Position numbers and translations under genes: made by a program | Notes under the pieces: generated by a model | What the model saw: only the letters and a program-made list of their open reading frames with translations | The model's database searches: none | Told to the model about the DNA's origin: nothing | Part shown: in pieces, positions 1 through 35,690 of the stretch | How positions within the stretch are numbered: position 1 is the first letter of the stretch | How the letters are laid out: each line of letters begins with the position of its first letter | From: a virus | DNA: 35,690 nucleotides | Reading direction: 5' to 3' (one strand) | Virus record (IMG/VR): IMGVR_UViG_3300044655_001244 | Span: 1-35,690 of that record

Positions 1-1060
1 GGTCTATTTCGTAAATAATTCCAGTTTGAAAATCACCTACTAAATTCTTGCCTGCAAAGTAAGCTTGGCAATTAGCTCGCCATCTTCCATCAACGCCTGA
101 ATTATTCACACTTTCTCTTTCATGCCAGAGTTCGGTTGTAATATCATATTCCCAAGTTTTATTTGCGCTTGGAAAAGTTAGGCAATAAAATTTATGTCCG
201 TCTTGAACATAGGTAAAACCAATTGCATCATCAATTATTGTATAAGTTTCTATTTCTTGTGAAATTGGAAAAGTAGAAATTGGTTTTAATTGATAACCGA
301 TAGTTTGATAAACAATTCTGTCATTTCCTAAAAAGAAAAATGAATTGTCCATTGTGGCAATTGAATATTTGGAGGCGCAACCTTTCTCAATATAAACACC
401 TTCTTTTCTTTGAAATAATGGTGAGCCTGATCCAGTGTTATAAAATACTTGAATGATATCTTCTTTAAAAAACCAAAGCTCTAAATTGTTTTGATAAACT
501 CTTACTATTTTTGAAGAGTTAGCTTCGACAGTTGCGGCGTTTAGAGCGTTCCAATTTTGAGTGGTATTGACATCTGACCATTGAAATTCATTGCTATTTA
601 GCAAAGCGGATATTGTAAATCCGTCTAGGGTTGTAACTGATCCTGAATCGTTAAAGTCACCGTCAGTAATTTGAGCTAAAGAAGAAGCGGTTGGGGTGCA
701 ATAATAAGTAATTCCATTTGGAAGTTGAATTGTAACTTGATCTCCGTTATCAGTCATTATTACATTTCCAATCTCTGTGGTAATATTTCCTAATAATGTT
801 ACTGTTTTTGAAGAATCTATTTTATAAACCTTATCTCCTACTACTACATAAAGATTTTCACCCATTACTCGCATTCCATAAACAGGCAAAGAAACCCCTG
901 TGTCTTTCCAAACAGTAAGTCCAGCAGTTCCCAAAACCATATTTGGAAAAGGGCTTGTTTGAGGAGTTATTTCAGCATAACAATTCAACATTCTTTCCGC
1001 TGAAATTAAGCCGCTTTTTGCCTTATATGAATTTACTCCAAAATGGATTGGTTGAAGCAT
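1..1060 (-). CDS. P22 gp10-like tail hub / DNA stabilization protein (partial, C-terminus missing)
   Basis: An open frame runs from an ATG at 1060 to the left window edge without a stop, giving about 353 residues; the C-terminus lies outside. The start reads MLQPIHFGVNSYKAKSG and is followed by SAERMLNCYAE, the opening typical of the P22 gp10 packaged-DNA stabilization family. In P22 this protein sits between the gp4 adaptor and the needle and closes the portal channel after packaging. The rest is rich in short beta-strand-like stretches with aromatic residues, as expected for a propeller-like hub. Its ATG overlaps the stop of the upstream gp4-like gene (TAATG), so the two are probably translated together. 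The family call rests on the N-terminal pattern and gene order, not on a search. Confidence 0.8.
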   Translation of the reverse strand, partial: MLQPIHFGVNSYKAKSGLISAERMLNCYAEITPQTSPFPNMVLGTAGLTVWKDTGVSLPVYGMRVMGENLYVVVGDKVYKIDSSKTVTLLGNITTEIGNVIMTDNGDQVTIQLPNGITYYCTPTASSLAQITDGDFNDSGSVTTLDGFTISALLNSNEFQWSDVNTTQNWNALNAATVEANSSKIVRVYQNNLELWFFKEDIIQVFYNTGSGSPLFQRKEGVYIEKGCASKYSIATMDNSFFFLGNDRIVYQTIGYQLKPISTFPISQEIETYTIIDDAIGFTYVQDGHKFYCLTFPSANKTWEYDITTELWHERESVNNSGVDGRWRANCQAYFAGKNLVGDFQTGIIYEID

Positions 1061-1998
1061 TATTGGTATAAATTATAGGTTGGCACAAAATAAACTGAAT
1101 CTTCTCTATCGTAGCCTTTAAGGTTACGAAGCATTTCATCGGCAGTCCTTTTAATCAATTCCGCTTTTGTTTTGTCAATTCCATAATCATAGGTTAAGCG
1201 AGAAGCTAAACCAAAGGCTAGACTTTCAGCCCATTCAATTGGAAAATCAGGATTGTCAGTTCCGCTTGTAAAATCAAAAAACATCTTTTGAAATGTAAAT
1301 TTGATTGTATTAGTTGCATCATCAGGAGCTTGGTATAAATAAAAAGTTCCGTAACTTAATTGCTTATCGTAATAAAATTGAGTTGGCTGTCCTGTAACTG
1401 TTTTTTGAGAAAGATTAAAATAATCACTTCTAGCTAGTTCGTTTAAAGGAGTATCATAACTAGAAGAGTCTCTCCTTCTTGCTGATGTTATTGCTTCAGG
1501 ACGAGTAATTTTAGCTTGATAAACATAAACAGTTGCGCCGCTTGAAACATCGTCTGTTAAGGCGTTAGTTAAATTAATTGTTGTTCCTGCAACACTGGCA
1601 ATAGTTGTCCAAAAAATATTACCATCATCTTTCATTACACCGACAAAATAACCCGCAGTAAAACCAGTTGCGCTTGTAACTACAATTGCCGTTGCTCCAC
1701 TTAAAGCTGCCGCGCTTGTTGTTGTTTGCGTAAATGATTCAGTTGCGTTTGCGGTTGATCCATCAATTAAATAGCTTTCTTGCCCTACATTTAAAAACAA
1801 AGTTCCTTCAGCGTATTTCCAAAGATAAATCCCTTCGCTTTTTAAGCCTTTTACAAACAAGTTTAAAGCATCAGAAGCTTCGTTTACCTCTTCAGCAGTT
1901 AAAGCCCTTCCGCGAGTTTTAACGCCAAGAATTGACAAGGCTCTGTTGATTATATCGTTTCTTGTTTGTGAGAATGTATTAGTGCCGCTAACTGCCAT
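1060..1998 (-). CDS. P22 gp4-like portal-tail adaptor (head completion protein)
   Basis: 312 aa, ATG start. The N-terminal part (RNDIINRALSILGV, about residues 13-26) and the later block with DYFNL, then GQPTQFYYD, then NPDFPIEWAESLAFGLASRL (about 250-270) match the layout of podovirus gp4-type tail accessory proteins. In P22 these form the ring under the portal to which gp10 attaches. A Thr/Ser/Ala-rich beta segment (about 85-160) is inserted between the two conserved parts and may be a lineage-specific domain. The gene lies directly upstream of the gp10-like gene, as in P22, and their stop and start overlap. The role is inferred from family pattern and order. Confidence 0.8.
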   Translation of the reverse strand: MAVSGTNTFSQTRNDIINRALSILGVKTRGRALTAEEVNEASDALNLFVKGLKSEGIYLWKYAEGTLFLNVGQESYLIDGSTANATESFTQTTTSAAALSGATAIVVTSATGFTAGYFVGVMKDDGNIFWTTIASVAGTTINLTNALTDDVSSGATVYVYQAKITRPEAITSARRRDSSSYDTPLNELARSDYFNLSQKTVTGQPTQFYYDKQLSYGTFYLYQAPDDATNTIKFTFQKMFFDFTSGTDNPDFPIEWAESLAFGLASRLTYDYGIDKTKAELIKRTADEMLRNLKGYDREDSVYFVPTYNLYQ

Positions 1999-2003
1999 GT
2001 TTA

Positions 2004-2528
2004 CTAAAAATCAATGTTAATATTTTCTAAAGCTTGTAATGCAGAAATTGGCTCTTGATTTTCATTAAAATATTTACCATCAATTGAAATAGCGTTAATT
2101 TCATTTTTTAAATCAGTGTAAAGAGTGTAAGTATTATCATCTAAAACCGCATAATGAGTTCTTGCTCTTGCATATAAGTCTTTAAATTGAGCAAGTGTTA
2201 ATTCTCTTCTAAAATTATAATTATCAGTCCAATTGCTTGAACTAAGGCTATTTGTCTCTAAGTAAAAAATTCTTGCAGCCAAGGCTTCCAATTGACTTTT
2301 ATAAACATTAAAATCAAAACCATTAAGCGAGATTAGAACAAAACCATTTAAAGAAGCTTCTTTGTTTGCTTTTAGTTGAGAAAGTTTTGAGGTTTTGATA
2401 TTATTAAAAATATTTAACTGTTCCTCAGCACTTATATAATTGAGTTCTGCAATTTCTTTATCAGTTAATAGAATCGCCACCCCGTTAACTATTTTATGTG
2501 GCTGTAATTTTATTTCTTCTTGAGTCAT
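2004..2528 (-). CDS. DUF4376-like tail-fibre-associated protein
   Basis: 174 aa. A helical N-terminal region (IAELNYISAEEQLNIF) is followed by a block with KANKEASLNGFVLISLNGFDFN, a conserved-looking Trp (NWTDNYNFRRELTLAQF) and a C-terminal helix. This resembles the DUF4376 domain that commonly lies beside phage tail-fibre genes; its biochemical role is not established. It follows the tail fibre gene with a one-base gap. A tail-fibre assembly factor is an alternative reading. No SD is visible before its ATG. Confidence 0.5.
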   Translation of the reverse strand: MTQEEIKLQPHKIVNGVAILLTDKEIAELNYISAEEQLNIFNNIKTSKLSQLKANKEASLNGFVLISLNGFDFNVYKSQLEALAARIFYLETNSLSSSNWTDNYNFRRELTLAQFKDLYARARTHYAVLDDNTYTLYTDLKNEINAISIDGKYFNENQEPISALQALENINIDF

Positions 2529-2529
2529 A

Positions 2530-3981
2530 TTATTTTATTCCATAAAGTTTAAATGAGCCTGATGCAATATTGCCCGATTCTAATAAAATTTGAAAAGCAT
2601 TCACTGCCGAAGTTCCGCCCTCATATGCGCCAGCCGACTCAAATTGGCTAAAATCTCCAGCCGCATTATCAAAACATCCATTTGCTTCTATTTTTTTATG
2701 AGTTGCTGTATTGCTAGGATTATGTATAATAATTTTTCCACTGAAACCTTTAGTAGACGTATTAGATAATCCAGATAAGCCAACATTTCTTGTAAAAATA
2801 CCTACGCCGCTTGTAGCGCCCGTCGCACTAACCCAATTAGTTGATGGGTTATGATAAACACTAGATGAGACATAAGAAGCCCCAGTAATATAAGTCGCTC
2901 CATTATCTATACTAACCCTACCAATTAAACCAACGTCAGAATTAACAGGGAGTAAATCTTCAATAATAATCTCATATCTAGAATATGCAGAATTTAGACC
3001 TGTAAATGAAATTGAAGCTGAAGAAGAAGCTGTTGCAGTTGAGATCAACCTTATAGGGTCTGCATCTGAATAATTAAAATATTGGACAATCCAATTTGTG
3101 CCGTTATATTTAAGGCAAATTACATCATTAACATTTCCTAAAACAATACTTAATCCAGTTGAATTGACAATATTGCCAACTCCGCTTGTAATAGTTACGT
3201 CTCTTGAGTTATTTGCTGTATTTAACCAGATAACTTGTCCATTTTGTCCGCCATTAATAGTATTTAAATCGTCAGTTGCAGCGGCTCCTTCCGTATCAAT
3301 AACATAAGAACTTGAATTATTAGTTAAAGTTACAACACCAGTGGCAATTGTTAAAGCCGTTGCAGAGCCTGAAAGAATAGGCAAAGAAGAAGGATTTAAA
3401 CAAACAATATCAACACCATCATTAATGCAGAAATATCTTTGGCTTGCTCTCAAATCATTTGCCTTTAATGCAACTTTTGTGCCTTGTTGTGTGTATTTTT
3501 TCCAATTCAAAGCAGATAATCCATCAATTGCTAAGGTTGGATTATCGCCGCAATCAAGATGTGGCTGAACTACAAAAGTTTGGGTGTTAGCATATGCACT
3601 AATTGTTGGATTCGCAACTAAAGTAAAAGCTGTTGCTGTCCCAGCAGTCAACCCCCAATAAGAAGTTGGGCGGACGTCAAAGTCATTTAAAGAAACGGCA
3701 GAAGCGCTTGATCCAACTGGATCAACTGTTTCAATAGTATTGTCAAATGAGTCTTTAACAATAAGCTTTAATTGCGATAAATCAGAATACCAAATTTCAG
3801 GAAAACGACCATTAGCATCGGAAATAACGGGATTTGTATTTGCGACAGTTAAGCCAGCATTTTGATAAGTTGTAACTGGCGTTGTTGTTCCAGTTTGGTA
3901 AAAATAATATTTATAACCAACGCCAACAAGTCCAGCGTTAGTGAATATTCTTGCGATTGGTTCGTAAAATCTTTGTGCCAT
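2530..3981 (-). CDS. Tail fibre / receptor-binding protein
   Basis: 483 aa. The N-terminal 70 residues (MAQRFYEPIARIFTNAG, then GYKYYFYQTGTTTPV and DANGRFPEIWY) match the short particle-anchoring domain found at the start of many podovirus fibres. The middle is Ser/Thr/Asn/Gly-rich with repeated beta-strand-like segments. The last 180 residues contain YEIIIEDLLPVNSDVGLIGRVSIDNGATY, a beta-sandwich motif seen in receptor-binding tips. No catalytic motif of a depolymerase was seen, so a fibre is more likely than an enzymatic tailspike. It lies between the ejection proteins and the DUF4376-like gene, a usual position for a fibre. Confidence 0.75.
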   Translation of the reverse strand: MAQRFYEPIARIFTNAGLVGVGYKYYFYQTGTTTPVTTYQNAGLTVANTNPVISDANGRFPEIWYSDLSQLKLIVKDSFDNTIETVDPVGSSASAVSLNDFDVRPTSYWGLTAGTATAFTLVANPTISAYANTQTFVVQPHLDCGDNPTLAIDGLSALNWKKYTQQGTKVALKANDLRASQRYFCINDGVDIVCLNPSSLPILSGSATALTIATGVVTLTNNSSSYVIDTEGAAATDDLNTINGGQNGQVIWLNTANNSRDVTITSGVGNIVNSTGLSIVLGNVNDVICLKYNGTNWIVQYFNYSDADPIRLISTATASSSASISFTGLNSAYSRYEIIIEDLLPVNSDVGLIGRVSIDNGATYITGASYVSSSVYHNPSTNWVSATGATSGVGIFTRNVGLSGLSNTSTKGFSGKIIIHNPSNTATHKKIEANGCFDNAAGDFSQFESAGAYEGGTSAVNAFQILLESGNIASGSFKLYGIK

Positions 3982-3983
3982 AA

Positions 3984-6599
3984 TTAGTCTTTGTAATAAC
4001 GATTTTTAATTTTTTGGGCTTCTTTTTCAGGATCAATACCTTGCATTAATACTGGTGCTTCTTTTTGACGCTGTAAAAGTTGTTGGCGGATTTGATCTTG
4101 AGACATGTTTGGCTCTTCTGCGCTGGCATCACTTGCTCCAAAGTTTGCAACAAAATCTAAAACCTCTTCTCTAATTTCAGGATTTGCGGCAGTAATTGCG
4201 GAAAGTCTGTTTAGTTGTTTTGGTAATTCTTTTGGTGTTGCTTGGGCGGTAACAGCGACCCAATTGATGAATTTAGGGTTTGCCATTAATTTTGATGATA
4301 TAGCCCTTCCAATTCCAACACTAGCTGCTAAACCTAATGGCCCAGTCCCATAACCAACAGTTCCAAGTCCTACCATTTGCAACATTTTATTTGATTTTCC
4401 AGCTTGTTCAGTGTTTTTTGTCAACTCTACAACTTTATTTAAGCGATTAAAAGCAGTAACTTGTTCAGGCGTAAAAATTATTTTCTCTGTGCCGTTCTTT
4501 TTAAGAACAGAATATTCAGCCATAAACTTTTGAGGGTTAAATAAATCGGCTTCTGCACCTTGCGCTCCTTTACGAGCTAAACCCATGTCTCTAACAATAG
4601 AAGCTCTTACATATTCTTGCTGAATAGGTTTAAGACTTGACATTAAATTTTTAGCAATTGTTGCGTCTTCTTTTAGAGGAGAAATTGCTTTTTTATATGC
4701 TTTGGTGGCTGTTTTTGCTTTGATAATTGGTTCAATAATATTTTCAATAAATTTAGTTTTTCTTTCGAAGGCTGCATTTGCTTTATCAAAAGCTTGCAAA
4801 CCTTTAGTTCCGCCATAAAGAGCCACAGAATCTTTCATGTCTTCGCTTAAGCCGCCATAAATCTTTTTAAGAGCTAATCTTTCATCTCCTAATAAAGAAG
4901 GTGAATGTACTTTTGCCCCAATAGTAGTTCTAAATGATTTTAACCTTGGATAAGAAAGGTTGCCAGACTCGTCAATAATGTTTTTATATCGAGAAATAAC
5001 TCTAGCAGTATCTCCACTTCCAACAGCCGCAATATCTTGAACTTGAGAATCATTAATAATTTTGCTAATGTTTCTTGTTGGGACTGTTACTTCACCAGTT
5101 GCTAAAACAGATTGTAATTGGTTTGGTGATAAATATTTTTCGTAATTAGAAATTAACCCTAATTGCTTAGAAATTTGTTTATTAACATTATTTAAATTTT
5201 TAGCATCTTCCGCAGCATTTGATAAAAATTCAGTATTGCCGGGTTTTAAATTTTTAGCTTCATTTGATATTTGTTTATTAACATTATCTAAACTGCGAGC
5301 ATCATCAGCGGCTTTTGTTAAAAATTCAGAAGATGAAGCCCTAGCTCTATTTCGCCAAAAACCTAATTTCTGACTAGCATCTTCGTTAATTAATGCGGCA
5401 ATTTTAGAATTACCTTTGACGCTGCTTTTTAATTCACTACCAAGATCAAGTAATGATTTATATTCACTAGAATATTTTGGCAAACTACCTACAAATGCGG
5501 CTGCTTTTGAATTGCCTCTTACTGACCTTTCTAATTCAGATTGTAAATCTTTTAATTTTACCCATTCATCAATTGCAGATGAAAGTTTGCCTGAAGTCAT
5601 CTCTTGAGTTTCGTTTAGAATTTGTTTGTCTAAGTCATCATATAAATTAGAAACTCTTTGACCTGCAAATTTTTCAAACTCTTCTGCGCCCTCTTTTATC
5701 ATTTTTCCAGTTCTAGCGTATGTTTTAGGTTTTACACTAACAACATTTTGAATCTGCCCAGAAATATCATTCACTTGCTTTTGTAAAGCTTCTGTAATTG
5801 GTTTGCCAGCAATAGGAATGTCTTTTATGAAGTTTTGTAAGCCAGCGGATTTAGAAACATCGGCAAGAGTTGGATCAATACCTAAATCTTGAAATGTTTT
5901 TACTGCTTTTGGATCAATCCCTGTTACTTTTTGCAAGAGTTTTTTAGGGACTTGCGAAATTGCACCAATGGCATTTTGAGCGGCAGGAATTGCTTGTTGA
6001 ACAGCTCCACCGACCACACCGCCAGCAACAGCGCCCTTGGCGACATCTTCTAAAGTTTGCGGAATATTTGTTAAATCTTCTGTTTCACCTAGAGCGCTCG
6101 CACCACCTAGAGCAGCACCGCCTTTTACAGCTGTCCCAAAACCTTGACCAACTAACCCAGACACTCCTAATGCTTTTCCAGCAATACCAACATCGGAAAA
6201 TACTTGCCCAGCAAAAGAAGTAAGCGGTCTATCTTGTCTAGCTTTTTCAAGTTTAACTCTTTCAATATCTCTTGCTTCTCTGTATAAATCACCAATATCA
6301 ATATCTTTAGTTGCTGCGCCACCAAATAATTTAGCGACACTTGCGGCAATGCCAGCTTTGATTTCATCGCCAAAACCAAGAGGATTTGTTGCAGTTGTAA
6401 AGGCAGCTTCGCCAATTGACATAGGTTTTGGCGCAAATTTCTTTTCTAAAAACGTAACAATTTCTTCATCAGAATAACCTTGATTTCTAGCAGTATTAAT
6501 TTGTTGAGAATAACCTTCCTTTTTACTCAAAAAATCGTTTATTTCTGAATCAGAATAGCCTTGCTCTCTTGCTTGTTGTATTTTTGAAGAATCTATCAT
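3984..6599 (-). CDS. Large internal virion / DNA-ejection protein
   Basis: 871 aa, the largest protein here. Residues 1-55 hold two tandem copies of a short helical repeat ([19 protein letters not shown] and [19 protein letters not shown]). Residues about 60-210 are Gly/Ala-rich and weakly hydrophobic, suited to membrane insertion. The remainder is long and helical with internal duplication (two similar blocks reading [10 protein letters not shown] and [10 protein letters not shown], and two N-NVNKQIS blocks). Its size, position after the other ejection genes and composition fit the pore-forming internal proteins that podoviruses eject into the envelope. No lysozyme or transglycosylase active site was recognised. 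Its ATG overlaps the stop of the preceding gene. Confidence 0.65.
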
Positions 6600-8029
6600 T
6601 TAAAAATATCCTCCAATGATGGTCTGCTAGAATTAGGATTTACAGCTCCATATTGTTTGGCTTGGTCATTATGTAAGTTTTGAGCATAAGTACTGGCTTG
6701 TTCTGGGGTAGAAAATTTACCTAGATGTTTACCTGTTTTTTTATACTGAGCAATTGCTTCTTGATTAGACATAATTCTTCCATCATCACTAACTGTCGGG
6801 ATCAGGGTTTCTTTTCCATCTATATTGACTCCAATTGATCTAACCGTGCTTATTGAGCCATCTTGATTTTTAACAACTGGACGATTGTTTAAATTTATAT
6901 TTCCACGTTCAATTATACCAGAATCTACTGTTATTCCTTGTTTTTGTCTTTTTAAGCCAATTCTCATAACGTCCTGAAGGTCTTTTGCCGCTTTGTCAAA
7001 TTCTGCTTCACTTGTTGCAATATCCATTGCGGAAATTGCATTTGTTGCTTTTTGACCCTCAACTTCTGTAATAGATCCGCCACCTTTAAGGGTTTCGTAA
7101 GCTTCAAGAAATTGCTTACCTTTTAACTGATTATATTTAGCCATAAATCCAGCAGCATCCGTACCAGGTACGGTCATTTCTTTAGTAAATGGTATAGAAC
7201 CCAAGAAAGGATTTTTCACGCCGACCATTGTTGATTTACCTTCATGGTTAATTACATCATCAATTAATTTAATAGCTTGGTTAGTTTGAGATTCAATTTT
7301 AGGTAAATTTACAATTCTTTTACCCCTATCTTCAGCAATTACTTTTTGTTGATCTTTAAATGTTCCAAGAGTTATTCCTTGCTCTCTTGCCAACGCTCTT
7401 TCTTGTTCAACATCTAAAAATTCGCCTCTTGATTTTGCAATATCAATACTGCCTTTAACCATATCTTGCTTAACTTTCTGAATATCAACGCCATATTTAG
7501 CTTGCTGGAAGCCTTCAGTTTTAATTTGTGCAGCTTGATATTGTTCTTTTAAATCTTGCTCTCTTCCTTTTAGACGAGTTTTTAAAGCATTAAATTCCGC
7601 TATAGCTGGATCGTTTCTTTCTGATGGAAAATTTGCTGACAAAGGCAATTCTCTTCCTGTTGCTTCAAAATAATCATTGTGCATTTGCTCCCATCTTTTT
7701 TGATTGCGAGCGTATTGCGGAAGAGTATCAAAAGCATCTAAAACTCTAGCTCCTTGAACGTCATTATAATCTTGTTGCTTTCTTATTCCTTCCGCACGAG
7801 CAGGGTTTAACCCAGCAAGTCTTTGAAGGGCGTTTTGATCGCCTATTGAAGCTGTTTGTGATAAAATATTTTCAGCTTGAGTCTGTGCAAATTTTTGTTT
7901 GTTAATATCCATCTCTTGCTGAGCAGCAAGCAAGGTTAATTGATTAGCTTTTGCTTTTTGGGCAAATTCATAACTCTTAAGGATGTTTCCGACGTAATCT
8001 GGTACTTGTTGCTGAATTAATTCTGGCAT
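6596..8029 (-). CDS. Internal virion / DNA-ejection protein with C-terminal conserved phage domain
   Basis: 477 aa. Residues 1-250 are mostly charged helix (Gln/Lys/Glu-rich). Residues about 245-370 include [19 protein letters not shown] followed by [10 protein letters not shown], a block I recognise from phage internal virion proteins. The last 100 residues (start [20 protein letters not shown], then [15 protein letters not shown], then [11 protein letters not shown] and [10 protein letters not shown]) form a separate module that recurs at the end of unrelated large phage structural proteins. Its function is unknown to me. The gene sits between the 244-aa and 871-aa ejection-type genes, and its stop overlaps the start of the latter. 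Confidence 0.65.
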
Positions 8030-8033
8030 TTTA

Positions 8034-8768
8034 TTATCTAAGTGATGGATACGTTGCGTTTAATCTAGTATTGTCATAAGCCCCTGTTGAAGCTCCATTC
8101 GGCTGATAAGTATTTTGTTGATTTTGTGGTCTAATACCACTTAACGCAGTACCAAACATTCCGCCGCCAATTTGACTCATTCCGCCACCAATAATATTTC
8201 CCATTTGAGCGTCTCTGTTAGCCATAGCCATTCCTTGCCCTAGGACTCCTTGCTGAGAAGCATTAGCCATATTAGCGCCAGCTTGAATTTCATAATTACC
8301 CATTGCTATTGATGCATTTTGTCCAATTCCAGCAAGCCCTTGTAAATATCCAACTTGATTGCCAAATTCTTGCGAGGCTGTACCTTGAGCATATTCTTCA
8401 AGAGCTTTCATTGCCGCGCCTGATTTTAAGCCGCCTTTGGAAGCTAATAGATTCTGAATTGAGTTTTGACCTTGATTTAATCGGAATTGATAGCCGGGTG
8501 ATTGTTCTAAACGATTTTGTGTTGCCGCAGGATCGCCAGTAAGATATTGTTGCAATAAACTTAAACCACTTCTTCCAGCCTCTTCATAAGGGCGTTGATA
8601 ACCAATAGCTGCTTCTTTTGATCTACGCATTTCTGCAAGGTAAGTATCCATTGCATTTGCTTGCGCTTTTGCTGCTTTTTTTGACGATTTATTTGCAAAA
8701 TAACCTTGAGTAGCCATGCCACCACCAATTGCTACTGCGCCACCAATTGCTACTGCTGCAAAAGTCAT
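8034..8768 (-). CDS. Internal virion / DNA-transfer protein (P22 gp7/gp20-type)
   Basis: 244 aa. The first 30 residues are a hydrophobic Gly/Ala-rich segment ([19 protein letters not shown]), followed by a Lys/Ala helix, the motif [20 protein letters not shown] at about 85-105 and a Gly/Ala/Met/Gln-rich tail. The SPGY-F-L-QG motif with a following SKGGLKSG recurs in podovirus ejection proteins made with scaffold-like helices. A clear SD (GGAG about 9 bases before the ATG) is present. It probably enters the host envelope during DNA delivery; this is inferred from family pattern and order. Confidence 0.65.
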
Positions 8769-8769
8769 T

Positions 8770-9300
8770 TTAAGCTCCTAATAAAATTGGTTTATTAATC
8801 CAAGATAAATCGCTTTCATGCACTAATTCTTTTTCTAAATCTTCAACAATAGTATGCTCGCTTTGGTGAATTGTAGCCCATATTGTTTCTTCATGAACAT
8901 AAATTAAACGCTTTGTACCTGCTTTTGAAATCCATGTTGCAGGGGCTTTTATGCGAGCGACTCCTTCGTCAGTCATAATTGTTACTTCGCCTTTAGACAA
9001 AATGCTAGTGTGATCGAAATTATGAACTTTGCCAGTTAGGATTATATCTTTAGGTAAGGTTATTTGGCGAGTGTATGTGTTATTGCAAATAAAATGCTCT
9101 AATGGAAGTTCTTTTGCAGCTTCTTCAGAGCCTTCAAAGTAGTTTTTTAAATAATATTCTGCTAATTCTATTTTTTGTATATTAGATAAAACCGAAACAT
9201 CTTTGTTATATTTGGTTGCCATTACAGGCAAATTGAAGCAATTGCTATCTTCAACTTTTTCTACTAAATTTTCATCTAAAATTGTTAATGGCTCGACCAT
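8770..9300 (-). CDS. Cupin-like phage structural-region protein
   Basis: 176 aa from the ATG at 9300 (start MVEPLTILDENL). A TTG at 9327 in the same frame would add nine residues and cannot be excluded. The conserved core reads YTRQITLPKDIILTGKVHNF, then ILSKGEVTIMTDEGV and APATWISKAGTKRLIYVHEE, ending in TIWATIHQSE. This is the RmlC/cupin-type beta-barrel seen beside head and tail genes of many phages; its molecular job is not established. It is the first gene after the terminator-like hairpin at 9357-9395, so it may begin a separately regulated tail and ejection transcript. Confidence 0.75.
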   Translation of the reverse strand: MVEPLTILDENLVEKVEDSNCFNLPVMATKYNKDVSVLSNIQKIELAEYYLKNYFEGSEEAAKELPLEHFICNNTYTRQITLPKDIILTGKVHNFDHTSILSKGEVTIMTDEGVARIKAPATWISKAGTKRLIYVHEETIWATIHQSEHTIVEDLEKELVHESDLSWINKPILLGA

Positions 9301-9356
9301 GTCTATTTGAGTTTTTTCTATTATCAATCATCATTTACTCAAATTTGTTTTTAAAA

Positions 9357-9395
9357 GCTAGTAGCTGCAACTTTGCACGGTCAGCCGCTACTAGC
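9357..9395 (-). terminator. Terminator-like hairpin between head and tail gene groups
   Basis: A perfect 9-bp inverted repeat, GCTAGTAGC with GCTACTAGC, encloses 21 bases; inner bases can pair further. Read on the minus strand the stem is followed by TTTTAAAAAC. It lies between the last tiny head-block gene and the cupin gene, in transcription direction, so it could act as a partial terminator that lowers tail-gene transcription relative to head genes. The T-run is short, so read-through is likely. Confidence 0.45.
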
Positions 9396-9467
9396 CCTTT
9401 ATTTCTCTAACAAAATGAATTGAGAGAGGTTTTTTAAATATTAATATTATTTTTTAGATAGCAAGAA

Positions 9468-9509
9468 TTATTTTTTCTTGCCGCCTTTTTTAGTTCCGCA
9501 TTTTTTCAT
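9468..9509 (-). CDS. 13-residue Lys/Gly-rich peptide (MKKCGTKKGGKKK)
   Basis: The frame encodes MKKCGTKKGGKKK and stops with TAA. Its ATG overlaps the TGA of the upstream gene as ATGA, the same arrangement as the two genes before it, and a GGAGG SD lies about 10 bases upstream within that gene. Such a strong SD and coupled start are hard to explain unless it is translated. A small basic peptide could bind DNA or RNA, but nothing in the sequence fixes a function. Confidence 0.5.
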   Translation of the reverse strand: MKKCGTKKGGKKK

Positions 9510-9745
9510 ATTTTTCTAGCCTCCTTAAATGATTTGTTAAAAAAATCTCTAGTCATAGTTCTATATTTAAAAATAGAAATACTTTCAGTTCTTCCAGTTT
9601 TAAAATATCTAGTTACAAAGCCATTTTTATCTGGCAAAGGTTTTACAATTTCTAAAGAAACTCTTTTGTCTCCAATTCTTTTAATTTGAAAAATAATTCC
9701 GCTCATGTACTTTTTTGTTGATCTAACAAAATCAAGTTTTTTCAT
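9506..9745 (-). CDS. Small hypothetical protein, basic
   Basis: 79 aa, Lys/Arg-rich and beta-rich (KYMSGIIFQIKRIGDKRVSLEIVK). No family recognised. Its ATG overlaps the preceding stop (ATGA), and its own stop overlaps the 13-residue peptide, so it is part of a translationally coupled string of tiny genes behind the virion-protein genes. Confidence 0.6.
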   Translation of the reverse strand: MKKLDFVRSTKKYMSGIIFQIKRIGDKRVSLEIVKPLPDKNGFVTRYFKTGRTESISIFKYRTMTRDFFNKSFKEARKI

Positions 9746-9888
9746 AAAATCTCACTTTTTTCTTTAAAACATTTTGCGCATAAAAAGAATATTTCTTTTT
9801 TATTGCCAGTTTTAATTTCAATACCACAAGGATAAAAATCATGATTACAAAATGGTCTTTTAATATATCTCAATATTTTTTTAATCAT
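9742..9888 (-). CDS. Small putative zinc-ribbon protein
   Basis: 48 aa from the ATG at 9888 (MIKKILRYIKRPFCNHDF); a longer frame exists upstream but would overlap the previous gene. The motifs C-N-H near residue 14 and CAKCF near the C-terminus could bind one zinc ion. The start overlaps the end of the upstream gene by eight bases and its stop overlaps the next ATG, so it belongs to the coupled chain. Function unknown. Confidence 0.55.
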   Translation of the reverse strand: MIKKILRYIKRPFCNHDFYPCGIEIKTGNKKEIFFLCAKCFKEKSEIL

Positions 9889-10096
9889 AATCAGGCACTG
9901 GCACGTTAATAAAATTGTCAGTTGTTTCTGGTCTAGCGTCAGGTATTGCTTGAGGAGTTGGATAAACAATTGGGGTGTCTTGTGGTTGTCTTCTTCTCCA
10001 AACTTTACTCCAAACCAGTTTGCCGTCCCATTCGAGACGGCATTCTGATCGCCATTTTTTAAAACCAGTTCTATCGCAAATGACTCTGTAATCCAT
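9881..10096 (-). CDS. Conserved small phage protein of the head region
   Basis: 71 aa. The pattern YRVICDRTGFKKWRSECRLEW, then KVWRRRQPQDTP and a Pro-rich tail, recurs in small proteins next to capsid genes of many tailed phages. The paired Cys and several Trp/Arg suggest a compact fold. It starts directly after the stop of the 215-aa virion gene. Its role in the particle is not known to me. Confidence 0.65.
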   Translation of the reverse strand: MDYRVICDRTGFKKWRSECRLEWDGKLVWSKVWRRRQPQDTPIVYPTPQAIPDARPETTDNFINVPVPDYD

Positions 10097-10744
10097 CTAA
10101 TTTACCTGAATTAACAATTCTGCACCAGAAGAATAAGAATTAATTTTAACTCTCATTGCTTGTGGAATTGCAAAATAATTTCCATTTTTAGAAACAGTAG
10201 CGCCAATTAAAGCTGGATCATCCTGATCTAACCAATTGAAAGTTCTATCGGTTAAACTCTGAATATTATCATTAGTTTGCTGAATAGTATAATTAATTGT
10301 TCCAGTAACAATAAAAGTCAAGCCAACTTGTCTTTCACTTCTGTCAGAATAACTTCTTTTAATAGGAATTATTTGAGAAATAGCTTCGTCAACTGGACCA
10401 GCTTTAGTGTTGGTTCCAACAGCTCCACTTGCAGAAATACTCTGAATTGAATAAAAATAATTTGTTGTTTCTACAGTATTATTGTTAGGGCCAGCAATAG
10501 TTTCAGAAATAGCAATTGTTTTGTTTTTGTCTTGATAGCCAGAAACAGTAAAATTTACTCCTGAAATATTTCCAGTTGATGCAAAGCCAATTTGTTTAGC
10601 AAATAGGTCTGGCGTAACCCATTCGCCACTAACAACTCCAGCTCCGTTAAGAGTAAAATTGCCAGCGCCGCCTAATGTTTGATTCTGAAAAACTCCATCA
10701 TCATCAACATCGGCTAAATCCATGTTTATTTCTATTCTACGCAT
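10097..10744 (-). CDS. Probable virion protein (beta-rich)
   Basis: 215 aa, rich in Thr/Ser/Asn/Gly and predicted beta strands (NFTLNGAGVVSGEWVTPDLF, then FTVSGYQDKNKTIAISET). The C-terminal part (PQAMRVKINSYSSGAELLIQ) looks like a beta-sandwich edge. It follows the capsid and 232-aa genes and has a clear GGAG SD, so a head surface or fibre role is likely. No named family assigned. Confidence 0.55.
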   Translation of the reverse strand: MRRIEINMDLADVDDDGVFQNQTLGGAGNFTLNGAGVVSGEWVTPDLFAKQIGFASTGNISGVNFTVSGYQDKNKTIAISETIAGPNNNTVETTNYFYSIQSISASGAVGTNTKAGPVDEAISQIIPIKRSYSDRSERQVGLTFIVTGTINYTIQQTNDNIQSLTDRTFNWLDQDDPALIGATVSKNGNYFAIPQAMRVKINSYSSGAELLIQVN

Positions 10745-10758
10745 AAGTTGCTCCTAGT

Positions 10759-11457
10759 TTATCTTTCTTTAGCTGCAAAAACGTAATCAACAGACAAAGT
10801 TTTAGCTACTGCTTCGCCGTTTTGAATACCAAAAGAGATAGTTAATTCTTCATCATCAGGAAGATTAGTAGTTGCCAATTTGCCTAAAACAGTTGGATTT
10901 AAGCTATTAGTTGAAGCCGCATAAACAACTTCGTCAACGCCATTGTAGTAGAAACCAACAGTGATATAAGTTGCAGCAACAACAGTAGCGATCGCAGTCG
11001 CAGTTGATGCGGTTGAATCTTTTACAACAACGAAATCTAAGTTAGCATCGCCATCGTCTTTTCTGAAATAAACGCCATCAGTTACAGCCAAAGGAGTTGC
11101 ATCAGTAATTTGAAGACCAATAACAAAATCACTTTGAGTTGCATCAGAAACCGCAAATCTAGCTTTAAAAAATAGTTTTTTACCTGCTTCAAACTTAAAT
11201 GATTCTCCGACTTTTTGCAAAGCGTTTAAATCATCATCTGCTGCTGAGTTAGTAAGTAAAAGAACGCCACCATCAACGTTAACTAGTGCTTGAGTTGCGC
11301 CAGCTTGAGTTTCGGTAACTGTCCAATCTGCCGCAGCATAAGCGTCAAAATCGTTAAAATAGGTGTGCATTTGAGTTGGATCCAATTGGATCATTTGTCC
11401 CAAGATGTTTTGAGCGGTAATGTTATTAACGCCTTTAGTAAAATTTGTAGTTGGCAT
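10759..11457 (-). CDS. Probable virion protein with jelly-roll / concanavalin-like fold
   Basis: 232 aa. The order of beta-type segments (YFNDFDAYAAADWTVTETQ, then KLFFKARFAVSDATQSDFVI, GLQITDATP, VYFRKDDGD, and ELTISFGIQNGEA) resembles the lectin-like domain of head-surface proteins placed after the coat gene in metagenomic podoviruses. The stretch up to its ATG is A/T only, with no SD, as for the coat and decoration genes. Capsid decoration is inferred from position and fold impression. Confidence 0.6.
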   Translation of the reverse strand: MPTTNFTKGVNNITAQNILGQMIQLDPTQMHTYFNDFDAYAAADWTVTETQAGATQALVNVDGGVLLLTNSAADDDLNALQKVGESFKFEAGKKLFFKARFAVSDATQSDFVIGLQITDATPLAVTDGVYFRKDDGDANLDFVVVKDSTASTATAIATVVAATYITVGFYYNGVDEVVYAASTNSLNPTVLGKLATTNLPDDEELTISFGIQNGEAVAKTLSVDYVFAAKER

Positions 11458-11477
11458 AAAAAATAAAATTTAATTGT

Positions 11478-11496
11478 AGGGGGAATTTCACCCCCT
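11478..11496 (-). terminator. G5/C5 hairpin after the capsid gene
   Basis: GGGGG at 11479-11483 and CCCCC at 11491-11495, plus a flanking A-T pair, form a 6-bp stem with a 7-base loop in the gap between the coat gene and the next virion gene. On the minus strand the following bases are A/T-rich but lack a clean T-run. It could attenuate transcription or protect the coat mRNA from decay. Confidence 0.35.
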
Positions 11497-11525
11497 TTTA
11501 CCCAATAGGACAACAGTTAAAGGAA

Positions 11526-12431
11526 TTAAACGCCTTCAGAAGCGAAGTAACCACGAGGATCAGTTACGCCAATAGCGTAAGAGGTCATCATTTTGTATTT
11601 CTCATCACCAGACTCGAAAGCACCATCGTTGCTAAATTCGCCTTGAACAGCGGTAATCATTTTAGCACCTTCAGGAGCATCAGTTTTGATGTAGTAAGCA
11701 TCATTTGAAGTCAAATGAGGATTTACAACAACGCCTTCAGAGAACAATCCCATGTATTTCATAGCATTAATATCGTTATTAGCGGTATTAACACGAAGTT
11801 GAGATTCAAGAATACGAGTTGCTTCAAACATCAAAGCAGATGGAACTTGAAGAAGAATTGGTTTAATTCTTGCTTTGATTCCTCTGTCGTTGTTTGTTTC
11901 TTTGATTTGAGTGCATAGTTCTTCTAAAGCTTCTTCGCAAAGATCTTGTGGAGTTGCTAAAGTGTTAGAAAAAGCACCAGCACGGCTTGGGTGATCGGTA
12001 GCAAAGAATTTCTTGCCATCGCCGAAAGTGTAGTTTGAATCAAAGCCATTGTTGAAAAGATTCGCAACGTCAACTTCTTTAGTCTCACGAAGAGAAGAAG
12101 AAAGATATTCGTTACCTTTAGCAACAACATCAAGATACTTACTAAACTTACGAGCTTCCCAAGAAACTTGGAAACCCAAAGCGCGAGTTCTTTGGTTGTA
12201 GGTTGAAACGTATCCTTGAGTCATTGAATCATAAGAAACGCCAGCGCCTTCGTTTTTAGTATTGAAAAGACCAAAAGGGCTTACCAATACGTCTCTGTCG
12301 AATTGCTCGTCAGTAGTTGACATTTTAACCAATTTAGCGGCCAAAAGATCGTCTTCTGTGTAAGAACCCCAGTAAGTAGTAATACCGGGTTTTAATGAAG
12401 TAGGAATAGTTCCTGTTACAATAATAGACAT
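11526..12431 (-). CDS. Major capsid protein (HK97-fold, coat)
   Basis: 301 aa. The middle and end show the usual pattern of non-cleaved coat proteins: YDSMTQGYVSTYNQRTRALG, then FFATDHPSRAGAFSN, PILLQVPSALMFEATRILES and SYAIGVTDPRGYF at the C-terminus. It forms the icosahedral shell around the scaffold. Position agrees: scaffold and decoration genes upstream, accessory virion genes downstream, with hairpins in the flanking gaps. The leader before its ATG is A/T only, with no SD. I am confident it is the coat because of order, size and these motifs. Confidence 0.85.
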   Translation of the reverse strand: MSIIVTGTIPTSLKPGITTYWGSYTEDDLLAAKLVKMSTTDEQFDRDVLVSPFGLFNTKNEGAGVSYDSMTQGYVSTYNQRTRALGFQVSWEARKFSKYLDVVAKGNEYLSSSLRETKEVDVANLFNNGFDSNYTFGDGKKFFATDHPSRAGAFSNTLATPQDLCEEALEELCTQIKETNNDRGIKARIKPILLQVPSALMFEATRILESQLRVNTANNDINAMKYMGLFSEGVVVNPHLTSNDAYYIKTDAPEGAKMITAVQGEFSNDGAFESGDEKYKMMTSYAIGVTDPRGYFASEGV

Positions 12432-12457
12432 TTTTAAATAAATTTTTTAGTTAATAA

Positions 12458-13069
12458 TTAGATACCAGCTTTACCGTTGGCTTCTGTGTGATTGTTGATA
12501 GTAACAACCCATTTAGCATGCTGACCAATAGCATTTTCAGGAGCGTCAAGAAGACGTTTGATTTTCAATTGGAAAGTTGCATCGGTTGCAGGAGTAGATG
12601 TATCTAATTCAGCACCAGATAAACCAGTTGCAGTTGAACCAGATTCAGCATAAACCACGTTAGCGTTTAGGCCAACAGAAGTAACAGCTAAAGGAGTTCC
12701 GGCAGATTCTTCTTGAATTAAAAATTCTTGGAATGGACTGTCGGCAACGATAGCGACTCTTTCTGTAGAAGCTGTGTTATAGCTTAAAGTTAAATTGCTT
12801 GGGATAGCTTCAAAACCAATAATAACACCAGTGATAGCGTTAGCATCGCCAGCAGTTGCTTTGTTGATTTCAGGAAGAGAGCCAGCGGGATATAATTTGC
12901 CGCTTGTAAGAACGTTAGCAGTGTTAGAAGTACCAGTTTTTACTACAGGGTCGCCGATAAACAATGCAGTTGCATAGCTTGCAGGAATGTAGTAAGAGTT
13001 TTTAGGAATCTCCACGAAAGGAGAGTTCTTAAGCGGCGTTAAGCCAGCAGGAGTATTAGCGTTAGCCAT
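12458..13069 (-). CDS. Head decoration / cement protein
   Basis: 203 aa. The start MANANTPAGLTPLKN, then YYIPASYATALFIGDPVVK, GVIIGFEAIPS, RVAIVADSPFQEFLIQEE, ATGLSGAELD and AIGQHAKWVVTINNH follow the pattern of a small beta-barrel protein commonly encoded next to podovirus coat genes, probably stabilising the capsid exterior. It sits directly upstream of the coat gene with 26 bases between. The start lacks a visible SD. Confidence 0.7.
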   Translation of the reverse strand: MANANTPAGLTPLKNSPFVEIPKNSYYIPASYATALFIGDPVVKTGTSNTANVLTSGKLYPAGSLPEINKATAGDANAITGVIIGFEAIPSNLTLSYNTASTERVAIVADSPFQEFLIQEESAGTPLAVTSVGLNANVVYAESGSTATGLSGAELDTSTPATDATFQLKIKRLLDAPENAIGQHAKWVVTINNHTEANGKAGI

Positions 13070-13077
13070 AGTTTAAT

Positions 13078-13590
13078 TTAATTTTGTCTTGTTATTAATT
13101 TTTGTGAATCTTGTTTTACATAAGTTGAAGAACCACTTCCCAAATCGACATTTTTCATTTTTTCCAATGCTTCATTGTTTTGGTCTTCTATTCTTTGTTT
13201 ATTGTCTCTCTCAATTTGAGCGTCCATTTCCTCAGAAATTTCCAAAGCGTATCTCATGAATGTTTCGCCTTGCTTGTTTGTACCACCTCTTATTGGAGCA
13301 ATTTCAGTGCCGTTTTCATCGGTAGCTGGTCTGTATCCCAAATCGATCAAATTTTGAATGCGATTTGGAATGTTAGAAGAAACCCATCTGCGTTTAAAAC
13401 CTGCTTTTTTAGGCAAATCAGAAACTGCACCGCTTCTTTTTAAAGAGGTGCGAGGAGTTCTAATAAATTCTCTTCCATCTGGCAATTTTACTACTTCAAC
13501 GTCTCTGTTAGTAGGTCTTGCCGCTCTTGAATCTTGAATATCTAATCTTTCAAGAGAATGTGTTTTTGGATTTCTATTTGCTTCTTTCAT
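13078..13590 (-). CDS. Conserved hypothetical protein between scaffold and capsid genes
   Basis: 170 aa, highly charged. The central block GFKRRWVSSNIPNRIQNLID followed by LGYRPATD and MRYALEISEEMDAQIER recurs in proteins placed between scaffold and coat genes of podoviruses. The N- and C-termini look disordered, so it may assist assembly or be incorporated as a minor head component. SD GAGG lies a few bases before the ATG. Confidence 0.55.
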   Translation of the reverse strand: MKEANRNPKTHSLERLDIQDSRAARPTNRDVEVVKLPDGREFIRTPRTSLKRSGAVSDLPKKAGFKRRWVSSNIPNRIQNLIDLGYRPATDENGTEIAPIRGGTNKQGETFMRYALEISEEMDAQIERDNKQRIEDQNNEALEKMKNVDLGSGSSTYVKQDSQKLITRQN

Positions 13591-13606
13591 GTTTTTTCCT
13601 CAATTT

Positions 13607-14581
13607 TTATTTAAAATAATCTTTAACGGCTGTTTGTTGCATTTTGGCGATTTTTTCTTTGTCAAAATTATATCTTTTAGCAAAGAACTCGCAGCCTTTT
13701 TTAATTTCTGCTGGCAAATCGTTATAAGAATTTTGTTTTCTAGTGTTTTGAACTCCTCTTACTCCTGATTCAACCCTAGGAGCTTTAGAAAAGCCTAATT
13801 TATCACTAAAACGACTTTTGATTTCATCGCTTACCAATTCTAATCTTTCTTCCAAAGGAATTCTCTCGGATAAAGTGCCAAAATATGCTGTAGCCGAAGC
13901 TTGCATCACTTTGTCTTCATGGAACCAAGTGTTATCCGCAGTCCAGCTATCAAGTAAAAATTTATCATCACGACTAATTTGATTTCTAGGCTGTTCAATT
14001 TCAGGCTCTTCAAAAGAAATTTTGTTTTTCTCAAGTTCTAAACGTTGCTTTTGGATAGCTCTTACTTTGGAAACGTCTCCCTCCAAAATAGCTTGCTCTT
14101 CGTCTTCTTCTAAAGATTGAAACTTATTTTGAGTCTTTTCTTCGTAAGCAATTTTTTGGACATTTAACATAACGTCCATTTGTTTGCGAAGTTCACTCAT
14201 TTCTCTTTCAAGAGCGTTTTTTTCAGAAGCTAGTTTTCTATTTCTTTCATTTAGAATAGGAGTTTCTCTTTCTTGAATAGATAAAAACTCTTCTGCTGAT
14301 TTGTGAGGCTTAGGCGTGCCATCTTTAAACTTTCCTTTAAAGAATTTGCCAGTTCTCCAACCTCTATCCCAAGCGTCCTTTTCAGTATCAGACAAAGAAG
14401 CATAAAAAGCTTTTTCCTCTGTGTTTCTGTCAACAAATTGGTTTTGTTGGATTGGTTGTTCTACTTCAAGAATTTCTGATTCTGACTCTTCCATATCCTC
14501 AAAGATGGGATTGGAAAGAGTTTCTTTTAATCCAAAAAGCTTAGAATCGTCTATTGTTGTTGATTGATCGATTACTGGCAT
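13607..14581 (-). CDS. Capsid scaffolding protein
   Basis: 324 aa, very acidic N-terminus (FEDMEESESEILEVEQ) and a long coiled-coil region (about 100-185: ERNRKLASEKNALEREMSEL and onward), then a C-terminal basic helix with KCEFF-like KKGCEFFAKRYNF. Acidic plus coiled-coil composition and position before the coat gene are typical for scaffolds, which guide procapsid assembly and leave before packaging is complete. The ATG overlaps the stop of the GroES-like gene and is preceded by GAGG. Confidence 0.75.
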   Translation of the reverse strand: MPVIDQSTTIDDSKLFGLKETLSNPIFEDMEESESEILEVEQPIQQNQFVDRNTEEKAFYASLSDTEKDAWDRGWRTGKFFKGKFKDGTPKPHKSAEEFLSIQERETPILNERNRKLASEKNALEREMSELRKQMDVMLNVQKIAYEEKTQNKFQSLEEDEEQAILEGDVSKVRAIQKQRLELEKNKISFEEPEIEQPRNQISRDDKFLLDSWTADNTWFHEDKVMQASATAYFGTLSERIPLEERLELVSDEIKSRFSDKLGFSKAPRVESGVRGVQNTRKQNSYNDLPAEIKKGCEFFAKRYNFDKEKIAKMQQTAVKDYFK

Positions 14582-15054
14582 ATTTCCTCATTAATTTGCA
14601 TTGCTATAATGTCTCTATCTAAAATAGAGCGATATTCTTTTCCGTCTTTTGTTTGGTCTTTAGATATTCTATAGCCGCAATAAGTAGGAATAATAATTTT
14701 ATCACCTACATTTGGTTTTTCTTTCCAAGTGTTGTCATCAAAAGCTTTTGCACCAAAATCAATAATGGTGGCAATTGTTTTGGCTTGTTGCTTGTCTTCT
14801 AATGCATCACCAACAGCTAAAATTATTCCTTTTTTAGTTATTTGCTCAAATTCATCTGGTAGAATCAAAATTCTGTATTCTAAAGATTTCCAACCAGAAG
14901 TATTTTTAATAAACTTTGGTTTATTTTCTCTTTCTTTAGCTGCCTGAAGAATTTCTGTTCTTTTTAATTCACACTCTCTATCATATTTAGCTTGTTGCTC
15001 CTTATATTCAGGAGTTTCCATTTCTGTTAAATCCTTGCTAGTTACTATAGCCAT
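14572..15054 (-). CDS. GroES-like co-chaperonin
   Basis: 160 aa. An N-terminal helical extension of about 55 residues precedes a GroES-type barrel: SLEYRILILPDEFEQITKKG, then IILAVGDAL, KPNVGDKIIIPTYCGYRI and YRSILDRDIIAM at the end. The order of P-D-E, GII, V-GD-I and D-DI-A matches the family. It would cap host GroEL to fold coat or scaffold. SD GGAGG lies 6 bases before the ATG. The extension is longer than in host GroES (about 97 aa). It lies between the portal-side gene and the scaffold. Confidence 0.75.
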   Translation of the reverse strand: MAIVTSKDLTEMETPEYKEQQAKYDRECELKRTEILQAAKERENKPKFIKNTSGWKSLEYRILILPDEFEQITKKGIILAVGDALEDKQQAKTIATIIDFGAKAFDDNTWKEKPNVGDKIIIPTYCGYRISKDQTKDGKEYRSILDRDIIAMQINEEICQ

Positions 15055-15322
15055 TCAAACCTCCATGAAATAAATTCAGCAATTCCGCAATTGCGTTCTC
15101 GTCTTTTGTGCCGAGATAATTAGAAACTTGCTCTAATGCTTCGCAGCCGCCTAATGAGCTTAAAACAAGATCTTTATTAAAAGTGCCTTGCTGCCCAATG
15201 TAATTATGCGACATGTTGTTTAACAATTTAACGCGTGAATTTGTTAAAATTCTTTTGAACTTTAACGCTGTTGGATCGTTCAACCAATCCTTTAACTCTT
15301 TCATTTCGATTTGATTACTCAT
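15038..15322 (-). CDS. Hypothetical protein between portal and co-chaperonin
   Basis: 94 aa from the ATG at 15322; an in-frame TTG four codons upstream is less likely. The sequence has KDWLNDPTALKFKRILTNSR and a helical C-terminus; no family recognised. It overlaps the co-chaperonin gene by 17 bases, so its translation may feed into that gene. Confidence 0.6.
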   Translation of the reverse strand: MSNQIEMKELKDWLNDPTALKFKRILTNSRVKLLNNMSHNYIGQQGTFNKDLVLSSLGGCEALEQVSNYLGTKDENAIAELLNLFHGGLNGYSN

Positions 15323-15345
15323 GTTTTTACTCAAAGTTATTAATA

Positions 15346-17568
15346 TTATATATCAGCAGAGGTTTCATCCTCCTTTTCTTTTTCGGTTGTAGGGATTTTA
15401 ACTTGCTGATTCTCTAGTTTTCCTAGCTCTACTGCCGCTTTTAATTTTCTTTCTTCTTTGCGGTCGTTCATTTTTTCTAATTCTACTGCTGCCTTAAATT
15501 GCATTTCTTCTTTGCGATTATTAGTTTCATTTTGTCTTGATTCTGCATCAATCATATTATCCAAAACGTCTAATTTTTCTTTTGTTTCTGCCATTTCAGT
15601 ATCTTTTACTAATTTTCCAGCTTGAGCATAATTTACCAAAATTTCAGAATCTGTTTTAGCAGCATCTTTTTGGAATTTAACTTGATCAAATTCTAATTTA
15701 GCTTGATCTAGTTGTGCTGTAGTTTGAATGTCTAAGCGTTTAGTTTCTTCTTGCGCCATTGCAACTTCCATTACTGGATCAGGTTGCGGTTGTGGAGGAA
15801 TAATAAATTTGTCAAAGTTTTCAATTCCAGCGGTTTCAAAAACTGTTCTATGCAATAAAAATTGATCTACCATAGGAGAACCAATAAAGCCCATTAAAAA
15901 TTGAGCTTTAGCAAACTTTTGCATAGAAATAACATTTTCAGGATTTGCAACTGGTACAATGTCATAGCCTTTTAATGAAAAATCCTCTTTAACACTTGGG
16001 CTTTCAAAAAGCTTAATGTCTAAAATTTCAGCATATTTCTTTTGCGATAAATATTCTAAATTTAACTCGTAAAATATGTTTATTTCTTGACGCAAAGAAT
16101 TATAAATCCGCATAAATACGGACTTAAATTGTTTTTGTCCTTGTTCAGCCATTCCCATATAAGTAGTGGCGGCAATGTTTCCCGCATTTTCGCCAGTTAA
16201 AACATCTCTTAAAGAGCCAAGTTCTTTTCCCGCATTGACCAAGAATTGCATCAATACAAATAGCGTTTGTGAAGGTTCTGGCACTGGCAAAGGAACAATT
16301 GCATCGCGAATATTGCCGCCAAAACTATCAACCATTTTCCATTCAGCAGGGCGAAAAGGTTTCATTCCGCCAGCCATATTTAAAGACTTAGAGATGAAGC
16401 CACCTCCAGTATTTTGAAGCGTGCCAGCGTCTGTTAATTGGTTAATCGAGCTATTGATTGCTGAGTTGATGTTGAATAATAAATGTCCTAAGCCAACGCC
16501 ATAAAACGAGCCATCAGGAGAAGGTGTAAAGATATAGCGAACAAAGAAATTAATTGCTTTGATGCTTTGAATTTCACCTTTTTTATTTTTCTTAACGTCT
16601 TTTTCGTGAAATCTTTTAATTAATTTTACAAGTTTGTTTGTGGCTTTATGAATTACTGCAATGTAAGGTTCGGCGTAACCATCATTATCTAAATCAAATC
16701 TTGTGTGTTGTTCTAAAAACAAAACTAAACCAGCTTGCGACTCGTCAGAAGTTCTTTTTTCATCATTTTTATCAAGACTATTTGTATCTGTTGCTGAATC
16801 CACGGCATCAGGATCAAAATCAAAATCTATATAATCACCAGAGCGAATTGAAGAAACTACATCTTGCGGATATTTTTCAATTAAATGTGTTACTGGAGCT
16901 TCAAAAGAAGGAGCAAAATCGTTTATAATTAGCTTGTCAGGATAAACTAAGTGAGAGCAAATCTTTTGCTCGTTTGAGTCATAATAATCTTTCTTAAACA
17001 TCGTGCCAAGCGAGCCAAGAGCATTAAACAGAGCGTCCATATCTTGTTCAAAACCTTCTACTTCTTCGTTCAACTGATAGTTCATAACAGTTGCGATTCT
17101 TTGTCCGCGCTTAAGTTTAGCACCTACGTTTTGAATTGCTGGCAAGCCTGTTTCATCGAGTGTCGCAATAGAGCCATCATCATTACGCATCTCATTGCCT
17201 TCAAAGTCTTTCATTACTTCGCCATCATCATTGCCAATTACTTTAGCTTTTACAATGTTTCCATCTTTAAAAATTTCAGGGTAACATTTAGCGGCAAACT
17301 CAACGCAAGCAGTAGAAATTAAAGGAAAGATAACATTTGAGGAGCCTTCGAAGGGAAATGAACGCTTTTCTGATTGTGAAAGCGTATAGCGGATAATTTG
17401 TTGAAGCTGTTTTTGTTTCTCGCTTCTTGATTGTAAATCTGTATTGTAACGTGTATTGACTTTGTTAGCAATAGACGCGCGCATTTCTTCGGACAATATC
17501 TCGGCAATATTATCCGTTTCTAGGATAGTTTTAAAATCTAAATATTGGGCAGCGTCTTGAGTAAGCAA
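15346..17568 (-). CDS. Portal protein
   Basis: Up to 740 aa. The block KRSFPFEGSSNVIFPLISTACVEFAAKCYPEI (about 72-104) is the signature of a podovirus portal family, and the remainder shows the expected long alpha/beta body with a helical, Lys/Glu/Gln-rich C-terminus (about 610-740). The dodecameric portal forms the packaging vertex and binds the terminase. No ATG lies near the start: the frame opens with TTG at 17568, and the next ATG is 28 codons in. I prefer the TTG because the residues before that ATG (ILETDNIAEILSEEM) look like the family's N-terminal helix. It follows terminase by one small gene. Confidence 0.85.
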   Translation of the reverse strand: MLTQDAAQYLDFKTILETDNIAEILSEEMRASIANKVNTRYNTDLQSRSEKQKQLQQIIRYTLSQSEKRSFPFEGSSNVIFPLISTACVEFAAKCYPEIFKDGNIVKAKVIGNDDGEVMKDFEGNEMRNDDGSIATLDETGLPAIQNVGAKLKRGQRIATVMNYQLNEEVEGFEQDMDALFNALGSLGTMFKKDYYDSNEQKICSHLVYPDKLIINDFAPSFEAPVTHLIEKYPQDVVSSIRSGDYIDFDFDPDAVDSATDTNSLDKNDEKRTSDESQAGLVLFLEQHTRFDLDNDGYAEPYIAVIHKATNKLVKLIKRFHEKDVKKNKKGEIQSIKAINFFVRYIFTPSPDGSFYGVGLGHLLFNINSAINSSINQLTDAGTLQNTGGGFISKSLNMAGGMKPFRPAEWKMVDSFGGNIRDAIVPLPVPEPSQTLFVLMQFLVNAGKELGSLRDVLTGENAGNIAATTYMGMAEQGQKQFKSVFMRIYNSLRQEINIFYELNLEYLSQKKYAEILDIKLFESPSVKEDFSLKGYDIVPVANPENVISMQKFAKAQFLMGFIGSPMVDQFLLHRTVFETAGIENFDKFIIPPQPQPDPVMEVAMAQEETKRLDIQTTAQLDQAKLEFDQVKFQKDAAKTDSEILVNYAQAGKLVKDTEMAETKEKLDVLDNMIDAESRQNETNNRKEEMQFKAAVELEKMNDRKEERKLKAAVELGKLENQQVKIPTTEKEKEDETSADI

Positions 17569-17640
17569 GGTTATTTTTGCGTTCTATTTACAATACATTT
17601 ACTCAAGGTTTTGTTAGATAAATTCATAATAAAATAAATG

Positions 17641-17862
17641 TCAAGCGTTATTTATTTTTTCAAAATAATTGTTGACTAACTGTTTTTCGCAAACAAAGAA
17701 ATTTTTATTAAGAGATGGTATTGTTTGTAATTTTATCATATTAATAAATGCTTCTCCATACTCGCTTGAATAACCTTCAATAAATAGATCGTTCTCTTCA
17801 AAATCAGTTCCAGCCGCTTTTGCTGCTAAATATGCTTCACGAGTCATTTTAAAATAAATCAT
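17641..17862 (-). CDS. Small hypothetical protein between terminase and portal
   Basis: 73 aa. Start MIYFKMTREAYLAAKAAGTD, with the ATG overlapping the terminase stop (TAATG). A second ATG five codons in is also possible. Mixed alpha/beta composition, no recognised family. Some phages carry small unknown genes in this position. Confidence 0.55.
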   Translation of the reverse strand: MIYFKMTREAYLAAKAAGTDFEENDLFIEGYSSEYGEAFINMIKLQTIPSLNKNFFVCEKQLVNNYFEKINNA

Positions 17863-19397
17863 TAATACCCCGTTATTGAATTCCTATTACTTGCGTTCAA
17901 ATATTCTTCATAAGCCCAATCATCAACAAAACCCTTTTGTTCTTGTGCGTAAGTTTCCAAGCGATGAATTGAAGCCGCAAAAGTTTGGAAAGCATCTGCA
18001 CCATTCGAATTAATATCGTGCAACGGTTGATCCATAAAGCAGCCAAGTTTGTCATTGAATTTCTTGCGATATTCTCTTAGTCTTGCAATACCCGTTTCGC
18101 ATCTCTTTTGATCGAACCAACAACGACTTATGATTGCTCTTGCTTCATTGATTGAATCCATCTTGTTTTGTGCGCGTGTTATTTTCTCAAACTTAAAGCC
18201 AAAGTTTGAAGCAATCTCTATTCCATCCTTGCCATCGTAATAGCTTCTTTTTGCAATATCGTGTGGCGCAAAGTGCTTTCCGTAGTTGTAGCCCTTCTCT
18301 TTTAATATCTTGAAGTAGAACGGCAAAGGTTCTTCGCTCATCTCGTAGTAATCAACAATCATAAAGTCGTAACCTTTCTTTTGAAAAAACCAAATGCAAG
18401 TTGTGTCATTAATTCCTAAGTCCCAAGCTGTATGCACTGGCAACATCTGATCTATTCCAACCCTTCCAATCCTTCCATCTTGTTCTGCCTTAATCAATTC
18501 TTTTGACCAGTAAGCTCCAACAATAGCTTTTTGAAATGCTTCCTTTGAATTGCTTGGAAACTCTTGCTTCATCAAGTCGCCTTGAGTCTCTTCTTTCTTA
18601 CAATACCAAATTTGTTGCTGTCTCGTTAGCTTTATACCTTCGTCTTCAAGTTCTAAGAAGTAATCAACTTGTTTATCGTTCAATCTATAATCAGCATTCA
18701 TCTGATATTTTCTATCCTTCCACCATCCAAAAAAATGAAACTTCCAATCCAGCGCCGTCAATTCTTCTTTCATCCTCATCTTTCTTTCTGCAACATCACA
18801 TAGATTAAAGAAATGACCGCTTGCGCCTTGTGCCGTGCTTTCAATAACTATTTGTTGTCCTTGGTGTACTGTGTTAAGTGATCCGCTCATTATCTCTTCT
18901 GCTTTATCTGGTGACTTCCTGCATATTTTACCAAACTCTGTTATATGTAAGCGTTGAACTGTGCCAGACCTTGCGCTTGTGGTGACAGAATAAGAAGAAC
19001 CATTGCTAAAGCGCATGATTTCAGTTGAATCAGTCACAAGCTTGCGGTGCTCTCTTATCTCAGCTGGCAATCTGTCGTAAGCATATCTTGCCTTATCTCT
19101 AAGCAACTTCTTCGCATCTTCCAAGTCATCACCAATCAATACCGCTGTGATGTTTGAATTGAATAAACAATCATCAAGATAATTAATGCAATAAAAAGTT
19201 GTAATTCCTAGTTGGCGCGCTTTAAGAATAATATTAAGAGGGTGCTTTTCATCTATTAATTCGCTTTGTGCTTCATTGCAAATAAATTTAAATTCTTTCC
19301 CGTTTTCGTCTTTGCAAAAATACAAGTTAGACATGCGCCAAGCTTTATCTGCAAGATTCTTTTTGAATTGATTTAGTGCTTGAGTGCTATGCTTCAT
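17862..19397 (-). CDS. Terminase large subunit (packaging ATPase and nuclease)
   Basis: 511 aa from the ATG at 19397; upstream in-frame TTG is rejected because this ATG overlaps the preceding stop as ATGA. The ATPase domain has a Walker A variant KARQLGIT (59-66), Walker B HITEFG (151-156) and coupling motif IEST (185-188). The C-terminal RNase H-like nuclease shows AWDLGINDTT (324-333, first catalytic Asp 326), VDYYE (about 348-352) and GADAF (446-450, last acidic residue). It docks on the portal, pumps DNA into the procapsid and cuts concatemers. All expected key residues are present. Confidence 0.95.
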   Translation of the reverse strand: MKHSTQALNQFKKNLADKAWRMSNLYFCKDENGKEFKFICNEAQSELIDEKHPLNIILKARQLGITTFYCINYLDDCLFNSNITAVLIGDDLEDAKKLLRDKARYAYDRLPAEIREHRKLVTDSTEIMRFSNGSSYSVTTSARSGTVQRLHITEFGKICRKSPDKAEEIMSGSLNTVHQGQQIVIESTAQGASGHFFNLCDVAERKMRMKEELTALDWKFHFFGWWKDRKYQMNADYRLNDKQVDYFLELEDEGIKLTRQQQIWYCKKEETQGDLMKQEFPSNSKEAFQKAIVGAYWSKELIKAEQDGRIGRVGIDQMLPVHTAWDLGINDTTCIWFFQKKGYDFMIVDYYEMSEEPLPFYFKILKEKGYNYGKHFAPHDIAKRSYYDGKDGIEIASNFGFKFEKITRAQNKMDSINEARAIISRCWFDQKRCETGIARLREYRKKFNDKLGCFMDQPLHDINSNGADAFQTFAASIHRLETYAQEQKGFVDDWAYEEYLNASNRNSITGY

Positions 19398-19594
19398 CTG
19401 CCACCCAATCCACAACCGCGCCAACCGAGAACCCAAGCTTTTCTTTCGTTCGAATCATCATGCAAACTTAAAACAAATTCACTTAGTTCTTTTTGTTCTT
19501 TTTCAGATAGATTGTTCCATTGCCCTTTCGTTGTCGTCAAATTCTTAAGTCGCTGGGCAATTTCTTTTTTTTTCTCTTCAATTGAATTATTCAC
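19394..19594 (-). CDS. Small hypothetical protein upstream of large terminase
   Basis: 66 aa with a GTG start. Charged helical region (EEKKKEIAQRLKNL, NLSEKEQKELSEFVLSL) and a Gly/Trp-rich end (WVLGWRGCGLGGR). The start overlaps the upstream stop and the stop overlaps the terminase ATG, so it is translationally coupled to terminase. No family recognised. Confidence 0.6.
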   Translation of the reverse strand: MNNSIEEKKKEIAQRLKNLTTTKGQWNNLSEKEQKELSEFVLSLHDDSNERKAWVLGWRGCGLGGR

Positions 19595-19775
19595 AATTAC
19601 TTAAATCATTGTTAATTAACATCTCTTGCAACATCTCAACAGCAACAAGTTTCTTAAAATCTTCCCGCTCTTCAATCACTGCAAATTTCTTGTCATCTGT
19701 GAACCTGATTATTTTAAAGGAATGAGGCAAACTTTCAAGATTCATTACATAACTTGTAACGCTTAAGTTTTTCAT
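19587..19775 (-). CDS. Small hypothetical protein
   Basis: 62 aa. Beta-rich first half (SFKIIRFTDDKKFAVIEERE), helical second half (LVAVEMLQEMLINN). No family recognised. Overlaps the next gene by eight bases; part of the terminase operon. Confidence 0.55.
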   Translation of the reverse strand: MKNLSVTSYVMNLESLPHSFKIIRFTDDKKFAVIEEREDFKKLVAVEMLQEMLINNDLSNCE

Positions 19776-19782
19776 CTTTTGA

Positions 19783-19977
19783 TTAATTTATTTCAACAAC
19801 ATTATCATCAACATTAATAACTACATGCTTGCGCCCATCTTTAATATAATAATCTCCTAGCTTAACATCTTCAATATCTTTTCTTGAAGTCAAAGATTTT
19901 CGATTATCAGTTAGAACTATTCCAGATTCTTCAGCTTCATTAAATCTTTTCAAAAATTCTTCTTTCGTCATTTTCAT
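19783..19977 (-). CDS. Small hypothetical protein
   Basis: 64 aa: a short acidic helix (TKEEFLKRFNEAEESG) followed by beta-type residues (LGDYYIKDGRKHVVINVDD). No family recognised. Lies between the two terminase subunit genes. A second ATG two codons in is equally possible. Confidence 0.55.
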   Translation of the reverse strand: MKMTKEEFLKRFNEAEESGIVLTDNRKSLTSRKDIEDVKLGDYYIKDGRKHVVINVDDNVVEIN

Positions 19978-19995
19978 TTACTCAATTTGTTAAAA

Positions 19996-20412
19996 TTATT
20001 TATTATTATCAATCTCACTTAACACTTCACCAAGCCAAGAGCTGCTTGCGCTTGTGTCTTTTAATTCTGCTTGAATTTTTGTTGAATCACCAAACTTTTG
20101 CGGGTTTTTCTTTGCAGCAAGCCAGCGATAATGATGCGCCAATTCTCTTTGTCTTGTAACGCTCGCTTGAGTGTCGTCAGCTTGTATTTGAAGCAAAGAT
20201 AATTCTGCTTTTCTTGAGATTGTTTCAGCTGATTCTTTTTGAGCTTCGCGTGCGCGGGCGGAATAGTCCGATTTAGCTATAAACCAAGCCAAATTCTCTC
20301 TTCTAACACAAAATTTTTTACAAATCTCATCATAACTTAATGCATTCTCAAGCATGTCAATCACTGCATCAGCATTATCAAGTAAAATCTCTTTTTGTGT
20401 CTTCTTTTTCAT
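19996..20412 (-). CDS. Terminase small subunit (probable)
   Basis: 138 aa from the ATG at 20412. Residues about 10-50 (ADAVIDMLENALSYDEICKK, then FCVRRENLAWFIAKS) read as a helix-turn-helix for recognising the packaging site. The second half, RQRELAHHYRWLAAKKNPQK followed by FGDSTKIQ, matches the conserved C-terminal motif of a common small-terminase family. It is the first gene of the minus-strand block and lies upstream of terL, as usual. SD is weak. Confidence 0.75.
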   Translation of the reverse strand: MKKKTQKEILLDNADAVIDMLENALSYDEICKKFCVRRENLAWFIAKSDYSARAREAQKESAETISRKAELSLLQIQADDTQASVTRQRELAHHYRWLAAKKNPQKFGDSTKIQAELKDTSASSSWLGEVLSEIDNNK

Positions 20413-20470
20413 CAATTAATTGTCTGATTGCCGCGCCGCCGTTGGCTGGTCGCTATTAATAATGTCGAAT

Positions 20471-20510
20471 ATTTTCGAAAATTTCCAGTTGGATTTTACC
20501 AAGCATGGTA
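20471..20510. promoter_or_regulatory. Two palindromes, possible operators for the late promoter
   Basis: ATTTTCGAAAAT (20471-20482) is a perfect 12-base palindrome. TACCAAGCATGGTA (20497-20510) is a 5-bp inverted repeat around four bases. Both lie just downstream of the leftward promoter-like hexamers, in the leader of the small-terminase gene, where a repressor or activator could act. On RNA the second would be a small hairpin. Function is inferred from position. Confidence 0.35.
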
Positions 20511-20524
20511 TTTTCGACGCGCGG

Positions 20525-20553
20525 AATATTGTCAAGTTATTTATTTAAGTCAA
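20525..20553 (-). promoter_or_regulatory. Leftward sigma70-type promoter candidate (late block)
   Basis: Read on the minus strand: TTGACT (20553-20548), 17 bases, then AATATT (20530-20525). A second TTGACA (20535-20530) with a weaker AATACC 17 bases on overlaps it. Either would transcribe the terminase and head genes. The -10 matches are imperfect, which would suit a late promoter needing activation. Confidence 0.4.
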
Positions 20554-20567
20554 GCGCAATAATTAAA

Positions 20568-20597
20568 TTGTTTTCTTTGCCGTAGTGTAAATATAAT
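20568..20597 (+). promoter_or_regulatory. Rightward promoter candidate with consensus TATAAT
   Basis: TTGTTT (20568-20573), 18 bases, then a perfect TATAAT (20592-20597). GTAAAT and ATTTAC flank the -10 as an inverted repeat, so a regulator could sit on it. Transcripts from here would have a leader of about 300 bases before the first gene. Confidence 0.4.
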
Positions 20598-20827
20598 GTA
20601 CATACAATTTACCTTATTGTTTCCTTTTTATTGCTAAATCTTTTTTAAATTATTTTTTCATTTTCTTAAATCATTTCTTTACGGCAGCAATAACAACGCG
20701 GTTTTGCAGCTCTTAATCTTTGCATTGCCTACAGTCTCAAGGCTTCATCATTCTTTTATTGCGTGCGCCTTACTCTCCCTTGATCTAATTCTTTTTTAAT
20801 TATTTTGCATTTTATTTAATTAATTGC

Positions 20828-20856
20828 TTGCATGTTATTTTCTTAGAGCTTAAGAT
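20828..20856 (+). promoter_or_regulatory. Rightward promoter candidate close to the first early gene
   Basis: TTGCAT (20828-20833), exactly 17 bases, then TAAGAT (20851-20856), giving a start near 20863, about 38 bases before the first early ATG. Four of six bases fit in the -10. Confidence 0.35.
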
Positions 20857-20900
20857 GATAGCACGCCAAAAAAAACAAAAACACTTAATTTTTACAAAAT

Positions 20901-21056
20901 ATGAAAAAGTTCTTTATTAAAAACGAAGCTAACATTTGTTTAATCGCAATCACAATGCTATTAATTGCGGGTTTTGTAGCAATGTTTTTAAAATCAGAAG
21001 CAAAATTTCAAAATTGCTTATCTCAAAATGATTTATCAATTGAGTGTAAATTATAA
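20901..21056 (+). CDS. Small single-pass membrane protein, first early gene
   Basis: 51 aa. After a short basic start (MKKFFIKNEANIC) come about 20 hydrophobic residues (LIAITMLLIAGFVAMFL), then a soluble tail with two Cys. This predicts one inner-membrane helix. No family recognised. It opens the rightward operon and is followed at once by a hairpin, so it may be expressed first and apart from the rest. Confidence 0.55.
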   Translation: MKKFFIKNEANICLIAITMLLIAGFVAMFLKSEAKFQNCLSQNDLSIECKL

Positions 21057-21061
21057 TTAAG

Positions 21062-21111
21062 AGCCTTACTAGTACCCCCGCCACCGCGCGGGGTTACAAT
21101 GAAGGGCTTTT
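21062..21111 (+). terminator. Two-tier hairpin followed by TTTT
   Basis: AGCCTT pairs with AAGGGCT across an inner stem GTACCCCCG / CGGGGTTAC (one mismatch) with loop CCACCGCG; TTTTA follows. It is unusually G+C-rich for this genome. It probably stops part of the transcription after the first early gene, or forms an RNA attenuator. Confidence 0.5.
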
Positions 21112-21127
21112 ATCTTCAAATAATAAT

Positions 21128-21140
21128 AAAATCAGGGGCA
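21128..21140 (+). promoter_or_regulatory. Repeated leader AAATCAGGGGCAA, copy 1
   Basis: The sequence AAATCAGGGGCA precedes three early genes at nearly the same distance (here, 21315, 22181), and a shorter form ACAGGGGA precedes a fourth at 22409. AGGGG is the ribosome-binding core, with one G-U pair to the usual anti-SD. The conserved bases outside it suggest shared regulation or a recently duplicated leader. Confidence 0.55.
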
Positions 21141-21144
21141 AATT

Positions 21145-21312
21145 ATGAAAATCACACTCTTAACTAAAAAAACAGGGTTCGCAAACAATCAATTGATTTA
21201 TCCAGCTTGTGAAAAGTCAAAAATCTTTGCAGCAATGTATAACCAAAAAACTTTCACCAATGATAATTTAAATCAAATCAAGGCTTTAGGCTTTGTGATT
21301 CTTTACAAATAA
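21145..21312 (+). CDS. Small hypothetical protein
   Basis: 55 aa, basic, with KITLLTKKTGFANNQLIYPA and a C-terminal beta-like end (ALGFVILYK). No family recognised. It carries copy 1 of the AGGGG leader, and copy 2 follows it, ahead of the ArdC-like gene. Confidence 0.55.
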   Translation: MKITLLTKKTGFANNQLIYPACEKSKIFAAMYNQKTFTNDNLNQIKALGFVILYK

Positions 21313-21314
21313 CT

Positions 21315-21326
21315 AAATCAGGGGCA
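21315..21326 (+). promoter_or_regulatory. Repeated leader AAATCAGGGGCA, copy 2
   Basis: Same twelve bases as at 21128, ending three bases before the ATG of the ArdC-like gene. Confidence 0.55.
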
Positions 21327-21329
21327 GAA

Positions 21330-22073
21330 ATGAACTATAACCAATTTTTAAACGAAATTTTAGACAAGCCAGCGAAAGCGGCGCAATGCTACCAGCTTTT
21401 CCATAATTATTCACTTGGCAACCAGTGGCTGGCAAGCGTTCAGATGAAAGAATTAGAGCCAATCAACACTTATAAAGGCTGGCAAGGCTTAGGGCGGCAA
21501 GTAAAAAAAGGAGCGAAAGCAATCGAACTAATGCTCCCAGTATCTTTAAAAGACAAAGAAGACGAGAAAAAAATCAAAACTTTTTACATCAAGAAAAAAA
21601 ATTGGTTCAAGTTATCAGACACAAGCGGCGCGGATTATAAGCAAGAATTACCGGCAAATTTTGACTTGGAAAAGGCTTTGGCGGCTTTGGAAATTAAGGT
21701 GGAAAAATTCGCAATGGTTAACGGCAATTGCCAAGGGTACGCGAAACCTAACAAAAATTTAATAGCAATAAACCCGTTAGCCAGTGATTTTTTCAAAACC
21801 TCAATTCATGAAATGGCGCATTGCTTGCTCCATAAAAACGAAGATGGCGAAACTTTAAATCACGGGGAAAATTTGCTCCCTCGCTCGATTAAAGAATTAG
21901 AAGCGGAAGGCACGGCATACATTGTAAAAACAAGCTTGGGAATTTTTGAAGGCTTAGAATTTTCAAGAAATTATATCAAAGGCTGGCTGGCTGGTGATGA
22001 AATAAAAGAAAACAATTTTAAAAGAATTTTAGGCGCGGCGAGCAAGATTTTAAAAGCGGGAACTCAAGAATAA
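21330..22073 (+). CDS. ArdC-like antirestriction protein (ssDNA-binding plus zinc metallopeptidase)
   Basis: 247 aa. Residues about 1-95 match the N-terminal ssDNA-binding domain of the ArdC family (NTYKGWQGLGRQVKKGAKAI). Residues 160-164 form HEMAH, the zinc-binding HExxH, with a likely third ligand Glu near 191-193 (ELEAEGTAYIV). ArdC proteins protect incoming DNA from host restriction. Being among the first early genes fits a role in the first minutes after entry. All metal ligands appear intact. It is followed by a terminator-like hairpin. Confidence 0.8.
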   Translation: MNYNQFLNEILDKPAKAAQCYQLFHNYSLGNQWLASVQMKELEPINTYKGWQGLGRQVKKGAKAIELMLPVSLKDKEDEKKIKTFYIKKKNWFKLSDTSGADYKQELPANFDLEKALAALEIKVEKFAMVNGNCQGYAKPNKNLIAINPLASDFFKTSIHEMAHCLLHKNEDGETLNHGENLLPRSIKELEAEGTAYIVKTSLGIFEGLEFSRNYIKGWLAGDEIKENNFKRILGAASKILKAGTQE

Positions 22074-22077
22074 AAAA

Positions 22078-22098
22078 GGGAGCCTCGCCACGGCTCTT
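22078..22098 (+). terminator. Small hairpin after the ArdC-like gene
   Basis: GAGCC and GGCTC (plus two G-U pairs) enclose TCGCCAC; AAAA precedes and TTAAAA follows. It is a weak terminator or mRNA-end hairpin. The 120-base gap around it has no gene. Confidence 0.4.
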
Positions 22099-22180
22099 AA
22101 AATAATTGAAAAGAATTGAAACTAATTATTGACTAAATAAAAAAAAGAAATTAAAAAGAATTAGAAAAATATTAATAACA

Positions 22181-22192
22181 AAATCAGGGGCA
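22181..22192 (+). promoter_or_regulatory. Repeated leader AAATCAGGGGCA, copy 3
   Basis: Identical to copies at 21128 and 21315, four bases before the ATG at 22197. Confidence 0.55.
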
Positions 22193-22196
22193 AGAA

Positions 22197-22400
22197 ATGA
22201 AAACAAAAAAACCAAAAATTTACCAAAACTTTCAAGACAAATTTGGCAACGTTTATCAATTTTCTAGCTATTTAGATTTTGCGACGTTTTGGTTCAACTG
22301 CTCCTATGTTAGAAAATTAGAATATTTTCCTGCCAATTTTAAAAAATTGCAGTGGGCGGCTAGAATGTCTAAAGAGGCAAAAGAACCATGGAATAAATAA
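22197..22400 (+). CDS. Small hypothetical protein
   Basis: 67 aa, aromatic- and Lys-rich (IYQNFQDKFGNVYQFSSYLD, FATFWFNCSYVRKLEYF). No family recognised. Start supported by leader copy 3. Confidence 0.55.
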   Translation: MKTKKPKIYQNFQDKFGNVYQFSSYLDFATFWFNCSYVRKLEYFPANFKKLQWAARMSKEAKEPWNK

Positions 22401-22421
22401 CAATTAAAACAGGGGAAAAAA

Positions 22422-22592
22422 ATGAAAGAAGAAATTAAAACAATTGAAATTGAAAAAGATGATGAAGGCCGCAGTGTTGGCGACATTTTTAATAAACTCG
22501 ATGATTTGAGCAATGGATTTTTTGAAGAATCGCAGAATTTTATAAACCAAAAAAAAATCAATCAAAAAAAAGGGGTAACAAATGCTAAATAA
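22422..22592 (+). CDS. Small acidic hypothetical protein
   Basis: 56 aa: MKEEIKTIEIEKDDEGRSVG, then DIFNKLDDLSNGFFEE and a Lys/Gln-rich end. SD ACAGGGGA lies before the ATG. It overlaps the next gene by 11 bases, whose own AGGGG lies inside this frame, so the two are coupled. No family recognised. Confidence 0.5.
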   Translation: MKEEIKTIEIEKDDEGRSVGDIFNKLDDLSNGFFEESQNFINQKKINQKKGVTNAK

Positions 22593-22842
22593 AATCAAAA
22601 AATTAATTGCCACCGCAAAATTTAACCGCGCTCAAAATAAAAGATTTGCGGGCGTTCTAGATCAGAATTTTGATTTAGAAGATAATTCAATAATTTTTAA
22701 AGCTTCAATTCTTGTCGGAATAATTGCCGCTGGCTGCTTTTGGCTAATTGCAATTAGTTTAGACGCACAAGCGGGCAAGATTAACAAAAAACTAGAGCAG
22801 CAACAATTTCAAAAAATTATTCAATCAACTTATAATCAATAA
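22582..22842 (+). CDS. Small membrane protein
   Basis: 86 aa. Basic N-terminus (NKIKKLIATAKFNRAQNKR), one hydrophobic helix at about 38-60 (IIFKASILVGIIAAGCFWLI) and a Gln/Lys-rich C-terminal helix that could be a coiled coil. Size and layout resemble a spanin or holin accessory, but no lysis neighbours support that. Unknown function. Confidence 0.55.
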   Translation: MLNKIKKLIATAKFNRAQNKRFAGVLDQNFDLEDNSIIFKASILVGIIAAGCFWLIAISLDAQAGKINKKLEQQQFQKIIQSTYNQ

Positions 22843-22846
22843 ATTT

Positions 22847-23191
22847 ATGAGAGAAATAAAATTTAGAGGCGTTGGCAATAAAGATAATTTAATTTATGGA
22901 CAATATTTTGTTTTGCCAAGTGGAGAACATAGAATTGTCAACTATTTTACTGGCGAAAATGAAATTATAGATCGTCAAACATTAGCCCAATTTACTGGAT
23001 TGTCTGATAAAAATAACCAAGAAATTTTCGAGAACGACAAAATTAAGTTTGATTTCGATTATTCCAACAAAACATTTGAAGGGATCGTTTATTTTAAAAA
23101 TGGTTGTTTTTATGTAGATGATAATTGCCCGCAAGGTCATTTAACCCTAGGTTGTTTAATAGAAAATAAAAGAAATGTTGAAATAATTTAA
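22847..23191 (+). CDS. YopX family protein
   Basis: 114 aa. The family pattern is clear: MREIKFRGVGNKDN at the start, then RQTLAQFTGLSDKNNQEIFENDKI and a C-terminal ENKRNVEII. YopX proteins are common in phages and have a small beta-barrel fold; their role is unknown. A second member lies at 30785. No SD is evident. Confidence 0.8.
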   Translation: MREIKFRGVGNKDNLIYGQYFVLPSGEHRIVNYFTGENEIIDRQTLAQFTGLSDKNNQEIFENDKIKFDFDYSNKTFEGIVYFKNGCFYVDDNCPQGHLTLGCLIENKRNVEII

Positions 23192-23204
23192 TAAAAATAA
23201 ATTT

Positions 23205-23426
23205 ATGAAAATAAAAAACATAATTCAAAAAGAAATTAAAAAAAGAATCCACGTTACAACTTTAACTACTGGCGAAACTATTTTCGGCTCTTTAAACATT
23301 GGAAGGCTTGTTAAAAGCGATCAGGACGGCGTTTATTTAATGGCGGACGGCGTACCCGTAACTTGCGATAAAGAAATGCTCGCGAGAATTAATGAACGCT
23401 TAGATTTTTTAAATTGGGGGAAATAA
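23205..23426 (+). CDS. Small hypothetical protein, beta-rich
   Basis: 73 aa. Basic start (KIKNIIQKEIKKRIHVTTL) then TGETIFGSLNIGRLVKSDQ and DGVYLMADGVPVTCD, which reads as a small SH3-like or Sm-like beta fold. No family assigned. Confidence 0.5.
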   Translation: MKIKNIIQKEIKKRIHVTTLTTGETIFGSLNIGRLVKSDQDGVYLMADGVPVTCDKEMLARINERLDFLNWGK

Positions 23427-23429
23427 ATT

Positions 23430-23876
23430 ATGAAAAAAACATCTTACGAAATATCAAAGAAACTAGCGGAAATTGGGTTCAGGGCTGAAACAGATTTTTG
23501 CTGGAGTCAATGGAAAAACGCGAACGGTTCATGGAAAAATGTGGGGGGTTCTCCGAATGTTACCTTGTCTTATATCGGGGACGATTGCGACATGGACGCG
23601 AAACCTATGCAGCCTGTTTTGGATGAAAGAGCCACGCTTTGCTATAACTTAGAAACTATTTTAGAGGCTTTGCCTAAATTTATTAATTGTAACGATTATG
23701 AGTATTGTCTGACATTTTGGTTGGCTCGGCATCTATACTATGAACTCGTGGGGGATAAAGAAAATATTGATGTTTTTAAGTTTGAAATAAAAAAAGATGA
23801 AAACGAATCCCTAGCAGACACCGCCGCCAGACTTCTAATTTTACTTTACGAAAAAAATTTGGTTAATTTTAATTAA
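23430..23876 (+). CDS. Conserved phage hypothetical protein
   Basis: 148 aa. Begins MKKTSYEISKKLAEIGFRA, then FCWSQWKN, and later NLETILEALPKF with a C-terminal SLADTAARLLILLYEK. This start and end recur in phage and prophage proteins of unknown function that I associate with early accessory regions. Cys residues are frequent but not in a clear metal motif. Confidence 0.55.
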   Translation: MKKTSYEISKKLAEIGFRAETDFCWSQWKNANGSWKNVGGSPNVTLSYIGDDCDMDAKPMQPVLDERATLCYNLETILEALPKFINCNDYEYCLTFWLARHLYYELVGDKENIDVFKFEIKKDENESLADTAARLLILLYEKNLVNFN

Positions 23877-23888
23877 AAAAAGGAAATT

Positions 23889-24161
23889 ATGATAAAAGAG
23901 TTTTACTCAATCCAAAAGTTTCAGAAAATTAGTGAGGCTTTGGATCTAAACTTAGAGTTGCTGGAGTTAAAAATAGAGAAAGAAATGCACCACCCAAAAA
24001 CTGGAGAATTGCACATCATAACTAAGCGGGAAGTGGGAAGCGGCGGTTATAACATAGTGCAATCTTTTAAAGATTTTAAGGAATTTAATATTTTTTTGGA
24101 AATCTTTCAAAAAAAAATTAATAAATTCACAAAATACTTAATTAACCCAGAATTATTTTAA
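23889..24161 (+). CDS. Hypothetical protein
   Basis: 90 aa, mixed charged helix and strand (LDLNLELLELKIEKEMHHPK, EVGSGGYNIVQSFKDFKEF). SD AAAAAGGAAATT precedes the ATG. No family recognised. Confidence 0.5.
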   Translation: MIKEFYSIQKFQKISEALDLNLELLELKIEKEMHHPKTGELHIITKREVGSGGYNIVQSFKDFKEFNIFLEIFQKKINKFTKYLINPELF

Positions 24162-24177
24162 TTTAAAAAAGGAAACT

Positions 24178-24396
24178 ATGAACGAAAAACAATTTACACC
24201 ATCGCAAATTTACGAAAAAATGATTGCCGAAAGTTTGGGCTTCCCTGAAATGGCGGCAATGATTGAACCGCCAATCAGTCATCAAGGCTTGCGGTTTCAC
24301 ATTAAATCCTATTGTAAGGCATTCAACAAGCCAATGCCAAAAGGCGGCAAAAGAGGCAGAAAACCAGCGATTAAAACTTTTAAAATTAAGGAGTAA
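24178..24396 (+). CDS. Small basic protein with an AT-hook-like tail
   Basis: 72 aa. The C-terminus GGKRGRKPAIKTFKIKE contains RGRKP, close to the AT-hook core that binds the minor groove of A+T-rich DNA. The first part (FTPSQIYEKMIAESLGFPEM) looks helical. A DNA-binding role is an inference from the tail. SD AAAGGAAACT is present. Confidence 0.5.
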   Translation: MNEKQFTPSQIYEKMIAESLGFPEMAAMIEPPISHQGLRFHIKSYCKAFNKPMPKGGKRGRKPAIKTFKIKE

Positions 24397-24398
24397 AA

Positions 24399-24527
24399 AT
24401 GAAACTCTATGATTATAAAGCTGAAGAGCTTCAAAAACAAATTTATTTTCTTAAAATACTAATGATCGCGCCGCTGGCAATTTCTTTTATTTTCAGCATA
24501 ATTATTTACTTAATCAAATTTATTTAA
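24399..24527 (+). CDS. Small membrane protein
   Basis: 42 aa: charged first 15 residues, then a hydrophobic helix to the end (ILMIAPLAISFIFSIIIYLI). Good SD (AAGGAG). Unknown function; paired with another tiny membrane protein directly downstream. Confidence 0.5.
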   Translation: MKLYDYKAEELQKQIYFLKILMIAPLAISFIFSIIIYLIKFI

Positions 24528-24528
24528 T

Positions 24529-24669
24529 ATGTTTACCTTCAAAGAAAAAATGTTACTAATTATCGGAACAATATTTTTTATTTTTGCAACTTTCTCAACT
24601 TATTATTTTTTTAAAAGTCTTGATGAGGAATTATATACTAAATCATCAAAAGAAGAGCTTGAATTTTAA
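24529..24669 (+). CDS. Small membrane protein
   Basis: 46 aa: MFTFKEK, a hydrophobic helix (LLIIGTIFFIFATFSTYYFF), then an acidic tail (SLDEELYTKSSKEELEF). It starts one base after the stop of the previous membrane gene. Last gene before the structured non-coding region. Confidence 0.5.
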   Translation: MFTFKEKMLLIIGTIFFIFATFSTYYFFKSLDEELYTKSSKEELEF

Positions 24670-24912
24670 TTTTTAAGCGGTAGTTTTAAACTATACGACT
24701 ATATCCTCTCCCTTGCAAAATAGGTGATGAGATAGAACAAAGTTAGTTGCAACTAGGTTTGTTAGTTGGCGGGCAATCACTATTTTCTCGCCAACTTCGC
24801 TAATTTATTCACTGCGTAGCGGGGGATAAAACACGCTTCTAAAAGGGAAGTGTGCCTTAGTTCTTCTAAGGCTAACCCGAAAGTCCTAAAAAAGCTTTCG
24901 GGGAATTTTACG

Positions 24913-25064
24913 GCGAAGATGGGCGAGTGTTAATGCCAGTTTGTCAGCGGTCGACCAGTAGGCAAACTACCAGTATAATTAAGTTTAAAGAATAGCAGAT
25001 TAATTACCCGTAAATGCTTTAAATTAATTTGGTTTCGTGGGTTAAAATCCTACTCTTCCCACCA
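24913..25064 (+). ncRNA. Remodelled class-II tRNA-like domain ending in CCA
   Basis: Acceptor-like strands GCGAAGA (24913) and TCTTCCC (25054) pair with one C-C mismatch and are followed by A and CCA at 25062-25064. A D-like arm GGC/GCC with loop GAGTGTTAAT follows, then an anticodon-like stem AGTTTG/CAAACT whose 19-base loop contains the palindrome GGTCGACC. The variable arm is greatly extended: ACCA/TGGT, AATTAA/TTAATT and TTTAAAG/CTTTAAA. The T arm is GTGGG/CCTAC with loop TTAAAAT. D-loop GG and T-loop C56, which normally touch, are both altered. There is no usable anticodon, so it is unlikely to decode. Confidence 0.5.
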
Positions 25065-25700
25065 GTATAGATTTCTTTGGTTTTCTATACATATCTAAAA
25101 AATGTGTATAGAAAAGCGCAGAAATGCGCGGTTATTGATAAGCATACTACAAAATGGTTTATGATTCTTAAATGAATGTCAGAGAGTGGCTGACTGTAGA
25201 AAATACTTATCAATAACATGAGGGAAGCGTAGAGGGCAAGTTTTAGCGGGGATTCCATCGGTTTCTTCGTGATGTGCTTTAAGATTAAAATCTTTTAGCG
25301 GGGCTAAGACAAATCGGACTAAGGGGCTGGCAAGTCTCCTGCCGTGAGGCGAAAGCCAATAAAATCTTGCCAAACTAGCTAGAAATAGCGGGAAAGCTGA
25401 AAAATTAGGCTCTCTTAAATTCCGAAAGGACAAGCCCCGCACGCAAAGGCGGGGAGTAATATCACCCATCTACCTAGTGTAGAAAGAAGTCCTGAGTTCG
25501 TCCAAAAGGCGTCCTCTGCAAAGATACTTTGGAAGTAGGAAAATTCTTACTCCTTTAGTAGGTCAGAAATGACCCAAGCGAGTGGTTAGATAGTGAAAAC
25601 TTTCGCCGCCAATAAGGAAAAAAGTAAGGGCAGTCTCATTAAGAGATATTACGAGTTCGCGACAAGTGATACGCTTTCAAAGGTTAAATTAAAAAATAAT

Positions 25701-25835
25701 ATGGCAACTGGATTTATATATTTATCTTACGAACAACTAGAAAAATTGGGCTACATGTCTAGTTTCGATACTAGAAATTGGTTTGATAAACTATTGAGAA
25801 AGCCAGTTGATAAGAGATATTATTGGGTAAAATAA
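25701..25835 (+). CDS. Possible 44-residue protein ahead of the HNH gene
   Basis: Encodes MATGFIYLSYEQLEKLGYMS and 24 more residues rich in Tyr, Lys and Leu. The stop lies two bases before the HNH ATG, suggesting coupling. The frame stays open upstream to a GTG at 25593, which would run through likely RNA structure. Protein-like composition is the main support; the SD is weak. Confidence 0.35.
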   Translation: MATGFIYLSYEQLEKLGYMSSFDTRNWFDKLLRKPVDKRYYWVK

Positions 25836-25837
25836 CT

Positions 25838-26263
25838 ATGTCTAAATGTTATTGGGCTTGGTCAAGAATCAAGCAAAGATGCTATAACCCCAAACACGCT
25901 AAATATCCAAATTACGGCGGAAGAGGAATTAAAGTTTGCGATAAATGGCTAGAATCTTTTGAAAATTTCTTAATTGATATGGGCGAGCCACCAAGTCCAA
26001 AACATTCAATTGATAGAATTAATAATAATGGAAATTATGAGCCATTGAATTGCAAGTGGTCCACTATTGATGAGCAAAATGCGAATAGACGTAATTCCAT
26101 AACCATTACTTGGGATGGAAAAACAAAAACATTAATCGAGTGGTCTTTAGCAACAGGCTTTAATTACAGAACCTTGCTTAGAAGATTGGCTAATGGATGG
26201 GATATTAATAAAATATTTATCACTCCACCCAATCAAAAACTAAATACTAGAGGTGTTAAATAG
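25838..26263 (+). CDS. HNH homing-type endonuclease
   Basis: 141 aa from the ATG at 25838. It has the layout of small phage HNH nucleases: WAWSRIKQRCYNPKHAKYPN, then YGGRGIKVCDKW and the catalytic region KHSIDRINNNGNY with NCKWST (His56, Asn near 62-64, Asn71), followed by EQNANRR. The C-terminal 50 residues (WDGKTKTLIEWSLATGFNYR, TLLRRLANGWDI) form the usual DNA-recognition module. Such enzymes spread themselves by cutting alleles lacking the gene. It lies inside the structured RNA region, so it is best seen as a mobile insertion. No intron core flanking it could be confirmed. Confidence 0.85.
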   Translation: MSKCYWAWSRIKQRCYNPKHAKYPNYGGRGIKVCDKWLESFENFLIDMGEPPSPKHSIDRINNNGNYEPLNCKWSTIDEQNANRRNSITITWDGKTKTLIEWSLATGFNYRTLLRRLANGWDINKIFITPPNQKLNTRGVK

Positions 26264-26643
26264 AATAGTGCCTTCAACGAACCCGAAAGGATCACACCAG
26301 CGGGGGACATAGTCGGCACGGCTTATGGTGAGTGCATAAACGCCAGTTTAAACAATTACAAAAAGCTTTATTGTATGAAGCTTGAAAGAGGTTTGCAATG
26401 CTAGCAAGGGTTTAAATTTGGCACTAAGATTCATATACCTTGCAATTGCAAAAAAATACACAGTTAGCCTTCTGTAAAAAGGCAAATAAATCTTGATTCT
26501 TAGAAATAGGGGTTGAGAGTGTTAGACGCCAACGCACGCGCTAGTGTCAAGTCGCAAGACAAACCGTGGGAGTAAAAGCCAGTCAATGTAAGTTGGAAAC
26601 TCGGACTAGGGGCGTTGGAAGTGTTAGAAGAAGTTAAGAAGTA

Positions 26644-26720
26644 GGGGACGACTTTTTAATTTACAATTTTTTATGGTCTGCGGTAGTCCCCTGTCGCAGA
26701 TCGCCAAACTACAAGGGGAC
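26644..26720 (+). promoter_or_regulatory. Competing stems / pseudoknot over the next ribosome-binding site
   Basis: Hairpin TCTGCG (26677-26682) / CGCAGA (26695-26700) exposes GTCCCCT (26686-26692) in its loop. That loop can pair with AGGGGAC (26714-26720), which holds the SD of the gene at 26724, forming an H-type pseudoknot, or with GGGGAC at 26644-26649. The two pairings exclude each other, the arrangement of an RNA switch. Ligand or trigger unknown. Confidence 0.45.
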
Positions 26721-26723
26721 AGT

Positions 26724-26936
26724 ATGCAGCACGATCAGGAAATTAAAAAAATACAAGAACAATTTGATAAAGATTTGGCAGCCTTGCTAGGCAAATATGA
26801 GCAAGATATGTGCGATTTATTAGGGTGCGATAATTATGCCAAAAATGATTGGTTCAGACTTCAGCTTGATTATAAAGTAACCTCCAAAGCAGTGTGGACA
26901 AACAAATTTTCGATTACTCTTATATCGAAAAAATAA
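26724..26936 (+). CDS. Small helical hypothetical protein
   Basis: 70 aa from the ATG at 26724, chosen over an in-frame upstream ATG because AGGGG lies about 6 bases before it. The first 45 residues are charged helix (EIKKIQEQFDKDLAALLGKY). No family recognised. Its SD can be hidden by the structure just upstream. Confidence 0.5.
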   Translation: MQHDQEIKKIQEQFDKDLAALLGKYEQDMCDLLGCDNYAKNDWFRLQLDYKVTSKAVWTNKFSITLISKK

Positions 26937-27026
26937 TCTCTTGACTTTTAGAAATGAAGGTTGAGAATAGTGCAATGAATAAAGCAGCTCGAGGTTCACA
27001 ATAGAGTTGTTGGATAATCTTTTTAT

Positions 27027-27054
27027 GCTAGGGGGGAGTGAACCCCTCCCTAGC
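27027..27054 (+). promoter_or_regulatory. 10-bp G-rich hairpin before the replication initiator gene
   Basis: GCTAGGGGGG pairs with CCTCCCTAGC (one G-U pair) around AGTGAACC. It ends 22 bases before the ATG at 27077, and no T-run follows, so a translational or RNA-stability role is more likely than termination. The surrounding 140 bases contain no convincing gene. Confidence 0.45.
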
Positions 27055-27076
27055 GCCAAAACTACAGGTTCACTAC

Positions 27077-27808
27077 ATGTCAATCGGCTTTATAAAGCTA
27101 CATCGCAAAATAATAGAATGGGAATGGTATTCAGACGTTAATGTTTGCCGCGTATTTCTTCATCTTCTTCTTACGGCTAACTTTGAAAATAAGAAATGGC
27201 AAGGCATAGACATATCAAGGGGTCAGATAATTACATCCCTCGAAAAGCTAGGTAAATCAACCACTCTCACAATTCAACAGGTGCGCACTGCCCTTACTAA
27301 GCTAAAATCAACACACGAAATAACAATCAAAGCAACAAAGCTTCACACGTTCATCACGCTTACAAACTACAATCTCTATCAAGATAAAATAGTTGAGAGC
27401 AACACGCCAGATAACACATTAGATAACAATTCATCAACAAAGAAGCAACAAACGATCAACAAAGAAGCAACAACTACTAAAGAAGGAAAAGAAGGAAAAG
27501 AAAGTGAAGAAAGAAAAGAATCTAATCCTCTAACCGAGGATTTCCAAAAATTCTGGGAAGATTATACTCCAGTGAAAGTTTCAGATGGAAAAGTTGTTTC
27601 TAAGGGAAGTCGCAAGACAGCCCTAATTGCATACGAAAGAGCAAGAAAAAATCACAACGCAGAAAAGATTTATGAGGGCGCGGCTAAATATTTAGTGAAT
27701 TGCTATGAAAACAACCGCCTAAGCTGCCAAGCAGTCGTATTTTTAAATCAAGAAAGATTTTTAGATGATTACGAACAAACAAATTTAGAGGTAAAAAAAC
27801 ATGACTAG
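27077..27808 (+). CDS. Phage replication initiator / replisome organizer-like protein
   Basis: 243 aa from the ATG at 27077. The N-terminal winged-helix region reads GFIKLHRKIIEWEWYSDVNV, then LLLTANFENKKWQGI, SRGQIITSL and QVRTALTKLKSTHEI, a pattern shared by phage O-type and DnaD-type initiators. A low-complexity Lys/Glu/Thr linker (about 115-150) leads to a C-terminal region with FQKFWEDYTP, KGSRKTALIAYERARK and FLNQERF, a common partner-binding end. It probably binds the origin and loads a helicase. A strong hairpin precedes it. Confidence 0.75.
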   Translation: MSIGFIKLHRKIIEWEWYSDVNVCRVFLHLLLTANFENKKWQGIDISRGQIITSLEKLGKSTTLTIQQVRTALTKLKSTHEITIKATKLHTFITLTNYNLYQDKIVESNTPDNTLDNNSSTKKQQTINKEATTTKEGKEGKESEERKESNPLTEDFQKFWEDYTPVKVSDGKVVSKGSRKTALIAYERARKNHNAEKIYEGAAKYLVNCYENNRLSCQAVVFLNQERFLDDYEQTNLEVKKHD

Positions 27809-28193
27809 ATCCGCGTTAGACATTATTAAGGGCGTAGAAAAAAGGAGTTCGGTAACGCCCTATGAAGAAATTGATATCTGGGGAGCAGTAGAAATGAATA
27901 TTGATAATTTTTGCGAATTACAGGCTGATTTCTGTCAAAAAGCAAAAGAAGAAGGTTGGCTAGGCTATCGGATAGCTAAAAATCATCTTGGGCTTCTTGG
28001 TTATCTTAGAAATGGCTTTGCTATCCAACTTAAAATTCTAAATCAATACGATATTGCTTTGCCGATTTGGAATAATGAGTTTGTAGGTTTTTTTCGTTCG
28101 GACTGGTTTAAAAATACGGCGTTAGAAAACGGATTTGTTAAACCGATTTACAAGAAAGAGCATTTTGATTTAATCAAAAAATTTAAGCTTTAA
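27801..28193 (+). CDS. Hypothetical protein in the replication operon
   Basis: 130 aa. Contains NIDNFCELQADFCQKAKEEG and a GYRIAKNHLGLLGYLRNG stretch; ends with several aromatic residues. No family recognised. Its ATG lies inside the end of the initiator gene (8-base overlap), so it is translationally coupled to it and may act with it. Confidence 0.55.
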   Translation: MTRSALDIIKGVEKRSSVTPYEEIDIWGAVEMNIDNFCELQADFCQKAKEEGWLGYRIAKNHLGLLGYLRNGFAIQLKILNQYDIALPIWNNEFVGFFRSDWFKNTALENGFVKPIYKKEHFDLIKKFKL

Positions 28194-28226
28194 GACAATC
28201 AATTAACAATAACAAAGGAGTAAAAA

Positions 28227-28433
28227 ATGAGCATCTACATCTGTACAATCTGCAATCAACAAAAAGACAGCGATTTTAACTGCGCTGAATTAGACGGCAA
28301 AGAATGCTGCGAGGAATGTTTCGGAGAACACGAGCCCAACGAAGAAACCCAACAAGCTTTTAACGAAGACTTAACTAAGGCAACAAGGTTTAGTTCTGTG
28401 GAAGAGCTTTTTAATAACTTAATGAGGAAATAA
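28227..28433 (+). CDS. Small zinc-finger protein
   Basis: 68 aa. CTICN at residue 6 and CCEECF at about 27 give a four-cysteine zinc site in the first half; the second half is acidic and helical. Excellent SD (AAAGGAG). It could bind nucleic acid or protein; nothing more specific is visible. Confidence 0.6.
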   Translation: MSIYICTICNQQKDSDFNCAELDGKECCEECFGEHEPNEETQQAFNEDLTKATRFSSVEELFNNLMRK

Positions 28434-28435
28434 AC

Positions 28436-29131
28436 ATGAAAAACAGAATCAAACAAAACTTAAACCAAGACACCGAAACCAAAATCTTAGACTTCGATGG
28501 CGGAAACGGATTATCAATTCCTATGCTTATTGAAATAGCTCGTGAGCATCCAGCACCTCTTGATGTTACAATTATTGACCGCAGAAGCGCAGCCATTGCC
28601 AAGCAGCTTTTAGTCGATAATGGTTTTGAGCAGGAAGGAAATACATTCAGGAAAGACAATCTCAAATTTAACATTGTTTCAAATCCTGAATACCTGACTC
28701 AAGCTATTTATTCAAACACATTTGATTTATCTCTTGCCCTTGGCGACAGAATTTCAGCAATAACACCAATAAAATTGCGTTATGATGTTATTAAGGGAAT
28801 TACAGACGTTTCAAATAAAATGATTCTTTCGTTCAAAGCAGAAGATAATTATTTAGATGATTTATCTTTTGCGCGCTCAAGTGGACATCCAAGAGGAGAA
28901 ATTTTAGTTAATGGACCAGATGGATTGCAAACTTGCGGTGTTTATCACGAAGCGCAAGTAAGAGAAATTTTAAGTGAAGTTGGCGCAAAGGATGTTGAAA
29001 TATTTAGAGAAGGGCAACACCCGATTGCTGAGGTAATCACTTGCGTTGCTTCTTGCTTTAATGCTAAGACGTTGGGAGTTGTTGCAAAAGGTAAGGCTGT
29101 TAAGCTTAATGAAAATCAAATGACGAGGTAA
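28436..29131 (+). CDS. Rossmann-fold, methyltransferase-like protein
   Basis: 231 aa. KILDFDGGNGLSIPML (about 17-32) occupies the place of the SAM-binding motif I, VTIIDRRSAAI (about 44-54) that of the acidic second strand, and FDLSLALGDRIS (about 96-107) that of motif IV; FKAEDNYLDDLSF follows. The glycine loop departs from the usual D-x-G-x-G and no catalytic motif for DNA (DPPY/NPPY) is present, so it may act on something else or be inactive. SD GAGGAAAT is good. Confidence 0.45.
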   Translation: MKNRIKQNLNQDTETKILDFDGGNGLSIPMLIEIAREHPAPLDVTIIDRRSAAIAKQLLVDNGFEQEGNTFRKDNLKFNIVSNPEYLTQAIYSNTFDLSLALGDRISAITPIKLRYDVIKGITDVSNKMILSFKAEDNYLDDLSFARSSGHPRGEILVNGPDGLQTCGVYHEAQVREILSEVGAKDVEIFREGQHPIAEVITCVASCFNAKTLGVVAKGKAVKLNENQMTR

Positions 29132-29132
29132 C

Positions 29133-29684
29133 ATGAAAGGTAAAATTTTTAACGCGCAAGAAGTGCAAGCGATAATTGCGGGGAATAAAAGGATGTTTAG
29201 GGAGGTGATTAAGAAACAGCCTAAAAGCAATATAAATCCTGTAAAATTAGCAGATTTAACTGGAACTTGGCAATGGGCGACAAAAGAAAGTCGTAGAGAA
29301 TGCCCCTACCAAGTAGGACAAAAGATTTTTTGCAAGGAGAGCTTTGCCTTGTGGTTTGAAGCAGGGATATTTGCGGCTGATTGCATCGGTTGGCAGCGGG
29401 ATATGCTGTGTAAATGGAAACCAGCCCAACACATGAAGCAAGAACACTCACGCCTAACCCTGCTAATAAAAGAGATTATAGTGGAGCGCTTGGCGGATAT
29501 TAGTGAGGAGAATTTAAAATTAGAAGGCTTTAAAACTGATTACAAAATAATGAACGATGGAATTTACAAAAAAGATTCCATTAAATTTTTTCGAGAAGAT
29601 TGGAACGCAACTCACAAAAAACCAGAAGAGAAGTTTGAGGCATCGCCTTGGGTTTGGGTAATTTCTTTTGAGGTGGTGAAATGA
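29133..29684 (+). CDS. ASCH-type conserved phage protein
   Basis: 183 aa. The order KIFNAQEVQAIIAGNKRMFR, CPYQVGQKIFCKESFA, WKPAQHMKQEHSRLTLLIKE, RLADISEEN, then FREDWNATH and WVWVISFEVVK at the end is that of a widespread phage family with an ASCH/PUA-like fold. Such folds bind RNA or modified nucleotides; the phage role is unknown. Its stop overlaps the next ATG. Confidence 0.75.
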   Translation: MKGKIFNAQEVQAIIAGNKRMFREVIKKQPKSNINPVKLADLTGTWQWATKESRRECPYQVGQKIFCKESFALWFEAGIFAADCIGWQRDMLCKWKPAQHMKQEHSRLTLLIKEIIVERLADISEENLKLEGFKTDYKIMNDGIYKKDSIKFFREDWNATHKKPEEKFEASPWVWVISFEVVK

Positions 29685-29830
29685 ATAAAAAACAAGCTTA
29701 TTTTTTGGTCAGCATAGAAGCGATAATCCTTTATTTTATTAATAAATTTGAAGGCATGGATTGCGCTATTTATTATGTAGTATTGCGCTTGTTAATATCA
29801 GACATTTTAGGAAAGATAAAAAATGATTAA
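29681..29830 (+). CDS. Small membrane-associated protein
   Basis: 49 aa with a hydrophobic middle (AYFLVSIEAIILYFI) and a second weakly hydrophobic part. ATGA overlap with the gene before it. Unknown function. Confidence 0.5.
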   Translation: MNKKQAYFLVSIEAIILYFINKFEGMDCAIYYVVLRLLISDILGKIKND

Positions 29831-29864
29831 AATTTTATTAGGCTGGGGGTATATAGATGCTTAA
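29823..29864 (+). CDS. Possible 13-residue linking peptide
   Basis: MIKILLGWGYIDA, with its ATG inside the stop of the previous gene and the next gene's ATG inside its own end. This chained layout, with GGGGG in its frame serving as SD for the next gene, could carry ribosomes forward. It may be only a translation bridge. Confidence 0.25.
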   Translation: MIKILLGWGYIDA

Positions 29865-30090
29865 AGTATTTTGCTTTATTCGCTTACATTTTTGGCGGAA
29901 AATTGATAAGAATCAGAACCATGATTTTTTGGTTTGCACATCTTGCGGCAAAAGAAAATTCCGGTTTAAATCTAATTTCTATCAAAACCATTGCTGGAAA
30001 CAAGGACGTGATTTTTCCAAAAAACCTATAATTGAAGCTTGGATAAATGGGGCTTCTTACGAAGAAACAAAACAAAAACTTTTTAATTAA
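29857..30090 (+). CDS. Small putative zinc-binding protein
   Basis: 77 aa. HDFLVCTSCGKRKFRF at about 23-38 and a later H-C pair (NHCW) could hold zinc. The C-terminus IEAWINGASYEETKQKLF looks helix-turn-helix-like. Preceded by a GGGGG SD. No family assigned. Confidence 0.5.
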   Translation: MLKVFCFIRLHFWRKIDKNQNHDFLVCTSCGKRKFRFKSNFYQNHCWKQGRDFSKKPIIEAWINGASYEETKQKLFN

Positions 30091-30131
30091 AACATGAAAA
30101 CAACATCTTACAAAACAAACAATAATTAGAT

Positions 30132-30335
30132 ATGAAAGAACCTGAATTTAAAGTTGGAGAGGAAGTTATTTATCTTAATAATATGGGTACTTCTCCTTAT
30201 CAAACGAGGATTATTACTTCTATTATTCCTTTGCAGGAAAGAGGGAGTAATCATGGATATGCCTATTTTAGTCGGAAAACAAGATTGCAATCAAATCGAA
30301 TTAAAAAGAAAAACTCTCAACCCGCTCTTCAGTAA
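30132..30335 (+). CDS. Small hypothetical protein, SH3-like start
   Basis: 67 aa. FKVGEEVIYLNNMG then TRIITSIIPL reads like a small SH3-type barrel; the C-terminus is Lys/Arg-rich (SRKTRLQSNRIKKK). No SD is evident. An overlapping frame 22 bases on is less protein-like. Confidence 0.45.
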   Translation: MKEPEFKVGEEVIYLNNMGTSPYQTRIITSIIPLQERGSNHGYAYFSRKTRLQSNRIKKKNSQPALQ

Positions 30336-30517
30336 AGCGACATAGAAAGTCTTGATTATTCAAGAAAAAAACTGGCAATCGAGATTTTAAAGTTACTACA
30401 GCCTCTAGGCTAGATTAATGTCAAGAGATTTATTTGCTACCGTAGTAAAAATAATTATTGCAAGTAGAAATTAAATCTTTTTAATGCGGTAACAATATTA
30501 ATTAAATCATTTATTTT
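30336..30517. other. 182-base gap with small hairpins and a promoter-like motif
   Basis: TCTTGATTATTCAAGA (30350-30365) is a 6-bp hairpin, AGCCTCTAGGCT a 4-bp one. The stretch 30433-30455 resembles the promoter region at 20576-20597. No gene seen. Confidence 0.35.
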
Positions 30518-30784
30518 ATGGTAATTATTAAAACAAATAATCGGGGTAAATTTATAGCCCCTACTTTAGAAAAAGCTAAGGAAAAAATGGTAAATTGTTT
30601 AGCGCAGCACAATGAAACTAACGTCGATATTTCAAACATTATTTTTTGCAATAAAAGGTTAAATCAAAAAGAAATTAATGAAATTTCTCGGGATATTGAA
30701 CAAGAAATTTATACTTGGCTTGCAATAGCTAAAATCGAAAGCGAAGGATTAAGACGCGCTCAACAAGAATCTATGGAGGGATAA
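30518..30784 (+). CDS. Hypothetical protein
   Basis: 88 aa: beta-type start (VIIKTNNRGKFIAPTLEKAK), then helix (LNQKEINEISRDIEQEIYTW and onward). No family recognised. Its stop is directly followed by the YopX gene, whose SD GGAGGGAT lies within its last codons. Confidence 0.5.
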   Translation: MVIIKTNNRGKFIAPTLEKAKEKMVNCLAQHNETNVDISNIIFCNKRLNQKEINEISRDIEQEIYTWLAIAKIESEGLRRAQQESMEG

Positions 30785-31150
30785 ATGAGAGAATTTAGAG
30801 CTTGGAATCCAGAAAACAGACGAATGTTATATAATGTAGCGGTGCAAGATGGTAAGCACGTTACGCCAGAACAAACTCTTGGCAGTGATTATTGGGATGC
30901 GGTACTGGTTCCTAATAATAATATTGTAATACAATTCACTGGTTTGCTTGATAAAAATGGTAAAAAGATTTTTGAAGGTGATATTTTAAAAATTTATTTT
31001 GAAGGCAACGGAAGATCATATTTAAAGGAAGTAAAGTGGTTAAACGATGCTATTAACAAGGGCAGATGGGACGCTTTGGATAATTGCGTTTACACTTCTT
31101 GCGAAGTTGTCGGAAATATTTTTGAAAATCCTGAATTACTGGAGGGGTAA
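30785..31150 (+). CDS. YopX family protein (second copy)
   Basis: 121 aa. MREFRAWNPENRRMLYN at the start, VIQFTGLLDKNGKKIFEGDI in the middle and GNIFENPELLEG at the end are textbook YopX features. It diverges strongly from the copy at 22847, so the two are probably old paralogs or separate acquisitions. Strong SD. Confidence 0.85.
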   Translation: MREFRAWNPENRRMLYNVAVQDGKHVTPEQTLGSDYWDAVLVPNNNIVIQFTGLLDKNGKKIFEGDILKIYFEGNGRSYLKEVKWLNDAINKGRWDALDNCVYTSCEVVGNIFENPELLEG

Positions 31151-31216
31151 ATGGAAGGACAATTTAAAGAGGCATTCATAGAAATTAAAGATTTAGACCA
31201 TTTAGAGGTTTTATGA
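31151..31216 (+). CDS. Possible 21-residue acidic peptide
   Basis: MEGQFKEAFIEIKDLDHLEV plus Leu. It starts directly after the YopX stop with GGAGGGGT as SD and overlaps the next ATG (ATGA). The SD and overlaps are its only support. Confidence 0.35.
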   Translation: MEGQFKEAFIEIKDLDHLEVL

Positions 31217-31272
31217 ACGACAATGATTCACAAGAATATTATTACTATTGGGCAAGTCAAATTAACAAATAA
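31213..31272 (+). CDS. Possible 19-residue peptide
   Basis: MNDNDSQEYYYYWASQINK, Tyr-rich. ATGA overlap with the previous peptide and GAGG upstream; followed within a few bases by the SD of the ATPase gene. May be a translation bridge. Confidence 0.3.
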   Translation: MNDNDSQEYYYYWASQINK

Positions 31273-31286
31273 ATGAGGAAATGAAA

Positions 31287-32237
31287 ATGAGTTTAATCAA
31301 AAAACCAAACGAATTAACCCAAACTAAAATCAAACTAAAAGGGCTTGTTTATGGTCAACCCGGTGTTGGTAAAACAAGTTTGGCATTATCTGCGCCCAAA
31401 CCACTTCTAATTGATTTTGACAATGGATTGAGAAGAGTTGCTAAACAGTATCAGACTGACAGCGTTCAAATTGAGAGTTACCAAAACTTATTGGATATTT
31501 TAACTAAGGAAGACATTTCTGGTTATGAAACGATTGTAATTGATACGCTTGGCAAAATGATCGACCGCATTGGCGATTGGCTGGCTGTCTCGAATCCAAA
31601 AGTAAAACAAGCTGATGGTCAGCTTTCAATGAAAGGTTGGGGAAATGTTAAAGGTGAGTTTCAAAGACTTTTAAAAGTTTTAGAAGGCAAAAACAAATCT
31701 GCCATTTTTATCGCTCACGAAAAAGAGGAAAAGGTTGGTGATGATGTTATGAAACGTCCCGATGTTGCTGGCTCTTCTGGCAAAGACATTGTCAAGGAGC
31801 TTGATTTTATGGGCTATATGTCAATCAAAAACGGCAAGAGAACAATCGACCTTGCGCCAAACGAAGCTTATTATGCTAAAAACTCACTTGGGCTTGATTC
31901 TTTCCTAGAATACAAACCTCTTGTTGGCATAAATAATTTTCTTTCAGAAGCCATCTTTGATGCCTACCAAGAAAAACTTAAAAAAGACGAGGAGCTTGCA
32001 AAAGATTATGACGCTTTGATTGAGGAGCTAAAAATCAAAGTTGCTAATATTAAGGATTTAGAGCAGCTAAATAGCTATTACAACGCAGTTTATAACAAGC
32101 ATGACAAGCTTTGGTCGTCTTACCAAATGGAAGCAGCCTTCTTAAAAACTAAAGTTGAAGAGCTTGGTTGTGAGTTTGATGCTAAGGCTAGAGAATTTAA
32201 AACTAAGGCTAAAAAAGAAGAGGTGAAAGATGAGTAA
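31287..32237 (+). CDS. Sak4-like RecA-fold ATPase (phage recombination)
   Basis: 316 aa from the ATG at 31287, which has GAGGAA at a proper distance; an ATG two codons earlier sits too close to that SD. Walker A GQPGVGKTS (23-31) and Walker B TIVIDTLG (Asp about 86) are intact. LLIDFDNGLRR, FIAHEKEE and a C-terminal coiled region follow. This is the layout of Sak4-type phage ATPases that work with SSB in single-strand annealing. It overlaps the nuclease gene by eight bases, with SSB close by, so a recombination cassette is likely. Confidence 0.8.
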   Translation: MSLIKKPNELTQTKIKLKGLVYGQPGVGKTSLALSAPKPLLIDFDNGLRRVAKQYQTDSVQIESYQNLLDILTKEDISGYETIVIDTLGKMIDRIGDWLAVSNPKVKQADGQLSMKGWGNVKGEFQRLLKVLEGKNKSAIFIAHEKEEKVGDDVMKRPDVAGSSGKDIVKELDFMGYMSIKNGKRTIDLAPNEAYYAKNSLGLDSFLEYKPLVGINNFLSEAIFDAYQEKLKKDEELAKDYDALIEELKIKVANIKDLEQLNSYYNAVYNKHDKLWSSYQMEAAFLKTKVEELGCEFDAKAREFKTKAKKEEVKDE

Positions 32238-33021
32238 GTATTTAATCACGCCCTCGCTTTTGAATAGCTTCGCCTACTACATCCAAGACGAATGGAAAAG
32301 CCCTGCGGAAAGTAGGGCTGACTTCCTTAAAACTTTGAGTAGAAAAAAGTTTGAGCCTAACGAGGCTATGCAAAAGGGAATTGATTTTGAAGATGATATA
32401 GAAAACTATTGCAATAATAAATTTCGACCGACTTTTAAAAAACAAGCAATTGGTGCGGTTTTTTCGTGGGACGAAATATCAAAACTAGGTTATGATGATT
32501 GTGAAAACCCTAGTGGTTTTTGTTGTATTTGTGATAATGATGATTGCGAAGGAGAATGTGATATTAGTAGAGAAACCCATGAAGAACCTTTACGAGTGAA
32601 AGATGATTATAGCGAATGCGTGATTGCTTGTGGCAAAATAGTAAAAGACGGACTCTGGCAACAATCAGTCAAAAAAGAAATCAAGGTTGGCAATCAAGAG
32701 TTTTTACTTTACGGACGCACCGATGTCATTAAACGAGATACTATTTACGATATCAAGTTCACAGGAAACTATGAGCTAGGTAAATTCCTAGATTCGAGCC
32801 AGCACTTGATTTATCTTTATTGTTCTGATTTGCCTAACTTTTCTTATTTAATTTCTGATGGTAAGGAATTTTGGCGCGAAGATTATCACAATCACGCTGG
32901 GATTGAAAATGAAATTAAAAGCAAAATAAGTGATTTTTTAGGTTATTTGGAAAACGACAAAGAAGCTAAAGAAATGTTTTTAACCAAATGGGAATCAAAA
33001 AACAATAACAATGCGCGATGA
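32230..33021 (+). CDS. PD-(D/E)XK nuclease with cysteine-rich insert
   Basis: 263 aa. The fold is marked by GIDFEDDI (50-57), YGRTDVI (Asp165), YDIKF (Asp174, Lys176) and a following SSQHLIYLYC (Gln191), the motifs I-IV order of Cas4/RecB-type exonucleases. A cluster of six cysteines at 91-110 (DDCENPSGFCCICDNDDCEG and ECD) with two more at 130 and 134 is inserted before the catalytic Asp and could bind zinc or an iron-sulfur cluster. It probably resects DNA for the overlapping Sak4-like ATPase. Confidence 0.8.
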   Translation: MSKYLITPSLLNSFAYYIQDEWKSPAESRADFLKTLSRKKFEPNEAMQKGIDFEDDIENYCNNKFRPTFKKQAIGAVFSWDEISKLGYDDCENPSGFCCICDNDDCEGECDISRETHEEPLRVKDDYSECVIACGKIVKDGLWQQSVKKEIKVGNQEFLLYGRTDVIKRDTIYDIKFTGNYELGKFLDSSQHLIYLYCSDLPNFSYLISDGKEFWREDYHNHAGIENEIKSKISDFLGYLENDKEAKEMFLTKWESKNNNNAR

Positions 33022-33049
33022 AATATTAAAACAAATTAAGGGGGAGTAG

Positions 33050-33223
33050 ATGAAAGTAAAAGAACTAATAGCAAAGCTACAAGAGTTTGATGAGGAGTTG
33101 GAGGTTTGGAAAAATATTTCATCCCAAGAAATAGAAAATTTTGATGAAGAAACTTTAAACATTAAAATCACACTAAGAAAAGTTGAATTAGACAAAGATT
33201 CAAAACAATTATTTTTAGTATGA
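33050..33223 (+). CDS. Small conserved phage protein
   Basis: 57 aa: MKVKELIAKLQEFDEELEVW, a start common to tiny phage proteins near recombination genes, then an acidic strand-rich tail. SD GGGGAG is strong. Its stop overlaps the next ATG (ATGA). Confidence 0.55.
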   Translation: MKVKELIAKLQEFDEELEVWKNISSQEIENFDEETLNIKITLRKVELDKDSKQLFLV

Positions 33224-33771
33224 AAATCCCTTTCCTATTCTCCGCCAAAAACTCTTTTGGTGATTGTCAAGCAAGAGTAAGCAAAGCAATTTGTGATTTT
33301 CTTGCTGGTGGGAAGGATTTTGAGGTTAGCTTCGATCTAATCAAAGAAAGTAAAACAAATAAGCAATTGCGCGGAATTTATCGCCTGATTCGTTTATTTG
33401 CTCTGAGACTAATCGAGAAGCAAGGGAACTTTATCAGCAAGGACACGGCTAAGGAGCTTTTTAAATATCAGTTTGGAATAACCCGTTTGGCTAATTACGA
33501 CGAGGCTTTCAGAGAGGCTTTAAAAATGAGAAGGGAGAAGGAACTTTTAGGGCAGAAAATGCTTTTGAAAGACTTTAACTTTCTTGTCGAACAACTTCAG
33601 AAAACTTTTGAGGTTCCTAAATCTTTTGCTCTTTTGACTAAAGAGGAGGGGGTGGAGCTTCTAAACAAAGTGCAAGAGGAGTTTGTGATAAATAGAGGCT
33701 GGCATGAGATGGTTCTTTTGCCAGAGGAAGAAAGAGCGTTTAATGAATATTTTAAAATTAAGGAGAAATAA
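33220..33771 (+). CDS. NinB/Orf-like recombination protein (candidate)
   Basis: 183 aa. SFDLIKESKTNKQLRGIYRL, then SKDTAKELFKYQFGI, resembles the K/R-S/T-x-x-Q core and following helix of NinB/Orf-type recombination mediators that help load recombinases on SSB-coated DNA. The rest is helical. Position between the nuclease and ssb supports a recombination role; the family match is suggestive only. Confidence 0.45.
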   Translation: MKIPFLFSAKNSFGDCQARVSKAICDFLAGGKDFEVSFDLIKESKTNKQLRGIYRLIRLFALRLIEKQGNFISKDTAKELFKYQFGITRLANYDEAFREALKMRREKELLGQKMLLKDFNFLVEQLQKTFEVPKSFALLTKEEGVELLNKVQEEFVINRGWHEMVLLPEEERAFNEYFKIKEK

Positions 33772-33772
33772 A

Positions 33773-34219
33773 ATGGCAGTGAATAAATTTATTGGAATCG
33801 GTAATGTAGGTCAAGACCCAGAAATAAAAACAACTCAAGATGGCAAAAAGATTGCTAATTTCTCAATTGGAATTTCTGAATCTTGGAAGGACAAACATTC
33901 AGGCGAACGAAAAAGCAAAACAGAATGGGTAAATATTGCTGCTTTTGGAAATATTGCTTCAGTAATTGAAAATTATGTTAAAAAAGGATCAAAGGTTTAT
34001 GTAGAGGGAGCTTTGCAAACAAATAACTATGTCGATGCAAACGGAGTAAAGAAATTTGCGACAAAGGTTGTTTTGCAGGGTTTTAATTCAACTATTCAAT
34101 TGCTGGATGGCAAAAAGGATGGTGAAGTTTCGCAACATGCAATTGATAAAGGCAATGGTTATGCACCAGAGTCTAGTCATGTTGAAGAAGAGCTTGATGA
34201 CTCGACGATCCCCTTCTAG
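33773..34219 (+). CDS. ssb: Single-stranded DNA-binding protein
   Basis: 148 aa from the ATG at 33773, which has AAGGAG 7 bases upstream; an overlapping earlier start is rejected. The OB-fold is standard: NKFIGIGNVGQDPEIKTTQD, then KIANFSIGISESWKDKHSGE, TEWVNIAAFGN, YVKKGSKVYVEGAL and KKFATKVVLQGF. The acidic tail ends DDSTIPF, the usual docking tip for partner proteins. It coats ssDNA during replication and annealing with the upstream recombination genes. Confidence 0.95.
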   Translation: MAVNKFIGIGNVGQDPEIKTTQDGKKIANFSIGISESWKDKHSGERKSKTEWVNIAAFGNIASVIENYVKKGSKVYVEGALQTNNYVDANGVKKFATKVVLQGFNSTIQLLDGKKDGEVSQHAIDKGNGYAPESSHVEEELDDSTIPF

Positions 34220-34286
34220 ATGATTTATCTTGTAAATAAGAATTAAGATTCTAACTTCAAAAAGTTATTAACCAATCTTATATTTT

Positions 34287-34847
34287 ATGAACTTTGAAGA
34301 AAAATCTAAAACTTGTCTTGAATCGTATTCAAGATTGAAAAATCTAAAACTTGTTGAAAAAGAAACTTTAATCCCTTGGCAAACAGTGTATTGGTATTTA
34401 AAAAAAGCTGGTATTCAAGTTACGGGAGATAAGGCTCTTTATGGCAGCTCGAAAGATAAGTTTGCTCATATTGGAGAGCAGTTTTTTAGTAGAGTTATTC
34501 CGTATGCCGAAAATCAAAATCTTATTTCATTTCAACCAAAGATAGATTTTATCGTAAAGGGCTATGGGGTGGAAATAAAATCAGCAAAATTCACCTCTAC
34601 TGGCAACAATAAAAGGTGGGCTTTTTCTCTTAAAAAACAGAATAAGGTAGCGGATTTTTTTATTCTAATGGCTTTCAACGATGCGGGAAATGAGATATTG
34701 CATTATTTTTTAATACCAAATGAACTATTAAGAAAGGAAATGCAGACAATCTCAGTTTCGCAAAATATTAATCATACAAAATGGAAAGATTTTTTGATTT
34801 CAGAAAAAGAGTTACAGGAATTTTTTAAAATGATAGAGTCAAAATAA
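34287..34847 (+). CDS. PD-(D/E)XK-type endonuclease-like protein with N-terminal HTH
   Basis: 186 aa. Residues about 22-45 (VEKETLIPWQTVYWYLKKAG) read as a helix-turn-helix. The nuclease core follows: GEQFF (Glu64), PKIDFIV (Asp87) and VEIKSAK (Glu96, Lys98), then WAFSLKKQNKVADFFILMAF, a motif seen in small restriction-fold nucleases. It could be a resolvase, a freestanding homing-type nuclease or a host-DNA nuclease. It stands just before two tRNA genes and lacks an SD. Confidence 0.6.
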   Translation: MNFEEKSKTCLESYSRLKNLKLVEKETLIPWQTVYWYLKKAGIQVTGDKALYGSSKDKFAHIGEQFFSRVIPYAENQNLISFQPKIDFIVKGYGVEIKSAKFTSTGNNKRWAFSLKKQNKVADFFILMAFNDAGNEILHYFLIPNELLRKEMQTISVSQNINHTKWKDFLISEKELQEFFKMIESK

Positions 34848-34850
34848 CAA

Positions 34851-34925
34851 ATAGCTTTAGTGTCAACAGTAGCACGCCGATCTCCAAAATCGGAAGTCTT
34901 GGGGCAGAACCAAGAGGCTATGCCA
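34851..34925 (+). tRNA. tRNA-Trp (anticodon CCA) with unusual D and T loops
   Basis: Full cloverleaf: acceptor ATAGCTT/AGGCTAT (seven pairs, one G-U), D stem GTGT/GCAC, anticodon stem CCGAT/ATCGG with loop CTCCAAA (CCA at 34-36), T stem CTTGG/CCAAG, then G73 and encoded CCA. A1-U72, the anticodon loop and G73 all agree with bacterial tRNA-Trp identity. Yet the D loop CAACAGTA lacks GG and the T loop GGCAGAA lacks TTC, so the normal elbow contacts cannot form. It lies three bases before tRNA-Tyr. Confidence 0.75.
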
Positions 34926-34928
34926 ATA

Positions 34929-35014
34929 GGAAGAGTAGCAAAGTGGTTAAATGCGGCAGACTGTAAATCTGCTATCGAAAGGTTTCGCTGGTTCAAATCC
35001 AGCCTCTTCCACCA
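34929..35014 (+). tRNA. tRNA-Tyr (anticodon GTA)
   Basis: Class-II cloverleaf of 86 bases: acceptor GGAAGAG/CTCTTCC, D arm with GTGGTTAA, anticodon stem GCAGA/TCTGC with loop CTGTAAA, long variable arm CGAAA/TTTCG, T arm GCTGG/CCAGC with loop TTCAAAT, A73 and encoded CCA. All conserved positions look normal. Confidence 0.95.
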
Positions 35015-35026
35015 AATTAATGAAAT

Positions 35027-35443
35027 ATGGATTATCAACAAAAGCAAATAAGTGAAATCTGCAATAAATTGAGCAAAATGTCCATTGAGGATAAAAAAAA
35101 TAAATTTAAACACTTGGCAAATTCTAGCAATAAAACCGATTTAGGAACTATATTTAAAGCTATCACAACCCATATAAGCCATTTAGGGAAATATGATAAG
35201 TTTAGTAGACCTGATTTAATTATTTCCTCGAGGCAAGTGCGTTTTGATATACCGATGGTTAATGAAGGTTTAAATGTAAAGTATAAGTCAAATTATCCGC
35301 ATTCTTACCGTGCAAATTGGATTTATGAAGCTTGTTTAGACATATACTTAGGGCTTCATGAATTTGGTTTCATGAATTATAGAAACGAAACAATTTATAA
35401 TTTACTAAGAGAGCGTCCATCTCAACAAAGAGTGATTAAATAA
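35027..35443 (+). CDS. Hypothetical protein downstream of the tRNAs
   Basis: 138 aa. Helical N-terminus (QISEICNKLSKMSIEDKKNK), then DLIISSRQVRFDIPMVNEGL and an aromatic C-terminal half (RANWIYEACLDIYLGLHEFG). No family recognised. Starts 12 bases after the tRNA-Tyr CCA and has no clear SD. Confidence 0.5.
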   Translation: MDYQQKQISEICNKLSKMSIEDKKNKFKHLANSSNKTDLGTIFKAITTHISHLGKYDKFSRPDLIISSRQVRFDIPMVNEGLNVKYKSNYPHSYRANWIYEACLDIYLGLHEFGFMNYRNETIYNLLRERPSQQRVIK

Positions 35444-35445
35444 AA

Positions 35446-35619
35446 ATGAAAACAGAATACTACAAAGACAACCTTAACCAGAAAATCATTGTCCATTATT
35501 TTAATGGCAATGCTCAAGTCGAAGTCGAGGGGAAGAATGTTAAACAAGTTCTTACTCTTGCTCGGCTTGATATAAAAAAGCGGAATGAAGGGTGGAAATT
35601 AATTGAGGGGGATAAGTAA
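35446..35619 (+). CDS. Small hypothetical protein
   Basis: 57 aa: beta hairpin-like start (YYKDNLNQKIIVHYFNGNAQ) then helix (VKQVLTLARLDIKKRNEGW). No family recognised. Its stop overlaps the next start (TAAATG spacing). Confidence 0.5.
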   Translation: MKTEYYKDNLNQKIIVHYFNGNAQVEVEGKNVKQVLTLARLDIKKRNEGWKLIEGDK

Positions 35620-35690
35620 ATGGGCACGAAATATCCAAAAATTGAAGGAAATAATGAAAATAGTTGGTCAGATTGGCTCAAGCCAAGAAT
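35620..35690 (+). CDS. Partial CDS at right edge
   Basis: An ATG one base after the previous stop opens a frame reading MGTKYPKIEGNNENSWSDWL to the window end, with GAGGGGGAT upstream as SD. The C-terminus lies outside; no family can be named from about 23 residues. Confidence 0.4.
   Translation, partial: MGTKYPKIEGNNENSWSDWLKPR

Follow-up and report, generated by a model that had tools for sequence, protein, structure and literature searches.

The window, that is, the whole stretch of 35,690 bases analyzed here, is a virus record encoding terminase, portal, head, Sak4-like and SSB-like proteins. It carries two adjacent tRNA genes, the first of which has an unusual elbow. Their features, with the source of each assignment, are as follows:

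34851..34925, plus strand: complete tRNA-Trp(CCA) gene with an alternative elbow and encoded CCA (sequence reading and cloverleaf scanner)
34851..34857, plus strand: 5' strand of the acceptor stem, ATAGCTT, with A1-U72 (sequence reading)
34860..34875, plus strand: D arm GTGT-CAACAGTA-GCAC, with A18 at 34868 and G19 at 34869 (reading and alignment)
34877..34893, plus strand: anticodon arm CCGAT-CTCCAAA-ATCGG, with the anticodon CCA at 34884-34886 (sequence reading)
34898..34914, plus strand: T arm CTTGG-GGCAGAA-CCAAG, with G54 at 34903, G55 at 34904, C56 at 34905, A57 at 34906 and G58 at 34907 (reading and alignment)
34915..34925, plus strand: 3' strand of the acceptor stem, AGGCTAT, discriminator G73 and encoded CCA (sequence reading)
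34929..35014, plus strand: canonical tRNA-Tyr(GUA) gene with T loop TTCAAAT, directly 3' of the tRNA-Trp gene (ARAGORN, Rfam)

Read from end to end, the tRNA-Trp gene is ATAGCTT-TA-GTGT-CAACAGTA-GCAC-G-CCGAT-CTCCAAA-ATCGG-AAGT-CTTGG-GGCAGAA-CCAAG-AGGCTAT-G-CCA (75 bases). All four stems have the standard length: the acceptor stem is paired at 7/7 positions, with one U.G at 6-67, the D stem at 4/4, also with one U.G, and the anticodon and T stems at 5/5 each. The anticodon loop CTCCAAA is normal (U33, CCA anticodon, purine at position 37), and A1-U72, G73 and the encoded CCA fit the Trp isotype. The cloverleaf, the G73-CCA end and the CCA anticodon thus bear out the assignment of this element to tRNA-Trp in a preliminary description of the window. 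That description had also stated that the D loop has no GG. Indeed, GG is absent from CAACAGTA, but the loop is better described as carrying a specific A18-G19 instead of the canonical G18-G19. The T loop is GGCAGAA, not U54-U55-C56-R57-A58. G19 and C56 are kept, and with them the 19-56 Watson-Crick pair. As had been anticipated, standard tRNA finders missed the gene: ARAGORN called the tRNA-Tyr at 34929 and not the tRNA-Trp at 34851-34925, and an Rfam RF00005 search of the window did not list the latter even at E<=10. Our cloverleaf scanner gave it a score of 21.7, and its lowest-energy fold is the cloverleaf (-19.9 kcal/mol). Searches with the proteins encoded on either side (34287-34847 and 35027-35443) yielded no functional clue. 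Elsewhere in the window, an open reading frame at 21330-22073 on the plus strand has weak ArdC N-terminal (anti-restriction) and zincin-like matches.

We searched viral contigs for the pattern CTCCAAA-14 bases-GGCAGAA-12 bases-GCCA and recovered four contigs. L002 is a close relative of the window, and its tRNA-Trp is 97.9% identical over 96 bp, whereas the gene immediately 5' of the tRNA-Trp was unmatched in a blastn comparison of the two. Because the next tRNA differs in L002 (Met-like, where the window has tRNA-Tyr), and because the element is missing at the corresponding junction of L007, the tRNA-Trp seems to travel as a small cassette. L003/L005 (one sequence) and L004 bear little sequence resemblance to the window, and their stems still pair. 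A looser Trp pattern returned 52 stretches, five of which (L002, L003, L004, L005 and L042) pair at 15 to 17 of the 17 acceptor, anticodon and T stem positions, all five with the T loop GGCAGAA. The remaining stretches from the strict and relaxed patterns pair at no more than 11 of the 17 positions, many of them are protein-coding, and we rejected them. Such a sharp split should be expected if a real family is mixed with chance matches. In the first members to be aligned, the D loops read CAAC-AG-TA, AATT-AG-CA, AAAA-AG-AAT and AAAT-AG-TAT, and C56 is kept. Against known phages, blastn with the elements of the window and of L003/L005 gave short partial matches only, one of which led to the tRNA-Trp of Sinorhizobium phage phiM12 considered below.

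Applied to phage genomes, the cloverleaf scanner, which allows any loops, added tRNAs of other isotypes: Gly and Glu in L004, Val and His in Streptomyces phage Coruscant, and Met/Ile in G004. The last has the D loop AAA-AT-TA and the T loop GGAGGTA, so that U19-A56 replaces G19-C56. Two D-arm-based scans brought the number of distinct genes with GGNRG loops to about 70. One of the D-arm patterns, CATAAAANTAATG...GGNRGTA, leaves positions 19 and 56 unconstrained, and in every tRNA accepted from it, G19 occurs together with C56 or U19 together with A56. The final set comprises 119 distinct A18/G55 tRNAs, the window gene and 118 more, from phages with unrelated genomes. The odd loops noted at the outset were thus confirmed, but the framing as one odd tRNA-Trp was too narrow: the class is widespread in phages and mostly overlooked.

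Since the covariance model R1 also scores canonical cellular tRNA-Gly highly (about 51 bits), we rejected it as a class detector and judged membership from the loops. Matches in Lachnospiraceae (L271/L277) were discarded as chance matches in coding sequence. Because its T loop is canonical, the tRNA-Trp of Sinorhizobium phage phiM12 (L056, 2494-2568) was not accepted as a member. This gene is unannotated; its D loop is TAATGTA, with a single G, its T loop is TTCAAGT, and it may be an intermediate.

The folding energy of the window tRNA-Trp is unexceptional among shuffles (z -1.43), as a chance cloverleaf in AT-rich phage DNA would predict, although folding energy is uninformative as a test. 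The idea of a chance cloverleaf is refuted by the stem-pairing split, by the recurrence in phages and by a shuffled-sequence control, and we regard it as practically ruled out. Indeed, 3.07 Mb of first-order shuffled viral sequence gave one scanner match at a score of at least 18.5, none at 21 or above and no alternative-elbow match; permuted T-loop words likewise gave no alternative-elbow match, and the tRNA-Trp is near-identical in the diverged relative L002.

In the class, the canonical G18/U55 is replaced by A18/G55, with the 19-56 Watson-Crick pair retained, as G-C or as U-A with both sides changed. To quantify this coupling, we took 643 tRNAs with T or G at position 55 from 668 distinct phage cloverleaves, the others having different bases at 55/56 or no D stem found. 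They divide into 505 GG/U55, 120 noGG/G55, 6 GG/G55 and 12 noGG/U55, so that mixed types account for only 18/643. Fisher's test gave p = 1e-107; with each combination of loops and anticodon counted once, p was 2e-79. Both values are inflated by the relatedness of the sequences, which are not independent events. In an alignment of 39 diverse members, A18 is invariant and positions 19 and 56 pair in 39/39, as G-C in 36 and as U-A in 3. In the wider set of 119, there are 110 G19/C56, 5 U19/A56, 1 U19/C56 and 3 unassigned. In the stems of the 39 members, 98.4% of cells are paired and 372 are double-sided changes, compared to 104 in shuffles. Since the scanner selects for stem pairing and ignores 19-56, the 19-56 pair is cleaner evidence than the stems.

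Changes at positions 54 and 58 are likewise coordinated. Among the 119 tRNAs, 54/58 is G/G in 69, U/A in 24, A/U in 18, C/A in 3 and A/A in 3, which gives a class T loop of N54-G55-C56-R57-N58 in place of the canonical U54-U55-C56-R57-A58. The GGC and AGC subtypes lose U54 and A58 as well. The U/A (TGC) subtype keeps both and differs from canonical tRNAs at positions 18 and 55, and the 18-55 swap is thus the core of the class.

Between them, the 119 genes have 35 different anticodons and represent all 20 amino acids, and their identity elements follow the isotype. The discriminator is U73 in 19/22 tRNA-Gly, C73 in 19/21 tRNA-His and A73 in 23/23 tRNA-Val, -Ile, -Met and -Lys; it is G73 in 7/7 tRNA-Trp, as in 15/15 canonical tRNA-Trp, and base 73 is G in tRNA-Asp and tRNA-Asn too. 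A G at position -1 is found in 15/21 alternative tRNA-His compared to 2/98 other alternative tRNAs, and CCA is encoded in 90/119 alternative compared to 175/505 canonical phage tRNAs. The loops depart from the tRNA consensus and many of the genes are missed by standard finders, as could be expected of decaying or non-translational remnants, or of tRNA-like RNAs with another role. Such an origin is improbable, however, given the covarying stems, the fitting discriminators, the G-1 of tRNA-His, the excess of encoded CCA and the single coordinated loop change in all isotypes. The suggestion that the window gene might be beginning to decay is likewise contradicted, since many unrelated phages and isoacceptors share the same loop combination with paired stems, matching discriminators and a covarying 19-56 pair, and since neither stem mismatches nor random loop changes accumulate in relatives (39-sequence alignment).

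The share of alternative tRNAs varies between phages. The window phage has one, beside its canonical tRNA-Tyr, while they make up 22/38 tRNA calls in the part of the 203-kb phage G410 that was read, 11/34 in G411 and about 7/27 in G412. Cultured phages of Streptomyces and Pelagibacter carry members as well. Among the roughly 44 tRNAs of Coruscant, no tRNA-Val was found other than the alternative one. This gene is flanked by tRNA-Glu and tRNA-Leu, a place taken by a canonical tRNA-Val in relatives such as Anedea. The alternative tRNA-His is present in Coruscant and in 8/10 related Streptomyces phages, most of which also have a canonical tRNA-His by ARAGORN; in Warpy, ARAGORN found no other tRNA-His. 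GenBank records label the alternative gene tRNA-His in some cases and leave it blank in others. We rejected the notion that one anticodon is never represented by both an alternative and a canonical tRNA in the same phage, because the scanner had missed adjoining canonical tRNA-His genes that ARAGORN finds. Indeed, canonical and alternative tRNAs coexist in most class-bearing phages, and several carry both types of tRNA-His. Pelagibacter phage Mosig EXVC030M carries a single alternative tRNA (L300:957-1030), a tRNA-Gly whose anticodon, ACC, is unusual, besides three canonical tRNAs, and this gene sits in an annotated 31-aa open reading frame, hypothetical protein Mosig_000011.

For 36/119 members, compared to 5 expected, the nearest canonical relative by stem sequence belongs to the same isotype, which suggests that existing tRNAs were converted repeatedly. 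Many others resemble alternative tRNAs of another isotype more closely, and these resemblances point to the re-use of scaffolds across isotypes. A homologous pair is provided by the tRNA-His of E. coli phage SUSP2 (AAATGGATA / TTCGATT) and that of L164 (AAAAGTA / GGCGGTA), which have the acceptor and D stems in common. ARAGORN finds 25 tRNAs in SUSP2, and since every one parsed by the scanner is canonical, large tRNA arrays do not imply the class. Among cells, the Trp pattern gave 17 matches in 84,980 bacterial and archaeal genomes, none of which folds as a tRNA, and a CATAAAA-type D-arm-based pattern gave none in 398 genomes of one phylum. For these two patterns, the cellular searches support, without proving, a restriction to phages.

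Other RNAs were seen in these phages. L160 carries a Pistol self-cleaving ribozyme (7491-7563, minus strand; Rfam, 51.5 bits) in a phage tRNA array, adjoining alternative tRNAs, and L161 a tmRNA gene (6086-6523, plus strand; Rfam, 68.5 bits) in an array with a U19-A56 alternative tRNA-Gly. In L060 (LR745206, a 635-kb uncultured phage; 1015-1252 and 2306-2392) and in the Lak phage L299 (110-185), tRNAs have GG D loops and T loops ATCGTTA, ATCAAAA, ATCGATA or ATCGTGC. Here, U54 is replaced by A, with U58 in ATCGTTA and ATCGTGC, and U55 is kept, making this another elbow variant, of giant phages. Finally, ARAGORN called tRNAs with the anticodons CUA (Pyl) and UCA (SeC) in L074 (9603-9677), L134 and L230; these are candidate suppressors, possibly involved in recoding.

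Several known systems resemble the class in part. The staphylococcal non-proteogenic tRNA-Gly for cell-wall synthesis departs from GG and T-Psi-C, but it is a single isoacceptor with a cell-wall role, whereas the class spans all 20 isotypes and belongs to phages. Suppressor tRNAs selected in vivo from randomized D and T loops in the Steinberg laboratory reportedly showed that non-canonical elbow combinations can work; those are artificial, whereas the class is natural. Canonical phage tRNAs such as those of SUSP2 share with it the cloverleaf, the place in tRNA arrays, the isotypes and the discriminators, but have G18-G19 and a T loop TTCRANN in all parsed cases, with no A18/G55. Like the class, tRNAPyl is a natural tRNA without G18-G19 and without U54-Psi55-C56, but it has a five- or four-base D loop, an extended anticodon stem and no G19-C56, whereas the class has normal arms and keeps 19-56 (PMC7609411). 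The window tRNA-Trp itself has an 8-base D loop, a 5-bp anticodon stem and a CCA anticodon, in contrast to the short D loop, extended anticodon stem and CUA of tRNAPyl. Type II and III mitochondrial tRNAs also have non-conserved D and T loop motifs, but they lose the D-T interaction, which the class replaces with another conserved combination (PMC7609411). A search of the open-access literature, which does not extend to most subscription journals, gave no earlier report of A18-G55 or of GGCAGAA-like T loops in phage tRNAs.

In the canonical elbow, residue 18 inserts between T-loop bases four and five and contacts Psi55, and 19-56 is the exposed outer pair, gripped by the ribosome, RNase P and others (PMC4810234). 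Judging from the covariation alone, A18 would contact G55 in place of G18-Psi55, 54-58 would form a replacement non-Watson-Crick pair, and 19-56 would still cap the elbow and keep the L shape. With the outer pair kept and the inner contacts replaced, processing and ribosome binding should persist, and the window tRNA-Trp would be processed, charged by TrpRS and used to read UGG codons of phage mRNA. We consider it probable that the window element is a functional phage tRNA-Trp of the alternative-elbow class, whatever the reason for its selection.

Why the swap was selected is the least certain step. The class loses the bases acted on by TruB, TrmH and, in most subtypes, TrmA, which suggests that viruses have evolved tRNAs unreadable to host enzymes that recognize the elbow. 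With G18 and U55 gone, and U54 and A58 as well in the GGC and AGC subtypes, the tRNA would be hidden from these enzymes or from T-loop nucleases. Escape from host enzymes or nucleases reading G18/U54-U55 is to us the likeliest, still putative, advantage. In its defense form, which we put forward tentatively, the alternative elbow would make phage tRNAs resistant to host nucleases or toxins acting on the canonical T loop or elbow by cutting or gripping it, and translation would continue while host tRNAs are destroyed. This is in line with the finding of the class in phages and not among the cellular genomes searched, and with the many isoacceptor kinds swapped in one phage, as a general elbow threat predicts. 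The swap also removes the T54-Psi55 step, the site at which a natural tRNase, the CDI toxin CdiA-CT(E479), cuts the T loop between T and Psi (PMC9086364). In earlier work, tRNAs encoded by phages counteracted tRNA-cutting defenses (PMC11555353) or, with changes in the anticodon loop, evaded anticodon nucleases (PMC10264068). The latter follow the same proposed logic, a phage tRNA altered where host nucleases read it, but there the anticodon loop is altered, whereas in the class that loop is canonical and the elbow altered (PMC10264068). However, an elbow-directed antiphage nuclease remains putative, Cas12a3 contacts the T-arm backbone and not these bases (PMC12851939), and canonical tRNAs persist in the same phages.

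Independence from modification is a somewhat doubtful alternative: the elbow would fold stably without Psi55, m5U54 and Gm18 during a short infection, and bulk tRNAs need not wait for host enzymes. Pseudouridylation is impossible at G55, A18 does not serve as a substrate for Gm18 formation, and the loss of U54 and A58 in the GGC and AGC subtypes fits as well. Psi55, m5U54 and Gm18 are elbow-stabilizing modifications (PMC7912444). However, the TGC subtype retains U54 and A58, most phage tRNAs in the same genomes are canonical, and speed alone fails to explain a partial change.

Returning to escape from elbow-reading enzymes and nucleases, we hypothesize, with somewhat less than even confidence, that a second elbow code (A18.G55; G54.G58, A54.U58 or U54.A58; G19-C56 or U19-A56) evolved, spread and diversified in phages across all isoacceptors. 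It would be used in translation and be invisible to host enzymes and defense nucleases reading G18/U54-Psi55, and some phages would have moved most of their tRNAs to it.

To our knowledge, G18-Psi55 and U54-A58 pass for near-universal features, mitochondria and a few special tRNAs excepted, and they underlie both the tRNA finders and the notion that Psi55/m5U54 are universal. The existence of the class means that the tRNA complement of phages is being underestimated: the apparently missing tRNA-Val of Coruscant is present, and a tRNA of Mosig is annotated as a protein. A natural, coordinated replacement across all 20 isotypes is direct covariation evidence for an alternative elbow, and it provides tRNA scaffolds of natural origin with which host elbow modification should be bypassed. 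Overall, these data point to an elbow-directed selective force in the conflict between phages and their hosts.
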